A stretch of DNA of 64,000 nt, taken from positions 3,739,741 through 3,803,740 of the forward strand of contig NZ_CP110848.1 in assembly GCF_026240635.1 (NCBI RefSeq). Direction: 5' to 3'. Below, piece after piece: positions 1 through 64,000 of the stretch. Each line of letters begins with the position of its first letter. Positions within the stretch are counted from its first letter, which is position 1. Made by a program: the position numbers and the translations under genes. The notes beneath the pieces are model-generated. The model searched no databases, had not been told where the DNA came from, and worked only from the letters and a program-made list of their open reading frames with translations. This DNA is from Trichothermofontia sichuanensis B231 (lineage in GTDB: Bacteria > Cyanobacteriota > Cyanobacteriia > B231).

Positions 1-1008
1 GCACATGGGCAATTACCCGTGCCGGTGCCAGCGGTCTTGAAACTGTGGGAGATGCGGCAGGTGCCGATCTATAGCAATGGGATTGAGCGGGAACTGGTGA
101 CCCCTACGGGGGCAGCGATCGTCACTACCCTGGCGCGTGAGTTTGGACCACCCCCAGCGATGTATCTGGAAACGGTGGGGCTGGGAGCGGGAACGATCAC
201 GTTACCGATTCCTAATGTGCTGCGGCTCTGGGTGGGCAAGGCCAGGGGAAGGCAAACAGCCAACGGCCAACAGCAAACTTCAGCACATTACCCTCTAGAA
301 CATCACAAACACGATGAGGTTCAGGGGTATAGCCTCAGCCAGGGGCATGGGGGCCATGTGCCTAGGGAAACCCAAGGTGATCGTGAAAACCCCCCAGTTC
401 CAGAGGTACATAACCATGCAGCAGATGGGGCAGTGGGGGAATGCTTAACGCCGTTGTCAGATGAAGGCGAGACACCCGTACCACACTTAACGACTTCAGT
501 GCTCCCCCCCCACTCGCGGACGGAAACGATCGCGGTGCTGCAAACCCAGTTGGATGATTTAAGTCCGCAGGTCATGGGGTATGTGACGGAGCGGCTGTAT
601 GCGATCGGGGCGTTGGAGGTGTTTACCCAGGCGATCGGGATGAAGAAAAATCGACCGGGTATTTTACTCACGGTGATTTGTTATCCTGATCGCCGCCTAG
701 ATTGTGAGGAACTCCTCTTTCGGGAAACGACCACCCTGGGCATCCGCCATACCCTGCAGCAGCGATCGGCCCTAGGGCGGGAGGTGCAAACGGTGCAGAC
801 GGATTATGGGCCAGTGCGGTTGAAGTTGGCCTGGTTTAACCCCCAAACCGTGAATCCGGCTCCCCAGTTGGTCAATGTGCAACCGGAGTATGAGGATTGC
901 GCCCAATTGGCGCGTCAACATCAGGTGCCCTGGCGGGAAATTCATCGGCTCGCCCTGGCGGCGTGGTATCAGCATCCAGAGGCAATACTCAGTCGCGCAG
1001 ACCCTTAG
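1..1008 (+). CDS. larC: LarC-type nickel insertion protein, 3' part
   Basis: C-terminal part (335 residues) of a LarC/DUF111 protein. In the known family LarC uses CTP to insert nickel into the pyridinium-3,5-bisthiocarboxylate mononucleotide cofactor of lactate racemase-type enzymes. The frame is open from base 1, so the start lies upstream. Visible family landmarks are an N-terminal segment reading HGQLPVP, then [10 protein letters not shown] near residue 32, [17 protein letters not shown] near residue 185, the MKKNRPG motif near 211, and the closing [15 protein letters not shown] segment. Between the two conserved halves sits a linker of roughly 95 residues (about 85-180), rich in His, Gly and Gln with clusters HHKHDE, HGGH and HNH. 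Typical homologues have a much shorter linker. It converges on rimM with a 22-bp gap. No larB or larE is visible here. Confidence 0.88.
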
Positions 1009-1030
1009 TTCCGACCCTTCGTTCAGGCCC

Positions 1031-1582
1031 TTAGTCCAGGAGACCTGGCGGGGGGGTAATTTCAATCCGGCGCTGGACTAAGTCAACCACGGGCACGATC
1101 GCTTTGACAAAGGGGATAAGCAGGGGCGCATTCGCGTTGGCCATCGTTGTGACGGAGGTGCGCTGCACTTCCAGCAGATCATTACCCGCACTGAAGACAT
1201 TGGTCACCGTACCAATTTCCACCTGGGTCGTTTGCTCAAACACCGTCAGGCCAATGAGATCCAGGACATGAAACTCATCCTCATCAAGCGGGAGGCGATC
1301 GTCGACGGGTACGAGGAGTACATAGCCCCGCAGTTGTTCCGCCTGGTCACGGTTATCGATACCAGCGAGTTTAACCACGTACAACCCTTTGCCAGGGATG
1401 GTCCGTCCCGCCAGCAGTGCGATCGGCGTGGGAGTGTCCTGCTGCGGGGCTAACAGCCAACGGGGGCCTGGCTCCAGAAACCGTTCGGGGAAATCGGATT
1501 CTGGATAAACGCGCACTTCTCCCCTCAACCCCTGGGCAGCAACGATGCGGCCAATCGTCATAAAGGTATCCAGTGATGGCAT
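1031..1582 (-). CDS. rimM: Ribosome maturation factor RimM
   Basis: RimM (183 residues) binds ribosomal protein S19 and helps mature the 3' domain of 16S rRNA in the 30S subunit. The N-terminal RimM domain is clear: [20 protein letters not shown] at residues 9-28 matches the family opening. A PRC-barrel half follows at about residues 95-180 and contains [15 protein letters not shown] and the closing [14 protein letters not shown] segment. Length is normal. The ATG at 1582 places the family motif close to the N terminus as expected. The gene faces larC tail to tail. It is not embedded in the rpsP-rimM-trmD-rplS operon familiar from proteobacteria. Confidence 0.95.
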
Positions 1583-1885
1583 AGTTATGGGCCTTTGATT
1601 CAGGTAGGGGGAATCGGCTTCAGAGCCGAGTAATCACATCAACCTGACGCTAGGGTACCGCGAAAACTATAAATCTTGCGCTGATGGGCGCCCTCGTCGC
1701 CTCAGGGACGCCCGTCTTGAGTGCCCCGGGTGCCAAGGTGCCAACAGCAGGCAGGGTCGATGAAGCCCTAGGGTTTGCCAGAGCCAAGCGGACACCAGGC
1801 ACGAGTAAGGAGTACTCTCTGTCTATCCCAGCGCCATGCGTCACAATGGAAGGGATAGGCTACCGCCCTCCTGGTTTGTCCCATT
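1583..1885. other. GC-rich spacer with several hairpins
   Basis: Spacer between divergent rimM and the membrane-protein gene at 1886. It holds several potential stems. Around 1685-1713, GGGCG pairs with CGCCC around an inner CCCT/AGGG stem. A long stem near 1823-1856 pairs CTATCCC with GGGATAG around CCAT/ATGG. It reads like a structured leader, but I cannot match it to a known RNA class, and short frames across it look non-coding. Confidence 0.4.
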
Positions 1886-2623
1886 ATGCAAACATCTGTC
1901 AACCTACTGAAAACCCCGTTAAGTTCACCCCCCATTGCCGTTAAACCCCCCACTCCCGATGCCATTCCTGACCGCAACAACTATCTAGACCGGGTAATGA
2001 GGGGGGACACTCGTACTGACCGCCACCGGGAAATCCTGCCAGAGAGCAACACGGCATACCGTGATCAGCCTGTCGAGCCTACCGATGCTTCCCCCGACCC
2101 GGTCAGCAGCTTACCCTCGCCCTCAACCCTGAGCTTGGCATCGCAGGATGTGCGCAGCGTCATTCAGCAACAGAAGGAGCATGGATATGCCCTTACCACA
2201 AAACTGAATATCCTCTTCGTCACCAACGGTGCCCTGCTCACCAGCCTGACCCTATCCCGGTTAGTGATGGTCCCCAGCGTGTTTAGTTTTCTAGAGGTCT
2301 TCGGTTTTTTAGCGAATTTCACGTTGCTGATCAACGCCTTCCTGCCCCGCCAAACGGCGATTAGCCCTAACCTGGAGGACCATCGCTTTTTAGAACGGTA
2401 CCTGTCTCTGTCACCGGAAGAGTACCAATTACAGATGCTTGTCAACTTGGCACAAACGTATAATGCCAATAAGCAGCGGTTGGATGATGTCTCAGCATCG
2501 CTGCAATATTCTGCGTATGTCACCTGGGGGCTGGCGCTGATCATTTTGCTGCATATTGTGGTGGCATTTTTGATCCCAGATTTAGCGCATTTATCAGGTT
2601 TGCCTTTGCTACCAGGAAGCTGA
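1886..2623 (+). CDS. Unknown membrane protein, SLATT/PycTM-like layout
   Basis: 245-residue protein of unknown function. Residues 1-90 are hydrophilic and Pro/Ser-rich with no recognisable domain. A membrane part follows: TM1 about 103-125 (starting at TKLNILFVTNGALL), TM2 about 130-155, an amphipathic helical stretch 160-205 carrying PEEYQLQMLVNLAQTYNANK, and TM3 about 210-235. Two adjacent helices, a cytosolic helical hairpin and another helix, with a Lys at the head of TM1, recall the SLATT and Pycsar TM effector folds. That is an analogy from layout, not a proven homology. The ATG at 1886 is the first in frame. The acidic protein gene follows 22 bp after its stop, so the two are probably co-transcribed. 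Confidence 0.7.
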   Translation: MQTSVNLLKTPLSSPPIAVKPPTPDAIPDRNNYLDRVMRGDTRTDRHREILPESNTAYRDQPVEPTDASPDPVSSLPSPSTLSLASQDVRSVIQQQKEHGYALTTKLNILFVTNGALLTSLTLSRLVMVPSVFSFLEVFGFLANFTLLINAFLPRQTAISPNLEDHRFLERYLSLSPEEYQLQMLVNLAQTYNANKQRLDDVSASLQYSAYVTWGLALIILLHIVVAFLIPDLAHLSGLPLLPGS

Positions 2624-2645
2624 TTTGCACGAGGATGTGGATGTT

Positions 2646-3113
2646 ATGGATGCGAACCGTGTCAAGGACCATGCGGGTGATCCCCCTAAGACGCCCTTGC
2701 CAGAACCAGATAACGATAACATCACGGTTTTGACCAGTAAGCTCCCCAATGAGCCGATTTTGCCCTGGAATCGGTACGATTCGCCCTGGTTAGAGTCGGA
2801 GGAATCGGCAGAATCAACAGAATCGGCAGACTCAGCAGAATCGGCAGAATCGGCGGCGGTAGCAGCGTCGGCAGAATCGGTGGCAGCCCCCCCTGCGGCG
2901 GCCTCTTCAGAGTCAGCCTCGCCAGCACCGGTACCGGTAGTGTCGAGCGCCCAGGGTGAGGCGGTATCTCCAAACCCTCCGGTTACCTCCCTGCCTGCTT
3001 CCCCAGGAGAGGAGGCAACTCCCGATGAGACAACTGCCGCTGAGGGGATCGCGCCGCCGTTGCCAACGACTCACTATTTGATTGATCTGGCCTTTGAGGG
3101 GACCACTGATTAG
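2646..3113 (+). CDS. Acidic Ser/Ala/Glu low-complexity protein
   Basis: 155-residue protein without a recognisable domain. The central part (about 50-95) is built of near-repeats of ESAES, ESADS and ESAAV, encoded by iterated GAATCGGCA-type DNA at 2800-2890. It is followed by a Pro/Ala/Ser-rich stretch and a short conserved-looking end, HYLIDLAFEG. It is probably disordered and strongly acidic, with no signal peptide or membrane helix. I chose the ATG at 2646, with GAGG 11 bases upstream, over an in-frame TTG at 2625. Its closeness to the upstream membrane-protein gene suggests a shared transcript and perhaps a shared complex, which is inference. Confidence 0.6.
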   Translation: MDANRVKDHAGDPPKTPLPEPDNDNITVLTSKLPNEPILPWNRYDSPWLESEESAESTESADSAESAESAAVAASAESVAAPPAAASSESASPAPVPVVSSAQGEAVSPNPPVTSLPASPGEEATPDETTAAEGIAPPLPTTHYLIDLAFEGTTD

Positions 3114-3231
3114 CTCAAAATGGGTTTGAGACCTGGTTAAGGTGCGGCGATCGCGCAGCATCTCCACGGGAGAATCGCGCTAGGAAATCCCCCGGTAATG
3201 GCACAATGGGGAAGATAAGCATGAGGGAACT

Positions 3232-4575
3232 ATGGCGATCGCAGCGGGTGTACTCAAGATTGGATTACTCGGATTGGGGACAGTGGGGAGTGGCACTGCC
3301 GATATACTGCTCCATGCCGATCGTCGCCATCCGCTCCTACAACGCTTGACGATCCACCGCGTGGGGGTACGCAGTCTCGATAAACCCCGTCCGGTAGACC
3401 TGCCTGCGAGTATTCTGACCACCGATCTGGAGAGCATTGTCACCGATCCCGATATTGATATTGTGGTTGAAGTGATTGGGGGCTTGGAACCGGCCCGCAG
3501 CCTGATCCTCAAAGCGATCGCCCACGGGAAGCACGTCGTGACGGCCAACAAGGCCGTGATTGCTCGCTATGGCGATGAAATTTTCACAGCGGCGGAAAAG
3601 GCGGGGGTCTATGTCCTAGAAGAGGCGGCAGTCGGGGGGGGGATTCCCGTGATTCAACCGCTCAAACAAGCGCTGAGTGTGAATCGCATTCGCACGATTA
3701 CCGGCATTGTTAATGGCACGACCAACTACATTCTGACGCGAATGCGCAGTGAGGGGGCTGACTTTGCTGAGGTGCTGGCCGATGCCCAACGCTTGGGCTA
3801 TGCCGAAGCGGACCCGACGGCGGATGTGGACGGCCTGGATGCGGCGGATAAGATTACGATTCTGGCTTCATTGGCGTTTGGAAAACGCATCAAGCTGGAG
3901 GAGGTCTATTGCGAGGGGATTCGCCAGATCAGCGCGGCGGATATTGCCTATGCGGAACGGTTGGGATTTGTGATTAAGTTGCTGGCGATCGCAGAGCAGG
4001 CTTGGGAACAGTCAGGCGCCGATGGCCAGCCGCCGCGGCTTTCGGTACGGGTACATCCAACGCTATTACCCCAGTCCCATCCCTTGGCCAGCGTGAACGA
4101 GGTTTATAATGCGGTGCTCATCGAGGGGGAGCCGATCGGACAGGTGATGCTGTATGGTCCTGGTGCGGGGTCGGGGCCAACGGCCAGTGCGGTGGTGTCC
4201 GATATTCTTAATATTGCAGCGTTGTTAGGGATTACGTCCGCGTCCCAGGCGCCGCTGCATCCGCTGCTGGCCCCCAGTCACCAACAGAGCTGTCGCGTCA
4301 GCACGATCGCTGATCTCAAGACCCGTTTTTATGCCCGCGTTCTGACCCAGGATCAGCCAGGGGTGATTGGCAAGTTGGGGACCTGTTTCGGCAACCACGG
4401 GGTCAGTTTGGAGTCAGTGGTACAAATCGACTTGCGGCAAGGCAAGGCGGAAATTGTGGTTGTCACCCACAATGTATTGGAGCGCAACTTCCGCCAGGCC
4501 CTTGCGGAACTGGAAACTCTGGATGTGGTGGCCCAAATCCCCAGCGTGTTGAGGGTCCTGGCCGACAGCCTGTAG
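3232..4575 (+). CDS. hom: Homoserine dehydrogenase
   Basis: Monofunctional homoserine dehydrogenase (447 residues). It reduces aspartate-4-semialdehyde to homoserine with NAD(P)H, the branch point to threonine and methionine. The Rossmann motif GLLGLGTVGSG is at residues 12-22. The catalytic domain follows with AHGKHVVTANKA near 101, the substrate-site segment GGGIPVI near 138, GTTNYIL near 163, and DPTADVDGLDAADK near 197, which carries the conserved Asp and Lys. A C-terminal ACT domain (about 365-440, starting YARVLTQDQPGVIGK) implies allosteric control by an amino acid, in this family usually threonine. Length is standard. GAGGGAA a few bases upstream supports the ATG. It stands alone, converging on the SulP transporter. 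Confidence 0.96.
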   Translation: MAIAAGVLKIGLLGLGTVGSGTADILLHADRRHPLLQRLTIHRVGVRSLDKPRPVDLPASILTTDLESIVTDPDIDIVVEVIGGLEPARSLILKAIAHGKHVVTANKAVIARYGDEIFTAAEKAGVYVLEEAAVGGGIPVIQPLKQALSVNRIRTITGIVNGTTNYILTRMRSEGADFAEVLADAQRLGYAEADPTADVDGLDAADKITILASLAFGKRIKLEEVYCEGIRQISAADIAYAERLGFVIKLLAIAEQAWEQSGADGQPPRLSVRVHPTLLPQSHPLASVNEVYNAVLIEGEPIGQVMLYGPGAGSGPTASAVVSDILNIAALLGITSASQAPLHPLLAPSHQQSCRVSTIADLKTRFYARVLTQDQPGVIGKLGTCFGNHGVSLESVVQIDLRQGKAEIVVVTHNVLERNFRQALAELETLDVVAQIPSVLRVLADSL

Positions 4576-4642
4576 GGGGTTTGAGCGCTTGCGATCGTGG
4601 ATGCGAGTCGAACTGGAAGTCGAGCTGATGAAACCTTGAGCG

Positions 4643-6334
4643 TTAGGTTTGCCAGACGCCTCCCCTAGTGTCCACTGAGGTTGGTGATGGGGGAGCCTGG
4701 ATCAGGCGGGCGGTCAGTTGCTCAATGGCGGCATTAGTGCTCTCAAAACAGTTTTCTGGCCCAATCTGCTGGAGTAGTCCCGTCCGCTCCAGCAATTGTT
4801 TGACTTCAGGCTGTAAGCCACTGAGCACAAGCTGACACTTGCGTCGTTTCAGATCGTGGAAAATGTCTTCGAGGGCTACTAGCCCGGTCGTGTCCATATT
4901 GGGGACAAAGCGCATCCGCAGGATGAGATAGCGAACTTCGGGTTCATCCCGTAGGAAAGTCACAAAGCGCTCTGCAGCCCCGAAAAACATCGGGCCATCA
5001 ACCCGATAAACAGCAATTTGCTTGCTAAACTCCAACGGTACTCCTGGCGGGAAGACTTCAGTTTCAGGAACTTTTACCAAATTCAGATCACTCATTCGTT
5101 TGATAAAGAGGGCACCAGCCGCTACTAGGCCCACTTCCACTGCTAGGACTAAGTCAAAGCAAATGGTGACTAACCACGTGAGCAACATAACAGCAAAATC
5201 GGCATAGGTTGCCCGCATCAGTAGGCCGATCGCTTCCCACTCCAGCATTCGCACACTGGTAACCATCAGGATACCTGCCAGCGCTGCCAGGGGAATTTGG
5301 GCAGCTAGGGGTGCCAGGGTAAGGACGATCAGGGCCAAAGCAATACTGTGGATAACGCCCGATAGACGGGTTCTACCCCCAGCCCGAATATTTACTGCCG
5401 TACGGGCAATGGCCCCAGTTGCCGGAATCCCTCCAAAAAATGGGACTACGATATTGGCGATGCCCTGACCGATTAACTCGCGATCGCTATCGTGCTTTTC
5501 ACTCACCGTCATGCCATCAGCAACTACTGCTGACAATAGCGATTCAATACTGCCAAGGGCAGCTAGGGCCAGTGCGGGATTAATTAACTCACGAATTAAC
5601 CCAAAGTCATGCCAGTGGGGAAGACCGTGGGGCAGAGGTAAAGCTTGGGGAATCGCGCCAATTGTCGGTACATCGAGATGAAGAAGGGAGACCATTAGGG
5701 TGGCGACAACTAATCCTACCAGTGAGCCAGGTAGGGTTGTGGGGAGATTGGCCCAGAAGATCTTGATCAAGATCACAGTGGTGGCAATAGCAATCGTGGC
5801 CCAATTCGCCTCACCAATATGAGTCACGGTTTGCCATAGACCCGGGAGGAAATGCTCAGAACGGGGCAACCGCAATCCCAAAAAATTATTCAGTTGCCCA
5901 AAGAAGATGATCACAGCAATTCCATTGGTAAACCCCGTTGTGACGGGATAGGGAATAAATTTGACCAGTCGTCCTAATTTGGCGATTCCTAGGGCAATCT
6001 GGATGATGCCCGCCATGATCCCCGCCAGCCAGACCTTCTCAATCCCATATTTGGCCACAATACCGAGCAAAATAACGGCCATTGCTCCCGTCGGCCCCGT
6101 AATTTGTACGGGAGACCCGCCAAATATTGCAGCTACGGCACCGGCCACGATCGCCGTGTATAAGCCAGCCCTGGGATCAACGCCACTGGCGATCGCAAAG
6201 GCCAAAGCGAGGGGGAGCGCCACAATCGCAGCCGTGAGTCCCCCCATGAGATCCCCTCGCCAATGGGCCAGAGGATTAGGCCAACTGAACCGAATTCTAT
6301 TTACAGAAGCATTTGCAAAAGCATCACTAACCAT
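4643..6334 (-). CDS. SulP-family anion transporter with STAS domain
   Basis: 563-residue inner-membrane SLC26/SulP transporter. Residues 20-420 form a many-helix membrane domain that opens with GDLMGGLTAAIVALPLALAF. GAVAAIFGGSPVQITGPTGA near 85 is the pseudo-repeat TM3 substrate-site region. VTTGFTNGIAVIIFFGQLNN comes later. A cytosolic STAS domain fills about 440-545 and includes RFVPNMDTTGLVALEDI. The substrate could be sulfate or bicarbonate: the cyanobacterial bicarbonate carrier BicA is in this family and of similar length, but its TM3 region as I recall it reads differently, so I do not use that name. An ArsR-type regulator lies 1.5 kb away on the other strand. No other transport gene is adjacent. 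Confidence 0.92.
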   Translation of the reverse strand: MVSDAFANASVNRIRFSWPNPLAHWRGDLMGGLTAAIVALPLALAFAIASGVDPRAGLYTAIVAGAVAAIFGGSPVQITGPTGAMAVILLGIVAKYGIEKVWLAGIMAGIIQIALGIAKLGRLVKFIPYPVTTGFTNGIAVIIFFGQLNNFLGLRLPRSEHFLPGLWQTVTHIGEANWATIAIATTVILIKIFWANLPTTLPGSLVGLVVATLMVSLLHLDVPTIGAIPQALPLPHGLPHWHDFGLIRELINPALALAALGSIESLLSAVVADGMTVSEKHDSDRELIGQGIANIVVPFFGGIPATGAIARTAVNIRAGGRTRLSGVIHSIALALIVLTLAPLAAQIPLAALAGILMVTSVRMLEWEAIGLLMRATYADFAVMLLTWLVTICFDLVLAVEVGLVAAGALFIKRMSDLNLVKVPETEVFPPGVPLEFSKQIAVYRVDGPMFFGAAERFVTFLRDEPEVRYLILRMRFVPNMDTTGLVALEDIFHDLKRRKCQLVLSGLQPEVKQLLERTGLLQQIGPENCFESTNAAIEQLTARLIQAPPSPTSVDTRGGVWQT

Positions 6335-6891
6335 CTAATCCCAATTCTCTCCTTAGCCTTTCTCATTGCGTCTTTAAGGTGGGGTGGGGTGGTAGCCCCC
6401 CGCGCGGAAACCGCAGTGACATGGCTGACCTTGACTCAGGCTACCCTGCCGACACCTACACTCTCCCCCGCTTAGGGTAGACCATCATCTCGCTGCCAGG
6501 GCGGTTACAGGCGCAGCAACCACGGCCCCCCTTCCCCAATTCCAGCCGTAATTCGAGCACTATTTATAAGGTATATCGCAATCCGCAAATGTTTGCATAT
6601 TTTTTCCTGATCATCTTTTCATCTTAAAATCTTTGCAAATAATGAAGTATCTGTGATACAGTGAAGCGATGCACACCACTGATGTAGCGGTTCTGAGCGA
6701 GTGAAGCACAGTGTCCTCCCTGCGGTGCAAGCAAGGTAGCTGTGCAGGCGTCATCCTTACTAGGTGTTCCCTCAGGCTTGCAAAACCGCTATTTCCCTTG
6801 GTGGTAGCAATTTGTTCAGTGCTACATGCAAGCATTGTCTTGCATGTAGCCATGCCTCTGACTCTTTGCTTTCATGCTTGGATAAGGTGTT
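6335..6891. other. Spacer becoming AT-rich
   Basis: 557-bp upstream region of the SulP gene, also leading into the small gene at 6892. The first 200 bp resemble the GC-rich surroundings. From about 6545 the composition turns AT-rich. No convincing coding frame was found. The only sharp structure is the inverted repeat at 6821-6850. Confidence 0.5.
6821..6850. repeat. Perfect 12-bp inverted repeat
   Basis: GCTACATGCAAG, a 6-base spacer, then its exact reverse complement CTTGCATGTAGC. No T-run follows on either strand, so it is a poor terminator. It ends 41 bp before the ATG at 6892 and could be an operator or an RNA hairpin in the leader. Confidence 0.7.
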
Positions 6892-7104
6892 ATGAATCAT
6901 TATATAATTAGCCCTCTAGAGTCTATCCCATTGAGTTCTAGAGATACCAGTGAGGCTGCCTGGTGTGTAATTCGTCAATTACCAACTCTACAAAGTATCA
7001 TTGTAGCTCGATTTCTATCGCGGATAGAAGCAGAAACATACCTAGTTTTCATGAAGCGTCTATATCCAAATTCTTTTTTTGAAATCATGTTTGATGCTCC
7101 CTAG
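6892..7104 (+). CDS. Small hypothetical protein
   Basis: 70-residue protein of unknown function, soluble by inspection. The sequence has the texture of a real small protein: a central WCVIRQLPTLQSIIVARFLS strand/helix run, then EAETYLVFMKRLYPNSFFEIMFD, ending close after. GGATAAGG upstream is a usable ribosome-binding site for the ATG at 6892. A 12-bp perfect inverted repeat lies just upstream. Codon use is more AT-rich than the flanking housekeeping genes, in line with the surrounding patch. It is followed by AT-rich tandem repeats rather than by another intact gene. Confidence 0.55.
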   Translation: MNHYIISPLESIPLSSRDTSEAAWCVIRQLPTLQSIIVARFLSRIEAETYLVFMKRLYPNSFFEIMFDAP

Positions 7105-7117
7105 TTTCGATTTATTT

Positions 7118-7181
7118 ATGAACAAATAATTCATGAACAAATGTATGATTATGTGATAATGTGTATGATTATTTGATAATG
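7118..7181. repeat. AT-rich short direct repeats
   Basis: Two copies of ATGAACAAAT (7118-7127, 7133-7142) are followed by two tandem 20-bp units (7142-7161 and 7162-7181) starting TGTATGATTA and differing at one base. They sit about 65 bp ahead of the broken gene at 7246 and resemble iterated binding sites, but no binder can be named. Confidence 0.7.
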
Positions 7182-7245
7182 CAAATAAATTATGATAGTA
7201 TAAATTTTCAAGTCTGTAATTTTTGTTCCTTATCTGGAGAGATTA

Positions 7246-7458
7246 ATGTTTGATATTAAAATTTTTGATGTCGATCATGGCTTTAGTGCTGCTATCGATT
7301 GCTACAATCACAAGACCATTCTGCTTGATGTTGGCTTTAACTCTCATAATGGATTTAGTCCGTGGCAGCACATCCTCAAGCAAAAGTGCCATGCAGTTGA
7401 TTGTTTGATCATGCCAGTTTACGTGCAGGAACATTTACGTGATGTTGGAACGCTATAA
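7246..7458 (+). pseudogene. Truncated metallo-beta-lactamase-fold protein
   Basis: 70-residue remnant resembling the N terminus of MBL-fold hydrolases of the ComEC/competence type. Its opening FDIKIFDVDHGFSAAI and the following KTILLDVGFNS match the first strands of that fold. At the place where the metal-binding HxDxDH motif is expected it reads PVYVQEHLRDVGTL, and the frame stops immediately, far short of the 250 or more residues of the family. The rest of the gene is absent. GGAGAG upstream of the ATG is intact, so the fragment may still be translated. A MITE lies 90 bp downstream. The family assignment is inferred from a short match. Confidence 0.5.
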
Positions 7459-7547
7459 AAATCATGCAAAGGGAGCACCTAGGGGGGTCTGCGATCGTAA
7501 AGTATTGACAACTTATGACAATGGTACAATTACGATTTCAAAATGTT

Positions 7548-7659
7548 GGCTCTTCTGGGATTTTGGGGTAAACAGTATCAGCAACTACAAATAAACGATC
7601 GGAAACGTTGAGTTTATGGTGGGGGCGCGTAGCGCCCCCACCATAAACTCAGGAGAGCC
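7548..7659 (+). mobile_element. 112-bp MITE, copy 1, with 8-bp target duplication
   Basis: Non-coding element bounded by terminal inverted repeats: GGCTCTTCTG on the left, CAGGAGAGCC on the right (complement GGCTCTCCTG). It is flanked by perfect 8-bp direct repeats AAAATGTT at 7540-7547 and 7660-7667. The right half (7609-7651) is a perfect 20-bp stem with a 3-base loop, running TGAGTTTATGG into GGGGGCGC. The second copy at 15551-15662 is inverted, also 112 bp, and differs at three positions. An 18-bp matching piece also occurs at 29053-29070. No transposase is present in the window, so it must have been mobilised in trans. Confidence 0.9.
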
Positions 7660-7772
7660 AAAATGTTTAGATTGACTACGACAAATTACTAGTGAGCCTC
7701 AGCACTATCAGATCTGACGTACTACTTAGCTCTGATGTACTTAACTCTGGTCTATTCAACTCTAAAATTGCC

Positions 7773-7789
7773 TTTAGCAGAGTGCTAAA
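7773..7789. promoter_or_regulatory. Palindromic operator candidate before arsR-type gene
   Basis: TTTAGCA, GAG, TGCTAAA: a perfect 7-bp inverted repeat with a 3-base centre, 40 bp before the ATG at 7830. Size and place fit the autoregulatory operator of an ArsR-family dimer. The binding itself is inferred. Confidence 0.5.
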
Positions 7790-7829
7790 CTAGTCAGTAA
7801 GATTATCAGCGATAAAGTGTAGAAGCAAG

Positions 7830-8150
7830 ATGAGCTTTAAACCCAGTTATTTCAAGGCTGACCTCTTCAAGATTTTGTCCAATCCTGTACGGATTCAAAT
7901 CCTAGATATTTTACGTTTGGGCGAGCAAAGTGTTGGTTATATTGCTGAATGGCTTGAGATCGAAGCATCAGCGGTTTCACAGCAGCTAGCTATCCTGCGT
8001 AGCCGTAATTTGGTTACCAGTCGTAAGCAAGGGAACTATGTATTTTACTCCGTCCGAGACCCTGCTATCTTCAAGGTACTAGATGCTGCTCTCGAAGTTT
8101 TTAACAACCACTTAGTTGAAGTGCGGGATGCTCTGGAGCAGTTAGAATAA
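7830..8150 (+). CDS. ArsR/SmtB-family winged-helix regulator
   Basis: 106-residue DNA-binding repressor of the ArsR fold. FKILSNPVRIQILDIL at residues 12-27 is the family opening. The HTH helix lies at IEASAVSQQLAILRSRNLVT (about 49-68), and the wing is KQGNYVFYSV (71-80). It has no cysteine and only one histidine, so the classical alpha3 or alpha5 metal sites and the dithiol site of sulfide-sensing BigR types are all absent. The signal it reads is unknown. The palindrome at 7773-7789 suggests autoregulation. Possible targets nearby are the SulP transporter or the small genes of the AT-rich patch, neither proven. Length and start (GAAGCAAG before the ATG) are normal. Confidence 0.9.
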   Translation: MSFKPSYFKADLFKILSNPVRIQILDILRLGEQSVGYIAEWLEIEASAVSQQLAILRSRNLVTSRKQGNYVFYSVRDPAIFKVLDAALEVFNNHLVEVRDALEQLE

Positions 8151-8568
8151 CTGCTAACTGCCTTCGGCTCAAGTGTTGAGCTAACCATGAATGAGTATAG
8201 TTCTGTAAACTTAGGGTGTCTGGTGCTGTGAGCGCCAGTCGTATGTTCCCTGTTGGGGAGCATTTTGTCTGGCTTGCACAAAACCAGGCGGTAGACAGGT
8301 TGTAGATCGTCGGCCAGTTTATGCTGGGCTAAGGTAGAAATCAGCGAAGGCTAGCCATATTGGTTGACCATTCTAATCTAGCGGCCTGGCCCACGCCTTT
8401 GGGGGATTGCACAAGGAACACCCAAGTTATCGCAGTTAGCCAACAACTTGGGTGTTGTCTCTAGCCTATTTTGCGAACTCGATCAGCAGCAAGGTATTGG
8501 CTGCATATCTAGTGTTGGATCTCGTCTCGTAGGCTTGATACCTCTTGAGCCTAGGCAGTCTCCAGGAC
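8151..8568. other. Spacer with two hairpins
   Basis: 418 bp between arsR-type gene and dxs with no coding frame I trust. Just after the regulator, GCTCAA-GTG-TTGAGC (8167-8181) forms a 6-bp hairpin, possibly part of its transcript end. At 8417-8428 and 8445-8456 a perfect 12-bp inverted repeat, AACACCCAAGTT with AACTTGGGTGTT, encloses 16 bases. No T-run follows either. A small structured RNA is conceivable but unproven. Confidence 0.4.
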
Positions 8569-10482
8569 CTAGGAGAGTGCGATCGGGGTGGGTGATTTAA
8601 CCGGGAAGCGATCGCGAATGCGATCGGCCATTTGTGAGGGGGTCAGGCCCAAGAGCGCCATCGACTCATTCGGTTCGGCATGGTCCACCAGCACATCAGG
8701 TACTCCCAACCGCAGTACCGGGACCTGGATATCGGCATCCAGGAGCGCCTCCGCTACCGCTGAGCCAAAGCCACCCATGAGCTGGCCTTCCTCCAGGGTT
8801 ACCACCCGGCCAATGCGCCGCGCCAGGGGCAGCAACAAGTCGGTATCTAGGGGTTTGGCAAAGCGGGCATTGACCACTGTTGCTTGCATCCCGTGTTCAC
8901 TCAGGATTTCCGCCGTTTGTAGGGCGGGATGTACCATCGAACCATAGCCCACCATCAGGATATCGTCCCCATGCCGCAGGACTTCTGCCTTGCCGATCGG
9001 TAGCGGCTCCCAACCTTCCTCCATTAGCGGTACCCCAAAGCCATTGCCACGGGGATAGCGCAAGGCGATCGGGCCGTCAGTATAGTTCACCCCCGTCACA
9101 ATCATCTGCTGCAACTCCGCCTCATCCTTAGGAGCCATCAGCACCATATTGGGGATACAGCGCAGGTAGGGAATGTCGTACAACCCTTGGTGAGTGGGAC
9201 CATCGGCCCCAACAATCCCGGCCCGATCCATGCAGAAAAAGACCGGCAGCTTCTGAATGCAGACATCGTGGATCACCTGGTCATAGGCCCGTTGCAGGAA
9301 CGTTGAGTAGATCGCCACCACCGGACGCATCCCCTCACAGGCCATCCCCGCTGCCAGGGTCACCGCGTGCTGCTCAGCAATCCCCACATCGATGTACTGA
9401 TTGGGCAACTTGGCCTGCAACTTATCCAGCCCTGTGCCCGTTGCCATCGCCGCCGTAATGCCGATAATGCGCGGATCATTTTCCGCCAGCTTCACCAGCG
9501 TATGGGCGAATACCTTGGAATAGCTAGGCGGCTTCGGTTTGCTCGACGGTAGCGGCTTCCCGGTAGCCAAGTTAAAGGGGCTTTGGGCGTGATAGCCCAC
9601 CTGATCCTTCTCCGCTAACTCATACCCCTTACCCTTGACCGTGGCCACATGGACCAGGACGGGACCATGAATCTGGTGTGCCTGTTGGAAAGTAGCGATC
9701 AATTCCTCCAGATTGTGACCATCCACCGGCCCCATGTAAGTGAAGCCCAACTCCTCGATCACTGCCCCAACCTTGGGGACTGCTAGCCGCTTCATACCGC
9801 CCTTGAGCCGCTCCAACTCCGGCGATAGGGAACTCCCGACAAACGGCAAATGTTTAAACTGCTCCTCCAGGTTGTCGCTGAGGAACTGCATCGGTGGACT
9901 CAGGCGCATCTTGTTCAGGTAGCGCGAGATCGCCCCGACGTTGGGGGAAATCGACATCTCATTATCGTTGAGCACCACCATCAGATTCGTCTTGGGTAAA
10001 TGCCCGGCATGGTTGATTGCCTCCAAGGCCATCCCTCCCGTCAGAGCACCATCGCCAATAATAGCGACCACCTTAAAGGTTTCACCCTTGAGATCGCGGG
10101 CGAGGGCCATCCCCAGGGCGGCGGAAATACTGGTCGAGGCGTGCCCTGCCCCAAAGTGGTCGAACCGACTTTCCGATCGCTTGAGATAGCCCGCTATACC
10201 ATCCTTCTGCCGCAGGGTATGGAACTGGTTATAGCGGCCCGTAATTAACTTATGGGGGTAGGCTTGGTGGCCCACATCCCAAATCACCTTGTCATGGTCA
10301 AGATCCAGCGTTTGGTAGAGGCCCAGGGTGAGTTCAACCACGCCCAGACCTGGCCCTAGGTGCCCCCCGCTGGCCGCAACCGTCTGGAGGTGTTTTTCCC
10401 GAATTTGCCGGGCAATTTGCTCCAGTTGCCCGATCGATAAGCCATGCAACTGGTTGGGGTGCGTCAGTTCACTCAAATGCAT
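8569..10482 (-). CDS. dxs: 1-deoxy-D-xylulose-5-phosphate synthase
   Basis: DXS (637 residues), the thiamine-diphosphate enzyme that joins pyruvate and glyceraldehyde-3-phosphate. It is the entry step of the MEP pathway feeding carotenoids, the phytol tail of chlorophyll and quinones. The N-terminal TPP domain has the [16 protein letters not shown] opening near 41, the [16 protein letters not shown] segment near 69, and the [13 protein letters not shown] cofactor/Mg motif near 143. The transketolase pyrimidine domain follows with the catalytic segment [17 protein letters not shown] near 366 and the [15 protein letters not shown] loop near 420. The C-terminal transketolase domain ends the protein. 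Length is standard. It is monocistronic, with long spacers on both sides. Confidence 0.98.
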
Positions 10483-11191
10483 ACAGCAAAACTCTCTAGG
10501 TCAATGGGGATAGCGAGCAGGTAAGATTACCTGACTGAATTTTAACTTCTGTAAACTTTTGCCAGGCCACGATCGTTGGTCCCCAAAGCTAACCTACGGC
10601 GTGAAGCTGGGCATAGGGCCATAAGCGATAAGTATTTTGGCTTATGTGCGGGCTTCCAACCAGCACGGTTCAGGGTAACCAGGACAAGCGGGCACTTACA
10701 GAGGCCAAACCAGTCCTCTGAGTAGCGTACAAGTTTGGTAGATCCTACGAAGCGCCTGAGTTGAGAGATCTTCACGTTTCTTCAAACTGACAGGTGCTTC
10801 GACAATAACTGGCAATCACGGATACCGTTTGGCAGACCCACGGGGGGCGGGGGGCCTCTAGCTCGCGTCTCCCGTTGGGCCGTTTAATTCCTAGACCTTA
10901 ATTCCTAAAACTGACTGATCAGGATGCTGCCTAAATTAGCCGGACTGCTCCTATGCTTCACGGGACAAGCTGAGTGGGAAACCCCATCGATATCTATGCA
11001 TTCAGATTGTAAGCCGTTATAACGGTAGGGTAGGCAGTTGCCTGGGCTAGGGCGCGGGGCAATCTCTGGCGCGATGATCCAATGGAGACACGGCGCGAAT
11101 GGGGTTTAACAAACGCCCTGTTGATCGGTGTTAATGCTTCAAGAGAGATGGCTTTGAGAGATGTGAGTTGTTTGCCAAAAGGTTTCTAGCC
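10483..11191. other. 709-bp spacer between dxs and FHA/CHAT gene
   Basis: Divergent promoter region for dxs (leftward) and the secreted giant (rightward). No tRNA or coding frame is supported. Two small symmetric sites stand out: AGGTAA-GATT-ACCT near 10530, in the dxs leader, and the perfect 12-bp palindrome CCGTTATAACGG at 11014-11025. Confidence 0.45.
11014..11025. promoter_or_regulatory. 12-bp palindrome upstream of the FHA/CHAT gene
   Basis: CCGTTATAACGG is a perfect palindrome 167 bp before the ATG at 11192. It may be a dimeric regulator site. Its function is unproven. Confidence 0.35.
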
Positions 11192-14100
11192 ATGAAATAC
11201 CTGCTGCCAGTTGTTCTTGTCTTTCCGATCGCGGGTACCCTATTGCTAGGGGTTGCCGATGCCCAGCCCATTACCCCCGCCCAGGATGGCACGGGGACGA
11301 TTGTTCGCCCTGTGGGCGATTCTTCAGGGGAGACGCTGCGCGAACGCTTCGATATTGAAGGGGGTAAAACCTCCCGCGATGGAGCCAATCTGTTCCATAG
11401 TTTTCAACGCTTCAACCTCAGCAAACAGCAAATCGCCAATTTTTTAGCCAATCCCCAATTACGCAATATCCTCGCTCGGATTGTTGGGGGGGGGGCGTCT
11501 TACATTGATGGGTTGATTCAAATCAGTGGGGGCAATCCCAATCTCTTCCTCCTGAATCCAGCGGGGATTGTGTTTGGCCCGAATGCGTCGCTCAATGTAC
11601 CGGCAGATTTTACCGCCGTTACTGCGCATGGCATTGGGTTTGACCAGGGCTGGTTCACGACGATCGGGTCGCCGGAGTATGCCCAACTGGTTGGGACCCC
11701 GAATCAATTTGCCTTCACAACGGTGCAGCCAGGCGCGATCGTTCAGGCTGGTAATCTCACGGTTTCTCCTGGTCAAAATTTGCGCCTGTTCGGGGGGACG
11801 ATTGTCAACACCGGCAACCTATCGGCCCCTGGCGGGGAGGTCACGATCGCAGCGGTACCAGGGGCCAATCTGATTCGCCTCAGCCAGCCCGGACACCTGT
11901 TGAGCCTGGAAATGACTCCCCTGGCGGCCCAAAGTGCTGGGTTAGCCACCCCCTCCCTGCCAGAACTGCTGACTGGGGGAAGGGTAAGTGGGGCAACTGG
12001 GTTAGCCGTGATGCCAGACGGACGCGTACAACTACAGGGATCGGGGGTGGTCGTGCCAACGGATGCCGGAACCGCGATCGTGGCAGGGCCAGTCAACGCG
12101 GCATCCCCCCAAACCGTCGGTGGCAACATTAATGTCTTCGGTCAGCAAGTGGGCCTCCTGGGGGCGGATCTCAACGCGTCGGGCACGCGGGGAGGGACCG
12201 TGCGGATCGGGGGAGATTATCGGGGTCTGGGGGCTGTCCCCAATGCCCAATTCACCTATACCGATGCCCATAGCCACATCCGGGCTGATGCCCTCAGCAA
12301 GGGTGACGGCGGGCGGGTGATTGTCTGGGCCGATGACACCACCCGCTTTTATGGTCAGATTTCTGCGCAGGGGGGACCTGAAGGGGGTAATGGGGGATTC
12401 GTCGAGACCTCTGGCAAGTTGGGGTTAGATATGACCGGCGCAAGGGTAGACGCCCGCGCTCCCCAGGGTCAACCTGGCTCTTGGCTCCTGGACCCCAGCG
12501 ATATCACGATTTCTGAGGGACCGACCATCCCTGCTAATCTGGGTCCTAATTTTAATCCCAGTGGGGCTACCGCCAATATCAATGCCCAACAAATTTCCGA
12601 TACCCTGAGCCAGGGGACCAGTGTCTTCATTACCACGGCTGGCGGCACCGGGGGACAGGGAAATATTACGGTAGCGGCTCCAATCTTTAAAACGGCTTTG
12701 GTTGACGACAGTATTTATGATGATGACAACATCCCAGATGATGGTAACAACATCCCAGGTAGTGAAGCCACCTTGAGTTTGGCCGCTGATAACAACATCA
12801 CCGTGGATCGGTCGATCCGGTCTGACTACTATCCTCTTAATGTCAGGTTGTCAGCCCCGAATGGTGTCATTGTGATCAACAGTGCGATCGAAACCAATGG
12901 TGGGAGTGTTGTTACGCAGAGTCGGGGGTTGACTGCCGGGGCGATCGATACCAGCCCGATCGAATATATCCCTCCCCCCGATCTCTCACCCAGAGTGGTA
13001 CCGCCTCAGGGGTTTACGACGGAGAACGCTGGCAACATTAATCTCAATGTCAGCACCGGTAATATCCGGGTAGAAACTGTGCGGGCGGAAGGATTGAGGG
13101 GGGAGGGGGCTGGGGGCAATGTATCCCTTCAGGCTCCTGTCGGCACTGTACGTGTCCAGAGTACGGTGGCATTGGATACCTTCTCGCCCTGTTTTGGCAC
13201 CAGTATCTGTACCAGTGGAACTCCCGCTGGCAGGGTGAGTATTACGCATGGGGGGGGGATCGATAATTATGACTTCGTAGTCGGGAATGCGACCAATAAT
13301 GGCACGGCTGGGGCCATTGTCTCCCAGGGAACCCTGAGTCCGACGGCGAGCTTTCCCGTTCTACCGACAGGGGGTACAGCGGCGAATACACCGAGTGGGA
13401 TTACGATTACTTCCATTAACAGTCCCCCCACTTTGACGGTCGCCCTAACGATTACAGGCCCGGTTGAAGGCGAAACGTATGTGTTCCCAGCTAGTCAGTT
13501 GGGGTTAAGTGCAACTGATCCTGACGGCGATCGCTTATCTTCTGATCCCGGTACGTTTCCCGCTGGCGGCTTTTTAATCACTGCCCTTGAGACAGGGGGA
13601 ACCCTTCAGGTGCAGCGATCGCCGCTGGATGCGCCGGTCGATGTCATTCCTGGGCAAACCCGGATTTTGCCTACGGATACCCTGTTGTACACGCCACCCC
13701 CGAATACCACGGGGCTTGAGCCGGGGTTGAGGATTGCGGTCCAGGAAGTTCGCAATGCCAGCTTTTCGCCTGCACTCAATACGGTGGAACGACCTGTCCG
13801 CTTTCTGGTAAGCGCCAGACCAGGGCCAACAGAGCCAACGCAGCCAACGCAGCCAACGCAGCCAACGCAGCCAACGCAGCCAACGCAGCCAACGCAGCCA
13901 ACAGAGCCAACGGGACCAACAGGGCCAACAAGGCCAACGGGACCAACTGAAGGACCACCCGAAATTGTTCAGGTCAGGTATCCTGACTTGCCGACGATCA
14001 AGGATTCTGTTGTCACGATCGATACGGTGGTGCGTCCCCTGGAGGAAAACTTCACCCGGCAGTTTACGGACCAGCTTGGGCAACCTATGCCGCCCATTCG

Positions 14101-15283
14101 CACGCGGGATGAGATTCAGGAAATCCTGGCACAGGTTGAACGCAATGAAGGGATTAAGCCTGCGATCGTTTATATCAGCTTTATCCCAGCAGCCCTAGAA
14201 GGTGAGCTTCCTGGCGTTCTGCAAGAGCGACGCGCTGATGATCAACTGGAATTGGTGGTGGTTACCCGTGAAGGACCGCCCATCCGCAAACGGTTGTCCA
14301 CGGTGCGCCGCTCCCAGGTGATAGAAGTGGCGCAGGAGTTTCGGCTTCTAGTGGCGGTGCCGGATGAGGTGACGAGCACAGATTACCTGCCCCTGGCCCA
14401 ACAACTCTATCAATGGTTAATTGCCCCGATCGCGGCTGATTTGCAGGCGCGGGAAATTAATCATTTGGTCTTTATCCCGGATGTGGGGTTGCGATCGTTA
14501 CCCTTTGCCGCCTTGCACGATGGTCAGCAGTTTCTGATTGAACGTTATAGTGTGGGGCTGATGCCGACGGTGAGTTTGGCAGATACCCGCTACAAGGATG
14601 TGCGGGACGTTTCGGTGCTGGCAATGGGCTTATCCCAGGCTGTTCAGGGCCAGCAGCCCTTGCCCGCCACCCGCTCGGAAATCCAGGCCATGTTAAGTCT
14701 ATGGCCGGGGCGGGCCTACTTTGATGAGGATTTCACCCAGGCAACTCTGATCCGGGCGCGTCGCAAGACTCCCTATGGAATCGTCCACCTGGCGACCCAC
14801 GGTGATTTCAGTCCGGGTAATATCGCCAATTCCTATATTCAATTTTGGGATGGGCGCTTGCCTTTAGATCGAGTCCGACAGTTAGGCTTCAATTCACCTG
14901 CCGTCGATTTGCTTGTCTTGAGTGCCTGTCGTACAGCGTTGGGCAATGAACAGGCGGAGTTAGGATTTGCGGGCCTTGCCTATCAAGCGGGTGTCAAGAC
15001 GGCTGTGGCGAGTCTCTGGTATGTCAGTGATGCCGCTACTGCTGGGCTAATGACCAATTTCTACGCCACCTTGAAGGAAGTCCCGATCAAAGCGGAGGCC
15101 CTCCGACGGAGCCAGGTGAATATGGCCACAGGTAAAATCCGGGTAACGCCAACTGGGTTAGCAGGTGTAGCAACTGTTGATTCCTTACCGCTACCCCCCG
15201 CTAGTTTGATGGGGATTACGACGCCGGACTTTTCCCATCCGTACTATTGGGCGGCCTTTACGACGATCGGTACCCCCTGGTAA
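11192..15283 (+). CDS. Secreted FHA-domain/CHAT-protease fusion
   Basis: 1363-residue multi-domain protein. Residues 1-25 (MKYLLPVVLVFPIAG...) look like a signal peptide. About 30-330 is a filamentous-haemagglutinin N-terminal (two-partner secretion) domain with the hallmark NPNLFLLNPAGIVFGPNA. A beta-helix-like region runs to about 600, then a cadherin-like segment with ATDPDGDRL. A PTQ/PTG linker occupies about 880-925. The C terminus (about 1000-1363) is a CHAT domain, a caspase-like cysteine peptidase: IVHLATHGDF holds His1203 and LVLSACRTALGN holds Cys1246, so the catalytic dyad is intact. The ATG at 11192, with AAAAGG upstream, starts the signal peptide properly; an in-frame TTG at 11168 does not. 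No TpsB/ShlB-type outer-membrane transporter is nearby. Target and regulation are unknown. Confidence 0.9.
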   Translation: MKYLLPVVLVFPIAGTLLLGVADAQPITPAQDGTGTIVRPVGDSSGETLRERFDIEGGKTSRDGANLFHSFQRFNLSKQQIANFLANPQLRNILARIVGGGASYIDGLIQISGGNPNLFLLNPAGIVFGPNASLNVPADFTAVTAHGIGFDQGWFTTIGSPEYAQLVGTPNQFAFTTVQPGAIVQAGNLTVSPGQNLRLFGGTIVNTGNLSAPGGEVTIAAVPGANLIRLSQPGHLLSLEMTPLAAQSAGLATPSLPELLTGGRVSGATGLAVMPDGRVQLQGSGVVVPTDAGTAIVAGPVNAASPQTVGGNINVFGQQVGLLGADLNASGTRGGTVRIGGDYRGLGAVPNAQFTYTDAHSHIRADALSKGDGGRVIVWADDTTRFYGQISAQGGPEGGNGGFVETSGKLGLDMTGARVDARAPQGQPGSWLLDPSDITISEGPTIPANLGPNFNPSGATANINAQQISDTLSQGTSVFITTAGGTGGQGNITVAAPIFKTALVDDSIYDDDNIPDDGNNIPGSEATLSLAADNNITVDRSIRSDYYPLNVRLSAPNGVIVINSAIETNGGSVVTQSRGLTAGAIDTSPIEYIPPPDLSPRVVPPQGFTTENAGNINLNVSTGNIRVETVRAEGLRGEGAGGNVSLQAPVGTVRVQSTVALDTFSPCFGTSICTSGTPAGRVSITHGGGIDNYDFVVGNATNNGTAGAIVSQGTLSPTASFPVLPTGGTAANTPSGITITSINSPPTLTVALTITGPVEGETYVFPASQLGLSATDPDGDRLSSDPGTFPAGGFLITALETGGTLQVQRSPLDAPVDVIPGQTRILPTDTLLYTPPPNTTGLEPGLRIAVQEVRNASFSPALNTVERPVRFLVSARPGPTEPTQPTQPTQPTQPTQPTQPTQPTEPTGPTGPTRPTGPTEGPPEIVQVRYPDLPTIKDSVVTIDTVVRPLEENFTRQFTDQLGQPMPPIRTRDEIQEILAQVERNEGIKPAIVYISFIPAALEGELPGVLQERRADDQLELVVVTREGPPIRKRLSTVRRSQVIEVAQEFRLLVAVPDEVTSTDYLPLAQQLYQWLIAPIAADLQAREINHLVFIPDVGLRSLPFAALHDGQQFLIERYSVGLMPTVSLADTRYKDVRDVSVLAMGLSQAVQGQQPLPATRSEIQAMLSLWPGRAYFDEDFTQATLIRARRKTPYGIVHLATHGDFSPGNIANSYIQFWDGRLPLDRVRQLGFNSPAVDLLVLSACRTALGNEQAELGFAGLAYQAGVKTAVASLWYVSDAATAGLMTNFYATLKEVPIKAEALRRSQVNMATGKIRVTPTGLAGVATVDSLPLPPASLMGITTPDFSHPYYWAAFTTIGTPW
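13834..13905. repeat. 9-bp tandem repeat coding the PTQ linker
   Basis: Seven tandem CCAACGCAG-type units encode seven Pro-Thr-Gln triplets in the linker between the adhesin-like half and the CHAT domain. Degenerate units (PTE, PTG, PTR) lie on both sides. Such an array can change length by slippage without breaking frame. Confidence 0.85.
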
Positions 15284-15385
15284 TGCGTTGGGGAATCGGC
15301 GATCGCGACCGGGATGATTGGCCTACGATCGCAGGCATTGGTTTTAGACTGGTATTGTGAGTTTCGGCTGAGAGGGGGATGATGG

Positions 15386-15538
15386 ATGATCGCAGCACGA
15401 GAAACCGATCGCTACTTTACACCGGAAGAGTATTTTGCTTGGGAAGAAGCCCAGCTAGAAAGGCACGAGCTAATCGATGGTCGTGTTTATGCGATGACGG
15501 GTGGGACGCAAAATCATAGTGCGATCAAATTTAGTTAG
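15386..15538 (+). pseudogene. Truncated Uma2-family (DUF820) nuclease
   Basis: 50-residue N-terminal remnant of a Uma2/DUF820 protein, a PD-(D/E)XK-like nuclease family greatly expanded in cyanobacteria. Family signature residues are present: YFTPEEYFAWEE, the HELIDGRVYAMTGG core with the first acidic residue, and QNHSAI. The frame then hits TAG, whereas intact members have about 180-200 residues. The 112-bp MITE starts 12 bp after the stop, and no continuation of the gene is recognisable beyond it. Loss therefore involved more than a simple insertion. Confidence 0.7.
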
Positions 15539-15550
15539 TTTAATCAAAGC

Positions 15551-15662
15551 GGCTCTCCTGAGTTTATGGTGGGGGCGCTACGCGCCCCCACCATAAACTC
15601 AGCATTTGCGATCGTTTATTTGTAGTTGCTGATACTGTTTACCCCAAAATCCCAGAAGAGCC
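15551..15662 (-). mobile_element. 112-bp MITE, copy 2 (inverted)
   Basis: Reverse-complement copy of the element at 7548-7659: same length, same GGCTCT...AGAGCC termini, same 20-bp perfect internal stem, three base differences. The flanks read ATCAAAGC on the left and ATCAAGAG on the right, sharing only the first five bases, so the target duplication is decayed or was rearranged. It separates the Uma2 remnant from the RTX gene. Confidence 0.88.
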
Positions 15663-15798
15663 ATCAAGAGTGTATTTGAGTCCTGAAGAGAGCATAAAGA
15701 GGCTAGGTGGTCAGTAGAGGGTAGGAGCCAATTGCCAGAGGCTAATGCCACAATGGCACTGTACTCAAATCCTGCATTACTCAAACCCTGCATTTGCC

Positions 15799-16581
15799 AT
15801 GACTAGCCTCACGATCGCCCCCTATGATTCCGGTGTCAACCTGGAAGGAACCCCCGGTGCAGACACCCTTATCGGAACCAACCTGGCCGATACCTTGAAC
15901 GGCCTCGGTGGGGATGACTGGCTCTATGGCCGCGAAGGCTACGACAAACTACAGGGCGGTGCGGGTGATGATGTGCTTTACGGCGATGCTGGCTTCGATG
16001 TCCTCTACGGCAACGATGGTAACGACTTCCTCCTGGGTAGCCTCGATCCTGACTACCTGTTTGGGGGTAAGAGCGATGACTTTCTAAGGGGGGGCAAAGA
16101 GCGGGATGCCTTGGTCGGCGATGCAGGGAATGACACCCTAGTGGGCGATCTTGACGTGGATAGCCTGTGGGGTGGTGCCGGCACCGATGTGTTTATCCTG
16201 CGCCATGACACCGCTGCCCCACCCCAAGTTCTGGGGACCCCCGACCTGATCACTGATGGCGATCCCCTACAACGGCTTGACACTGTAGTCGCTGACGTCA
16301 TCCTTGACTACCGGGTTGAGGAGGGCGATCGCATTGGCCTGACCGGGGGCCTCAGCGCTGATGATTTGATCCTGACCCGACGCTTCCTCACGGTTGGGGA
16401 TGCTAGGGATTATGCCACCGATGGTCCCTACCCCCCCAACGCCCCCCCCCGCACCCTCGACTTTCGCATCACCACCTTTGCGGCCACTATCATCCAGATT
16501 GCCGGTACCGGTGATATCTTGGGAATTGTCAAAGAAGTGGAGCCAGCCGATCTGCAATTTATTAGCCTCACCGATGTTTAG
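15799..16581 (+). CDS. RTX-type calcium-binding repeat protein
   Basis: 260-residue protein. Residues about 15-120 carry hemolysin-type nonapeptide repeats of the GGxGxDxLxG kind (GLGGDDWLYG, GGAGDDVLYGD, GNDGNDFLLG, GDAGNDTLVGD). In the family these wind into a beta-roll that binds Ca2+ between turns. The C-terminal half (about 130-260) contains GGAGTDVFILRHDT and YRVEEGDRIGLTGGLS, the common capping region of such cyanobacterial proteins. No signal peptide is present; RTX proteins usually leave by type I secretion with a C-terminal signal. No ABC exporter is adjacent. I chose the ATG at 15799 (MTSLTIAPYD), because the in-frame upstream extension has no family features. It may act outside the cell or in the S-layer. 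Confidence 0.85.
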   Translation: MTSLTIAPYDSGVNLEGTPGADTLIGTNLADTLNGLGGDDWLYGREGYDKLQGGAGDDVLYGDAGFDVLYGNDGNDFLLGSLDPDYLFGGKSDDFLRGGKERDALVGDAGNDTLVGDLDVDSLWGGAGTDVFILRHDTAAPPQVLGTPDLITDGDPLQRLDTVVADVILDYRVEEGDRIGLTGGLSADDLILTRRFLTVGDARDYATDGPYPPNAPPRTLDFRITTFAATIIQIAGTGDILGIVKEVEPADLQFISLTDV

Positions 16582-16936
16582 GACTGCCACGATCGCCCAA
16601 CTGATGCCCTCACAATTGGTTCAGCGTCTGCTGGCGCAAACATAAAGTTTTTTCGCAGATTCCTTATAAAAAAACAAAACTGTAGCGATCGCTATCAATC
16701 CCTTGATTTCCCACCGTTTCAATGGTTTGATGGCGATATTTGCCCACACGGGGATAGGAGATACTCATCAAGAGAGAGGTTATTGCTCTGGTTTTAACCG
16801 CCACGGTTACGCTTGCGGCGGCTCAACCTGTCCGGGGGCCATACCCAGGGGACACCGTGGGGTAACCGTATCAAGGGGCATACGAGTCGTCATGAAGAAG
16901 TTATTTGGTTTGAGATTGCACAAGGGAAACGATACT
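16582..16936 (+). promoter_or_regulatory. glgP leader with alternative pairings
   Basis: 355-bp leader of glycogen phosphorylase. Near the gene, CCACGG (16801-16806) can pair with CCGTGG (16855-16860) stacked on TGTCC/GGACA (16829-16833/16850-16854). Alternatively CGGTTAC (16804-16810) can pair with GTAACCG (16862-16868). The two outer stems share bases and exclude each other, which is a switch-like arrangement. An AT-rich tract with TTATAAAAAAAC lies near 16665-16680. No ligand class is recognised. Confidence 0.4.
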
Positions 16937-19444
16937 ATGCAAATTGCTCGTAATCCTGCACTGGCAGACATCCGTGTAGAAGATGACCGGACAGGGTTAA
17001 GTATTGAAACGCTCAAGCGGGCCTTTCTCGATAATCTGTTCTACATTCAGGGGAAATTCCCCCGGCTCGCCTCCAAGAATGACTATTACATGGCCCTCGC
17101 CTATACCGTGCGCGATCGCCTGCTTCAGCGCTGGCTCAGCACAGCAGCCACCTACACAGAAAATGCCTCCCGCACCGTCGCCTATCTGTCTGCTGAGTTC
17201 TTGATGGGGCCACAACTGGGGAATAACCTGATCAATCTGGGGATTTACGATGCCGTCAAGCAGGCGGTGGAAGAGTTGGGTCTGGATCTAGATGAACTGT
17301 TGGAGCAGGAAGATGAACCGGGGTTAGGCAATGGGGGCTTGGGACGGCTAGCAGCCTGTTTCCTCGACTCCCTGGCAACCTTGGAGATCCCGGCGATCGG
17401 CTATGGCATTCGCTACGAATTCGGCATTTTCTCCCAGGGCATTCGCGATGGCTGGCAGGTGGAAATCACCGACAAATGGCTCAGCCGGGGCAACCCGTGG
17501 GAACTGGCCCGTCCGGAATGGGCAGTCGAGGTGAAACTGGGGGGCCACACCGAAACCTATACCGATGAACACGGTCAGCGGCGGGTGCGGTGGGTACCCT
17601 ACGAAGTGGTGAAGGGGGTACCCTACGATACACCCCTCCTGGGCTATAGGACCAACAACTGCAATACCCTACGTCTGTGGTCAGCGGAAGCCCCCGAATC
17701 CTTTGATTTTGAAGCGTTTAACTCTGGCGATTATCTGGGGGCCGTCTACGACAAGGTGACCTCAGAAAACCTGTCCAAGGTGCTTTATCCCAACGACAAC
17801 CTGTCCCAGGGCAAACGATTGCGGCTGGCGCAGCAGATCTTTTTCGTCTCCTGCTCCCTCCAGGACATGCTGCGGATTCTGCAACAGCAACAGGTGCCGA
17901 TTACCGACTTTGCCAAGAAATTCACGATCCAGCTCAATGACACTCACCCCTCGATCGCGATTGCCGAACTGATGCGGCTACTGGTGGATGAGCGAGGCCT
18001 GCCCTGGGATCTGGCGTGGCAGATCACCCAAAACAGCTTTGCCTATACCAACCATACCTTGCTGCCGGAGGCGCTAGAGTGTTGGGATCTGGCCATGTTT
18101 GAGCAGATGTTGCCCCGCCATCTGCAAATTATCTATGAGATTAACCACCACTTCCTGGAGGCGGTACGGGCCAAGTTCCCCAACGACAACGATCGCGTTG
18201 CGCGGATGTCACTGATCGATGAAAACAACGGTCGGCGGGTGCGGATGGCCCACCTAGCCTGTGTGGGCAGTCATGCCATTAACGGGGTGGCCGCGTTGCA
18301 CACGGAGTTACTCAAGCAGGATGTGCTGCGCGACTTCTATGAAATGTATCCGGAGAAGTTCCAGAACAAGACCAATGGCGTCACACCCCGTCGGTTTGTT
18401 TTGTTAAGCAATCCCCGCCTATCCAAGTTGATTACGGGCAAAATTGGCGACAATTGGGTGCGTCACCTCGATGATCTCAGGCAACTGGAATCCTATGTCG
18501 AGGATGCCAGTTTCCGTGAAGAGTGGTGGAAAACCAAACACACCATTAAGGAGGAATTAGCTGCCTACATCAAGCAGCACAATGGTATCACGGTTGATCC
18601 CTACTCCATTTTTGATATTCAGGCCAAGCGCTTCCATGAATATAAGCGCCAACACCTGAATGCGATGCACATTGTCACGCTCTATAATCGCATTAAGCGC
18701 AATCCCAATATCGACATCACGCCGCGTACCTTTATCTTTGGCGGTAAGGCGGCGCCAGGTTATTTCATTGCCAAGCTGATTATTAAGCTGATTAACTCGA
18801 TCGCTGAGGTGGTGAATAATGACCCGGATGTGCGCGATCGCCTCAAGGTCGTGTTCCTGGAAAACTACAGTGTTAAGTTTGCCCAGCGGGTCTATCCAGC
18901 AGCAGATCTGTCGGAACAAATTTCCACTGCTGGCAAGGAAGCTTCTGGCACGGGGAATATGAAATTTGCCCTCAATGGTGCCCTGACGATCGGGACGCTG
19001 GATGGGGCGAATGTCGAAATCCGTGAGGAAGTCGGAGCGGAAAACTTCTTCCTGTTTGGTCTGACGGCCCAAGATGTCTATGCGTTGCGAGCCAGCGGCT
19101 ATGATCCTTCGCACTACTACCACAACGATTGGGAACTGAAGGAGGTCATCGATCGCATTGCGTCAGGGGACTTCTCACGGGGCGATCGTAATCTCTTCCA
19201 GCCCTTGTTGGAGTCCCTGTTGAATTGGGATACCTATCTGCTGCTGGCGGACTACCGCTTCTATGTCGATTGCCAGGAGCGGGTGAGTCAAGCCTACCGC
19301 AATCGGGAGCACTGGACCCGGATGTCGATCCTGAACTCGGCCCGGATGGGTAAGTTCTCGTCCGATCGCTCGGTGCGTGATTACTGTCGTGACATCTGGA
19401 AGGTGCAGCCGGTGAAAGTGTCTCTCGACAAACAGTTGTTCTAG
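16937..19444 (+). CDS. glgP: Glycogen/alpha-glucan phosphorylase
   Basis: PLP-dependent glycogen phosphorylase (835 residues from this start). It releases glucose-1-phosphate from glycogen ends, mainly for night-time or stress metabolism. Landmarks are the N-terminal TVAYLSAEFLMGPQLGNNL, the glycine-rich EPGLGNGGLGRLAACFLDS near 128-146, the KRFHEYKRQHLN segment, and the PLP site EASGTGNMKFALNGALTIGT, whose Lys forms the Schiff base. I chose ATG 16937 because AAGGGA lies 9 bases upstream and family proteins begin just before RVEDDRTG. An ATG at 16892 in frame is possible. Downstream it converges on a phosphohexomutase, the next enzyme of glycogen breakdown, although on the opposite strand. 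Confidence 0.96.
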   Translation: MQIARNPALADIRVEDDRTGLSIETLKRAFLDNLFYIQGKFPRLASKNDYYMALAYTVRDRLLQRWLSTAATYTENASRTVAYLSAEFLMGPQLGNNLINLGIYDAVKQAVEELGLDLDELLEQEDEPGLGNGGLGRLAACFLDSLATLEIPAIGYGIRYEFGIFSQGIRDGWQVEITDKWLSRGNPWELARPEWAVEVKLGGHTETYTDEHGQRRVRWVPYEVVKGVPYDTPLLGYRTNNCNTLRLWSAEAPESFDFEAFNSGDYLGAVYDKVTSENLSKVLYPNDNLSQGKRLRLAQQIFFVSCSLQDMLRILQQQQVPITDFAKKFTIQLNDTHPSIAIAELMRLLVDERGLPWDLAWQITQNSFAYTNHTLLPEALECWDLAMFEQMLPRHLQIIYEINHHFLEAVRAKFPNDNDRVARMSLIDENNGRRVRMAHLACVGSHAINGVAALHTELLKQDVLRDFYEMYPEKFQNKTNGVTPRRFVLLSNPRLSKLITGKIGDNWVRHLDDLRQLESYVEDASFREEWWKTKHTIKEELAAYIKQHNGITVDPYSIFDIQAKRFHEYKRQHLNAMHIVTLYNRIKRNPNIDITPRTFIFGGKAAPGYFIAKLIIKLINSIAEVVNNDPDVRDRLKVVFLENYSVKFAQRVYPAADLSEQISTAGKEASGTGNMKFALNGALTIGTLDGANVEIREEVGAENFFLFGLTAQDVYALRASGYDPSHYYHNDWELKEVIDRIASGDFSRGDRNLFQPLLESLLNWDTYLLLADYRFYVDCQERVSQAYRNREHWTRMSILNSARMGKFSSDRSVRDYCRDIWKVQPVKVSLDKQLF

Positions 19445-19513
19445 CCATTGTTCTAGCAGTTTGCTGTCGACTCAGCGACGCGATCGTCGCGAGAGACGAA
19501 GCTCAGATCAGTA

Positions 19514-19542
19514 GGCGGTGGGGCAGACCCTGCTCAGCCGCC
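19514..19542 (+). terminator. Hairpin after glgP
   Basis: GGCGG pairs with CCGCC around an inner GGCAG/CTGC stem, followed by TTAATGCTTTCTT. It is a plausible factor-independent stop for glgP and, read from the other strand, may also serve the converging mutase gene. The T-tract is weak. Confidence 0.45.
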
Positions 19543-19577
19543 TTAATGCTTTCTTGAGGCTTTGCCATGCTTGGCGC

Positions 19578-21065
19578 TTAACCAGTTGTCAAGGCCCATT
19601 CCTTCGCCCAAGCCAGGGTTGCCTCCAATTGGGCGGGGGTGGGGGCTTCGCAGTAGAGGCGCAGTAACGGTTCAGTCCCGCTAAAACGGATGAGCAGCCA
19701 GTAGCCATCACCCAGACAAAACTTATAGCCATCGATCGCCTGAATCGATCGCACAGGTTGACCCGCAACCACCTGGGGCGGATCGGTTTGCAATTGCGCC
19801 AGCAAGCGGGCACGGGCCTCTAAACTGGCCAGGGGTAAATCAATCCGATCGTAGACCGAGCGTAACCCGGTCTGGGTCACTAACTGGTCGTAAAGGGTGC
19901 TCAGATCTTGCCCGGATTGGGTGCAGGCTTCCAGCAAATAGAGGGCCGACAGGAGGGCATCCCGCTCTGGAACATGGGTGCCGTAGCCAATGCCGCCTGA
20001 TTCCTCACCGCCCAAGAGGACCGGCTGTTGCTGAGCGGCTCGCGCCAACATCCGATCGGCGATGTATTTATAACCAATTGGCGTTTCATAGACTGGTAAC
20101 TGGTGCAATTGGGCGACCTGGGGGATCAGGTCGGAGCCGCTAATGGTTTTAATGACCTCCCCCGTTAACTGTTGGCGGGTAACCAGATGCTCGATCAAGA
20201 GGGGGATTAAAATCTGGGGACTCAAAAATTCTCCTCGCCCATTCACCGCCGCAATACGATCGCCATCGCCATCAAACACAAGGCCGATCGCCACGCTGCC
20301 CTGGGGGGCCGTTGCGCCCCACTGGCGAAGTTGACTCAGGAGGGTGCCAAGGTAACGGGGCAGGGGTTCTGGGGCACCGCCGCCAAACAAGGGATCGCGA
20401 TCGCCGTGCAGTTCGTGAATCTCAGTGCCTAAAATGCGGGCCAATCCCCCCGCTGCGGCTCCATGCATGACATCTGCAAACACCTGTAACCGGCCTGCGG
20501 CGATCGCCGCCCGGATGGCTGCAATATCCACCTTCGTTGCCAGCGCCTGACAGTAGTCCTCCCAGGGGTCGAAGGTAGGAAAGGGTTGGGTAGTGGCTGG
20601 GGGAGCCAATTGGAACTGGGGATCGATCGCCGCTTCCACCTGTTGGGTGATCTCCGGTGGTACCGATCCGCCAAAGGCCCCCTTGATCTTCAGCCCAGAG
20701 TAGTAGGCGGGGTTGTGACTAGCCGTAATCACAAGGGCACCCAGAGCACCCCGTTGATGAGCAGCCCAACTGAGGGCGGGCGTGGGCGCATAGGTAGCGG
20801 CCAGCAGCGGTTCCAACCCTTGGGCCGCGATCGCGGCCGCTGTGATTTGAGCGAAAACTTCCGAGAAAAACCGGCGATCGTAGCCCACCAGAATCGTGCG
20901 ACTCTGGGTGTCAGGTCCGTAGGTTTGCTGGAGGACCTGGGCTGCCGCCTTAGCCGCCTGGGCCAAGCGATCGCAGGTAAAGTCAGCGGCAATCACCCCC
21001 CGCCAACCATCTGTACCAAACTGAATTGGCACACTGGCACTAGGGATAGAAACGGGAGCACTCAT
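19578..21065 (-). CDS. Phosphoglucomutase/phosphomannomutase family enzyme
   Basis: 495-residue alpha-D-phosphohexomutase. Such enzymes interconvert hexose-1- and hexose-6-phosphates through a phosphoserine. Visible motifs are FGTDGWRGVIA near residue 17, the phosphoserine loop VITASHNPAYYSG near 112-124, the Mg-binding loop VFDGDGDRIAAV near 264, the sugar-specificity loop GGEESGGIGYG near 353, and the C-terminal phosphate-binding RFSGTEPLLRLY near 456. All catalytic parts are intact. Adjacent glgP makes glucose-1-phosphate a likely substrate, but phosphomannomutase activity cannot be excluded from sequence, so I give no symbol. The gene reads towards glgP. Its upstream region is shared with the divergent histidine kinase. 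Confidence 0.92.
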   Translation of the reverse strand: MSAPVSIPSASVPIQFGTDGWRGVIAADFTCDRLAQAAKAAAQVLQQTYGPDTQSRTILVGYDRRFFSEVFAQITAAAIAAQGLEPLLAATYAPTPALSWAAHQRGALGALVITASHNPAYYSGLKIKGAFGGSVPPEITQQVEAAIDPQFQLAPPATTQPFPTFDPWEDYCQALATKVDIAAIRAAIAAGRLQVFADVMHGAAAGGLARILGTEIHELHGDRDPLFGGGAPEPLPRYLGTLLSQLRQWGATAPQGSVAIGLVFDGDGDRIAAVNGRGEFLSPQILIPLLIEHLVTRQQLTGEVIKTISGSDLIPQVAQLHQLPVYETPIGYKYIADRMLARAAQQQPVLLGGEESGGIGYGTHVPERDALLSALYLLEACTQSGQDLSTLYDQLVTQTGLRSVYDRIDLPLASLEARARLLAQLQTDPPQVVAGQPVRSIQAIDGYKFCLGDGYWLLIRFSGTEPLLRLYCEAPTPAQLEATLAWAKEWALTTG

Positions 21066-21421
21066 ACAAACACGAATAGGATGATTTAGAAGTAAAGAAA
21101 GAGACCGAGAATCCGGGTTCAGATTATCTGGGGCCGTCCGGCGCAGCCACTCCCTGAAGGCTAAAGCCTGACAGAGAGTGAGACTGAGTGCTGGCCCCAG
21201 CCCCCCTCAATGCCTAGGGATTGATGGAATCAGTCGCTACACTAGGAGAGTAGGGATGCTACAGCTAATCATGGCCCAATCATAACCAGTAAGGTTGATG
21301 GCAACTGGTTGGGACCACCGATAGGGGAGTTTCTACCGATAGGGTATCGCTACTACGAATAAAGAATATAGCCCCTGAATATAGCCCCTTTGCGCGACTG
21401 CTTTTACTAGATTACTGTCTT
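21066..21421. promoter_or_regulatory. Divergent promoter region with direct repeats
   Basis: 356 bp between the mutase gene and the kinase gene. It contains CCGATAGGG twice (near 21318 and 21338), the 7-bp inverted repeat AACCAGT/ACTGGTT near 21285-21315, and two tandem 13-bp units GAATATAGCCCCT at 21364-21376 and 21377-21389, just ahead of the kinase start. These look like regulator-binding arrays. No protein can be assigned. Confidence 0.4.
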
Positions 21422-23089
21422 ATGCGAACTGGACAACCCCAGGTATCACCCTCTCCCGAACCAGAACTGGCTGTGAACCAAGACCCAGCATCGGCTAACT
21501 TAGACTGTGCAGCGGTTACCCCCGCTCCGGCCAGACCTTGCTTCACTCCAGCCACTGGCCAGCTATCGCTGGTTCAGCAGTTGCAACAACAGGTTCAACG
21601 GCTGGATCTGCTCAACCGCATTAACGCCACGATCCATCGCAGTTTGGATTTAGCAACGGTTTTACAAACGATCGTCACCGAGGTGCGCCAATTCCTCCAG
21701 ACCGATCGCGCTGTTATCTACCAGTTTGAGGCAGATTGGCAGGGCCAAGTGGTGGTCGAAGCCGTGGAGGGAACTTGGCAGCCAGTCTTGGGCACCATTG
21801 GTCGGGATGATTGTTTTTCGGGAGAATATGCCCACCTGTATCTGGCGGGCCGGGTGCGGGCAATTGATAATGTTGCAACTTCGACCCTGGGAGACTGTCA
21901 TATCCGCTTCCTCCAGCGTTTGCAGGTTCAGGCAAATTTGATCGTGCCGATTTTGGTTGGGGATGGTTCGCCGGATGCGTCGCATAATCGTCTGTGGGGT
22001 CTCCTCATTGCCCACGAATGTCGCGGCCCCCGCCACTGGCTTCCCTGCGAGATGGAGTTTCTCCAGCAATTAGCCGCTCAGGCCGCGATCGCGATTCAAC
22101 AAGCTGAACTCTACACCCAGGTTCAACGTCAGGCGGAGCAAGCCCAACGTCAGGCGGAGCAATTGCAGGCAGCCCTGACGGAATTGAAATCGACGCAAGC
22201 GCAATTAATTCAAAGCGAAAAGTTGTCGAGCTTGGGACAAATGGTGGCAGGGATTGCCCATGAGATCAATAACGCCAATACCTTTGTCCATGCCAATCTC
22301 CCCTATGCCAGCCGCTATTTTGAGGTCTTTAGTCGCCTCGTTGATCGCTACGAGACAGTGGGTTTGACGTTGCCAGTGGCCGAGCGCCAAGCCCTAGTGC
22401 ATGGGATCGCCGAGATTCTCGAGCTACCAGAAGCCGAAACCGCCTCACCTCCGGAACTCGTGGATCTGGTAGCGGCGGAATTGGACTATATCCGACAGGA
22501 CTGCGCGCAGCTGATGCGATCGATGGAGGAGGGAAGTCGTCGCATCCGGGAAATAGTGCTGTCCCTGCGCAACTTTTCCCGCCTTGACGAGGCCGGCTAT
22601 AAGGTCGTTGATCTCCACCAGGGGTTAGATAGCACCCTGTTAATTCTCCAGCATCGGTTGCAACAGGGTATTCGCCTTGTCAAGGAATATCAATCCCTGC
22701 CCCAGGTGGGCTGTTACGCAGGGCAGATTAACCAGGTCTTTCTCAACCTGTTAAACAATGCAATTGATGCCGTGACCCTTCCCCATGAAGCTGCTACGCC
22801 GCCGCCAGCCGCGGTCATTACCATCCGTACTTGGCAACCGGATCCCGACTGGGTCGTGATCGCGATCGCGGATACCGGACCGGGCATTCCCCTGCCTGTT
22901 CAGGCGCGGATGTTTGATCCCTTCTTCACCACCAAAGCTGTGGGACAGGGACGCGGCCTAGGGTTGGCGATCGCCCGTCAGATCATTGTTAATGGCCACG
23001 GAGGCGAATTGCGCTGTATCAGTGAACCGGGTCAGGGCACTGAATTTCAGGTCTGGCTGCCGGTGCGTTCTGAGCACCTGACCCGCTAA
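21422..23089 (+). CDS. GAF-domain histidine kinase, candidate DXCF cyanobacteriochrome
   Basis: 555-residue cytosolic sensor kinase. Residues 60-230 form one phytochrome-type GAF domain. It has the Asp-Asp-Cys-Phe motif (129-132) and a Cys-His pair (159-160) in the segment GDCHIRFLQRLQVQANLIVP. In cyanobacteriochromes a DXCF motif plus a CH motif provide the two cysteines holding a bilin, and such domains usually sense blue/green or violet light. A short coiled coil with duplicated RQAEQ follows (231-265). HisKA has the phospho-acceptor His280 in AGIAHEIN. The HATPase part has N-box LNLLNNAIDAV, ADTGPGI, FDPFF and GQGRGLGLA. All kinase motifs are intact. There is no receiver domain, and no response regulator is adjacent. 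Bilin binding is inferred; non-photosensory GAF domains can resemble this. Confidence 0.88.
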   Translation: MRTGQPQVSPSPEPELAVNQDPASANLDCAAVTPAPARPCFTPATGQLSLVQQLQQQVQRLDLLNRINATIHRSLDLATVLQTIVTEVRQFLQTDRAVIYQFEADWQGQVVVEAVEGTWQPVLGTIGRDDCFSGEYAHLYLAGRVRAIDNVATSTLGDCHIRFLQRLQVQANLIVPILVGDGSPDASHNRLWGLLIAHECRGPRHWLPCEMEFLQQLAAQAAIAIQQAELYTQVQRQAEQAQRQAEQLQAALTELKSTQAQLIQSEKLSSLGQMVAGIAHEINNANTFVHANLPYASRYFEVFSRLVDRYETVGLTLPVAERQALVHGIAEILELPEAETASPPELVDLVAAELDYIRQDCAQLMRSMEEGSRRIREIVLSLRNFSRLDEAGYKVVDLHQGLDSTLLILQHRLQQGIRLVKEYQSLPQVGCYAGQINQVFLNLLNNAIDAVTLPHEAATPPPAAVITIRTWQPDPDWVVIAIADTGPGIPLPVQARMFDPFFTTKAVGQGRGLGLAIARQIIVNGHGGELRCISEPGQGTEFQVWLPVRSEHLTR

Positions 23090-23157
23090 GACAATGGCTT
23101 AAGACAATGGTTAAGACAATACGTTAAGCCGCTCAATCCAGCCTCCGTAAAAGGGGA

Positions 23158-23264
23158 TATCGTCATTGCCATTTAGGCTGAAACAGCACCCTCACCCCCA
23201 ACCCCTCTCCCAGAGCGGGAGAGGGGAGTGAAAAACTGTATCGTTCTTATTTAGATTGACCATA
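23158..23264 (+). repeat. Family B element, copy 1
   Basis: 107-bp inverted-repeat element starting TATCGTCATTGCC and ending GATTGACCATA, around the core CCCCTCTCCC-AGAGC-GGGAGAGGGG. It lies between the converging histidine kinase and CHASE2 kinase genes, so the hairpin may serve both as transcription stop. The rest of this 306-bp spacer shows nothing else. Confidence 0.85.
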
Positions 23265-23395
23265 ATTTGAAATAACGATATCTGTGATTACACTGAGTGT
23301 TCTCCGCCGTTAAATGGGCAAGATGAACCTAGCTGACAAGCTGTCAGGGTGCTCACCCCCGGCGCAGGTGCAAGTGCAGACGGGCGGTGAGCTTG

Positions 23396-25975
23396 CTAAT
23401 GGGCAGCCCTCGTTGAGGACTCGTCTGCATCCGGCTTTGCCGCCTCAGACGGCGGTGCAGGGGGGCAGAAGGGCTGGCCTGGTGGGGGCAGGGGGGACGG
23501 CTGGGGGAGGAGAATGGTACTTGGCTCGTCTGGGATGGGGGTTTCTGGAGCAGGCACTGCCTCTGCCTGATCGCCGTTGGGGATTTTCGGGGTGGGGTGT
23601 GCTAGAAAGGCGGTATGGGCTGACCAAACGATGGGTTCCGGATCGTGTCGGGTAGCTCGGTCCCCAGTCGGGAGCACAGGGCCAGTGGCTCGCTGGGCAG
23701 CCAGGGAAGCTGGCCCCCGCCGCTGGACTGTCTGGTTAACCCAGTCGTCTCCAGGCGTTGGCTGGAGTTCAGTAGGCAGCGTGGCGATCGCGGCCAGCAC
23801 CTCTGATGCGGATGCATAGCGTTGAGTGCAGTCAGGGTAGACCATCTGATCAATCAGTGCGACGAGGGCTGGCGACACCTGGGGCACCAGCTCATGCCAG
23901 AGAATCGTCCCCGTAGCTGGATCCTGTTCCAAACGACGAGGGGAAAAGCCCGTCAGGGCTTCGATCGCAATCATCCCCAGGGCGTAGAGATCACTGTTGA
24001 ACTGGGGTCGCCCCGCCGATTGTTCACTTGGCATATACCCCGGTGTACCCACGGCGATCGTAAATTTCGTGTTGGGGTCTAGGTCTGCAATCTGGGTTGA
24101 TACCTTCTTCGCGATGCCAAAGTCGATAATGACTAGCCGTTGATCGGATTGGCGACGGAGAATATTAGAGGGTTTCAGGTCCCGGTGAATCACGCCCTGG
24201 CTATGGATAAAGGCCAACACGGGCAGGAGATCCGCCAACATCTGCACCACCTGGGTGGGTGAAAACCGCCGCTCGATCAAGAGTTCACTAGCCAGGGAAC
24301 AGCCCTCAATCAACTCCTGCACGATATAAAACCCTTGGCCTTCCTCAAAAAATGCCAGTAATTGGGGAACCTGAGGATGTTGTCCCAACCGTTCGAGAGC
24401 GTCGGCTTCCGTTCGGAATAATCGGCGGGCGAGTTCTAAGACCTTGGGGCTATCGGTGACGACCTTGAGTTGCTTAACCACACATTGGGGATGGCCGGGA
24501 CGCTGGGTGTCTTCTGCGACATAGGTTTCGCCAAACCCCCCCGATCCTAACACCCGTACAATTTTGTAACGATTGCTTAAGAAGGTACCCGCGAGGGCCT
24601 GTTGTCGGGCTTGGAGGAGATCCTGGAGATCCTCCTGCTGACTGATAATTTCCTGGACGATGGGTGACGTGGCGTAATGCTTGAGGGTATCTCGTAGCTG
24701 CCGTTTCCGGCGTTGTTCTTGCGCTGCACCCACCACTAACTCAACCAAACCCCCCAAGAAAATTGTGCCTGCCGGGATTGCGATCGGCAGGATCAAATTT
24801 CCTCGTACCAAGGTGACATATCCCAGGACCAACCAGCTACTGCCTAGCCCCACCGCTAGGCCCCATCGCCCCAGGAGCGATCGCGGACGGGTCAGCACCC
24901 AAGTCGCCCCTGCGGTCACGATCAAAACGGCTAAACCCCGGAGGGGGGCCGGCGGGATGGCGTCGGCGATCGCACGGCCCTGCAAGAGGGTGGCGATCGC
25001 CGTGGCATTGATCACAATCCCTGGCATTTTTTCTGGGAATAGCCAACTATTGGCAAAGGGGGTGGCGTGAAAGTCCTGATGGGCGAGGGCGGTCGATCCC
25101 ACCAGCACAATCTTGTCCCGGAAGTAGGCCCCCGACTGGAATTGCTTTTGCCAGGTGTCGGGATCTAAGACATCCAGGAAGGCGACCTGATCAAAGGCGG
25201 AAGCTGGCCCGTAGAAGAACAGATTGCTGCCAGCCGGTGTTGGGTAGGAGAGTTGGGCCGCCTGCAGGGTCGCCTCGGCAAAGGTGGGGATGCCACGGGC
25301 TAACGCCTGAAAGGCAACGGCTTGGGCTGGTGGTAAGCGCCGTAATTGCTCGCTGACGAATTGACTACCTAACTGGTGAATCCGACCATTGGCGTCAATT
25401 GGGTAGTTAATCGTCCCAATCTTGGCCAGCGCTTCAAATTGGGGAAGGGGAGCCAACAGGCGATCGATGCTGCCCGTCTGATTTTCCTGGGGAGCATATT
25501 GGGCCGCCAGGACAACCTGATCCCCCCTCCGTGCAAGAACCGCCGCTAGCGCACGATCATCCTCGGGACCATAGAGGCTAGGGGTGGTCAACAGTAAATC
25601 AAGGGAAACCGCTCGCGCTCCCGCTTGCAAAAGGCGATCGATCACTAGGGCATAGGTCTGCCGTTGCCAGGGCCAGGTTTGGATGAGGGAGAGGTAGGGC
25701 CGATCGATCCCAGCCCGTTGATACTCACTCGCCAGTCTCAGGGCATTGTCATCGATCGTCAGGATGACGATATTAGCTGGGGTGGGGACGGGTCCCCGCA
25801 GCTCAAAAAAGAGGGCCTGGGTCTGTCGCTCCAGCATCTGCACCCAAGGCAGATCGAAACCGGTCGCTAAAGCCGCGAGCAAAACCACCCCAGCAACTCC
25901 CCAATTCTCCCAATGCTGTCCCTTGAGCAGGTGTTGAATCCGCGTGACTGCCGTTGCTAGTCGTGTTGCTCGCAT
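23396..25975 (-). CDS. CHASE2-domain serine/threonine protein kinase
   Basis: 859-residue membrane receptor kinase. A membrane helix at about 27-42 is followed by an extracytoplasmic CHASE2 sensor (about 45-330) containing FFELRGPVPTPANIVILTIDD and the closing FRDKIVLVGSTALAHQDFHATPF. Three further helices lie at about 345-420. After a linker comes a eukaryotic-like kinase (about 470-735): GSGGFGETY, Lys501 in VVKQL, HRDLKPSN with Asp599, IIDFG with Asp618. All catalytic residues are intact. The last 120 residues are Pro-rich and probably disordered. ATG 25975 and GTG 25978 are equally possible starts. It shares architecture with the kinase at 32311-34587. Ligand and targets are unknown. Confidence 0.93.
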   Translation of the reverse strand: MRATRLATAVTRIQHLLKGQHWENWGVAGVVLLAALATGFDLPWVQMLERQTQALFFELRGPVPTPANIVILTIDDNALRLASEYQRAGIDRPYLSLIQTWPWQRQTYALVIDRLLQAGARAVSLDLLLTTPSLYGPEDDRALAAVLARRGDQVVLAAQYAPQENQTGSIDRLLAPLPQFEALAKIGTINYPIDANGRIHQLGSQFVSEQLRRLPPAQAVAFQALARGIPTFAEATLQAAQLSYPTPAGSNLFFYGPASAFDQVAFLDVLDPDTWQKQFQSGAYFRDKIVLVGSTALAHQDFHATPFANSWLFPEKMPGIVINATAIATLLQGRAIADAIPPAPLRGLAVLIVTAGATWVLTRPRSLLGRWGLAVGLGSSWLVLGYVTLVRGNLILPIAIPAGTIFLGGLVELVVGAAQEQRRKRQLRDTLKHYATSPIVQEIISQQEDLQDLLQARQQALAGTFLSNRYKIVRVLGSGGFGETYVAEDTQRPGHPQCVVKQLKVVTDSPKVLELARRLFRTEADALERLGQHPQVPQLLAFFEEGQGFYIVQELIEGCSLASELLIERRFSPTQVVQMLADLLPVLAFIHSQGVIHRDLKPSNILRRQSDQRLVIIDFGIAKKVSTQIADLDPNTKFTIAVGTPGYMPSEQSAGRPQFNSDLYALGMIAIEALTGFSPRRLEQDPATGTILWHELVPQVSPALVALIDQMVYPDCTQRYASASEVLAAIATLPTELQPTPGDDWVNQTVQRRGPASLAAQRATGPVLPTGDRATRHDPEPIVWSAHTAFLAHPTPKIPNGDQAEAVPAPETPIPDEPSTILLPQPSPLPPPGQPFCPPAPPSEAAKPDADESSTRAAH

Positions 25976-26246
25976 CACGTATCCCCCAGAAGATCGGTCC
26001 TACTCAACCCCCTCTGGCTCCGTGGGCGGCAGGGAAGCCACCGCGTCGTGCCCTGAAGGCCGGGGCGCGGGGGAAGCGGGTGAGGGGTCTTGGTTCATTG
26101 CTGGCTTAACCTCACGCAAAGGTCTAAAGTCTACAGATGCACCCGCCAGTGCCATTGATTTGGGTGTCTTGGGTGGACCCTGCAGGGATTTCTAGTCTGG
26201 CACAGGCGCCTAAATCGATGCAGGCTGGCCAGTCATCTGCTGGGCA

Positions 26247-26280
26247 GGGATCGCTGCCTTGCGATCGCAGGCACGATCCC
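26247..26280. repeat. Hairpin with HIP1 sequence in its loop
   Basis: GGGATCG pairs with CGATCCC, then after one bulged C, TGCCT pairs with AGGCA; the 9-base loop TGCGATCGC contains a HIP1 octamer GCGATCGC. No T-run follows. It may be a transcript-end or RNA-processing hairpin. Confidence 0.55.
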
Positions 26281-26339
26281 CCGCTGACTGCACTATGGCT
26301 TTGCAATCGTCTTGACGTAAGGTGTATCCCACCATACTT

Positions 26340-26443
26340 GTGCTACCCTCACCCTAAATCCCTCTCCCAGAACGGGAGAGGGACTGGCCAATCCGGCCCC
26401 CTGTCGCCCTGTTTGGGAGAAGGGGTGGGGGGATGAGGGCTGC
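26340..26443 (+). repeat. Family A element, core only
   Basis: Carries the two family A hairpins (CCCTCTCCC-AGAAC-GGGAGAGGG, and a second GTTTGGGAGAAGGGG arm) but lacks the terminal inverted repeats seen in the copy at 61917-62136. A degraded copy. Confidence 0.7.
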
Positions 26444-26601
26444 TTTGTTACCAACCGGGATGCTCCCCTGACGTATGGCTTGCTCACTAGGCCACCACCC
26501 GGTTCTATCATAGGGGACAATTTCTATAGGGGGACGTAGATACCCCCTGTTTTCCAGGAACCCCTTCTCCCTGGGCGAACTGTTTACCCCTTCTCTGAAC
26601 T

Positions 26602-27822
26602 GTGACCGAACTCAGCAACCAACCCCTAACCCAGACCCACAATCAATTCTTGGCCGAAACGCTCCAACCCTTTCGGCAGGAGTTCACGGCCCTAGCTACC
26701 AAAACCTACTTTAACTATGGTGGCCAGGGTCCCCTGCCCCGTGCGGCCCTAACGGCGATTGTTAACGCCTATGAAACGATTCAGCGCCTGGGTCCCTTTT
26801 CCCGGCAGGCGCTCCTCTGGATGGCGCAAATCGAGGAGCAATTACGCCAGACGATCGCGACCGCCCTCGGCGTTGCCCCCCAAACCGTTACGCTGACTGA
26901 AAATGTCACGGTTGGCTGCAACATTGCCCTGTGGGGAATCGAGTGGCAGCGGGGAGACCATATCATCCTGTCTGACTGTGAACATCCGGGGGTGGTGGGG
27001 GCCGTGCGGGAGCTTCAGCGCCGTTTTGGGGTGGAGGTGTCGATCTGTTCGTTCCTAGACACCGCTAACCAGAGGGACCCGATCGCCGCCGTGGTGCGTC
27101 TGTTGCGGCCCCAAACCCGGCTAGTGGTCCTGAGCCATGTCCTCTGGAATACGGGGCAGGTGATCCCCCTCGCCGCGCTGATTGCCGCCTGTCGCGCCGC
27201 AGATACCTCAGGACGTTTGCAGTTCCTCGTGGATGCGGCCCAGTCGGTGGGCATGTTGCCCCTCAACTTGAGTGAACTGGATGTGGACTTTTATGCCTTC
27301 ACGGGGCACAAGTGGTGGTGCGGTCCGGAAGGGGTGGGGGGGCTGTATGTGCGGCCTGAAGCCCTGGTGATGCTCAGTCCCACCTTCATTGGCTGGCGTG
27401 GCATTGAGATTGACCCAATGGCCCACCCCAGCGGTTGGAAACCTGATGGTCGTCGCTTTGAGATTGCCACGTCGGCCTCTCCCCTCTGGGCAGGGTTACG
27501 GGCGGCGATCGAGCTTCATCCCGGTTGGGGCACCCCCCAGGCACGGTATCATCGGATTCTGGAGCTAGCCGCCTACTGCTGGCAGCGGTTGCAGGAACTC
27601 CCCACAGTGGCCTGTCTGCGGAAAACCCCGCCCGAATCCGGGTTAGTGGCCTTTCAGGTAGCTAATGTTGGCCATGAGCAATTGGTCAAATCCCTGGAAA
27701 ACCGGGGGGTCTTGGTGCGCACCATTCGCAACCCTGACTGTGTTCGTGTAAGCCTGCACTACTTTACGTTAGAGTCGGAAATTGATCAGTTGATCGAGGT
27801 TCTCCAGGAGATTTGTCGGTAG
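26602..27822 (+). CDS. L-cysteine/cystine lyase (C-DES type)
   Basis: 406-residue PLP enzyme of aminotransferase class V. It resembles the cyanobacterial C-DES cystine lyase, which cleaves cystine to pyruvate, ammonia and a cysteine persulfide usable for Fe-S assembly. Supporting segments are KTYFNYGGQGPLPRAAL near 34, VTLTENVTVGCNIALWG near 95, LSDCEHPGVV near 121, LSHVLWNTGQVIPL near 174, the Asp of LVDAAQSVG near 209, and the PLP lysine in FTGHKWWCGPEGVGGLY near 233. There is no conserved cysteine loop of the NifS/SufS kind, so plain cysteine desulfurase is less likely. The start is a GTG with no clear ribosome-binding site. lspA follows 20 bp downstream, probably on one transcript. Confidence 0.88.
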   Translation: MTELSNQPLTQTHNQFLAETLQPFRQEFTALATKTYFNYGGQGPLPRAALTAIVNAYETIQRLGPFSRQALLWMAQIEEQLRQTIATALGVAPQTVTLTENVTVGCNIALWGIEWQRGDHIILSDCEHPGVVGAVRELQRRFGVEVSICSFLDTANQRDPIAAVVRLLRPQTRLVVLSHVLWNTGQVIPLAALIAACRAADTSGRLQFLVDAAQSVGMLPLNLSELDVDFYAFTGHKWWCGPEGVGGLYVRPEALVMLSPTFIGWRGIEIDPMAHPSGWKPDGRRFEIATSASPLWAGLRAAIELHPGWGTPQARYHRILELAAYCWQRLQELPTVACLRKTPPESGLVAFQVANVGHEQLVKSLENRGVLVRTIRNPDCVRVSLHYFTLESEIDQLIEVLQEICR

Positions 27823-27842
27823 GAGCCTAGTGTATCAGCCCC

Positions 27843-28406
27843 ATGCGTGTTAAAAATCGTTTGTTTTGGATGGCCGCGATCGTCAGTGTTGTGCTCGATC
27901 AACTCAGTAAATTCATTGTTGTGCATACCTTTGATCTCCATCAAACGCTCCCCCTCTGGCCGGGAGTTTTTCACCTTACCTATGTGACCAATACGGGAGC
28001 AGCATTTAGTTTATTCAAAGATGCCGGCCACTGGTTACGCTGGCTGTCGTTGGGCGTCAGTCTGTTGTTAATGGCCCTCGCTACCTTAGGACCTGTCATG
28101 CAGCGTTGGGAACAGGCTGGCTATGGTTTGATTTTAGGGGGAGCGATCGGCAACGGGATCGATCGATTTTTAGCTGGAGAAGTCGTTGATTTTTTAGATT
28201 TTCGCCTAATCCAATTCCCCGTCTTTAATTTAGCCGATGTGTCCATTAATCTCGGCATTTTTTGCCTGATTATCGCTGGGATCGCCCATTCCCGATCCGA
28301 GCCGCCCCGGGTTCGCGCCGCATCCCCTTATCTGGACTACGCAGCCCCTCCCCCAGAGCAACCGCAACCCTCTGAACATCGACCTCCTGAGGGACATCCT
28401 GATTAA
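27843..28406 (+). CDS. lspA: Lipoprotein signal peptidase (signal peptidase II)
   Basis: 187-residue inner-membrane aspartyl peptidase that removes signal peptides from diacylglyceryl-modified prolipoproteins. Four helices are visible. Family motifs are VVLDQLSKFIV near residue 16, NTGAAFSLF near 52, the first catalytic Asp in GGAIGNGIDRF near 100, and the second in FNLADVSINLGIF near 130. A hydrophilic, Pro-rich tail of about 30 residues after the last helix makes it longer than the usual 150-170. It follows the cystine lyase by 20 bp, though the two have no evident functional link. A family B repeat begins 25 bp after its stop. Confidence 0.96.
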   Translation: MRVKNRLFWMAAIVSVVLDQLSKFIVVHTFDLHQTLPLWPGVFHLTYVTNTGAAFSLFKDAGHWLRWLSLGVSLLLMALATLGPVMQRWEQAGYGLILGGAIGNGIDRFLAGEVVDFLDFRLIQFPVFNLADVSINLGIFCLIIAGIAHSRSEPPRVRAASPYLDYAAPPPEQPQPSEHRPPEGHPD

Positions 28407-28431
28407 GTGCTCCTGTTCCCTACACCGCAAT

Positions 28432-28537
28432 TATAGTCGTTTCAATTTAGATTGAAACAGCGCCATCACCCCCAACCTCTCTCCCACAGCGGAAGAGAGG
28501 GGTGAAAAATGTATCGTTCTTATTTGGATCGACTATA
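28432..28537 (+). repeat. Family B element, copy 2
   Basis: 106 bp from TATAGTCGTTTC to GGATCGACTATA, with an imperfect core CTCTCTCCC-ACAGC-GGAAGAGAG. It has diverged more than other copies. It overlaps the 3' end of the small leftward gene at 28520-28762, so the last few codons of that frame come from the repeat. Confidence 0.8.
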
Positions 28538-28762
28538 ACTGGTCTGTCGTTCTTTAAAGACTCGCCACCAGGTCTCACTGACTCCTTGGCTGCGATCGAC
28601 CATCGCCTCGATCACCGACCTGCCCCATACCCATTGCAGCCAGTCAAATGGCCGCTGCTCGATGCCCACAGCTTGCCCAGGGGTTAAGCGATAGGTCGAA
28701 GGCATCGTGAAGGCATTGGTATCGCAATCGTCAATATATACTGAAACTGGAGACTCTAGCAT
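28520..28762 (-). CDS. Small hypothetical protein, end altered by a repeat
   Basis: 80-residue possible protein. The middle, FTMPSTYRLTPGQAVGIEQR followed by PFDWLQWVWG, has a protein-like composition with conserved-looking Trp, Pro and Gly. I do not recognise the family. The final nine or so residues are encoded by family B copy 2, suggesting the original end was lost. There is no good ribosome-binding site before the ATG. It could be a pseudogene or a chance frame. Confidence 0.35.
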   Translation of the reverse strand: MLESPVSVYIDDCDTNAFTMPSTYRLTPGQAVGIEQRPFDWLQWVWGRSVIEAMVDRSQGVSETWWRVFKERQTSYSRSK

Positions 28763-29482
28763 AATACATACTCATTAACTGCCAGCAGGCGCAGGATTGA
28801 CTCCTCCCAAGTCGGCAACTTGATAAATACCAACTCTCTGGAGACCAAACACCTTCCATACAACCCTTCAATAAACGCTTATGATCGAAGGTTTTACCAA
28901 AACAGTATTGAATAACGTTCTTGATAAAATGATAGTCGTTTGGCCCATTCACTGACATCATCCGTGGGGTATATCTTTGATGGGATAGACGGCCAGAAAA
29001 TCGGTAGGCGATCGCCGTACCCTGAAGGCTTTACCCCAACTGATCCGTACATCTACAAATAAACGATCGGGCCAAACGAACACAAAAAATACATTCAATT
29101 TGTCCGTATTCAATTTGTTGTACGTATTTAAATTTTAAAGATTAAAAATTAAAGATTAAAAAATCAAAAGTTTAATCAGGAGGTTCATTAGTACATATAC
29201 GCTACAGCCTTTGTCGCCTCAGTGAGGGGCAGACACTTGGCTTGAGCCAATTGTTCATCAGGTACTTCTGTCCTTCAGAGACTTGGGAAACGCTGTACAT
29301 TCACGCGGGTGAACTCCCCCTAATACAGGATGACAGATCTGAAGCCATAAAACCAATCAGCCAGTTCAATTAACGAGTAATTGGCCGATCGCCCCCTCAA
29401 GGTTGCTAAACTGGCCTATGGATCTGCTCAGGATTCCCTTTTGGCAACTTTGACAATTTTGGTAACCCTATCCCCCTAGCCC
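28763..29482. other. 720-bp AT-rich spacer before cysS
   Basis: No supported gene. Leftward frames at about 28780-28960 are protein-like in patches but broken by stops and shifts, so a decayed gene is possible. An 18-bp fragment of the 112-bp MITE lies at 29053-29070. From 29080 to 29180 the sequence is an AT-rich run of ATTAAA/AATTAAAG motifs. The last 250 bp form the cysS upstream region. Confidence 0.45.
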
Positions 29483-30937
29483 GTGACCCTAACGCTCTAT
29501 AACAGCCTAACGCGCCAGCGAGAACCCTTTGTCCCCCTGGAACCGCCCCGCGTCACCATGTACTGCTGTGGTGTGACGGTGTACGACTATTGTCACCTTG
29601 GCCATGCCCGTTCCTATGTGGTCTGGGATACGCTGCGCCGCTACCTCATCTGGCGGGGATACCAGGTGCGCTATGTGCAAAACTTCACCGATATTGATGA
29701 CAAGATCCTCAACCGGGCCAAGGCGGAAGGAACAACCATGCAAGCGATCGCTGATCGTTTTACCCAAGCCTACTTTGAGGATATGGATCGGCTCAATATC
29801 CTCCGGGCAGATGAGTATACCTACGCCACCCATACCCTCGATGGCATTAAGCGCCTGATCCATGAGTTGGAGCAAAAGGGGTTTGCCTATGCAGCAGCGG
29901 GGGATGTTTACTACCGGGTGCATCGATTTGCCAGTTATGGGAAGCTCTCCGGTCGCAAACTGGCCGATCTCAAGGTTGGCGCCAGTGGCCGGGTGGATGA
30001 TCCGGATCTGCAAAAGAAGGAAGATCCCTTTGACTTTGCCCTGTGGAAGGCGGCAAAACCGGATGAGCCGGCGTGGGAGTCACCTTGGGGCGCGGGTCGT
30101 CCCGGTTGGCATATTGAGTGTTCAGCAATGGTGCGCGATCACCTGGGGGACACGATCGATATCCACATGGGCGGGGCGGATCTAGTCTTTCCCCACCACG
30201 AAAATGAGATTGCCCAATCCGAGGCGGCGACGGGTAAACCCTTAGCGCGGTACTGGCTGCACAACGGGATGGTGAATGTCGGGGGGGAAAAAATGTCTAA
30301 ATCCCTGGGGAACTTCACCACGATTCGTCAGTTGCTCGATGCGGGTCTGGAGCCAATGGCCCTGCGGTTCTTTATCCTGCAAACCCAATACCGCAAACCG
30401 ATGGATTTCACCGATGCGGCGATCGCGTCGGCCAAGAATGGCTGGGAACACCTGAAGGCGGGTCTCCTGTTTGGCCATGAGCTTGGCCCACAACTGGGTT
30501 GGCCGGTAGAATCAACCTCTATCCATCTGTCCGCTGATGCGTCCCCCTACCGTCAGCAGTTCCAAGCTGCCATGGACGACGATATCAATACGGCGGGTGC
30601 CCTGGCGGTGTTGTTTGAGCTAGCCAAAACCTTGCGGCGGGAGAAAAATCTCTGGGTGCATTCGGGTCAGTTAGAAACAGCATCAGCAGTGCTGGCGCAA
30701 ACTTGGTCCGAATTGACGGAATTGGCAGCGGTCTTGGGGCTGGCGGTGCAACCGGAAGCAAAACCGTCACCGGCGGGTTTGAGTGATGCGGAAATCGTGG
30801 CGCTGGTCGAACAACGGCAAGCTGCGCGGCGGGCACGGAATTTTGCGGAAAGCGATCGCATTCGGGATTTACTCAAGGCCCAAGGGATTACCCTGATCGA
30901 TCAGGCGGGCGGGGAAACCCGTTGGCACCGAGAGTAA
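29483..30937 (+). CDS. cysS: Cysteine--tRNA ligase
   Basis: Class I aminoacyl-tRNA synthetase (484 residues) that charges tRNA-Cys. The HIGH-type motif reads HLGHARSYV near residue 37, with the zinc-binding Cys in [10 protein letters not shown] just before it. KMSKS is exact in [11 protein letters not shown] near 270. The zinc site is completed by WHIECSAM and [10 protein letters not shown] near 210-235. The DALR anticodon-binding helical domain follows from about 345. Length is normal. Translation begins at GTG 29483, giving the usual [16 protein letters not shown] opening. It has its own long upstream region. A family B repeat lies 86 bp downstream. Confidence 0.97.
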
Positions 30938-30957
30938 CGATCCTGAACCGAGAAGAG

Positions 30958-31022
30958 TGAGACTAACCAATCGCGAGATTAACCAGCGACTAACCATAGA
31001 CTAACTACAGACTAACGACAGG
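30958..31022. repeat. Degenerate GACTAACYA repeats
   Basis: Five loosely spaced copies of GACTAACCA/GATTAACCA/GACTAACTA-like units between cysS and family B copy 3. This short tandem array has no evident coding or regulatory role. Confidence 0.5.
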
Positions 31023-31023
31023 C

Positions 31024-31130
31024 TATGGTCAATCCAAATAAGAACGATACAGTTTTTCACTCCTCTCTCCCGCTCTGGGAGAGGGGCTGGGGGTGAGGGT
31101 GGTGTTTCAGCCTAAATGGCAATGATTATA
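31024..31130 (-). repeat. Family B element, copy 3
   Basis: 107 bp, inverted relative to copy 1: TATGGTCAATCC at the left and GGCAATGATTATA at the right, around the conserved core hairpin. It lies between cysS and the alcohol dehydrogenase gene, which read in the same direction. Confidence 0.85.
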
Positions 31131-31162
31131 ACTATAAGGATGCGATCGTAGGGGGAAAGACT

Positions 31163-32188
31163 TTGCTAGCGGCAGTGCTCTATGGTCAAGAAGATTTACG
31201 GCTAGAAACCGTCCCGGACCCAACACCCGCAGCGGGGGAAGTGGTCATCCGGGTAACCACCAGCACCACCTGTGGTACGGATCTTAAAGTTTGGCGGCGG
31301 GGAGGCCATGCCAAAATGCTCAAACCGCCCGTTCCCTTTGGCCATGAAGCGGCGGGAGAAATTGTGGCGATCGGGACGGAGGTTACTGGGTGGCGGGTTG
31401 GCGATCGCGTGGTGGCGAATAACTCGGCCCCCTGTATGCAGTGCTTTTATTGTCAGCGGCAGGAATTCTCGCTCTGTACGGATTTGCAGTTTAATAATGG
31501 CACCTTTGCCGAATATCTCAAAATCCCGGCGGCGATTGTCCGGCATAATCTGTTGCCGATTCCACCGGAACTGCCCGATGCGCTGGCTTCCCTCACCGAA
31601 CCCGTGGCCTGTGTCCTGCATGGGGTAGCCCGTTCCAACACGCGATCGGGGGATCAGGTGGTGATCTTGGGGGATGGGGCAATCGGCCTGATGTTTGTAG
31701 CCGTTCTGGCACAACGGGGTGCGATCGTCTCCCTGGTGGGGGGCAGCGACCAGCGGTTGGCGATCGGACAAACCCTCGGAGCGGTGCGAACGGTCAATTA
31801 TCACCAGCAGCCAGAGCTAACAGCCTGGGTCCAGAGCTTTACCGAGGGTCGGGGAGCGGATATCGTGGTGGAGGCAACCGGGGTGCCAACGGCCTGGGAG
31901 CAGGCGATCGCCTGTGCGCGTCCGGGGGCGACGGTGAACCTGTTTGGGGGCTGTCCCCGCCATACTCACATTAGCGTTGATACCGAACGCCTCCACTACA
32001 GTGAACTGACGTTGAAGGGCGTGTTTCACAATACCCCGGCCTATGTACGACAGGCCCTAGCTCTCCTCGCCAGCCGCACGATCGCCTTTGAACATCTCCT
32101 CAGCGAAACCCGCCCCCTAACGGATCTCGCTGCCGTCTTTACCGCCATGCAACACCGCCAGGTCATTAAAGTCGCGATTCAACCCTAG
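31163..32188 (+). CDS. Zinc-dependent medium-chain alcohol dehydrogenase
   Basis: 341-residue MDR-superfamily dehydrogenase. The N-terminal GroES-like domain has catalytic-zinc ligands in TTCGTDLK (near 37) and FGHEAAGEI (near 60), and a four-cysteine structural zinc lobe, CMQCFYCQRQEFSLC (near 92-106). The Rossmann domain has VVILGDGAIGLMFVAVLA near 166. The closest named relatives by style are threonine or sorbitol dehydrogenases, but the substrate cannot be read from sequence. Translation seems to start at TTG 31163, after GGGGGAAAG, since the family opening LAAVLYGQEDLRLE begins there. It stands alone, flanked by family B repeats on both sides. Confidence 0.88.
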   Translation: MLAAVLYGQEDLRLETVPDPTPAAGEVVIRVTTSTTCGTDLKVWRRGGHAKMLKPPVPFGHEAAGEIVAIGTEVTGWRVGDRVVANNSAPCMQCFYCQRQEFSLCTDLQFNNGTFAEYLKIPAAIVRHNLLPIPPELPDALASLTEPVACVLHGVARSNTRSGDQVVILGDGAIGLMFVAVLAQRGAIVSLVGGSDQRLAIGQTLGAVRTVNYHQQPELTAWVQSFTEGRGADIVVEATGVPTAWEQAIACARPGATVNLFGGCPRHTHISVDTERLHYSELTLKGVFHNTPAYVRQALALLASRTIAFEHLLSETRPLTDLAAVFTAMQHRQVIKVAIQP

Positions 32189-32193
32189 GATTC

Positions 32194-32294
32194 ATAGTCA
32201 TTGCCATTTAGGCTGAAACAGCCCCCTCACCCCCCACCCCTCTCCCAGAGCGGCAGAGGGGCTTAGACATCTCTTTCTAATCTGAAATAATTAT
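32194..32294 (+). repeat. Family B element, copy 4 (variant end)
   Basis: Left end CATAGTCATTGCCATTTAGG as in other copies, but the right end reads GCTTAGACATCTCTTTC and on to AATAATTAT. That variant end is shared, in inverse, with copy 7 at 48527. It fills the gap between converging alcohol dehydrogenase and CHASE2 kinase genes. Confidence 0.75.
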
Positions 32295-32310
32295 CAACTC
32301 TACCTGTTCT

Positions 32311-34587
32311 TTACTCCAATTGCTTCAATGCCTGTAGCACTTCCGTCGCTGAGCGATAGCGATCGGTAAAGAAATAGCAAACCATTTTGTCCAGAATGGC
32401 CGCAAACTCCGGTGTGACTTTTGCTAACGGGTGCCAGGGGAGTTCACCCTCCTCATTGCGTTGGGGGAGGCGCGTGGGCGGAATGCCCGTTAATGCCTGA
32501 ATGCAGATCATGCCAAGGGCATAGAGATCACTACTGAGATTCGGCGACCCCAACAACTGCTCCGGCGGCGCATAGCCCCGTGTCCCGATCGCCACCGTAA
32601 GCGCTTCGTCTTCGTTATCCACCTGGGGATTCAGTTGTTTCACGGCGCCAAAGTCAATCAGAACGGGATGCTGGTCGCTATCCCGAATGATCACATTGCT
32701 CGGCTTAATATCGCGGTGGATCACATGGCAAGCATGAATGGGAATGAGAATCTCTAGCATCCCCTTCAGCCACTCGATGACCCAAGCTTCGGACTGCCGT
32801 TTGTCGGGGGGTAAGAGATCACACAGCGATTGACCTTTGATAAATTCTTCGACTAAATAAAAATCATTCTCGGCCTCATCTTCAAAATAGGCCAGCAGTT
32901 GGGGGATATATTTCTGCTTGCCCAGCATTTCCAGGATGCTGGCTTCCGCCTTAAATAGGCGGCGGGCAATGTCCATGTGGCGAGGGTTCTTTTGGGCCAA
33001 GAGGAGGCGTTTGACAACGCAGATAGGACGGCCCGGACGGTGGGTATCCTCCGCCAGGTAGGTTTGACCAAAGCCCCCTGAACCCAGGAGTTGGGTGATC
33101 TGGTAGCGATCGGCCAATAGGGGCCGGGTACTGTCACTCAGGGTGAGAGGAACGGGGCGATCGACGAGAGCTGTCTGTTCCTCTAAGACCGTTTGCATCA
33201 GCAACAGTTCGTCGTCACGCACCTGCACCAGTCGGGTCAGTCGTTGTTGCTCTTGGTGGAGTTGGTAGGCCACGCAGGCCATCATGCTGCTCCCAGTTGC
33301 CACCCAGGCGATCGCCGGCGTGGCCACGGGAATCCAGCCACCGAGCCAAAAGCTGCCCATGCCGACGCCCCCGATTACCCCGATCCCTAGCAGGAATAGC
33401 CCCCCCAAGCGCAGCGGATGGCGAATGCGGTAAACCAGGAGTGCGCCGCCCACGGACCACAGGGCAATCCAGACCCCCTCTAGCCACTCCGGCCAGAACC
33501 AGAACAGAGGCCGCTCACCCAACACGGCTGATAGGATTTGACTGGTTTGCTGGGCGTGAATCATGACGCCCGGAACCATAAAGTCACCCGTGTCCGCCGC
33601 GCTATAGGGGGTGGGGAGTAAATCCTTACCGCTAGGGGCCGTTGTCCCAATCAGGACGATCTTATCCTTGATCCAAGTGGGATCAACGTCCCCCGCCAAG
33701 ACCTCACCCAGGCTCACTAGGCGTGCCCCCTGTTTATAGTTGCGATAATTCAACAGGAGTTGGTAGCCACCCGCATCCACATGGCGATAGCCGCCGGAGG
33801 TGGATTGGAGGGGCTGGAAGTTGGCTTGGCCCCACTGGAAACGGAGTCGGCTATCTGGCTCTGAGGGGATGATTCCTGCCTGGAGAAGGTACGCTTTGGC
33901 TAGCTGAAAGGATAGGGAATAGACAGTTAGATCCGGCTCAATCCAACCAAAGAGAAAGTTACGCCGTACCACATTATCCTTATCCACCACCAGGTCATTA
34001 AAGCCAACCTGTCCTGGCTCAACCCCAGGCGGCGGGGCGACTTGTGTGGTTGTTAAATCCCCCAAGGTGGTAATGACAATGACATTATCGGCCTGGATCT
34101 GCTTAAGAAAGTCGGCATCCTGGGATTGATCACGCAGGATATCCAGACCAATCAGGCGGGCCTGTTGAGCCTGCAAAGTCCCCAGGAGTTGGGCCAAAAC
34201 GGGGTCAGGGATGGGCCAGCCGTGGGCCTGGATATCGGCTTCAGTAATCCCCACCACTAGGAGACGGGGATCGGGGGGCAGCGGTGAACGCAGGCGCACC
34301 ATCTGGTCGTAAACGGCCACTTCCGCCGCTTCGAGCCAGCCTAGCTGGCGGACTCCCAAGACTAACCCCAGCGTGAGTACGGTGGTGAAGACGATCGGTT
34401 GCCGGAGATTCTGGCCGAGTTGACGCAGGGTATCCCGCGATTGCGAGGTCGGGACGATCACTGTGGCCCCGCGCAACAGGAACGATCGGCATCGCTGCCA
34501 AGCTTGCAGCAGCAAACGATGCTTGTGGGTTTCCCAGAGCGGTTCATTCATTGGTGCAGACAGTGCTACGATCCCGATCAGCCTCAA
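32311..34587 (-). CDS. CHASE2-domain serine/threonine protein kinase, second copy
   Basis: 758-residue membrane receptor kinase built like the one at 23396-25975. TM1 is at about 65-85, the CHASE2 sensor at 90-350 (YDQMVRLRSPLPPDPRLLVV, then IKDKIVLIGTTAPSGKDL), a three-helix membrane block at 365-440, and a coiled linker follows. The kinase spans 495-757: GSGGFGQTYLAEDTHRPGR, Lys526, HRDIKPSN with Asp626, and LIDFG with Asp645. It lacks the Pro-rich tail of the other kinase. The start is unsettled: TTG 34587 follows GGAGACC at tight spacing, and ATG 34551 lacks a ribosome-binding site. Both give a full sensor. The kinase domains of the two proteins share long identical stretches, so they are paralogues. 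Confidence 0.92.
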   Translation of the reverse strand: MRLIGIVALSAPMNEPLWETHKHRLLLQAWQRCRSFLLRGATVIVPTSQSRDTLRQLGQNLRQPIVFTTVLTLGLVLGVRQLGWLEAAEVAVYDQMVRLRSPLPPDPRLLVVGITEADIQAHGWPIPDPVLAQLLGTLQAQQARLIGLDILRDQSQDADFLKQIQADNVIVITTLGDLTTTQVAPPPGVEPGQVGFNDLVVDKDNVVRRNFLFGWIEPDLTVYSLSFQLAKAYLLQAGIIPSEPDSRLRFQWGQANFQPLQSTSGGYRHVDAGGYQLLLNYRNYKQGARLVSLGEVLAGDVDPTWIKDKIVLIGTTAPSGKDLLPTPYSAADTGDFMVPGVMIHAQQTSQILSAVLGERPLFWFWPEWLEGVWIALWSVGGALLVYRIRHPLRLGGLFLLGIGVIGGVGMGSFWLGGWIPVATPAIAWVATGSSMMACVAYQLHQEQQRLTRLVQVRDDELLLMQTVLEEQTALVDRPVPLTLSDSTRPLLADRYQITQLLGSGGFGQTYLAEDTHRPGRPICVVKRLLLAQKNPRHMDIARRLFKAEASILEMLGKQKYIPQLLAYFEDEAENDFYLVEEFIKGQSLCDLLPPDKRQSEAWVIEWLKGMLEILIPIHACHVIHRDIKPSNVIIRDSDQHPVLIDFGAVKQLNPQVDNEDEALTVAIGTRGYAPPEQLLGSPNLSSDLYALGMICIQALTGIPPTRLPQRNEEGELPWHPLAKVTPEFAAILDKMVCYFFTDRYRSATEVLQALKQLE

Positions 34588-34756
34588 GGTCTCCTATCCT
34601 CCCACGGGTTGGGGGTATCCCAACTTGCTAGAGGTGCTAGAGTCGTAAGCCCGATGGCCAACTATTCCTAGTCTAGGCGGCACGTGAGCGTTATGCACTG
34701 ATTGCTAACCACACTCGCAAGCGGCGCTACTCAGTCGGGGGGTGTTATTCAACCAA

Positions 34757-34925
34757 AGACCCTCATCCCCTAACCCCCCGTTGCGGGGAGATGGGGCGAA
34801 GGGGAGTCGGATTGGCCAGTCCCTCTCCCAGAGCGGGAGAGGGATTTAGGGTGAGGGCCACACCCGTGGGTTGCATCCAGCCTACCCAGGTAAAACTGTA
34901 CTTTATGATTGAGGTAAGAGCTGTA
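34757..34925 (-). repeat. Family A element, partial
   Basis: Inverse copy retaining one terminal repeat (AGGTAAGAGCTG, near-complement of CAGCCTTTACCT) and the GTACTTTATGATT segment, the CCCTCTCCC-AGAGC-GGGAGAGGG hairpin and the GAGATGGGGCGAAGGGG arm. It is truncated on its left side. Confidence 0.75.
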
Positions 34926-34969
34926 TCGTTATCGTTGCTCGCAACCTCCCCGCAGACGCTCCCGACATC

Positions 34970-35009
34970 CCTGACAAATACCCTGACAAATATAAAAACC
35001 TGACAAATA
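34970..35009. repeat. CCTGACAAATA short tandem repeats
   Basis: Three copies of CCTGACAAATA at 34970, 34982 and 34999, the last two followed by TAAAAA. This is AT-rich iterated sequence of unknown role. Confidence 0.65.
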
Positions 35010-35444
35010 TAAAAAAAAGCAACACCCAGATAGAGTGCCCGATTCACAGGGTAAACTACGAATAGTCAATTTCCCTCGTGCCTGTCATGCCCATAGCCCA
35101 TGCAGGGGGATAGCGGGGAGCGGAGGAGATTGATGACAATAAGGGTTTTTGTATTCAATGCCTGTTTGCTTCGCATGGCCGAGATTGGTTTCGTTCATTA
35201 ATGCCCATTCTCTTAGTACCCCAACCCATCTCCCCCTCATCGGTGTGTTCCTTGAAGACTTCGACGCAGTTGGTTGATTATCCGGTTGATAATATCCGTC
35301 ACAGACCTCTCAGCAGTCCCTTTGTCTAAGTCGGGTCCCCCCTATTCTCTCTCCCCTAGCGGGGGGAGCCATGGCACCCCCGCGAGCGTCGCTATTGCGG
35401 TGAATTAACCTCTAAACCTTCTGTTGGGATTTCGGAAACTGCTC

Positions 35445-35831
35445 ATGACTGCACATGCTTTTGATAGCCACTCCGTAACGTGTCCCGTTTGTCATCGCGT
35501 CCGGGCAGAGCTATCGGGCCAACTGCTGCGTGGCTTGTTTATTTGTCACCAGTGCCAGGAACGGCTGGTAATTAGCCAAAGTGGGCATTTTGTGCGCGAT
35601 CCGTTTCGATCGTCTCAACGGGCAATGGATCAAATGCTGCGCCGCCAGAGTCATCCCCTGATGCGGATGTGGCGGGATGCAGGTTTGAACCGCCACCCGC
35701 TATGGTGGGTGCTGATGAGCGGTGGCTTGCTGCTGCTGATCGCGATGTGCTTCTTTTGGCCTAGCCCCAATGCCGTGCCAGCCCATTTCAATCTGTTTAA
35801 CCCCACTGTACCGTTACTAGGGTCTGACTAG
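35445..35831 (+). CDS. Zinc-ribbon single-helix membrane protein
   Basis: 128-residue protein of unknown function. Residues 12-45 contain CPVC and, 18 residues on, CHQC: a four-cysteine zinc ribbon. A basic, Arg/His-rich middle (55-85) and one strong transmembrane helix (about 88-110, WWVLMSGGLLLLIAMCFFWP) follow. The layout C-x2-C, then FICxxC followed by LVIS and an acidic turn, looks like the anti-sigma protein Gin/CsfB of Bacillus, which has no such helix. That is only a resemblance. ATG 35445 is preferred over an in-frame TTG-type start at 35424. Its stop overlaps the GTG of the HcyBio gene by one base (TAGTG), so the two are translationally coupled. Confidence 0.75.
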   Translation: MTAHAFDSHSVTCPVCHRVRAELSGQLLRGLFICHQCQERLVISQSGHFVRDPFRSSQRAMDQMLRRQSHPLMRMWRDAGLNRHPLWWVLMSGGLLLLIAMCFFWPSPNAVPAHFNLFNPTVPLLGSD

Positions 35832-37042
35832 TGCGCACGCTTGCTGAAATCAACCAGAAAATCCGTCAGCAGCAAGCGGTGGTATGGACCGTCGAGGAAC
35901 TCAAGGCGCGGGTGGCTGACATTGGGGTGACCGCAGCGGCGAAGCAAGTGGATGTCATTACCACAGGCAGCTTTGAACCCGCTGAGTCGTCGGGCGCGAT
36001 CCTCAACCTGGGGCATACGGACCCACCGATCAAGATTCGCCAGTGTTGGTTGGATGGGGTATTGGCCTATTCGGGCTTTGGGGCGGTGGATCTCTATCTC
36101 GGTGCGGGGCAGCCGGCCCAGGACCTAGCCAGCAATGAGGCGATCGACCTCGAAGAGGGCTATACCCCCTCGCCGCGCACCCGTGGGGGTGGCCATGTGA
36201 TTGCGGATCTGATTGCGGGTAAACCGATCCCACTGCGAGCGCTCGGGCAGGTGACGGACTGTTATCCACGGGCGTCGTTTGAAACTACGATTACCCGTGA
36301 AACCATTAACCAGTTCTATCTGTTTAACCCGCGCAATCTCTACCAAAATTTTATTGTGGGCGTTAATGGGGGCGATCGCCCGTTGATGACCTATTTAGGA
36401 CCCCTGCAACCGAACCTGGGAAATGCCGTCTATTCCAATGCGGGGGAATTAGCCCCTCTGTTCAATGATCCCGAACTCCAGTTGATTGGGATTGGCACTC
36501 GGATTTTTCTGGGAGGGGGGATTGGCTATGTGGCTTGGGAGGGGACCCAGCATTTCCCCTTGCAAAAACGGCTCCCGAATGATACGCCGATCGGGCCTGC
36601 GGCTACCCTGGCGGTGATCGGTGATGCGAAGCAAATGGACCCAACCTGGGTACGGGGCTGTTATTTCAAGGGCTATGGTCCCTCGTTGATGTTGGGGATT
36701 GGTGTTCCCTTGCCGGTGGTGAATGAGGGGGTGGTGGCTCGGTGTACGGTGCGGGATTCGGAGTTGGTAGCCCCGATCGTGGATTTTGCGATTCCCCGCC
36801 GGGTGCGGCCTACCTTTGGGCTAGTCAGCTATGCCCAGTTGAAATCGGGCTGGATCACGATCGAGGGTAAACGGGTACGCACAGCCCCGCTGACCAGTAT
36901 TTATTTCTCTCGCAAAATTGCGGAAGTGCTCAAGCAATGGATTGAAGCTGGCACCTTCCTGCTCACGCAACCCGTCGCCCCACTGCCCCGCGATCGCACG
37001 TTTTTACCGCAAGATCAGTGGGGTGCTCAGAGCATTTTATAG
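35831..37042 (+). CDS. HcyBio-family (DUF39) sulfur-incorporation protein
   Basis: 403-residue protein of the homocysteine-biosynthesis family. In methanogens members convert aspartate semialdehyde plus a sulfur donor to homocysteine. The family core is clear: VITTGSF, then SSGAILNLGHTDPPIKIRQC, GGGHVIADLIAGKPI near 120, and TDCYPR near 142-147. Archaeal enzymes, as I recall, have a reactive Cys directly before the SSG triplet; here that position is Glu52. Cys72 and Cys144 remain. No partner ferredoxin/NIL-domain gene is adjacent, so the chemistry may differ. Translation starts at GTG 35831, overlapping the zinc-ribbon gene. The TAG stop (37040-37042) lies within the terminal TATAG of family B copy 5. 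Confidence 0.85.
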   Translation: MRTLAEINQKIRQQQAVVWTVEELKARVADIGVTAAAKQVDVITTGSFEPAESSGAILNLGHTDPPIKIRQCWLDGVLAYSGFGAVDLYLGAGQPAQDLASNEAIDLEEGYTPSPRTRGGGHVIADLIAGKPIPLRALGQVTDCYPRASFETTITRETINQFYLFNPRNLYQNFIVGVNGGDRPLMTYLGPLQPNLGNAVYSNAGELAPLFNDPELQLIGIGTRIFLGGGIGYVAWEGTQHFPLQKRLPNDTPIGPAATLAVIGDAKQMDPTWVRGCYFKGYGPSLMLGIGVPLPVVNEGVVARCTVRDSELVAPIVDFAIPRRVRPTFGLVSYAQLKSGWITIEGKRVRTAPLTSIYFSRKIAEVLKQWIEAGTFLLTQPVAPLPRDRTFLPQDQWGAQSIL

Positions 37043-37144
37043 TCATTGCAATTGAGGTTGAAACAGCCCCCTCACCCTCAGCCCCTCTCCTGCTCTGGGA
37101 GAGGGGAGTGAAAAACTGTATCGTTCTTATTTAGATTGACCATA
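37038..37144 (+). repeat. Family B element, copy 5, overlapping a stop codon
   Basis: 107 bp from TATAGTCATTGC to GATTGACCATA. Its first five bases include the TAG stop of the HcyBio gene. It occupies almost the whole gap between converging HcyBio and GNAT genes and carries a CCCCTCTCC-TGCTCT-GGGAGAGGGG core, whose loop is inverted relative to copy 1. Confidence 0.85.
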
Positions 37145-37169
37145 AAGCTGAAAACCTTAGCCGGAAGGT

Positions 37170-37625
37170 CTAGCTTAACCACTGCGTCATTACATCGCGA
37201 TCGTGGGTGATGTAGCCAGCCTGCCGATAGACGGTTTGTGCCCGTTGATTCTTATGGGCGACGGTCAAATGGAGGGCTTTGATCCCTTCTCGGCGACAGA
37301 TGTCTGCCATCAGCGCCAAGGCTGCTTTGCCAATCCCCTGGCCACGATAGGCTGCCCGTAAATACAATTCATCGATCCAGGCATCCCGCCCGTGGAACTC
37401 CAGGCTAAAACCAAACGTTAAGACCACATAGCCAGCCACTTCCCCAGCCACCTCAATCAGGTGGATTAACCCATAGCGCGGTTCCTGGAGGAGGGTTTGG
37501 AGGGTTTGTTGGGCGAGCGATGGCTCAAATGGCAATTCTTCGATCGCATAAAACTCTTCTAATAACGCCAGCAATAAATCAATATCGGCAGGGCTTGCCA
37601 GGGTAAACGTTGCTACTCTCTCCAT
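37170..37625 (-). CDS. GNAT-family N-acetyltransferase
   Basis: 151-residue acetyl-CoA-dependent acetyltransferase. The fold is clear: a first helix with LLLALLEEFYAIEE, the strand YVVLTFGFSLEFHGRDAWIDELYL, then the acetyl-CoA pyrophosphate loop RGQGIGKAAL (about 96-105) and the closing HKNQRAQTVYRQAGY (near 124-138). Length is typical. The substrate is unknown; the short family with the DAWIDELYL strand often acts on small amines. It lies 37 bp downstream of the response regulator at 37663 on the same strand, so it may be co-transcribed with it. Confidence 0.9.
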   Translation of the reverse strand: MERVATFTLASPADIDLLLALLEEFYAIEELPFEPSLAQQTLQTLLQEPRYGLIHLIEVAGEVAGYVVLTFGFSLEFHGRDAWIDELYLRAAYRGQGIGKAALALMADICRREGIKALHLTVAHKNQRAQTVYRQAGYITHDRDVMTQWLS

Positions 37626-37645
37626 CGCGTGATCGCCAGAGTGAT

Positions 37646-37706
37646 TCCCAGGGGAATGATCTTTAGCAGGGGGGGGAATGATCTTTAGCAGGGGAATGAT
37701 CGCTAG
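37646..37706. repeat. 18-bp tandem repeats at a receiver gene end
   Basis: Three units of about 18-21 bp (GGGGAATGATC with TTTAGCA or GCT) cover the stop region of the receiver gene at 37663 and encode the repeated DHSPAK/DHSPPC of its tail. Confidence 0.75.
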
Positions 37707-38160
37707 AGGTAGCCATTGTCACGGTTCTCAAGTGATCGTTATGACCTCGATGGCCCTCTTGGGGGGGCGTTGGCGGAGGCCGTTTGATCAGGTTGTCCAC
37801 CATTGCCCGCAGTTGCTCGGCAGCAAAGGGTTTGGTGAGATATTCCGTCGCCCCTGCCACCCGACCCTGGATTTTGTCGAAGGGACGATTGCGGGCAGTT
37901 AGCATAATGATGGGCAGACTACGAAATTGCTCGATGCTTCGGATAATGCGGCACACTTCCAGACCATCAACATCGGGCATGGACACATCTAACAAAACCA
38001 AATCAACTTGCTCATAGTAAATGCGGGCCAGGGCTTCGATGCCATTCTCGACGGTAATAATGTGGTAATCCGGCTCCAGCGCCCGTCTGACCAAGGTGTG
38101 ACTGAGGGGGCGATCGTCTACTGAGAGAATAACTGGAACCGTATAAGAGCTAACAGGCAT
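37663..38160 (-). CDS. Single-domain response regulator, PilG-like
   Basis: 165-residue CheY-like receiver. The acidic pocket is in VDDRP, phospho-acceptor Asp58 in LVLLDVSMPDVDG, and the conserved Lys110 in GATEYLTKPF. The segment DKIQGRVAGATEYLTKPFAAE resembles PilG-type regulators of the type IV pilus chemotaxis-like systems of cyanobacteria. After residue 125 a His/Pro-rich tail (PPTPPQEGHRGHNDH, then DHSPAKDHSPPC) is encoded partly by tandem GGGGAATGATCTTTAGCA units, a repeat-driven extension. GGGAGG stands just before the ATG. It is a clear paralogue of the next gene upstream (38489-38890), including its upstream region. Confidence 0.92.
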   Translation of the reverse strand: MPVSSYTVPVILSVDDRPLSHTLVRRALEPDYHIITVENGIEALARIYYEQVDLVLLDVSMPDVDGLEVCRIIRSIEQFRSLPIIMLTARNRPFDKIQGRVAGATEYLTKPFAAEQLRAMVDNLIKRPPPTPPQEGHRGHNDHLRTVTMATSSDHSPAKDHSPPC

Positions 38161-38488
38161 GAATACCTCCCACTGTTGGCAGGGTTCTTCTTGGAATACT
38201 GTTTTGATGCTCTATTTTCAGCGTGCCCCGTTTGGTCGGCTTGTGTTGATGCCTTCATAGAGCTTCACAACTGGATTGGACTGTGTGCTGAATTATGAAC
38301 GCCCCAGTCAGCTTGTGGATTAAGTAGGTGGCTGGAGTAGATGCTTGCAGGCAACTTCAATGAGTAATCTGGGATTAATGGGATTAATAATCATAGGTTC
38401 GGACAGTTCAACTGCCGCAACCCGTCAGATGACGCTAGCTATCAGCGCAGGATTTGGATTTTTGGAGGGTCCCCCTCCGTTATTTGGC
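38161..38488. promoter_or_regulatory. Upstream region of receiver gene 1
   Basis: 328 bp between the tandem receiver genes. The part near 38225-38270 (TTGTGTTGATGCCTTCATAG and on to AGCTTCA) matches the equivalent place before the second receiver gene (near 38980-39010), so the duplication included promoter DNA. Nothing else is recognised. Confidence 0.5.
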
Positions 38489-38890
38489 TCAGGCAGATGT
38501 CTCTGAAGGTAACTTGACCAGTTTCGCCACCACTTCACGCAGATGCTCGGCTTCAAAGGGTTTCGTGAGGTATTCTGTTGCCCCTGCGACTCGGCCCTGG
38601 ATCTTGTCAAAGGGGCGATCGCGGGAGGTCAACATAACAATGGGCAAGGTATGGAATTGTTCGAGCGTGCGAATTGTTCGGCACACCTCTAGGCCATCCA
38701 CACCGGGCATGGACACGTCTAACAAAACTAGATCGACGGTCTCATGATAAATTTTTGCCAGGGCCTCGACGCCATTGTCTGCCGTGATGACTCGGTAGTC
38801 AGGCTCTAGTGCCCGCCTGACCAGGGTGTGAATCACAGGACTATCATCGACTGCTAGTACGATCGGGACGCTATGGGAGCTAACAGGCAT
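38489..38890 (-). CDS. Single-domain response regulator, PilG-like paralogue
   Basis: 133-residue CheY-like receiver, nearly collinear with the product of 37663-38160: both start MPVSS, share Asp58 in LVLLDVSMP, and share DKIQGRVAGATEYLTKPF with Lys110. It lacks the long repeat-encoded tail. ATG 38890 with GGGAGGT five bases upstream is preferred to the in-frame start at 38896. As a receiver without output domain it probably acts by binding partner proteins, for example in pilus-based motility, which is inferred from PilG likeness. No kinase, CheW or methyl-accepting protein gene is in the window. Confidence 0.92.
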   Translation of the reverse strand: MPVSSHSVPIVLAVDDSPVIHTLVRRALEPDYRVITADNGVEALAKIYHETVDLVLLDVSMPGVDGLEVCRTIRTLEQFHTLPIVMLTSRDRPFDKIQGRVAGATEYLTKPFEAEHLREVVAKLVKLPSETSA

Positions 38891-39219
38891 GGACACCTCC
38901 CGGCATTTCTCCTATGGAGGCGCTACGCGAATGCAGCGTTCTCCTTCTACACTGTATTCTTAGGATTCCCTGTTCCGTCCGTTTGTGTTGATTAATTCAT
39001 AGAGCTTAACGACATTCAGTGTGAGGCAGCGTAATGTTAGCTTTCCTAAAGATGTGACTAGAGGAGAGGGCATCTAGTTAATTCAGTTTGAGGCAATGAT
39101 TGGGGTTGTGCGGGCGAGGGGACGACGGTGTTTGGTAGCGGTGTTGGTAGCGGTGTTAATCGGTCGGATCAAGCGCCAAACCTTAACGGTGTACTGAGTC
39201 AATTAGGTAGAGGCTGGAC
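38891..39219. other. Spacer upstream of receiver gene 2
   Basis: 329 bp between receiver gene 2 and the end of moeA. It includes the promoter-like segment shared with the other receiver gene (near 38980-39010) and a family A end fragment (39161-39216). No coding frame is supported. Confidence 0.45.
39161..39216 (+). repeat. Family A element, right-end fragment
   Basis: CGGTCGGATC through GTGTACTGAGTCAATTAGGT to AGAGGCTG matches the last 55 bp of the full copy at 61917-62136. It ends three bases before the moeA stop codon. Confidence 0.75.
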
Positions 39220-40464
39220 TCAGGCATTAATCAGCATGACCCGGACGGGTTCACCGGCTGCGATCGGGGTTCCTACGGGGACGATGGCCAGAGCATTGGC
39301 TTGGGCTAGACTAATCAAGTTGCCAGAGTTGTGGCCTCCAGCCACTAAGGCAAAACGATACCCCTGCGTATCGGGTGTTAAGCCTCCCCACAGATAACTT
39401 TCCCGTCGCTGATCACTGGGTAAGTCCTGATGTGCGGTTGCCCAAACCCAAGTGGGTTCCCAGGTGTTGGCTAATCCCGCTAATTTCTTGAGGGCCGGTT
39501 GTACAAAGCGCCAGTAGGTCACCAGTGCCGATACAGGATTGCCGGGTAAACCAAAATAGAGGGTAGATCGCGCTGAAGCTGGGGTGGGGAAGGTGGCGAC
39601 GGTCAGGGGTTTTCCTGGTTTGATGGCAACGGCGTTAATGGCGATCGTGCCCCCTAACTCAGTCAAAATCTGGGCCACGTAATCATAATCCCCGACGGAA
39701 ACGCCACCAGAGGACAGCACGACATCGGCCTGGGAGATTGCCTGAGCGATCGCGGCTCGAAGGGTGTCGGGGCGATCGGGCACGCTGCCCAGGGGAAGGG
39801 GATTGGCCCCCGTCTGTTGCACTAGGGTCGCTAGGGCATATTGATTAGAATCTACCAGTTGACCGGGTTGGAGGGGACGATCGGGGGCTACCAGCTCATC
39901 CCCCGTTGAGAGAATTGCCACCCGTGGTCGCCGGTAGACCGTGACTTGGGGGCATTGGGCGGCGGCTAAGACGGCGATCGCCGCGGCTTGGAGCTGCATA
40001 CCGGCGGGCAATAATGGTGCTCCGGCCCGATGAAAACTGCCCTGGTGGCGCACAAAGGCTTGGGGGTAGGGAGCTTGCTGGATGGTGACGGTATCCCCTT
40101 GGCGTTGGGTGTGTTCCTGGATGACGATCGTATCGGCACCAGGCGGGAGCATAGCACCGGTAAAAATGCGAGCTGCTTGTCCGGCCTGCAGGGGAGTTTG
40201 GGGGTGGGAGCCTGCCGGGATTTCCATCACAACCGTCAGTTGCACAGGGCGATCGGGGGTAGCCGTTTGCACATCGGCATACCGCACGGCATACCCATCC
40301 ATTGCCGAGTTATCCCAGTGGGGAAAATCCAGGGGGCTGATCACGGGGGCGGCAAGAATCCGCCCGGCTGCCGCCAGGAGCGGTACGGTTTCACGATCGT
40401 ACTGAGGGTCTAGGGGTTGTGTGAGGTCAAGGATAGTGGTGTAGGCGCAATCAACGGGGAGCAT
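39220..40464 (-). CDS. moeA: Molybdopterin molybdenumtransferase
   Basis: MoeA (414 residues from this start) inserts molybdate into adenylylated molybdopterin, the last step of molybdenum cofactor synthesis, needed for instance by nitrate reductase. The N-terminal MoeA part has AAPVISPLDFPHWDNSAMDG (the NSAMDGYA motif). The MoCF-binding domain has VAILSTGDELVAP near 187, LVDSNQYALATLVQQ and SSGGVSVGDYDYV near 255. The C-terminal domain IV begins near 335. GLPGNPVSALVTYWRFV is present. ATG 40464 is preferred; an in-frame TTG at 40482 is possible. Neither has a good ribosome-binding site. sbcC lies 88 bp upstream on the same strand, with no functional link known. Confidence 0.95.
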   Translation of the reverse strand: MLPVDCAYTTILDLTQPLDPQYDRETVPLLAAAGRILAAPVISPLDFPHWDNSAMDGYAVRYADVQTATPDRPVQLTVVMEIPAGSHPQTPLQAGQAARIFTGAMLPPGADTIVIQEHTQRQGDTVTIQQAPYPQAFVRHQGSFHRAGAPLLPAGMQLQAAAIAVLAAAQCPQVTVYRRPRVAILSTGDELVAPDRPLQPGQLVDSNQYALATLVQQTGANPLPLGSVPDRPDTLRAAIAQAISQADVVLSSGGVSVGDYDYVAQILTELGGTIAINAVAIKPGKPLTVATFPTPASARSTLYFGLPGNPVSALVTYWRFVQPALKKLAGLANTWEPTWVWATAHQDLPSDQRRESYLWGGLTPDTQGYRFALVAGGHNSGNLISLAQANALAIVPVGTPIAAGEPVRVMLINA

Positions 40465-40552
40465 GGGTAGATCGGGTGACAACAGTAATGCGACTGGTTG
40501 CCATTTTCAATCCTGGCATCGGACAACACCAGGGGTGGGACTGTCGGCAATG

Positions 40553-43500
40553 TTATAGCAAACATAACTTCGATCCTTCTGCCGTTTTTTGCACTTCAAT
40601 GCGTGATTGAAATGCTTCCTTAAAGCGGGGCATGTGGGTAATGGTGAGGATACAGGCGAAATCTGCTGCGATCGCATTAATCGCTGCAATCAAGCGATCG
40701 CAACCTTCGTCATCCTGGGTGCCAAAGCCCTCATCAACAATCAACATTTGTAAATTCATCCCCGATCGCTGGGCCAGCAGCCGAGCCAGGGCTAACCGAA
40801 TGGCAAAATTAATCCGAAACGCCTCCCCACCGGAATAGGTTTCATAGGGACGCGTTCCCTTGGTATCAGCAATAAGAATATCGAGAGTGTCAATTAACTT
40901 GGAGACAGAATTCCCACTACCATTTCGTTTTTTGGCCCGCTGGGTAATGAACTGAACGTGCAATTGGTTAGCACTCAACCGCGCCAGAATATGATTAGCT
41001 TCCGCCTCCAGTTGGGGCAGGAGATTTTCAATCATCAGGGCTTGGATACCATTTTTGCCAAAGGCTTGGGCCAGTTCCTCATAAATGCGCTGTTGCTGCC
41101 GTGCGGTTTGGATTTTTTGTTCTAGATTTACCTGCTGTTCCTGAAGGATCGTGAGTTGTTGTTGCTGTTGTTGTAACCGCCCCAATTGCACAATGCAGTG
41201 ATCTAATTGGCTGCGTCGCTGTTGGCTTTGGTATTCTAATTCTTGAATTTGGGCCGTTGGATCAGGCGTTTCTTCCAGATAAGCGGTCAGTGCCGCTAGC
41301 TGCTGGTTGCACTCAGCTACCGCCAGGGTCTTGCGGGCTAATTGTTCGGCCAATTCTGATAGGCGTCGTTGCTGGTGGGGATATTGCTGCTTGGCCTGTT
41401 GCAGTTCGCGATAGTGGAGTTGCCAAGCCTGGGCCTGTCGCAATTGGGCACGGATTTGATTATGTTCTGTGCGATCGTACTGAAGTTCCAAAATCTGGCG
41501 ATTCAGATCCAAAATACTGGCCTGTAGTGATGACGCATATAAATCTTGAATCTGGCGATTCAGGTTAGCGATCTGGGCCTCTAAAACAGGTTTACGGGCT
41601 GCAATTTGGCTGTGCCGTCGTTGGGCTTGCTGGAGTTCTGCCTGCTTAATTTCCGCCCAGCGCCACCGTTCCACTTCCCCGCGTGCGAGGGCATGGTTGC
41701 GATCGTCATAATTCATTGCCTGCAAGGTTTGCTCCAGCGCGGCCAATTCCGCCTGTCGATCGAGGGCATAGTGGCGGTGTTCGAGCATTTGGGTCAGTTG
41801 GGTAATTTCTGCCGCTAGTTGCTGCGATCGGGTTTGTAAATCCGCCGTCGCCGTTAATTGTTCACTCAATTGTCCCTTCCGTTCGAGGGTATTGCCATAC
41901 TGGCTCAATTCGCGATCGACCTCGCGGTATTCCTGCCGTAGGACCTGAATTTCCCGCTCTGAAACCACTAGTTGTTCCCGAATCACCCAGATTTGTTCCT
42001 GGAGTTCCTGTTGCTGTTGCCGATAGGTTGTCATCACCTGCTGCCAGTGGGGTTCATCCAGCGGTTGATGACAAAGAGGACAGGGGGGATAAGTATGCGT
42101 CGGGGCGAGTTGTCCTGATCGGTTCGGATGCCCACCGTCAACCTCCGTAAACCCGCCCACTCCAGTGTCGGCATCGACGTCGGCCCGGACAATTCCCTGG
42201 CTGAGAAGGTGGAGTTTTTGTTCAATTTCAGCCAGTTGACGTTCATAGTCGCGCTGGTGAGCCTGGAGACGATCGACAAAGCTACGGCGTTCCAAACCTT
42301 TTTCCCGTACCCGTTGCAGGTAAATTTGACGACGCTCTAGATATTCAATGCGATCACTCACTTCTAAAAGCGCTTGCTGAAGTTGGGGTTCCTGTTGTTG
42401 TTGGGCTTGAATGGCTTGCTGCGATCGCTGGAGTTCTTCGAGACGGGCCACTAAGCGAGCACGTTCCTGTTCAATCTCATTCTGGAGGGCCTGCTGCCGC
42501 TGGATTAGGGGTGTAACCTGGAGTTGGAGTTGATCTAACTCACGAAGTCGGGCACGGGCTTGATTGAGTTGATTCAGACCCGCTTCAATATCAGTCGATT
42601 TACTAAGAACCTGCTGCAGATCCTGTTCCTGTTGGACTAACCCCTGTTGTTGGGCATCGGCCTGTTGCAGTTGCAATTTCAACGCATGAATTTGCTGATC
42701 GAATTGTTGTTGCAACTGTTGACGTTTTTCCTGAAGGATCTGTTGGGTTTGGAGTTTGCCAGATTGGATTTCCTCCTGCTGTTGTAGCGATCGCCAGTGG
42801 GCGTATCCTGCCTCAATTTCGGCTTCCCGATGGAGTAAACTTTCCAAGTTGGCCAGTTCCTGGACAAGGGCAGCATGTTCCTGGCGCAGGCGTTGGCAAT
42901 CCTGCTGGAACATGCGCTGCTGTTGCTGTTGCCACAATCGCTGTTGTTGCCAGGTTTGACGTTGGTGTTGTTCAGCCTGGAGTGTTTGGAGTTTGACGCG
43001 ATCGCGCTCTTGGACCTCTTGGAGATAGGCGATCTGAGCCTCTAAGTCAGCCTGGGCTGCCGCGATCGTCGTTAGGGATTCCAACTGAGCAGTCGTTCGC
43101 ACCAAGGTTTGGCTCAAAACCTCCACCTCAGCTTTAAATTGGCGAGCTTTTTCCTTGGCCTGCTCCGCCAGGATATCGTACTGATCAAGTTTGAGCAAAT
43201 CAGCCAGAATTTGTTTGCGTTCACTGGGACGTTTGAGCATAAACTCGTCAGCCCGCCCCTGACGTAAATAGGCAGAATTGATAAAGGTTTCATAGTCCAG
43301 TTTCAAATGCTGCAAAATTACCTGTTGGGTAGCCCGCACCGATTTTTCCGTCAGGGGCCGAAAGCGCAGATGCGTCAAGAAATCCGGCTGATGGCGATCG
43401 TGCAAAATTTCCGATAATCCCTCTAGATCACTCTCAGTGGCAACCTGAAATTCCAAGGCCGTCCCCTGCCGACGGCGACGCGTGCGAATGACTCGATATA

Positions 43501-43738
43501 TCTGTTGCCGGCACTGGAAAATAAAATCCACCTGAGCTTCATCCGTACCCAGGTGAATCACATCCTCCTCCGACACCGCCCGACTATTGCCCCATAAACA
43601 CCAGCCGATTGCCTCCAATAACGAAGATTTTCCCGCCCCATTTGGGCCACAAATACAGGCCGTTTGTAACCCTCGAAAATCTAGGGTTGCCTCACGATAA
43701 CTGAGGAAATTTTGTAGCGTCAATTGCAACGGAATCAT
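40553..43738 (-). CDS. sbcC: SbcC/Rad50-type nuclease-complex ATPase
   Basis: 1061-residue SMC-like ATPase, partner of SbcD/Mre11 nuclease in trimming DNA ends and hairpins. Walker A is CGPNGAGKSSLLEAIGWCLW near residues 29-48. Two long Gln/Glu-rich coiled coils flank a zinc hook, CPLC, at about 551-554. The C-terminal head has the signature YSGGEAFRINFAIRLALARL and Walker B LIVDEGFGTQD. All functional parts are intact and the length is standard. ATG 43738 (MIPLQLTLQNFLSYREA) fits the family start. The in-frame alternative ten codons upstream does not. No sbcD is present in the window. A nuclease partner with affinity for hairpins is notable given the many inverted repeats here. Confidence 0.94.
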   Translation of the reverse strand: MIPLQLTLQNFLSYREATLDFRGLQTACICGPNGAGKSSLLEAIGWCLWGNSRAVSEEDVIHLGTDEAQVDFIFQCRQQIYRVIRTRRRRQGTALEFQVATESDLEGLSEILHDRHQPDFLTHLRFRPLTEKSVRATQQVILQHLKLDYETFINSAYLRQGRADEFMLKRPSERKQILADLLKLDQYDILAEQAKEKARQFKAEVEVLSQTLVRTTAQLESLTTIAAAQADLEAQIAYLQEVQERDRVKLQTLQAEQHQRQTWQQQRLWQQQQQRMFQQDCQRLRQEHAALVQELANLESLLHREAEIEAGYAHWRSLQQQEEIQSGKLQTQQILQEKRQQLQQQFDQQIHALKLQLQQADAQQQGLVQQEQDLQQVLSKSTDIEAGLNQLNQARARLRELDQLQLQVTPLIQRQQALQNEIEQERARLVARLEELQRSQQAIQAQQQQEPQLQQALLEVSDRIEYLERRQIYLQRVREKGLERRSFVDRLQAHQRDYERQLAEIEQKLHLLSQGIVRADVDADTGVGGFTEVDGGHPNRSGQLAPTHTYPPCPLCHQPLDEPHWQQVMTTYRQQQQELQEQIWVIREQLVVSEREIQVLRQEYREVDRELSQYGNTLERKGQLSEQLTATADLQTRSQQLAAEITQLTQMLEHRHYALDRQAELAALEQTLQAMNYDDRNHALARGEVERWRWAEIKQAELQQAQRRHSQIAARKPVLEAQIANLNRQIQDLYASSLQASILDLNRQILELQYDRTEHNQIRAQLRQAQAWQLHYRELQQAKQQYPHQQRRLSELAEQLARKTLAVAECNQQLAALTAYLEETPDPTAQIQELEYQSQQRRSQLDHCIVQLGRLQQQQQQLTILQEQQVNLEQKIQTARQQQRIYEELAQAFGKNGIQALMIENLLPQLEAEANHILARLSANQLHVQFITQRAKKRNGSGNSVSKLIDTLDILIADTKGTRPYETYSGGEAFRINFAIRLALARLLAQRSGMNLQMLIVDEGFGTQDDEGCDRLIAAINAIAADFACILTITHMPRFKEAFQSRIEVQKTAEGSKLCLL

Positions 43739-43828
43739 GGCCAGCGATCGCTCCTTTGGCCTACCCATACCTCATTACGGTCGGGATTAAACCTAAGCCT
43801 GCTGCATAGATACTCGATCGGCTACCCA

Positions 43829-45169
43829 TCAGTCAAGTACATCTGAACTCTTACCCCTAGTGGCAGTTGATAAGGCAGGTTCGCATTCTAATAAAGTGGC
43901 TGCTATCCGTTGGGCTGCACCAGGCGGACCCAGACGGCGGCGACCGTTGTCCGCGATCAGGTGCAACTGATCCGGATCGGCAAGCAGGTTCTGCACGATC
44001 GCGACGGCCTGCTCTGGGCGCTCAATTAAGCGCACTGAGGGACCGAGATGGCGGCTTTGGGCCTCGGCAAAGGCTGGTGTAAACTGGGGACCTGCCCCCG
44101 CGATCGTAATCGCCGGTTTGCCTAACCCCACAAACTGCTCAGTCGCAGTGCCGGCCATCGCGATCGCAAAGTCAGCGAGGTGCAGACAATCATTAAAGGC
44201 CGATTGGACTAAGTCGAGGCTAGCGGGATACCGACTACCGACCCAGGTAAAGCGAGACGCGACTGGGTTGGACATCGATTGTGCTTGCCAGCCTTGATCC
44301 TGGAGCGCTTGCCGAAAGGGCTCGAGATCTAGGGTCAGAGCGATCGCGGCCAGAAAACGGAGCGATCGCCGTTGGGAGAACGCTGTACAAAGGGCCATAA
44401 TGACCGGTAGCAATACCTGCCAATTGCGGTAGGCTTCGGGGGGCCGTGAACCAGGGAGTAAGAGCAGGGTGAGGGGCGATTGACTTGACTCAGTCGCACC
44501 GGCGAGTGACGCAGCCGTGGTCGCGGATTGGGCCAGAATCGGGGCGATCGCAAGGCTTCCCGTTGGTTCTAGGCCATCCATCATCGGGTTGCCCAAATCC
44601 AGAGCAGGAATACCCCACTGTTGCAAAATGGTGGTCGTGAGCGCATCCCGTGGGAAGACTGCACGACAACGGCGATGCCGCATCAGCCAACGCTCCCAAG
44701 GTAGGTAAACCGACCCTGACCAACTTTCTAACCGTTCAAACCAAGTCCGGCGGGGTAACCACCCCGCTTCGTCCCGTAGATAATACTCCGATTTCGCCGT
44801 TCCCACAAACGCATAGGGTGCCCCACTCCACCAGGCAAACAGCAGCGGCACAATATCCCCCACCGCCAGAATGAAGCCTCCCCGCTTCGCCCAGCGGCGC
44901 ACGGCCCGAAGCTGACACCAAGTCAGTTGGATTAGCCCTCCCTGAAGATCCCGGACCAGTTGCCGACCATCCATATAAATAAAGCCCCCGGATGGCATCG
45001 TCTTCGTCGGCGCAATGCGGGGAATCCCTGCCTGGGCGTAGGCATTCCCCTCGCCTACTAGGGGAAGGGAGACGATTTCAGGAGCCTGGGGCTGGTTTTG
45101 GAGTGCTTGTAAGATGCGGACTGCAATCACATCTTCGCCATGACCATTACTAATACAAAGTAGTTGCAT
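43829..45169 (-). CDS. Lipid-A-disaccharide synthase-related protein
   Basis: 446-residue GT-B-like protein of the cyanobacterial and plastid LpxB-related group. Its biochemical role is not established and is distinct from true LpxB. It opens with LLCISNGHGEDVIAVRILQA, then LVGEGNAYAQAGI. A middle segment FVGTAKSEYYLRDEAGWLPR is group-specific. The C-terminal half has LLLPGSRPPEAYRNW near 260 and an AGTATEQFVGLGKPAITI nucleotide-sugar-site-like stretch near 365. ATG 45169 puts the family motif at the start; longer in-frame versions would run into sodB. It sits downstream of sodB on the same strand, with a 154-bp gap. Confidence 0.85.
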   Translation of the reverse strand: MQLLCISNGHGEDVIAVRILQALQNQPQAPEIVSLPLVGEGNAYAQAGIPRIAPTKTMPSGGFIYMDGRQLVRDLQGGLIQLTWCQLRAVRRWAKRGGFILAVGDIVPLLFAWWSGAPYAFVGTAKSEYYLRDEAGWLPRRTWFERLESWSGSVYLPWERWLMRHRRCRAVFPRDALTTTILQQWGIPALDLGNPMMDGLEPTGSLAIAPILAQSATTAASLAGATESSQSPLTLLLLPGSRPPEAYRNWQVLLPVIMALCTAFSQRRSLRFLAAIALTLDLEPFRQALQDQGWQAQSMSNPVASRFTWVGSRYPASLDLVQSAFNDCLHLADFAIAMAGTATEQFVGLGKPAITIAGAGPQFTPAFAEAQSRHLGPSVRLIERPEQAVAIVQNLLADPDQLHLIADNGRRRLGPPGAAQRIAATLLECEPALSTATRGKSSDVLD

Positions 45170-45323
45170 CCTTGCCGCCCCATTCTCACTGTTCCCTAAG
45201 CATACTGGCATCATAAAAAACTGGAGCACTCTTGCAAGAGATAGCTCCAGTTCAGCATCAGGATCAAAGCTACCTACGATCGCGCTGCCAACACAACTCA
45301 TGGCGATCGCAGGCCCGCGAATC

Positions 45324-45926
45324 CTACTTTGCCTTAGCGTATTGCTCAGCGACAAAATCCCAGTTAATCAAGTTTTCTACAAAAGTCTTGGCATAATCTG
45401 GGCGCTTGTTCTGATAATCCAGATAGTAAGCGTGTTCCCATATATCCATCGTCAGCAAGGGAACTTGACCATGAACTTGCGGGTTTTCGGCGTTGGGGGT
45501 TTTGGTCACCTTCAGCGTGCCATTATCCAGCACCAACCAAGCCCAGCCGCTGCCAAATTGGGTCGCACCGGCATTGAGGAACGCCTCCTTGAACTTCTCG
45601 TAGCCCCCCAAATCGGCGTCAATTTTAGCAGCCAGTTCCCCCGTTGGCTGACCACCGCCACCCGGCTTCATGCAATACCAGTAGAAAGTGTGGTTCCAGG
45701 CCTGGGCTGCATTGTTAAACACACCCACCTTGGCGGGATCACCAAAGACTTGTGTCATCACCGTCTCTAGCGGCAGGCTGTCCAATTCTGTATCTTTGAC
45801 AGCAGCGTTGTAGTTATTAACGTAAGCTGCGTGGTGCTTGTCGTGGTGGAATTCTAGCGTTTTTGAAGAAATGTAAGGCTCCAGTGCCTGGTAGTCATAC
45901 GGCAGGGGAGGTAATTCGTAAGCCAT
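45324..45926 (-). CDS. sodB: Superoxide dismutase [Fe]
   Basis: 200-residue Fe-type superoxide dismutase that converts superoxide to peroxide and oxygen in the cytosol. Metal ligands are visible: the first His in LEFHHDKHHAAYV (near 26), the second in AWNHTFYW (near 77), and Asp and His in DIWEHAYYLDYQNKR (near 163-167). The Gln/Ala pattern of GATQFGSGWAWLV near 124 favours iron over manganese. Length is normal and the start ATG 45926 follows AGAGAGGAA. A TACAAT/ATTGTA dyad lies 145 bp upstream, possibly part of its control region. Confidence 0.97.
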   Translation of the reverse strand: MAYELPPLPYDYQALEPYISSKTLEFHHDKHHAAYVNNYNAAVKDTELDSLPLETVMTQVFGDPAKVGVFNNAAQAWNHTFYWYCMKPGGGGQPTGELAAKIDADLGGYEKFKEAFLNAGATQFGSGWAWLVLDNGTLKVTKTPNAENPQVHGQVPLLTMDIWEHAYYLDYQNKRPDYAKTFVENLINWDFVAEQYAKAK

Positions 45927-46070
45927 CTGTTCGATTCCTCTCTAACAAGGGTACTGCTACAAGGGTACTAGGTTCCTAAGCTTGAGTGCCGAGTTGAAGG
46001 TTTGGGCAGGCCTTAATCAGCCGCTTGGTGCTTAGACAAAAGCCTCCAAACTCCGACAGCAACAGAACTT

Positions 46071-46086
46071 TACAATGCCAATTGTA
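46071..46086. promoter_or_regulatory. TACAAT/ATTGTA dyad upstream of sodB
   Basis: TACAAT-GCCA-ATTGTA is a perfect 6-bp inverted repeat, 145 bp before the sodB ATG. It may be a regulator site or overlap a promoter. The role is inferred from position only. Confidence 0.35.
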
Positions 46087-46212
46087 TCCCAAAGCGTCCC
46101 AGCGTTTGTTTTGAGCTGGGCGAGGGTTAAGGAGAACGGGTCATTGGCGTGTAGCGAGGACCCATACAGGTGTTGCCCTGAGTTGACCTTATTCGGGCGT
46201 TGGCGTGATGGA

Positions 46213-46360
46213 TACCCAGTACACTATTAAGGTTTGGATCTGGATCCGACCGGTAGCCCTCATCCCCCAACCCCTTCTCCCAAAAAGGAGGGCCACACCT
46301 GTGGACTGCACCCATCCTACCCAGGCAAAGCTGTACTTTATGATCGAGGTAAAGGCTGTA
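46213..46360 (-). repeat. Family A element with internal deletion
   Basis: Inverse copy with the AGGTAAAGGCTGTA terminus and the GTACTTTATGATC segment. It has lost most of one central hairpin: CAACCCCTTCTCCC runs straight into AAAAAGGAGGGCC. Confidence 0.75.
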
Positions 46361-46474
46361 TAGGACTTAATTGTATAACCCTCGTACAATAGAAGTTAGA
46401 GGTTGATTATTCATTCATTCAGCGTATGCCGGATTAGATGGCCCATTGGGGTAACCTGTTAACCCAGTGAACCT

Positions 46475-46581
46475 TATGGTCAATCTAAATAAGAACGATA
46501 CAGTTTTGTGCTCCCCTCTCCCGCTCTGGGAGGGGGGCTGGGGGTGAGGGGGCTGTTTCAGCCTAAATGGCAATGACTATA
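46475..46581 (-). repeat. Family B element, copy 6
   Basis: 107 bp, TATGGTCAATCTA to GGCAATGACTATA, same orientation as copy 3. Its core CCCCTCTCCC-GCTCT-GGGAGGGGGG has one mismatch. It lies directly upstream of the small gene at 46605. Confidence 0.85.
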
Positions 46582-46604
46582 ATCGCTAGTGTTGAGGAGA
46601 TAAG

Positions 46605-46904
46605 GTGGAGCATCTTGACGATCGGCAGACTAAGACACTCATTCAGCAAATTAATGACAATATCGATCGCCTGAGGGTAACGGCTTATCAACTGAAGTCA
46701 GTCAAGCCTATACTGTATGGATTAATTTTTGAGTGTCCATTGGGAGGCAATCCATCAGATTGTCAGGGGTATGCTCTTCGTCACGAACCTTTGGACAAGC
46801 GGATCCAGTTCGTTGAATCGTTGAGTGAGGCACAAGCCTTAAAGCTGTATTTAGACCATCTGGAATGTCTACGGATTAAGCTCATTAGGGGGATAGGTGC
46901 TTAG
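46605..46904 (+). CDS. Small hypothetical protein
   Basis: 99-residue soluble protein of unknown function. It begins with an amphipathic helix (TKTLIQQINDNIDRLRVTAY), then a strand pair with two cysteines (LIFECPLGGNPSDCQGYALR). It ends with a second helix pair ending in LKLYLDHLECLRIKL. The Cys-x8-Cys pattern could bind metal or form a disulfide. GTG 46605 is supported by GAGGAGA a few bases upstream. Only 24 bp separate it from family B copy 6, so its promoter must lie in or beyond that element. No operon partner is present. Confidence 0.65.
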   Translation: MEHLDDRQTKTLIQQINDNIDRLRVTAYQLKSVKPILYGLIFECPLGGNPSDCQGYALRHEPLDKRIQFVESLSEAQALKLYLDHLECLRIKLIRGIGA

Positions 46905-46987
46905 GGCCTGAATTTGAGTGAAAATACCATTGGCAAAACCATTGTTTCAAGATCTGTTTTAAGAACCCATTAAGGGATGTTGTGTGC

Positions 46988-47953
46988 TTATTTTAAGACC
47001 GCCTTGGCTCGGTTGAGGTAGCGCCGCCGATCTTCCAGGCCGTTGTAGCCCCCATTGACTCGGAAGGTTACGCCTTCTAAATCATCGAGATCGGCCCAGG
47101 TATTCAACTTGCGTCGGTCCCAATACCATCCTGCCACAATGACTGCATAGGGCGGTTGTTCTACCAGCGTCGGATTAGCCACAAAATCAACGCCGAGATC
47201 TTTAGAAAAAGCCGCGTAATTAGCTCGTCCCGTCAGTTGGATGAGTCCTCGTCCCATAAACCGTTTGCCATCACCTGGTTGGGTATTGCCCAAATCGCGC
47301 CGTCCCTCATATCCGCGTTGGGCGTCTGTTGGCCCCCAGATCTCCCGTAGCCAGCGAAAGCCACCACTTTCGTGCATAACCTGGGCGAGGAAATGGGCCA
47401 TGCGCAACCGGGTGTTGATTTGATAGCGTTCAAAGGTTTCATTAACCCCTGGGGTAAGGGACTCAATACGGGACTTCAGTTCCGTAGATCCAGCAATTTG
47501 GATCAACTGGTTTGCACTGACATATTCCTTGGCAGTAGTACTGCCGCCCACGGGCGGAAACAGGTTACCCGGCTCAGGGGTAGAGGGGGGCAGCACAAAG
47601 AGACGCACGTAGGGATCGACATTATCAGGCCGGGGTGGAAGATCCGAAATAAAGCGAATGAAATAGTCGATTTCCCGATCGACCGTCTCAAATTTTTCTA
47701 GGGGCAGGATCAACTCTCGCAGGCGATCGATGGCAACACGGCGGTGCTCCCGCATCGCTGCCCCCGATCCATAGAGGCCCACATAGGGACTGGCACCGAC
47801 CGGGCGATCGGGCAGTTTAGGGTTGGAGAATTGGCGAATCGCGGTATCGACAAAGAAATCAGCCTGATGAATCCGTTCTGGTTGCGCCAGTAATAACTGT
47901 TCGAGGCGATTGATACCCATCTGGCGATAGGCTCTGATATCCTTCACATCCAT
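46988..47953 (-). CDS. GH19 chitinase/endolysin-like protein with duplicated N-terminal domain
   Basis: 321-residue protein. The C-terminal half (about 165-321) is a glycoside-hydrolase family 19 lysozyme/endolysin-type domain: MAHFLAQVMHESGGFRWLRE contains the catalytic Glu, then GRGLIQLTGRANYAAF and VIVAGWYWDRRKLN. Such domains cut peptidoglycan or chitin. The N-terminal part contains two related blocks of about 50 residues (near 5-55 and 70-120), both with RL..L.L, a central D..I..I and a closing PYV.L pattern, perhaps a binding module. No signal peptide is seen and no holin or phage genes are nearby. ATG 47953 with AGGGAGAAG upstream is preferred to GTG 47983. It lies 42 bp downstream of the DUF427 gene, likely one transcript. 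Confidence 0.85.
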   Translation of the reverse strand: MDVKDIRAYRQMGINRLEQLLLAQPERIHQADFFVDTAIRQFSNPKLPDRPVGASPYVGLYGSGAAMREHRRVAIDRLRELILPLEKFETVDREIDYFIRFISDLPPRPDNVDPYVRLFVLPPSTPEPGNLFPPVGGSTTAKEYVSANQLIQIAGSTELKSRIESLTPGVNETFERYQINTRLRMAHFLAQVMHESGGFRWLREIWGPTDAQRGYEGRRDLGNTQPGDGKRFMGRGLIQLTGRANYAAFSKDLGVDFVANPTLVEQPPYAVIVAGWYWDRRKLNTWADLDDLEGVTFRVNGGYNGLEDRRRYLNRAKAVLK

Positions 47954-47995
47954 CGCACTTCTCCCTGGAATTGTTGTTTGCACCCGTGTCCTAGC

Positions 47996-48490
47996 CTACC
48001 ACCCCAGGGTTCCGGGGCCGCCCTTAAAGGGACCCACAATCTTGTGGGTAATCCAGCCCCCATAAAAGTTACCGGGTTGGGGGGTGACTAACTCATCATC
48101 CAGATAACAGGCATCCATCCGACTGGCATAAAAGCCATAGGCATCTTGAATCGCCCGAAAAGCAGGGGTGGGATCAAAATAGCGCCAGGCTGCGAAATTG
48201 GCCCGTTTCCCCTGGACAACCACGTCATAGTAGCGACACCGACCTTTCCACTCACACACACTCACACGGGAAGTTTCCCGCAGACAATCAAGCTGAATAT
48301 CTGTGGCAGGGATATAATACGTGGGCGGATGGCTGGTTTCCAGAACCCGTTTCCCCTGGCGAGTCTGCGCGATCGTGACCCCATTGAAAACCACCCGAAT
48401 CACCTGGCTAGTCTCCTCCCAACGAGCAGGACGGGGATAATCCCAAACCGATTCTTGACCAGGACCCGGAGGAATAGGAGTCGGAGACAT
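47996..48490 (-). CDS. DUF427 domain protein
   Basis: 164-residue protein of the DUF427 family, widely found but without a known reaction. Characteristic pieces are WDYPRPARWEETSQVIRVVF near 16-35, PPTYYIPATDIQLDCL near 55, the CEWKGRCRYYDV core near 79-90, and WRYFDPTPAFRAIQDAYGFY with FYASRMDACYLDDELVTPQPG near 102-138. The ligand-like Cys/Trp/Tyr cluster suggests small-molecule binding, which is inference. It lies upstream of the GH19 gene on the same strand with a 42-bp gap. Confidence 0.9.
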   Translation of the reverse strand: MSPTPIPPGPGQESVWDYPRPARWEETSQVIRVVFNGVTIAQTRQGKRVLETSHPPTYYIPATDIQLDCLRETSRVSVCEWKGRCRYYDVVVQGKRANFAAWRYFDPTPAFRAIQDAYGFYASRMDACYLDDELVTPQPGNFYGGWITHKIVGPFKGGPGTLGW

Positions 48491-48526
48491 AGGTTAGGAC
48501 CGAGGTTAGGACCAACGGGTAAAGGA

Positions 48527-48604
48527 TATAGTTATTCCAGATTAGAAAGAGATGTCTAAGCTCCTCTCCCCCTGCGGGAGAGGGGTTGGGGGTGAGGGGG
48601 CTGC
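48527..48604 (-). repeat. Family B element, copy 7 (partial, variant end)
   Basis: Starts TATAGTTATTCCAG, continues with the variant end shared with copy 4 (ATTAGAAAGAGATGTCTAAG), then a CCTCTCCC-CCTGC-GGGAGAGG core and GAGGGGGCTG. The far terminus is missing. Confidence 0.75.
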
Positions 48605-48755
48605 GAGGTTTGTCAGACAAGCAGCAGGGGCATCAGGCCAGAAGCGAAACAGCAGCAGAGAGCATCAACTGGATTCTCTATTTTTCTCCTGTCTCTTTTC
48701 TCTTACCTCTTTTCTCCTGCCTCTCCTGACCCGATTGATCACTCAATCAGGCCAT
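48605..48755. other. Pyrimidine-rich region after rpoC2
   Basis: 151 bp downstream of rpoC2 (leftward). It contains a run of CTCCTGTCTCTTTTCTCTTA-type pyrimidines (48680-48730), purine-rich on the transcript. It resembles the rpo spacers but has no complementary arm close by. Confidence 0.5.
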
Positions 48756-51700
48756 TTACTCCTCCTCCTCATCGAAATCATCGTCGTCTTCCTCCTCGTC
48801 CTCATCGAGGTCGTAGCCATTGTGGTCATCCACTAGTTCATCATCATCGCCAAGGATCGGGGAAAATCTCTCGCCTTTGCGACCCCCGCCACCAAAACTA
48901 AAGGGCGATCGAAATTCAGTACTGGGTTTATTAGATTTATTAGACGACGGCGGTTCGGGATTGAGCGATCGCGCCACCTCATCATCTACCAGGATGACAT
49001 CCTTGAGATCATCGGCATCTTCATCCTCATCGAGAATGGCCAGACTATCACCCAGATCAGGCTCGAAGCTGGTGGTTTCTTCGTAGGTGTTGAACCCTGT
49101 CCCCGCTGGGATCAAGCGGCCAATAATGACATTTTCCTTGAGACCGCGCAGCCAATCGGATTTACCTTCGATCGCGGCTTCGGTGAGAATCCGGGTCGTT
49201 TCCTGGAAACTGGCTGCCGAGACAAAGCTATCGGTCTTCAGGGAAGCCTTAGTAATTCCCATCAGCACCGGGGTATATTCCGCTGGGGCACCGCCCGTGA
49301 TCGACATCGCTTCGTTGATCTTTTCGATCTCTTGCAGTTCTGGATACTCCTGAGGCAAGAGGGTAGTGTCCCCACCGTCTTCCACCCGGACCTTGGAAGT
49401 CATCTGGCGCACAATCACCTCAATGTGCTTGTCGGAAATATCAATCCCCTGGGACTGGTAAACCGACTGGACTTCATCCACTAGGAACTTCTGGACCTTT
49501 TGCAAACTGATTAACGAGGCTTGGTAAAGCCCCTCCCGTTCGCGGTGGTACTGGAAGAGGATCTCCAAAATCTCGTTGGGGTTAGCAGGACCATCCGTCA
49601 GGGGGCTGGCCGCCTCAACCCGATCGCCGTCGGAAATCATCAGGTTTTGCCCCGGTCCGATCAGGTAGGGTGTAACCACACCGTCGTCTTCCTCGATCTG
49701 CACTTCGACCGATTCATCTTCCCCGTAGATCACCCGTGCGACCCCCGGACGTTTGGCTAAGATACACGCTTCCTTCGGTTTGCGAGCTTCTAACAGTTCC
49801 TCAATCCGCGGCAGCCCCTGGATGATGTCCCCAGTTTTAGTCCGTTCAAAGATCAGCAACACCAGGTTATCGCCCCGTTGGACTAAACTGCCATCTTCAA
49901 TGTGTAACACGGCACCGGGTGAAACCCGGTAGGGCCGACCGAGGCGAATCTGGATCTCGTTGGCATTGACGGCAACCACTTGCCCCGACTGCTCAGCCAG
50001 GATGTCAGCAGTCAGAGGATCGCGATCGACAACCAGATCGCCCACATTCACCAGTGGGGTCTGGCCGTTGGTGGGAATACTCACGCGATCGGTATCCCGC
50101 ACCACCAGGATGCGGCGAATCGCTTCGGCCACCTCGCGAATCCCCCCAACAACCCCGGCTTCCCGACATTGGATCGCTGTTCGGGCCACGACAGCACCGG
50201 GAGCAATCTGTTCGCCCTCTTGCACCAGAATACTGGTCTGGGTACCCGCCTGGGTGGGGTCACTCACCACATCCCGACGAATGACCAGGGATTCCAAAAT
50301 CACCAGTTGCAGACGCTTGACGTCCGGATCGGTCTCGTCATCCACCAGCTCAATATCAGCAGCTAAGTGATGATCTTCCTTGCCCAGATCGGTACCTGAG
50401 TTCTTATCAATTTCCAGGACTAACTGAGTGCGCAACAGTTCCAGCCCTTCCACTGACTTGACCCGTTCCCCATCCTTATAGGGCAAACGCTGGACAGCCC
50501 GTAGCCGAATCGACCGACCGGCTTCACTCGCCGATTCCTGGCTGGGAACTGAGGGCGTATCAGGAACACTGAACTCCTGCACGGGGCGCAGCAACAGGGC
50601 AGGTCCCTCCGGCGTTTCCACCGATTCGATATAGCGCAGGCCTGCCGAGACTAACCCTGGTAGCACCTCTTCCCCAGCCTGGACCAAGGTGCCATCCTTA
50701 GCAATCAGGTCCTCCGGATTATCCACCATGTGGAGTTCACCGGGCTTGATCACGATCTCTCGCAGGATGTCGTTCTTCTGGGTGACCTCGACGATGCCAC
50801 TGTTCTGGCAGAAAATATCCTTGACGACTTCGGTTCCGGCTTCGACATACTGACCATCTTCCACCAGGAGCAGCGAAATGTCCTTGTTAACCTCGTGGGC
50901 CTCTTCCGGAATCCACAGCAGCGTGCCGCCCTTGACCACTTCGTAACCCTGCTTGGCCTTGCCCTTCCTGGCAACTTCAACCCCAGCGTACTTGATGATG
51001 CCGCCCGTTTCGGTGTGATAGGACTTGTCATCCAGTTCAGCCACGACTTCCCCACTGTGGACTTTGGTCCCTGGCGTGGTCTTCAGGAAGAAGCGCTGGT
51101 TGGTAGTAGTTTCGATCACGTAATGTTCGCGGCCTTGGGAACCTTCCACGCGCACCCGTGCCTGATCCAGCAGCACCGAGGCGGTGATAATTTCGACTTC
51201 CCGAACAGTTTTGTTGCCGTCTTCGTGGGGAATGCGCACGATGCCGCCGTGTTCAGTGGTCAGTTTGGTTTCAGCCAGGGTATCGCCGACCTTCACCACA
51301 TCCCCTTCCTTGACCGTAGGTTCGGCTCCCGGTAGCAGGTTGTAGACATCTCCAGACAGGACCCAAATCAGGCCGCCACGCTGGGCATAGCGGGTAATGT
51401 TCCCCTGACGATCGCGCTTTTCCTCCGGTGCAATATCGGCAAATTTCACTTCCCCCGCCAGATCAGTGGGCACGTCTTTACTGGCTTTTTCCGTGGACTT
51501 GCGCGTGGCCCGTCCGGCGATCGGTACTTCTGCCAAAATCTGATTGGTCTCAACTTCCTGGCCATCTGGCTGCATCAGGATCGACCCCTGGACCACCTGG
51601 AAGGTTTGCTTGCGCCCCCCTTCCGAGACCAAGGTCAGTTCAAAGTTAGTTTCCGTCAGGAAGGCATCATCCCCATGCCGGGTGCGGAAGGGACGCAACC

Positions 51701-52817
51701 GCACGTTACTGGGATAGCGCACAACCCCTTTGAAGGGAGCTTGAATCTGGCGAGCCACTTCCCCCGTGAAAACCCCACCGGTATGGAAGGTGCGCATGGT
51801 CAACTGGGTGCCGGGTTCCCCGATCGACTGGGCAGCAATAATCCCAACCGCTTCGCCCATATCCACCATCTGGGCGTGGGCCAAACTCCAGCCATAGCAA
51901 TGCTGGCATACTGAGCGTGTGGCATCACAGGTCAGGGGCGATCGCACCAGCACCCGTTTTACCCCAGCATCCCCAATGATCTGAGCCAGATCGTCGTCAA
52001 TCACCGTATTGGGTTCGGCTAGAACTTCACCCGTTTCGGGGTGGATCACCCGGCCATCGGGATGATTCGCCGTCACCCGCCCCATCAGCCGATCCTTAAG
52101 CGCAATCTGGACGCGATCGCCGTCGCGCATATCCTCCAGCCAGATTCCCCGTTGGGTATTGCAATCCGCTTCACGAACGATCACATCCTGGGACACATCC
52201 ACCAGGCGTCGGGTCAGGTAACCAGAGTCCGCCGTCCGCAGTGCCGTATCAACTAGACCCTTACGGGCACCGTAGGAAGAGATGATGTACTCGGTGACGG
52301 TCAACCCCTCGCGGAAATTAGTTTTAATCGGCAGGTCAATAATTTCCCCCTGGGGATCGGCCATCAGGCCGCGCATCCCCACTAACTGCCGCACCTGGGA
52401 GATATTCCCCCGCGCCCCGGAAAAGGCCATCATATAGACCGAGTTCAGCGGGTCACGCCTGCGGAAATTCTCGACTACCTGGTCCTTAAGCTTTTCACTA
52501 GTTTCATTCCAGGTATCGATCGCCTTTTGGAACCGTTCAACTTCGGTGATTTCGCCGCGCTCATAGCGATCGTTGGTTTGGTTAATCACCTGCTCCGCTT
52601 CGGCAATCAACTGTGGTTTCGTATCCGGTACCTGGAGGTCGTCCACACTAATCGACACCCCCGCCCGCGTTGCATAGCGGAAACCCAAATCCTTCAGGCG
52701 ATCGGCCACCTGCGCCGTCCGAGCCGTGCCATAGTGGGTAAACGCCCAGGCAACCAGCTTACGCAACTGTCCCTTGTCAATCACCCGGTTGCGGAAAATG
52801 ATATTTGCTTGTGTCAT
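48756..52817 (-). CDS. rpoC2: RNA polymerase subunit beta' (C-terminal part, RpoC2)
   Basis: 1353-residue C-terminal half of the split beta' subunit found in cyanobacteria and plastids. The start [19 protein letters not shown] and the trigger-loop region ([20 protein letters not shown] near 135, then [20 protein letters not shown] near 168) are plain. The zinc site [13 protein letters not shown] near 298 is intact. A large cyanobacterium-specific insertion of sandwich-barrel hybrid motifs follows (about 340-970). The conserved [20 protein letters not shown] and [15 protein letters not shown] lie near 1190. The tail after 1290 is extremely acidic ([16 protein letters not shown]). ATG 52817 is preferred to the start six codons upstream. 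It is the last gene of the rpo cluster. Confidence 0.98.
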
Positions 52818-52956
52818 TGCGACCTCTTCACCCAATAGCCCGTGATGTGTATGCCAAACCGATATCTAGGGGTAGGAAACAGAGGATAGGGAACAGGAAA
52901 CTGGAAAAAGAAGATAACTTTCTCTTTCCTCTCTTCTCTGCCCTCTTTCCTCTCTG
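52818..52956 (-). promoter_or_regulatory. rpoC1-rpoC2 spacer with purine/pyrimidine hairpin
   Basis: On the transcript an AG-only arm (complement of CTTTCTCTTTCCTCTCTTCT and following, about 52915-52956) is followed by a UC-rich arm (complement of AGGAAACAGAGGATAGGG, about 52875-52910). The two can form a long imperfect hairpin. This could adjust the RpoC1:RpoC2 ratio or direct RNA cleavage, which is inferred. Confidence 0.45.
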
Positions 52957-54894
52957 CTACCCAACCAACGCTTCCAGAATCGTCTTGTTGTAAATCACCC
53001 GTCCCGGTGTCGTGCGAATGTATTGGGAAATAACCGTACCGTCCGCATCTTCGCGCACCCGCCGCAGGGGTTTGCCCGTTTTTTGGCCTTTATACAGCTT
53101 GATCGCACCCCCGTCAGCCATCGGTTCAACCTCTGGTTCACCGGTGGGTTCGTCATCTTCGACTTCGCCATCGAAGCGCATCCAAATGTATTGGTGCAGA
53201 GCAATTTTTTCCTGCTCAAAGGCCAGAATCACGTCATCCATGCTGGCAAAGTAGTAGTCCTGATCCCGCTGGGCTTTGGGATTTTCTGCTGTCAGGTAGT
53301 AGCAGCCCAACACCATATCTTGGCTAGGGGTAATAATCGGTCGTCCAGTGGCCGGGGACATGATGTTGTTGGAGGCCAGCATCAGGAGCCGGGCTTCTGC
53401 CTGGGCTTCCAGGGAAAGGGGCACGTGGACAGCCATCTGGTCCCCGTCAAAGTCGGCGTTGAAGGCAGGACAGACGAGGGGATGGAGTTGAATCGCACGC
53501 CCTTCCACCAGAATCGGTTCAAAGGCTTGAATCCCTAAACGGTGTAGGGTTGGTGCCCGGTTCAAAAGGACGGGGTGGCCGTCAATCACTTCTTCGAGGA
53601 CTTCCCACACGCTGGGATCGCCGCGCTGGATCAGCTTCTTAGCCGCTTTGATGTTGTTAACCAAACCTTGGCGGATTAGGCGGTGGATCACAAAGGGTTG
53701 GAACAGTTCGATCGCCATTTCCCGGGGCAGACCACACTGGTGGATTTTCAGGTTAGGACCGACCACGATCACGGAACGACCGGAGTAGTCCACCCGTTTC
53801 CCCAGCAGGTTTTGGCGGAAGCGACCCTGTTTCCCTTCAATAATGTCCGACAGGGATTTAAGCGGACGATTATTGGCCCCCACGACGGTACGCCCCCGTC
53901 GCCCATTATCGATCAGGGCATCAACAGCTTCCTGGAGCATCCGCTTTTCGTTACGGACAATAATTTCCGGAGCCAGAATTTCCTGGAGCCGAGCGAGGCG
54001 GTTATTGCGGTTGATCACCCGGCGGTAGAGGTCATTCAAATCCGAGGTGGCAAAGCGGCCCCCATCCAGTTGCACCATTGGGCGCAGGTCCGGCGGAATC
54101 ACGGGAATCACTTGCAAAATCATCCAACTGGGTTTCGCTCCCGTGGCGATAAAGTTATCAATCACCCGCAGGCGCTTGATCAACTTGGCCCGCTTTTGGC
54201 CCTTCGAGTTGGCAATTTCCTCCCGCAGTTGTTCCGCTTCGGCTTCCAAATCGATGCGATCGAGCAATTGTTGCAGGGCCTCAGCCCCAATACCCACTTC
54301 CACCCCTTCTAAGCGGGTATCTTCGCGATAGATCTCATCCTCTAAACGGGTGTCTTCGCGATAGATCTCATCCTCAATTTCATGCCACTGCTCTTCCGTC
54401 AGCAGCTTTTTCTCTTCCAGGTCAAAGCCCACCTCCTTGGCATTACCTGGGTTAAGGACCACATAGGCATTGAAATAGACAATTTGCTCAACCTCCCGCA
54501 GGGGCATATCCAGCAGGATCGACATATAGCTGGGAATGCCCTTGAGGTACCAGACATGGGCAACAGGGGCAGCCAATTGGATATAGCCCATTCGGTGGCG
54601 GCGGACCCGCGATTCCGTCACTTCTACACCGCACCGTTCGCAGACAATACCCCGGTGGCGGACCCGCTTATACTTACCGCAATGGCACTCCCAGTCCTTA
54701 GCCGGGCCAAAAATGCGCTCACAGAACAGACCATCCATTTCCGGCTTGAGCGTCCGGTAATTAATGGTTTCTGGCTTGGTAACCTCGCCTACTACCTGAC
54801 CGTTGGGGAGGGTCCGTTCCCCCCACTTACGAATGCGCTCCGGCGAGGCAAGGCCAATTTTGACGTAATCAAATCGCTGTTCAAGTTTGGGCAT
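52957..54894 (-). CDS. rpoC1: RNA polymerase subunit gamma (beta' N-terminal part, RpoC1)
   Basis: 645-residue N-terminal part of the split beta' subunit. The zinc-binding segment [20 protein letters not shown] lies near 70-89. The catalytic Mg2+ motif [12 protein letters not shown] is intact near 478. The lid/rudder region with [15 protein letters not shown] is near 370. An 11-residue tandem repeat ([11 protein letters not shown] twice, near 183-204) is encoded by a 33-bp duplication at 54313-54378. It lies in the coiled-coil region before [12 protein letters not shown] and keeps the frame. Length is a little over the usual 620-630 for this reason. It is second in the rpoB-rpoC1-rpoC2 order. 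Confidence 0.98.
54313..54378. repeat. 33-bp in-frame tandem duplication in rpoC1
   Basis: Two adjacent 33-bp units (54313-54345, 54346-54378) differ at a few bases, mostly near the ends. They add 11 residues to RpoC1. Confidence 0.85.
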
Positions 54895-55043
54895 GGGGGA
54901 TTTGGAATTTTAGAGTGTGGATCTTTAGACAAGCCTGAAGGAGGAGTTAGGATGGAGGAGTGAGGCGTGAGAGGAGAAAATTACTTTTTACGTTTTTCTC
55001 ACTTCTCTTTTCTCACTTCTCACTTCTCTCTTCTCTTTCCTCT
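54895..55043 (-). promoter_or_regulatory. rpoB-rpoC1 spacer with purine/pyrimidine hairpin
   Basis: On the transcript, repeated GAGAAGUGAGAA units (complement of 54995-55043) are followed by UUUUCUCCUCUCAC and CUCACUCC (complement of 54950-54980). These can pair into a long imperfect stem. The same design recurs in the next spacer of the operon. Confidence 0.5.
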
Positions 55044-58000
55044 CTAATCATCATCCATGTCATCACGCGAAATCGATTCATAGGTAGGCCGCGAGGGGGC
55101 ACGGCGTCCGCTGACATCGGCCATCAGGTCTACTTCGTAGTCGCGGCTGGTACCGTCGGGAAGGGTATCGACCTTGTGGACGGCAATGTCTAAACAGAGG
55201 GACTGGAGTTCGCGCATCAGCACCTTGAAGGATTCGGGAGTGCCAGGGCGGGGGATGGGTTTGCCCTTGACGATCGCATTCAGGGCTTCATTGCGGCCTT
55301 GCATATCGTCGGACTTGACTGTGAGCAATTCCTGCAAGGTGTAGGCAGCCCCAAAGGCTTCCAAGGCCCACACTTCCATTTCGCCAAATCGCTGACCGCC
55401 CTGTTGCGCCTTGCCACCTAGGGGTTGCTGGGTGACCAGGGAGTAGGGACCGGTCGAGCGGGCGTGGATCTTATCATCAACTAGGTGGACGAGCTTGAGC
55501 ATATAGGCTTTGCCGATCGTGACAGGGCGATCGAAGGGTTCGCCAGTGCGACCGTCGTAAACCTGGATCTTGCCCGGATCATCGGGATTGAAGAGCCAGT
55601 CTTGCTGCTTGGCCTCCCGTGCCTCTTGCAGCTTGCTGTGGACCGTTGCCCGTGAGGTTTCCTTACCGTGCATTTCGTCGAAGGGCACAATCTTAAACCG
55701 CACGTTGAGATTGTCTGCGGCCCAAGCCAGCAGACACTCGTAAATTTGCCCCACGTTCATCCGCGAGGGCACCCCTAGGGGATTGAGGACGATATCAACG
55801 GGGGTGCCGTCGGGCAGGTAGGGCATATCTTCGATTGGCAAAATTCGGGAAATGATGCCCTTGTTGCCGTGACGACCGGCCATCTTGTCGCCCACCTGGA
55901 TCTTACGTTTTTGGGCGACATAGACCCGGACCACCATGTTCGCGCCGGGGGGCAGTTCATCCCCCTGTTCACGGGTAAACAGGCGTACATCGACGACGCG
56001 GCCCTTCTCACCGTTGGGAACCCGTAGGGAGTTATCCCGAACATCCCGCGCCTTTTCCCCGAAGATCGCCCGTAGCAGTTTTTCCTCCGGCGGTTGATCC
56101 GATTCCCCCTTGGGGGTCACCTTGCCGACGAGGATATCGCCCTGTTCCACCCAGGCCCCAATGCGAATAATGCCGTTTTCATCCAGATGCCGCAGGGCAT
56201 CTTCCCCAACGTTGGGAATTTCACGGGTAATTTCTTCCGGGCCAAGTTTGGTCTGACGGGCCTCGATCTCAAATTTCTCAATATGGATAGAGGTATAGAC
56301 ATCCTCGTAAACCAGACGCTCACTGATCAGGATGGCGTCTTCGTAGTTGTAGCCTTCCCAGGGCATATAGGCGACGAGAATGTTCTGACCCAGGGCCAGT
56401 TCACCCCCTTCGGTGGCTGACCCGTCGGCAATGACCTGACCGGCAACGACCTTATCGCCCACAAAGACGATCGGACGATGGTTGAGACAGGTATCCTGGT
56501 TCGATCGCTGATACTTTTGCAGGGGATGCTCGTACACATTCCCAGCCTGGTCCTGCACCCGGATCACGGTGGCATCTACAAACACCACCTCGCCGGTCAC
56601 GCGGGACAGCACTACCATCCCAGAGTCCCGTGCGGCCTGGGCTTCCAACCCAGTTCCCACCAGGGGACGCTCTGGCTTGAGCAGGGGCACCGCCTGCCGT
56701 TGCATATTTGACCCCATCAGGGCACGGTTCGCATCGTCGTGCTCCAGGAAGGGAATCATGGAGGTGGCCACCGAGACGATCTGTACCGGGGATACCTGCA
56801 CGTAGTCCACCTGGTCGGGAGAGGTGGTACTGAATTCCTGACGGTAGCGAATCGGCACCAAGTCACCCAGAATCCAGCCATCGGCATCAACGGGAATGTC
56901 CCCTGGGGCAATGCGGAAGTCGTCCTCTTCGTCGGCGGTCATGTAGATGGGGGCCTCGTTCTTCAAGACCCGACCGTTCTCCACACGATAAAAGGGCGTC
57001 TCAATAAAACCGTAGGCATTCACCCGCGCATGGGTGGCTAGGGAACCAATCAACCCGGCATTAGGACCTTCCGGCGTTTCGATCGGGCAGATGCGGCCAT
57101 AGTGGCTGGGGTGAATATCCCGCACGGCGAACCCGGCCCGCTCCCGTGTTAACCCGCCCGGACCCAGGGCACTCAGACGGCGTTTGTGGGTGAGTTCCGC
57201 CAGGGGATTGGTCTGATCCATGAACTGGGATAACTGGGAGGACCCGAAGAACTCTTTGATCGCCGCCACCAGAGGTTTGGGGTTGACCAGAGAGGCCGGG
57301 GTCAAGGTTTCGGCATCGGAGACGGTCATGCGCTCCCGGATAATCCGCTCCAGACGATTGAGACCAACGCGCACCTGGTTCTGGAGCAACTCACCAACGG
57401 AACGGACCCGGCGATTCCCCAGGTGATCAATATCGTCAATCTCAAAACCACTGATGTCCAACTCCAGGTTCACCAGGTAATCGATCGCCGCCAGAATATC
57501 CTGGGGCGTCAGGACGCGCACGGTTTCGGGAATGGGCAGCCGCAGTTTCTTGTTGATCTTGTAGCGACCGACCCGACCCAGGTCGTAGCGTTTCGGGTCA
57601 AAAAAACGCGTTTCCAGTAGTTGTTGGCCCCCAGCCACCGTTGGCGGTTCGCCCGGTCGTAGCTTACGGTACAACTCCATCAGCGCTTCTTCTTCGCTGT
57701 ACTGGCCTTCCTTTTCAATCGTTTTCTGGAAATATTCGGGGTGGCGCAGGGCGTCGAGAATCTCGTTATCACTGATCCCCAGGGCCTTGAGCAACACCTG
57801 GGCCGAGAGCTTGCGGGTTTTGTCAATCCGCACCCAGACCAGATCGTTTTTGTCCGTCTCAAACTTCAACCAAGCCCCCCGGTTGGGAATCAGGCTGGCA
57901 TTGTAGGTACGGCGACCATTCTTGTCCGTCTCACACTTGTAATAAACCCCCGGACTCCGGACAATCTGGTTGACGATCACCCGTTCGGCGCCGTTAATGA

Positions 58001-58352
58001 TGAAGGTGCCGCGATCGGTCATTAGGGGCAGATCACCGACAAACACCTCTTGTTCCTTGATTTCCCCCGTATCCCGGTTGATCAAGCGCGTGGGTACATA
58101 CATCTGGACAGCATAGGTGCCATCCCGCCGCTTCGCCTCATCGACATCATACTTGGGACGTTTGAGCTTGTAGTCCTTGCCGAGAAAGTGGAGTTCCAGC
58201 TTCCCCGTATAATCGGTAATGGGAGAGAAACTTTCTAATTCCTCAATCAGGCCCTCTTCCAGGAACCAGCGGAAACTAGCCCGTTGAATCTCGACTAAGT
58301 CCGGTAGGCTGAAGGTGGATACGGTCGGTGTTACGGTGGTCTCGTTAGCCAT
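55044..58352 (-). CDS. rpoB: RNA polymerase subunit beta
   Basis: 1102-residue beta subunit. Landmarks are the opening [20 protein letters not shown], the fork-loop and rifampicin-pocket segment [20 protein letters not shown] followed by [18 protein letters not shown] (near 365-410), and [20 protein letters not shown] right after. [15 protein letters not shown] is near 865, and the C-terminal switch segment ends in [19 protein letters not shown] near 1010. All rifampicin-contact residues that I can check look wild type. Length is typical for cyanobacteria, which lack large beta insertions. It is preceded by a textbook promoter (58390-58418) and GAGGAGA before the ATG. Confidence 0.99.
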
Positions 58353-58389
58353 GCTTCTCCTCTGGCAGGTTGCGCCCAGCGCAAACCTC

Positions 58390-58418
58390 TTATTACATCA
58401 AGGGTGTACGGTTGTCAA
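58390..58418 (-). promoter_or_regulatory. Sigma70-type promoter of rpoB
   Basis: Reading leftward: TTGACA (complement of 58413-58418), exactly 17 bases, then TAATAA (complement of 58390-58395). The -35 box is perfect. The predicted start leaves a short leader of about 30 nt before the rpoB ATG with its GAGGAGA. Confidence 0.75.
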
Positions 58419-58998
58419 TGCCCGGTGTCCTAGGGACGGTTGAATTGATCAGTGATAACGGGGCAATCGGTGTCCAATAGCTGCGATCGCCAGCGATCCA
58501 GCATGGGCAACCCAGTTTCCAACGAGTCTTGCGGCTCCATAGATTCTGACGCGTCCCGTTAAGCAGACCAAAATCGCTCCCTAGGGGATGACTGGGAGCG
58601 GGAATGGCCGATCGCGACGGCGATCGCCAGTTAATGACAAGAATTCACGGGGAATACCCACATTAGCGAGGCGGATAGGGGACAGGAGGGCGACCCGCCT
58701 GCCCAATCGGGCGATCCAGTTGACCATTAATAAAAATCAAATTAAGCAGTTAAACAGGAGAACCAAGTAGAAAAGCTGTTGACCCTCTTTGCTATTATGC
58801 CGCAAGCAGGGCGTCCTGTGCAGCTTTAAGGGAAAGGGGAGCCCAGGGATCGGGAGACGATCGATCGCCCTAGTGTTCAACCCCAGTGCAGTCTGCAATT
58901 CAATAAGGTACTGTTGGTACTGTTGACTTTAGCCAACAACGACTCAAGCCGTTAGTACCAACGTTGCAATACTTTAGGTTTACTGGATGTTTACTGGC
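58419..58998. other. Spacer between tatD and rpoB
   Basis: 580 bp upstream of the rpoB promoter, with several HIP1-like GCGATCGC sites and no supported gene. TACTGTTGGTACTGTTGACT near 58911-58930 is an internal direct repeat. The length and the internal promoter suggest rpoB is transcribed on its own as well as from rpsT. Confidence 0.5.
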
Positions 58999-59829
58999 CT
59001 AGGATGTGGCGATCGCGGGAAGTGGGGGTGCTGCTGCCGGTAGTTCGACGGGTAGGTTAAACAGGTGGCAGGCATTGCGACTGGTCTGGAGGGCCAGATC
59101 GGCCAGGTCTATCCCCCGCAACTCGGCAACCTTGAGTGCCACCTCCCGGACGAAGGCGGGTTCATTGCGCTTACCCCGGTAGGGCACGGGAGCCAGAAAG
59201 GGACAGTCGGTTTCAACCAGCAGGCGATCGCTCGGTACCATCTGGGCTGCTGCTTGGACCGCCGCCGCATTTTTGAAGGTGACCACGCCGCTAAAGCTAA
59301 TGTAAAACCCCAATTCGAGGAACCACTCGGTTTCCGCTGGGGTGCCGCTCCAGCAGTGCATCACCCCTCGGACTGGCTCTGCTGCCTGCCAATGGCGACG
59401 GAGGTGCTCGGCCATCTCAGCCGCCGCATCCCGACAGTGGATAATGACCGGCAACCCCAGGGCCTGGGCAATCTGCAATTGGGCGGTAAACACCTGGTAT
59501 TGTTGCTCCCGGTTGTCGGCCTTGTAAAAGTCCAGACCGGTTTCCCCGATCGCCACCACCCGCCGATCGCCCTGGGCCAATTGGGTAATCTCTGTTGCCA
59601 TTGCCGGGTGCCAGCGATCAGCATCCAGGGGATGGAGGCCCACCGCCAGACTGAGCTCCGGCCAGCGATCGGCCAAGGCTTGCAGGGTCGGAAACTCCCC
59701 TGGTTCAACGCACGAATGTACTAAATGTACCACACCCGCCGCCTGCCAGCGCTGCCGGATGGCCGCCAGATCGGGCTGGAACTGGTCGAAGTTGAGGTGA
59801 ACGTGCGTATCAATCAGTGGGATGTCCAT
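58999..59829 (-). CDS. TatD-family metal-dependent hydrolase
   Basis: 276-residue TIM-barrel hydrolase of the TatD/YcfH/YabD group. Named members are 3'-5' exonucleases acting in DNA repair or RNA turnover. Metal ligands are in [12 protein letters not shown] (near 7), the Glu in [13 protein letters not shown] (near 90), [12 protein letters not shown] (near 129), [10 protein letters not shown] (near 153) and [20 protein letters not shown] (near 205), all present. Length is normal. It starts 8 bp after the rpsT stop, so the two are co-transcribed. The order rpsT, tatD, rpoB, rpoC1, rpoC2 is common in cyanobacteria. Confidence 0.95.
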
Positions 59830-59837
59830 CAGTGTGC

Positions 59838-60146
59838 CTATTCTGCGGTGGCAGCGGCAGCCTGTGCGGCTTGCTTGACGATGCGGGCTAACCGCGCCTT
59901 CTTACGGGCACCATTGTTGGGATGGAGCACTCCCCGCTTAACGGCCTTGTCGATGCGACTATAGGCTTCTGATAACCGCTCCTGGGTCAAAGCTGCTGCT
60001 TCTGGCGAAGGATGCCGTGTCTGCTCGTTGGCCGCCATAATACACTTTTTCATCAACGTCTTCACTGAAGACTTATACGCCTTGTTGCGCAGGCGATTGC
60101 GTTCGTTGATTTTAATCCGTTTGATTGCTGACTTGGTATTAGCCAC
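59838..60146 (-). CDS. rpsT: 30S ribosomal protein S20
   Basis: 102-residue S20, a three-helix protein binding 16S rRNA near its 5' domain. The opening [20 protein letters not shown], the second helix segment [14 protein letters not shown], and the closing [20 protein letters not shown] are standard. The Lys/Arg content is high as expected, with a short Ala-rich C-terminal tail. It heads the leftward cluster, with its upstream region shared with divergent hisD. Confidence 0.97.
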
Positions 60147-60418
60147 GATCGCTTCCTTGGAGTACGGTCTTTACCCGATAATGGTCAAAAGGGATACTGG
60201 GATACAAATTTTGCCAGCACAATCTGTCCGGCCAAAATCTGCCAAGAAACTATACTAGCATCTGCTGGGCATCTGCTGGCGACTCAGCATCGATCTGGAA
60301 TCCAAGCTAAGCTAGAAAGACAGAAGCAGGTCGACTTCCCCGGCAGCCTACCCATCGGTGGGCTGTGGACGGAGGGCAGCCTGCCACACCACGCTTGATT
60401 TTACGGTTGGCATTCTCC
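60147..60418. other. Divergent spacer rpsT/hisD
   Basis: 272 bp containing both upstream regions. AGCATCTGCTGGGCATCTGC (near 60257-60276) is a short direct duplication. No gene or strong promoter match is evident. Confidence 0.4.
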
Positions 60419-61813
60419 ATGCTGCGAATTATCACTCAGCGGGCCGAGGCAGAGGCTGAACTACGACGGATCTGCGATCGTACCCACGATGAGCAGGTTG
60501 TCCATAAAGAGGCTACTGTCCGCGAAGTCCTTCAAACCGTGAAGCGCCGGGGCGACTGGGCACTCCTCCACTACACTGAAGAATTTGACCAACAACGGCT
60601 GAGCGTTGAGGAATTGCGCGTCAGCGGGGCCGAGCTAGAGGCGGCTTACCATCTGGTGCCTAAGGAGTTGGTCGATGCGATCCAGTTGGCAGCCAGCCAG
60701 ATTGAAGCCTTCCAGCGTCAGCGGGTGCCCAAAAGCTGGGTGCAGTTTGGCGATCGCGGTGTTGTCCTGGGGAAACGCTACACGCCGGTCGATCGGGCGG
60801 GGTTATATGTGCCGGGGGGGCTGGCGGCCTATCCCAGCACGGTGTTGATGAATGCTATTCCGGCGAAGGTGGCGGGGGTCAAACGCATTGTCATCGCCAC
60901 GCCGCCTAGTCGGGAACCTGGACGGGAGAAGGCTGTGAATCCGGCAGTGTTGGTGGCTGCTCAGGTGGCCGGTGTCCATGAAATTTATCGGATCGGCGGT
61001 GCCCAGGCGATCGCGGCCCTGGCCTATGGAACAGAGACCGTGCCCAAGGTGGATGTGATTGCGGGACCGGGCAATGTTTACGTCACCTTGGCCAAGAAAT
61101 TGGTCTACGGGACGGTGGGGATTGACTCGTTGGCGGGGCCGTCGGAGGTGCTGGTGATTGCTGATGAGACGGCTCACCCCCGGCACATTGCGGCGGATCT
61201 GCTGGCTCAGGCGGAACACGATACCCTGGCAGCAGCGATTTTGCTCACGCCCTCCCTCTCCCTCGCCGAGCAGGTTGTCGCGGCGGTGAAGCAGCAATTG
61301 GAGGATCATCCCCGCCGGACTTTGACGGAAAAGGCGATCGCCAACTATGGCCTGGTGGTGATTGTGGATTCCTTGGAAACGGCAGCGGCCTTGAGCAATG
61401 ACTTTGCTCCAGAGCATCTAGAACTCGAAGTTGAAGATCCCTGGGAACTGTTGCAACAGATCCGCCATGCTGGCGCTATCTTCCTGGGCCAATCGACCCC
61501 GGAAGCGGTCGGGGATTATGTGGCCGGTCCCAGCCATACCCTGCCCACCTCCGGCGCAGCCCGCTATGCCTCGGCCCTGGGGGTGGAAACCTTCATGAAG
61601 CATTCCAGTTTGGTGCAGTATTCCCCCCAAGCCCTGGAGCAGGTGTCTAAGGCGGTGATCACCCTGGCAACGGCGGAAGGCTTGGCCTCCCACGCGGAAT
61701 CGGTCCGGGTGCGGATGCAGGCGGAAGGGCGCGGCTGGCCGTCGCCGCTGTCGCCACCGGGGCGAGAGTTAGGCACGGAGAGTGGGGAATGGCGAGTAGA
61801 GAGTGGTGAGTAG
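60419..61813 (+). CDS. hisD: Histidinol dehydrogenase, extended C terminus
   Basis: 464-residue zinc enzyme that oxidises L-histidinol to histidine in two NAD-dependent steps. Key stretches are RYTPVDRAGLYVPGGLAAYP near 120, the NAD-site segment IAGPGNVYVTLAKKLVYG near 216, GPSEVLVIAD near 239, the catalytic Glu-His in NDFAPEHLELEV near 325, and GPSHTLPTSGAARYASALGV near 368 with zinc His. The natural end is near AESVRVRMQAEG. The last 25 or so residues (WPSPLSPPGRELGTESGEWR and on) come from a purine-rich GAGAGTGGNGAGTAG repeat that continues beyond the stop. ATG 60419 fits the family start; an upstream in-frame start at 60365 adds unrelated sequence. Confidence 0.95.
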   Translation: MLRIITQRAEAEAELRRICDRTHDEQVVHKEATVREVLQTVKRRGDWALLHYTEEFDQQRLSVEELRVSGAELEAAYHLVPKELVDAIQLAASQIEAFQRQRVPKSWVQFGDRGVVLGKRYTPVDRAGLYVPGGLAAYPSTVLMNAIPAKVAGVKRIVIATPPSREPGREKAVNPAVLVAAQVAGVHEIYRIGGAQAIAALAYGTETVPKVDVIAGPGNVYVTLAKKLVYGTVGIDSLAGPSEVLVIADETAHPRHIAADLLAQAEHDTLAAAILLTPSLSLAEQVVAAVKQQLEDHPRRTLTEKAIANYGLVVIVDSLETAAALSNDFAPEHLELEVEDPWELLQQIRHAGAIFLGQSTPEAVGDYVAGPSHTLPTSGAARYASALGVETFMKHSSLVQYSPQALEQVSKAVITLATAEGLASHAESVRVRMQAEGRGWPSPLSPPGRELGTESGEWRVESGE

Positions 61814-61850
61814 TGAGTGATAAGGGGTAAGTAGGGGGCGGCGATCGCGC
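61770..61850. repeat. Purine-rich GAGTGG/GAGTAG repeat at hisD end
   Basis: Degenerate heptamer-like array of GGAGAGTGGGGAATGG, GAGTAGAGAGTGGTGAG and TAGTGAGTGATAAGG units running across the hisD stop codon. It belongs to the same class of short purine repeats as the rpo spacers. Confidence 0.65.
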
Positions 61851-61916
61851 TGTAGGGTTGGGGGCTTTAGGTTTTAGATTGGCTGGTGGTCGTTGCTGGT
61901 TAAGGCCAATGCCATG

Positions 61917-62136
61917 CAGCCTTTACCTTAATCATAAAGTACAGTGTTACAGGGGTAGGCTGGGGGCAGCCCGCTGGTGCGGCCCTCACCCTAAATCCCT
62001 CTCCCAGAGCGGGAGAGGGACTTGCAAATCCGGCTCCCCTTCGCCCCTTTTGGGAGAAGGGGTTGGGGGATGAGGGCTGCCGGTCGGATCGAGATCCAAG
62101 CCTTAACTGTGTACTGACTCAATTAGGTAAAGGCTG
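61917..62136 (+). repeat. Family A element, full length
   Basis: 220 bp bounded by 12-bp perfect terminal inverted repeats CAGCCTTTACCT and AGGTAAAGGCTG. It contains TAATCATAAAGTACAG near the left end, the CCCTCTCCC-AGAGC-GGGAGAGGG hairpin, the CCCCTTTTGGGAGAAGGGG arm, and GTGTACTGACTCAATTAGG at the right. It has the form of a MITE. No transposase is present. Confidence 0.85.
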
Positions 62137-62313
62137 TAAGCATGGCTGCGATGTTGGTCAGGGTGGAAGGGCCTTATTGGCTTGGGTATTGGGGGGGAGG
62201 TTGTCTGCCCGATCGAGCCATTGTCAGATGTACATATGTGAGATGTACATAGCCTAGGGGTTGGCCTACCGGTGATGCGGGTTCTGGTATGGAATCAAAC
62301 GGGAGGGGTAGGC

Positions 62314-62395
62314 TGGGTCTCGGCTCAGGTGATACCTGCTAGGCTGTAAGACGTAAAGCCGTCCTGGTAGGACGGGGTTGCGGACCCAAGTTTTT
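62314..62395 (+). ncRNA. Candidate structured RNA/leader before the PlsY-like gene
   Basis: TGGGTC (62314-62319) pairs with GACCCA (62383-62388), closing a region with three possible hairpins: CAGGT-GAT-ACCTG (62326-62338), GGCT/AGCC (62342-62345/62357-62360) and CCGTCCT-GGT-AGGACGG (62359-62375). The last two share two bases and compete. TTTTT follows at 62391-62395, just before the ATG at 62398. It looks like a small cloverleaf or an attenuator. The class is unknown. Confidence 0.4.
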
Positions 62396-62397
62396 CG

Positions 62398-64000
62398 ATG
62401 ACGCTAATGCAGGTTTGGGGGGCACTGGCGATCTTCATCTTGTGCCCCCTGCTGGGGGGCTTGCCGTTGATTGCGGGGATGACTCGCCTGTTGACGGGCA
62501 AAAATCTGGCCCAACAGGGGACGGGAAATCTGAGTGTGTCGGCGGCGTTCTACCACGGGGGGGTGATCGTCGGTCTGTGTGCGGTGGTGTCGGAGGCGCT
62601 GAAGGGGGTGCTGGCGGTGTTGCTGGCACGGCAATTTTTCCCAACCGGATCGGTGTGGGAGATTCTGGCGCTGATTGCTCTGGTGATGGGGCGCTACGCG
62701 ATCGCTAGGGGGGCGGGCACCACTAATGTGTTTTGGGGCTACTGGGTGCATGACTGGCGGGTGGCGGCCCTGGTAACCCTGATTGGGGGGGTGAGCTTTA
62801 CGGTGCTGCGGCAACGGCAACAGACCCAGTTTGGGATGCTGGTGTTGCTCCCCCTGGTGATCCTGTTGGTCTATCCCACGCAGGGCGATCGCTGGCTGGC
62901 GACGCTGGCCTTGAGTGGGTGTCTGGCGGTTATCTATCGTAAGATTCCGGATGATCTGGGCCTTGCAGCCACGGCGGCCCAACCCCGAAGTCAGCGTATG
63001 TTGCGTTTTTTCCAGGGACATCCGGTCCTGCTGCCCCTCGATCGCGCACCGGCTGCGGCAAAAGTTGGTCAGAAGGCAGCCACGCTGGGGGAATTGTTGC
63101 GCCAGGGCTATCCGGTACCACCGGGATGGGTGCTGCTGCCAGGGGATGATCCGGCGGTTGCCTTAACCCAGCTACACCCAACGCCGATGCAGCCGCTGGT
63201 GGTGCGATCGTCGGCGATCGGGGAGGACAGCGTGGAGGCATCGGCAGCGGGTCAGTACCAAAGTTTTCTCCATATCCGCCATTCGGACCAATTGGCCCAG
63301 GCGATTCGGGATTGCTGGCAGTCCTACGATCGCCCGCAGGCGGTGCAATATCGCCGCGATCGGGGTTTACCGGACGGCAATTTGGCCATCATCATCCAAA
63401 CCCAAATCCGGGGGGTGGTTTCTGGGGTTGCCTTTAGCCGGGACCCGATCGCCCGGTGTGGTGAGGCGGTGATGATCGAGGCGCTGCCGGGGGAGGCAAC
63501 TCAGGTGGTGTCGGGACGGGTGACGCCTGCCGCCTATCGCGTATTGCTCTCGGAAGCAGCCTTTAGCCAAACCCTGGCCCAGGTTGAAACGGCGGTGGCG
63601 GGGGGGCGATTCTCCGAGGGAGACGCCACGGGAATGCTCCCAGAAGTTGATTGGCCGATCGTGCCCGCTGGTGATGCGGCCATCAACCCGGAGATTTCCC
63701 CCACCCTCTTGCGGCAGGTCGCCTTTCTGGCCCGTCGTCTGGAGGCCCACTTCCACGGCATTCCCCAGGATATTGAGTGGACCTATGATGGCGAACGGCT
63801 CTGGTTGCTGCAATCGCGTCCCATCACCACCCTGGTGCCCATCTGGACCCGTAAGATTGCGGCGGAAGTGATCCCAGGGTATATCCGGCCCCTCACTTGG
63901 TCGATTAATCGGCCCCTGACCTGTGGCGTGTGGGGGCAGTTATTCACGATCGTCCTGGGCGATCGTGCCCAGGGGCTGGACTTTAACCAAACCGCCACGC
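62398..64000 (+). CDS. PlsY-like membrane domain fused to PEP-synthase-like ATP-binding domain (partial)
   Basis: The frame stays open from ATG 62398 (second ATG 62407) to the window end, giving 534 residues without stop. Residues 1-195 are a multi-helix membrane domain resembling acyl-phosphate:glycerol-3-phosphate acyltransferase PlsY: GKNLAQQGTGNLSVSAAF stands where PlsY has its GSGNxGATN phosphate loop, followed by EALKGVLAVLLA. From about 223 a pyruvate-phosphate-dikinase N-terminal domain begins: VGQKAATLGELLRQGYPVPP, VVRSSAIGEDSVEASAAGQY near 268-287, GVVSGVAFSRDP near 340, and IEWTYDGERLWLLQSRPI near 458-475. The PPDK motifs look complete; the PlsY loops look degenerate. Product and partner reaction are unknown. 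No ribosome-binding site precedes it. Confidence 0.82.
   Translation, partial: MTLMQVWGALAIFILCPLLGGLPLIAGMTRLLTGKNLAQQGTGNLSVSAAFYHGGVIVGLCAVVSEALKGVLAVLLARQFFPTGSVWEILALIALVMGRYAIARGAGTTNVFWGYWVHDWRVAALVTLIGGVSFTVLRQRQQTQFGMLVLLPLVILLVYPTQGDRWLATLALSGCLAVIYRKIPDDLGLAATAAQPRSQRMLRFFQGHPVLLPLDRAPAAAKVGQKAATLGELLRQGYPVPPGWVLLPGDDPAVALTQLHPTPMQPLVVRSSAIGEDSVEASAAGQYQSFLHIRHSDQLAQAIRDCWQSYDRPQAVQYRRDRGLPDGNLAIIIQTQIRGVVSGVAFSRDPIARCGEAVMIEALPGEATQVVSGRVTPAAYRVLLSEAAFSQTLAQVETAVAGGRFSEGDATGMLPEVDWPIVPAGDAAINPEISPTLLRQVAFLARRLEAHFHGIPQDIEWTYDGERLWLLQSRPITTLVPIWTRKIAAEVIPGYIRPLTWSINRPLTCGVWGQLFTIVLGDRAQGLDFNQTAT

Follow-up and report, generated by a model that had tools for sequence, protein, structure and literature searches.

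A predicted DXCF-type dual-cysteine cyanobacteriochrome histidine kinase with a variant H-box in Trichothermofontia sichuanensis B231

The gene at 21422..23089 (+ strand) of the window, the stretch of 64,000 nucleotides from T. sichuanensis B231 (NZ_CP110848.1, positions 3,739,741 to 3,803,740) analyzed here, almost certainly specifies a histidine kinase to which a small light sensor is fused. Taken as a whole, the protein (555 aa from ATG) is very probably a DXCF dual-cysteine cyanobacteriochrome histidine kinase with a blue/green photocycle, in which light would alter the phosphorylation of H280. It adds a good further example to a known class, which includes compact DXCF-GAF kinases and published cyanobacteriochrome kinases, and, being small (555 residues with one photosensory domain), it is useful for the study and engineering of light-controlled phosphorylation.

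Domain organization and identity of the GAF domain

The putative start codon at 21422 is the choice of the annotation. All features of the protein are encoded on the + strand. Pfam identifies a GAF domain, of the bilin-binding type, at residues 76-225 (21647..22096; 80.5 bits against a cut-off of 22.4) and the ATP-binding HATPase_c domain at residues 435-549 (22724..23068; 93.3 bits), so that the arrangement proposed in the initial annotation, a single GAF ahead of a kinase core, is upheld. The residues named in that annotation also agree exactly with the translation: the motif DDCF with the second cysteine, C131 (residues 129-132; 21806..21817), recognized from sequence and conservation, and the motif CH, i.e., the canonical bilin-binding cysteine C159 followed by H160 (residues 159-160; 21896..21901), both lie within the Pfam GAF match. 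The secondary structure of the AlphaFold2 model, which has a mean pLDDT of 82.7 with values that mostly exceed 90 within the GAF, assigns residues 208-279 (22043..22258) to a helix that connects the GAF to the kinase, followed by the H-box HEINNAN (residues 280-286; 22259..22279) with the phospho-acceptor H280 and with Ala285 in the position occupied by proline in most relatives.

The Pfam HisKA model matches nowhere in the 555-aa protein; nevertheless, the DHp region is clear from homology to histidine kinases. H280, the N-box and the G-boxes are intact, and H280-E281 is invariant among 44 aligned sequences, so that the protein combines the phospho-acceptor His-Glu and the HATPase_c domain expected of HisKA-type kinases. 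Among the matches listed in an NCBIfam search, only general kinase models appear, all below the cut-off; PADLOC yields no matches, and a promoter and terminator scan gives no signal above shuffled controls.

Searches of the PDB identify cyanobacteriochromes as the best sequence matches of the GAF, namely 6oap (3.3e-42), 8k9o (RcaE; 1.2e-37) and TePixJ (2.9e-25). The best match in both sequence and fold is the dual sensor histidine kinase 6oap/6ob8, on whose GAF the AlphaFold2 GAF superposes at about 2 Å with 41% identity; unlike the DDCF of the window protein, this protein has a tyrosine where the DXCF cysteine would be (DQYF), and its sensor part is longer. In a tree of 98 sequences, the window GAF falls on the bilin side, with 99% support for the split from 18 non-bilin GAFs. 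Placement among non-bilin GAFs, named beforehand as the outcome that would speak against the bilin assignment, is rejected in a careful tree of 78 sequences, where forcing this grouping changes the log-likelihood by -177 units (p-AU 1.6e-66). C131, F132, C159 and H160 are each kept in at least 90% of the 44 aligned sequences, whose identity to the window protein is 45-57%; hence the DDCF/CH pair is beyond chance. Genes for one bilin reductase and two heme oxygenases are present in the genome, which gives the cell the means to produce the pigment. Thus, tree and AU test, PDB and fold matches, cysteine conservation and bilin genes all support the two-cysteine cyanobacteriochrome GAF that had been read from the DNA, with a bilin predicted to be attached. 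A group that holds this GAF with 95% support in a quick tree was dropped and no sub-lineage is claimed, given that this group lacks strong support in the careful tree; the latter contains no strongly supported sub-lineage that would join the window GAF with any characterized protein.

Alternatively, the GAF might bind no bilin and sense something else, the cysteines being relics or redox-active residues. The canonical cysteine is gone in some relatives (the second GAF of L054, and L108, L112 and L113), so this trait can be lost, and the N-terminal GAF found in relatives is missing from the window protein; however, every pocket residue checked is present, 21 of the 27 positions checked are identical to TePixJ, and both cysteines are retained across relatives at 45-57% identity, which, together with the AU test, makes loss of bilin binding very improbable. 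The gene could also be a truncated, decaying remnant of a longer two-GAF kinase, as the about 170 additional N-terminal residues of the relatives and the modelled disorder of residues 1-42 would allow. The reading frame, in contrast, comprises 596 open codons with zero internal stops, the sensor and kinase motifs are intact, and complete compact GAF-kinase genes are present in other cyanobacteria; accordingly, decay of the gene appears extremely improbable.

Color tuning and predicted photocycle

The two tuning sites of the window GAF are V110 (21749..21751) and L167 (21920..21922), which in an alignment with NpR6012g4, AnPixJg2 and TePixJ occupy the columns that we take, from our own reading of the NpR6012g4 numbering, to be those of the beta-2 strand Phe and the helix Phe, respectively, of red/green GAFs. 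The red/green references carry Phe in both columns, as do some compact kinases of other cyanobacteria (L120-L123), whereas TePixJ has Val and Leu like the window GAF. The Phe pair is associated with red/green and teal photocycles (PMC5240096). A teal-type DXCF sub-lineage was considered and rejected, the window GAF having V110/L167 instead of Phe/Phe; assignment to the red/green (XRG) cyanobacteriochromes likewise fails, as the window GAF reads IGRDDCF where these require WxDxxL without the DXCF cysteine. Typical DXCF domains have a blue/green photocycle and bind phycoviolobilin (PMC11284453). Given this typical behavior and the tuning residues shared with TePixJ, a blue/green photocycle is the best guess for the window GAF.

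Among the named systems, the GAF of TePixJ (3vv4, 4glq; blue/green DXCF) resembles the window GAF in the register of the DXCF and CH cysteines as well as at the tuning sites; by annotation, however, TePixJ is a methyl-accepting chemotaxis protein rather than a kinase, and the two GAFs are distant in trees. DpxA from Fremyella diplosiphon is also of the DXCF type. It is a teal/yellow cyanobacteriochrome, the kinase activity of which has been measured (PMC4937213). DpxA and the window protein share the combination of a cyanobacteriochrome with kinase signaling, which in the latter case is predicted; compared by description only, DpxA senses yellow and teal light, whereas the window GAF lacks the teal-linked Phe pair.

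The dual-cysteine photoreceptor could instead retain phycocyanobilin or be otherwise tuned, e.g., to violet/blue with orange/red. The tuning of dual-cysteine GAFs is varied and only some of them isomerize the bilin (PMC5240096), and the window GAF is not strongly grouped with TePixJ in trees; against this stand the combined match of DXCF, CH and the Val/Leu tuning sites to TePixJ and the binding of phycoviolobilin by typical DXCF domains (PMC11284453). A photocycle of other colors is therefore possible but doubtful.

Under the blue/green interpretation, phycocyanobilin would be supplied by the heme oxygenase and bilin reductase of the cell, would attach at C159, and would probably be isomerized to phycoviolobilin. 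In the dark, C131 is predicted to make a second bond, to C10 of the bilin, yielding a violet/blue-absorbing state; in the light, isomerization of the bilin would release C131 and give rise to a green-absorbing state. The signal could then travel down the helix past residue 208 into the DHp helix and alter the ATP-dependent phosphorylation of H280, from which the phosphate would be passed to a response regulator encoded elsewhere in the genome. Both the direction of signaling and the existence of such a distant partner are presumed in this scheme.

The HEINNAN H-box

The H-box reads HEINNAN in the window protein and its close relatives, as opposed to HEINNP in most cyanobacterial relatives of the kinase; consequently, the conserved hinge proline, located five residues past the phospho-acceptor histidine, is missing and replaced by Ala285. 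Because the remaining core aligns with HEINNP kinases, this substitution appears to mark a variant within the HisKA type rather than a kinase outside it. In a kinase-domain tree built with the H-box residues masked, 61 HEINNP sequences are separated from 17 others with 99% support, and 16 of these 17, the window protein included, are of the Ala type. A scan independent of the GAF, using a DNA pattern for HE[IV]NNAN against 390 genomes of the class, detects 8 sites including that of the window, all 8 in kinases with a DXCF/CH GAF. Across the collected loci, with some duplicates included and with a bias from the way the loci were gathered, the DXCF/CH pair occurs in 51/52 HEINNAN ORFs versus 17/80 HEINNP ORFs; the sole HEINNAN ORF without the pair is cut off by a contig end.

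According to one proposal for HisKA kinases, the DHp helix kinks at a conserved proline, and this kinking sets how far the histidine lies from the reaction center (PMC5231405). The AlphaFold2 model of the window protein has a single unbroken helix from residue 208 to 314, running through H280 (moderate confidence). With the hinge proline missing, ordinary kinase switching is not assured. We tentatively propose, with distinctly less than even confidence, that the HEINNAN kinases constitute a family apart, made up of dual-cysteine photoreceptor kinases whose switching does without the proline hinge of HisKA, the window protein being the minimal, single-GAF form; light would then be coupled to the kinase/phosphatase balance via a different helix motion. 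The HEINNAN trait, which was not encountered in the papers found through searches on other terms, may be new. Loss of the hinge proline throughout a family, always observed alongside a dual-cysteine sensor, makes the role of the proline kink in HisKA signal transfer testable.

Related kinases and gene neighborhood

The relatives are about 50-55% identical to the window protein over residues 44-550, come mainly from Oscillatoriales, and retain DXCF and CH in nearly all cases. The HEINNAN kinases of Oscillatoria, Microcoleus, Tychonema and others (L021-L049 and more) share the DXCF/CH GAF and the HEINNAN core but, unlike the window protein, possess a further GAF, which is either an N-terminal one of the non-bilin type or another of the DXCF type. 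All 8 relatives examined with Pfam have a longer N-terminal sensor region, which contains a domain of the GAF_3/GAF_2 type in 7 of them and a phytochrome-type GAF with a PHY region in the eighth, from Nostoc. Within the HEINNAN family, no complete member with a single GAF other than the window protein was seen, in a comparison where the taxonomic order of T. sichuanensis B231 is represented by this genome alone and near relatives are thus missing. As its start falls approximately at the inter-domain linker of the relatives, it looks like a form without their N-terminal domain. Other cyanobacteria have compact DXCF-GAF kinases with the ordinary HEINNP H-box (L111, L115, L116, L120-L123). The compact photoreceptor kinase envisaged in the initial annotation therefore stands as far as the single GAF ahead of the kinase core is concerned, with the refinement that it is an exception within its own family and that such compact kinases already exist elsewhere.

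Several observations concern the GAFs of other proteins. In Nostoc relatives, the Asp of DXCF is lost. The Nostocales-type proteins L050, L052, L053, L055-L061, L074 and L114 have an N-terminal phytochrome-type GAF (with a PHY region in L052) and a second GAF with a GCF/ECF-like motif that lacks the DXCF Asp and keeps the CH cysteine. In L108, L112 and L113, the GAF that precedes the kinase keeps the DXC cysteine, with the CH cysteine replaced by Glu, Thr or Ser (EH, TH, SH), and these GAFs are possible second-cysteine-only domains. The window genome itself encodes at least 5 further GAFs with D-x-C-F and CH or CY, in larger proteins (L010, L011, L012, L013, L015, L016).

The neighbors of the kinase gene encode a glycogen phosphorylase, a phosphoglucomutase-type protein, a CHASE2 Ser/Thr kinase and a class V aminotransferase. 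No cognate response regulator is adjacent, as had been noted from the DNA: a whole-genome search locates the nearest receiver domains about 14.6 kb downstream (37798-38130 and 38528-38860, - strand), in two tandem stand-alone receiver genes (37663-38160 and 38489-38896, - strand) with products 73% identical to each other, and no evidence links this pair to the kinase. Among 41 loci of HEINNA kinases, the window included, receivers occur within the fetched flanks of only 3 others, at distances of 2.4 kb or more. The window kinase is an orphan, as its relatives usually are. A type III pantothenate kinase gene is found near 34 related loci and is absent from the window. Elsewhere in the window, the gene at 11168-15283 (+) encodes a 1371-aa protein in which a TPS secretion domain is combined with a CHAT protease-like domain at the C terminus. 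Two membrane-type Ser/Thr protein kinases are encoded within 10 kb (23396-25978 and 32311-34587, - strand); Pfam identifies the CHASE2 sensor in the former, and the latter is similar by eye.

Follow-up and report, generated by a model that had tools for sequence, protein, structure and literature searches.

The small TA-ended palindromes of family B, seven of which lie in the 64-kb stretch of DNA analysed here (the window), are supported as a non-autonomous MITE of the IS630/Tc1-mariner type, which we term MITE1. The element is 107 bp long, non-coding and present in ∼370 copies in the 4.44-Mb source chromosome (a single contig of 4,436,989 bp). We consider it very likely that MITE1 combines an IS630-type MITE with a REP-like core, that its copies are retained on the 3′ sides of genes, and that it is no canonical terminator. 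An IS630-type MITE is in itself of a known kind; what sets MITE1 apart is an untagged REP-like core that recurs in elements with different ends. The earlier guess that the hairpin is a terminator gives way to a testable account of hundreds of small transposons, mostly at the 3′ sides of genes. This matters since cyanobacteria are a Rho-less phylum with poorly understood transcript ends.

A search of the window with a profile built from six copies recovered all seven places named in the initial annotation, six of them as full elements and one (48527-48603) as a one-ended element:

23158..23264, + strand: MITE1 copy 1, full, between the convergent genes 21581-23089 (+) and 23396-25978 (-)
23188..23227, + strand: core cassette of copy 1, with CCCTCACCCCCAA tail, CCCCTCTCCC/GGGAGAGGGG stem, 5-nt loop and AG
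28432..28537, + strand: MITE1 copy 2, full, in a co-directional spacer, with a + gene ending 25 bp before it
31024..31130, - strand: MITE1 copy 3, full, in a co-directional spacer
about 32194..32294, + strand: MITE1 copy 4, in a convergent spacer, of the subfamily with right end CTGAAATAAtTATc
37038..37144, + strand: MITE1 copy 5, full, in a convergent spacer, with an inverted loop (GCTCT)
46475..46581, - strand: MITE1 copy 6, full, in a co-directional spacer
48527..48603, - strand: MITE1 copy 7, one-ended, in a co-directional spacer, with the subfamily-b right end and the core

Copies 1, 4 and 5 lie between converging genes, as had been proposed; copy 2, for which the same was suggested with a ‘perhaps’, occupies a co-directional spacer like copies 3, 6 and 7. 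Copy 5 covers the last bases of the + gene that ends at 37042. The other side of copy 7 is unrelated to MITE1 and resembles a fourth type of core flank. This copy lies ∼150 bp downstream of an rpoC2-like gene. The later RNA polymerase Rpb1 domains are encoded by an ORF of their own at 48756-52835, an arrangement that we take to fit the split rpoC of cyanobacteria. The 62 HIP1 sites (GCGATCGC) counted in the window presumably fit a cyanobacterial origin as well. In the family B search, a hairpin pattern with an 8-base spacer and up to three mismatches matched nothing because the hairpin loop is 5 nt long, and an Rfam search of the window returned no match. Genes for CHASE2 plus protein kinase proteins occur at 23396-25978 and 32311-34551, each converging on its neighbour across a MITE1 copy.

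Chromosome-wide, MITE1 is defined by the ends TATAGTCATT... and TATRGTCAAT.... With up to three mismatches, the 5′ end pattern matched 372 times and the 3′ end pattern 289 times across the whole contig, and the reversed patterns matched the same contig 0 times for either end. For an unbiased family sample (864 kb), the window was combined with 40 stretches of 20 kb taken at even spacing. This sample held 73 full copies, equivalent to ∼375 per genome, besides 41 matches to the core only and 20 partial ones. Thirty-eight copies measure exactly 107 bp, and their mean divergence from the consensus is 6.8%. Paired ends fall into two right-end types (58 of the GACCATA type, 17 of the CTGAAATAACTATA type), and the terminal inverted repeats are imperfect, with 8-12 of 14 end bases matching in plus-strand full copies. 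In the alignment of the 38 copies the loop of the core (element positions 55-59) is mostly AGAGC; several copies carry the reverse complement GCTCT, which looks as though the hairpin tip had flipped.

The target site is TA. The first two bases of the 73 full copies are T in 68 and A in 70, and the last two are T in 70 and A in 71. The flanks are unconserved except for A at -3 (39 copies), T at -1 (38), A at +1 (34) and T at +3 (29), a target consensus resembling ANT-TA-ANT. Two copies (L085:1278 and L088:11671) are inserted at the identical point of another repeat, and the joined flanks of these filled sites, closed up with one TA, occur seven times in the chromosome (reversed control, 0). By BLAST, the left flanks of the two sites are 82-98% identical to all five empty loci that were fetched. 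The right flank of the first site matched four of the five over 19-22 bases; that of the second gave no BLAST match, and its first letters agree by eye. Filled sites thus carry two TAs where empty sites carry one, so MITE1 duplicates the TA.

The DDE_3 copies first found in the chromosome have TACAGCC ends wherever these are visible, unlike MITE1. The commonest IS630 of the chromosome, with TACAGCC... ends, was rejected as the mobilizer of MITE1, its ends sharing only 9-11 of 28 bases with those of MITE1. Ends like those of the second MITE1 type occur in three of 145 genomes of the class, namely the source chromosome, G034 and G095. A DDE_3 search of eight genomes of family f16 led, in G034, G084 and G015, to elements that measure 954-961 bp and carry TATAGTYATT... 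ends; the G015 proteins score 147 bits against HTH_Tnp_IS630 and 99 bits against DDE_3. With the G015 transposase as query, the source chromosome revealed a decayed relative at 1,823,342-1,823,783, interrupted by stop codons and 56 and 53% identical in two pieces. This IS630 remnant, 908 bp in all, is bounded by TATAG-type repeats. Its right end matches the MITE1 ends E3b, E5 and E3 at 23, 21 and 21 of 28 bases; for its left end the figures are 19, 17 and 18. As background, 51 TATAG sites of the window average 11-12. A further IS630 piece of 223 bp (90.6% identity) adjoins a MITE1 copy near 880,010.

Taken together, the elements of G015, G034 and G084 and the remnant in the chromosome itself have MITE1-like ends, with 17-23 of 28 bases identical. 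Judged from these sequences, an IS630 with MITE1-like ends exists, broken in the source chromosome and apparently whole in G015. The resemblance of the ends suggests that an f16-like IS630 transposase would have spread MITE1 in trans. The search for an intact partner IS630 of MITE1 in the source chromosome found decayed remnants only, and MITE1 is therefore probably immobile there now. The initial annotation had read the TA-starting termini as those of a Tc1/mariner/IS630-type MITE and had called for a search for an IS630 with matching ends. Both points are borne out, by the TA duplication at empty sites, by the IS630 elements with like ends in f16 cyanobacteria and by the decayed relatives in the source chromosome.

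For the placement of MITE1, genes were called with our own simple gene caller. None of the 73 full copies lies inside a gene if an overlap of 40 bp or less with a gene end is tolerated. Among the 71 copies with both neighbours, 27 lie in convergent, 37 in co-directional and 7 in divergent spacers, whereas net spacer length predicts 13, 59 and 27% (p=1.2e-7 for convergent and 4.5e-4 for divergent spacers). The enrichment in convergent spacers that had been proposed from the window thus extends beyond it. The median distance of copies to gene 3′ ends is 79 bp (n=91), that to 5′ ends 183 bp (n=51), and in 27 of the 37 co-directional cases the upstream stop is the nearer neighbour end. Per gene 3′ end, convergent and co-directional spacers hold 0.118 and 0.090 copies (p=0.27), or 0.127 and 0.120 when spacers of at least 60 bp are considered (p=0.88). 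This equal rate per 3′ end indicates that the convergent bias is mainly a bias to the 3′ sides of genes.

The convergent bias of MITE1 thus largely reflects placement downstream of genes. Counter-evidence comes from density per base pair, which within 100-200 bp of 3′ ends is 2.0-2.5 times higher in convergent than in co-directional spacers (p 0.001-0.024) and remains in excess after 5′ zones are excluded; intolerance of operonic spacers, through polar effects within operons, could explain this twofold difference. Insertions in genes, promoters and operon interiors would be lost, leaving retained copies that follow stop codons, and convergent spacers would be richer in MITE1 since in each of them two genes end. 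A second palindromic repeat is also abundant in this genome (GTTTATGGTGGGGGCGC...GCGCCCCCACCATAAAC..., as at L085:12816-13011), with ∼133 segments in the sample, and has twice served as a MITE1 target.

Both strands of MITE1 fold strongly (-33.9 and -44.0 kcal/mol, z -3.6 and -4.0). Within a transcript the element would form a strong U-less hairpin, whose role would at most be a REP-like trimming or protection of RNA 3′ ends. Among those of the 73 full copies that match the hairpin pattern, at least five U in the eight bases after the stem were seen in 1 of 46 on the forward strand and in 0 of 44 on the reverse strand. Across the 38 copies of uniform length, stem covariation amounts to 3 doubly changed cells, compared with 3.0 in shuffles, and stem positions are paired in 91.3% of cases, compared with 91.1%.

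One alternative is that the hairpin is a REP-like shield or processing site for RNA 3′ ends, with transcription ending further downstream. We consider this unlikely, though well worth weighing. Its position after stop codons and its strong hairpin lacking a U-tract are as such a role would have them. A 2026 study (PMC13289151) notes that REP hairpins without U-tracts stabilize RNA ends, as those of E. coli do at RNA 3′ ends. It also reports that Rho is absent from cyanobacteria and that canonical terminators are scarce in them, with canonical intrinsic terminators in only 22% of the transcription units of Synechococcus elongatus. However, stem covariation is absent over the 38 copies, and the same study describes the U-less ends of S. 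elongatus as mostly without strong structure.

More doubtful still is the proposal of the initial annotation that the symmetric hairpin was co-opted, and the copies retained, as bidirectional terminators between converging genes, a reading that we regard as quite improbable. The strong folds on both strands, the convergent enrichment that reaches outside the window (27/71) and the twofold excess per base pair in convergent spacers speak for it, and copies in convergent spacers fold slightly better than others (-37.5 versus -35.8 kcal/mol, p=0.09). Yet the U-tract is almost absent after the stem, and compensatory changes do not exceed those in shuffles. Nor are genes with a copy poorer in canonical terminators, which follow 4 of 81 genes with MITE1 downstream and 15 of 411 without (p=0.53), and are thus scarce to the same degree in both groups. 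Convergent and co-directional spacers are likewise alike in copies per gene 3′ end. Finally, the second palindromic repeat, which is unrelated to MITE1 and as a control is itself not hairpin-free, is enriched in convergent spacers too (34/120, p=9e-6), with no difference from MITE1 (p=0.15). On these grounds MITE1 was rejected as a canonical terminator, and the preferred account remains that of a MITE retained downstream of genes.

The centre of MITE1 has a far wider distribution than its arms. When the whole element is the query, 45 of the 59 genomes searched match, the source genome included, and the matches listed in relatives cover or surround query positions 31-72, that is, the core and not the whole arms. 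The exact core 23-mer CCCTCACCCCCARCCCCTCTCCC is present in at least 117 stretches of genome_contigs. The 80 of these with a listed title include Cyanobacteria, Chloroflexi, Planctomycetes, Proteobacteria, Acidobacteria, Armatimonadetes, Nitrospirae and one member of the Flavobacteriales; among these listed carriers are many MAGs and isolates such as Herpetosiphon aurantiacus, Chloroflexus islandicus, Cupriavidus pauculus and Nostoc. The core also occurs on plasmids (12 records), from Cupriavidus, Sulfitobacter, Vitreoscilla, Prevotella, Planktothrix, Pseudanabaena and Leptolyngbya. A search of phage records returned nothing, and a pattern of the MITE1 arms gave none in genome_contigs, from which the source genome may be absent.

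Among the 136 cross-phylum core matches listed, the region upstream of CCCTCA is little conserved, the hairpin is closed in 86 and then followed by AG (A in 66/86, G in 79/86), and an inverted second unit accompanies the core in 33. Base counts over the same 136 matches indicate the absence of a GTAG or CGTC tag at either core boundary. Outside the source genome the core is often an inverted doublet, and this combination of hairpin units and inverted doublets is a REP/REPIN-like trait. Of 27 core loci in relatives, three have TA-bounded inverted ends matching at 11 or more of 14 positions; their single-locus random fractions (0.005, 0.035 and 0.030) are weak after 27 tests. Two of the three have a common end sequence, and the third is repeated elsewhere in its own genome. 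On sequence comparison, the central hairpin is a separate cassette, and MITE1 holds a single unit of a widespread REP-like hairpin. That the whole of MITE1 is instead a REPIN moved by a RAYT (tyrosine) transposase is very improbable and was rejected: the core does resemble REP units, forms inverted doublets elsewhere and shares the chromosome with two Y1_Tnp loci, but MITE1 has TA-bounded ends and duplicates TA, its core unit has no GTAG or CGTC tag, and each of the two Y1_Tnp loci is a few kb away from the nearest core found, as judged from coordinates only.

Within the source chromosome the core is housed in elements other than MITE1. Three such loci in the window, comprising core-only repeats at 26345 and 34818 and a MITE2 at 61915-62138, are additional to the seven copies first reported:

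26345..26445, + strand: core doublet in a MITE3-like element, with partial end similarity seen by eye
34730..34926, - strand: core doublet bounded on one side by a MITE2-like end (AGGTAAGAGCTGTA, near 34926); its left limit is approximate, and a second end was looked for and not found
61915..62138, + strand: full MITE2 of 224 bp with TACAGCC-type ends and a core doublet at its centre

The 41 core-only matches of the 864-kb sample include 24 with a MITE2 end on one side or both, 2 with a MITE1 end only and 15 with neither. By eye, the last 15 divide into 9 MITE3, 2 of the fourth flank type and 4 unplaced. MITE2 is ∼224 bp long and TA-ended, and its ends are like the left end of the chromosome's TACAGCC IS630, matching that end at 19 and 21 of 28 bases and the right end at 16 and 17; at least 19 of 28 to the left end is reached in just 3 of 1,049 other TACAG sites. 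MITE3 is ∼143 bp long, with GGGTGCATCTCA-type ends and an 8-bp target duplication. Among seven paired MITE3 ends the duplication is 8/8 in four, 7/8 in one and missing in two, one of these last being a pair 1,912 bp apart that is probably spurious. The fourth flank type (CTGATTGACTGACAAAACTCG...-CCCTCACC) was noted in several cyanobacteria (L095:13307, L097:6968, L055, L057 and window position 48527).

Essentially the core alone is common to MITE1 and MITE2. The interiors of MITE2 and MITE3 are similar over up to 123 bp, including the left end of MITE3, so the core does not have two independent hosts in them; either may lie nested within the other or have arisen from it. Four hybrids with one MITE1 and one MITE2 end switch at the core (L076:5414-5613, L079:13548-13765, L080:4124-4223 and L087:16551-16690), and a fifth mixed pair (L092) is two neighbouring elements. 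The simplest reading of the hybrids is recombination or template switching at the common core. More tentatively, and short of what we would call likely, the CCCTCACCCCCA-hairpin may be a selfish cross-phylum cassette that persists by riding centrally in the MITEs of other transposons, of the TA type and of the 8-bp-duplication type, and acts as a homology hub for end swaps, with MITE1 as one of its vehicles. If so, end swapping at the core would give hybrid elements and perhaps chromosome rearrangements, and the spread of REP-like sequences that lack a transposase of their own would become open to concrete study.

Several known systems invite comparison. Like IS630/Tc1-mariner MITEs, MITE1 is ∼100 bp long and non-coding, has terminal inverted repeats, a TA duplication and a high copy number, and has related IS630 elements with like ends. 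Unlike them, its central third is a cross-phylum REP-like hairpin cassette, and an intact partner was not found in its chromosome. Nezha we take to be a bacterial MITE of the IS630/Tc1-mariner type, comparable to MITE1. PMC3733652 names Nezha of cyanobacteria, describes GTAG-15 REP dimers within TATAGGA... palindromes of Anabaena variabilis, and notes that REPs generally favour convergent and unidirectional spacers and the 3′ sides of genes. As in GTAG-15, a REP-type hairpin is central to a cyanobacterial TA-ended palindrome; in contrast to GTAG-15, the MITE1 core has no GTAG tag, carries a CCCTCACCCCCA tail, is one unit and not a dimer, and recurs in elements with other ends. With REPs, BIMEs and REPINs the core shares a short GC-rich hairpin, found as singlets and inverted doublets at the 3′ sides of genes. 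It differs from them in having no GTAG/CGTC tag, in that, as judged from coordinates, a linked RAYT was not found in the source chromosome, and in being carried by MITEs of the TA type and of the 8-bp-duplication type. A prior description of the core was not found in the open-access text searched.

Some further observations were made in passing. Cores apparently lie in coding sequence at L062 and L184, the latter within an annotated gene for a DUF559-domain protein, and one frame of the core translates as LTPSPSPRAGEG. A GTTTCAGTCCCGCGATCGGGATTCTAACAATTTGAAG repeat array at L105:9413-12342 is CRISPR-like in appearance.
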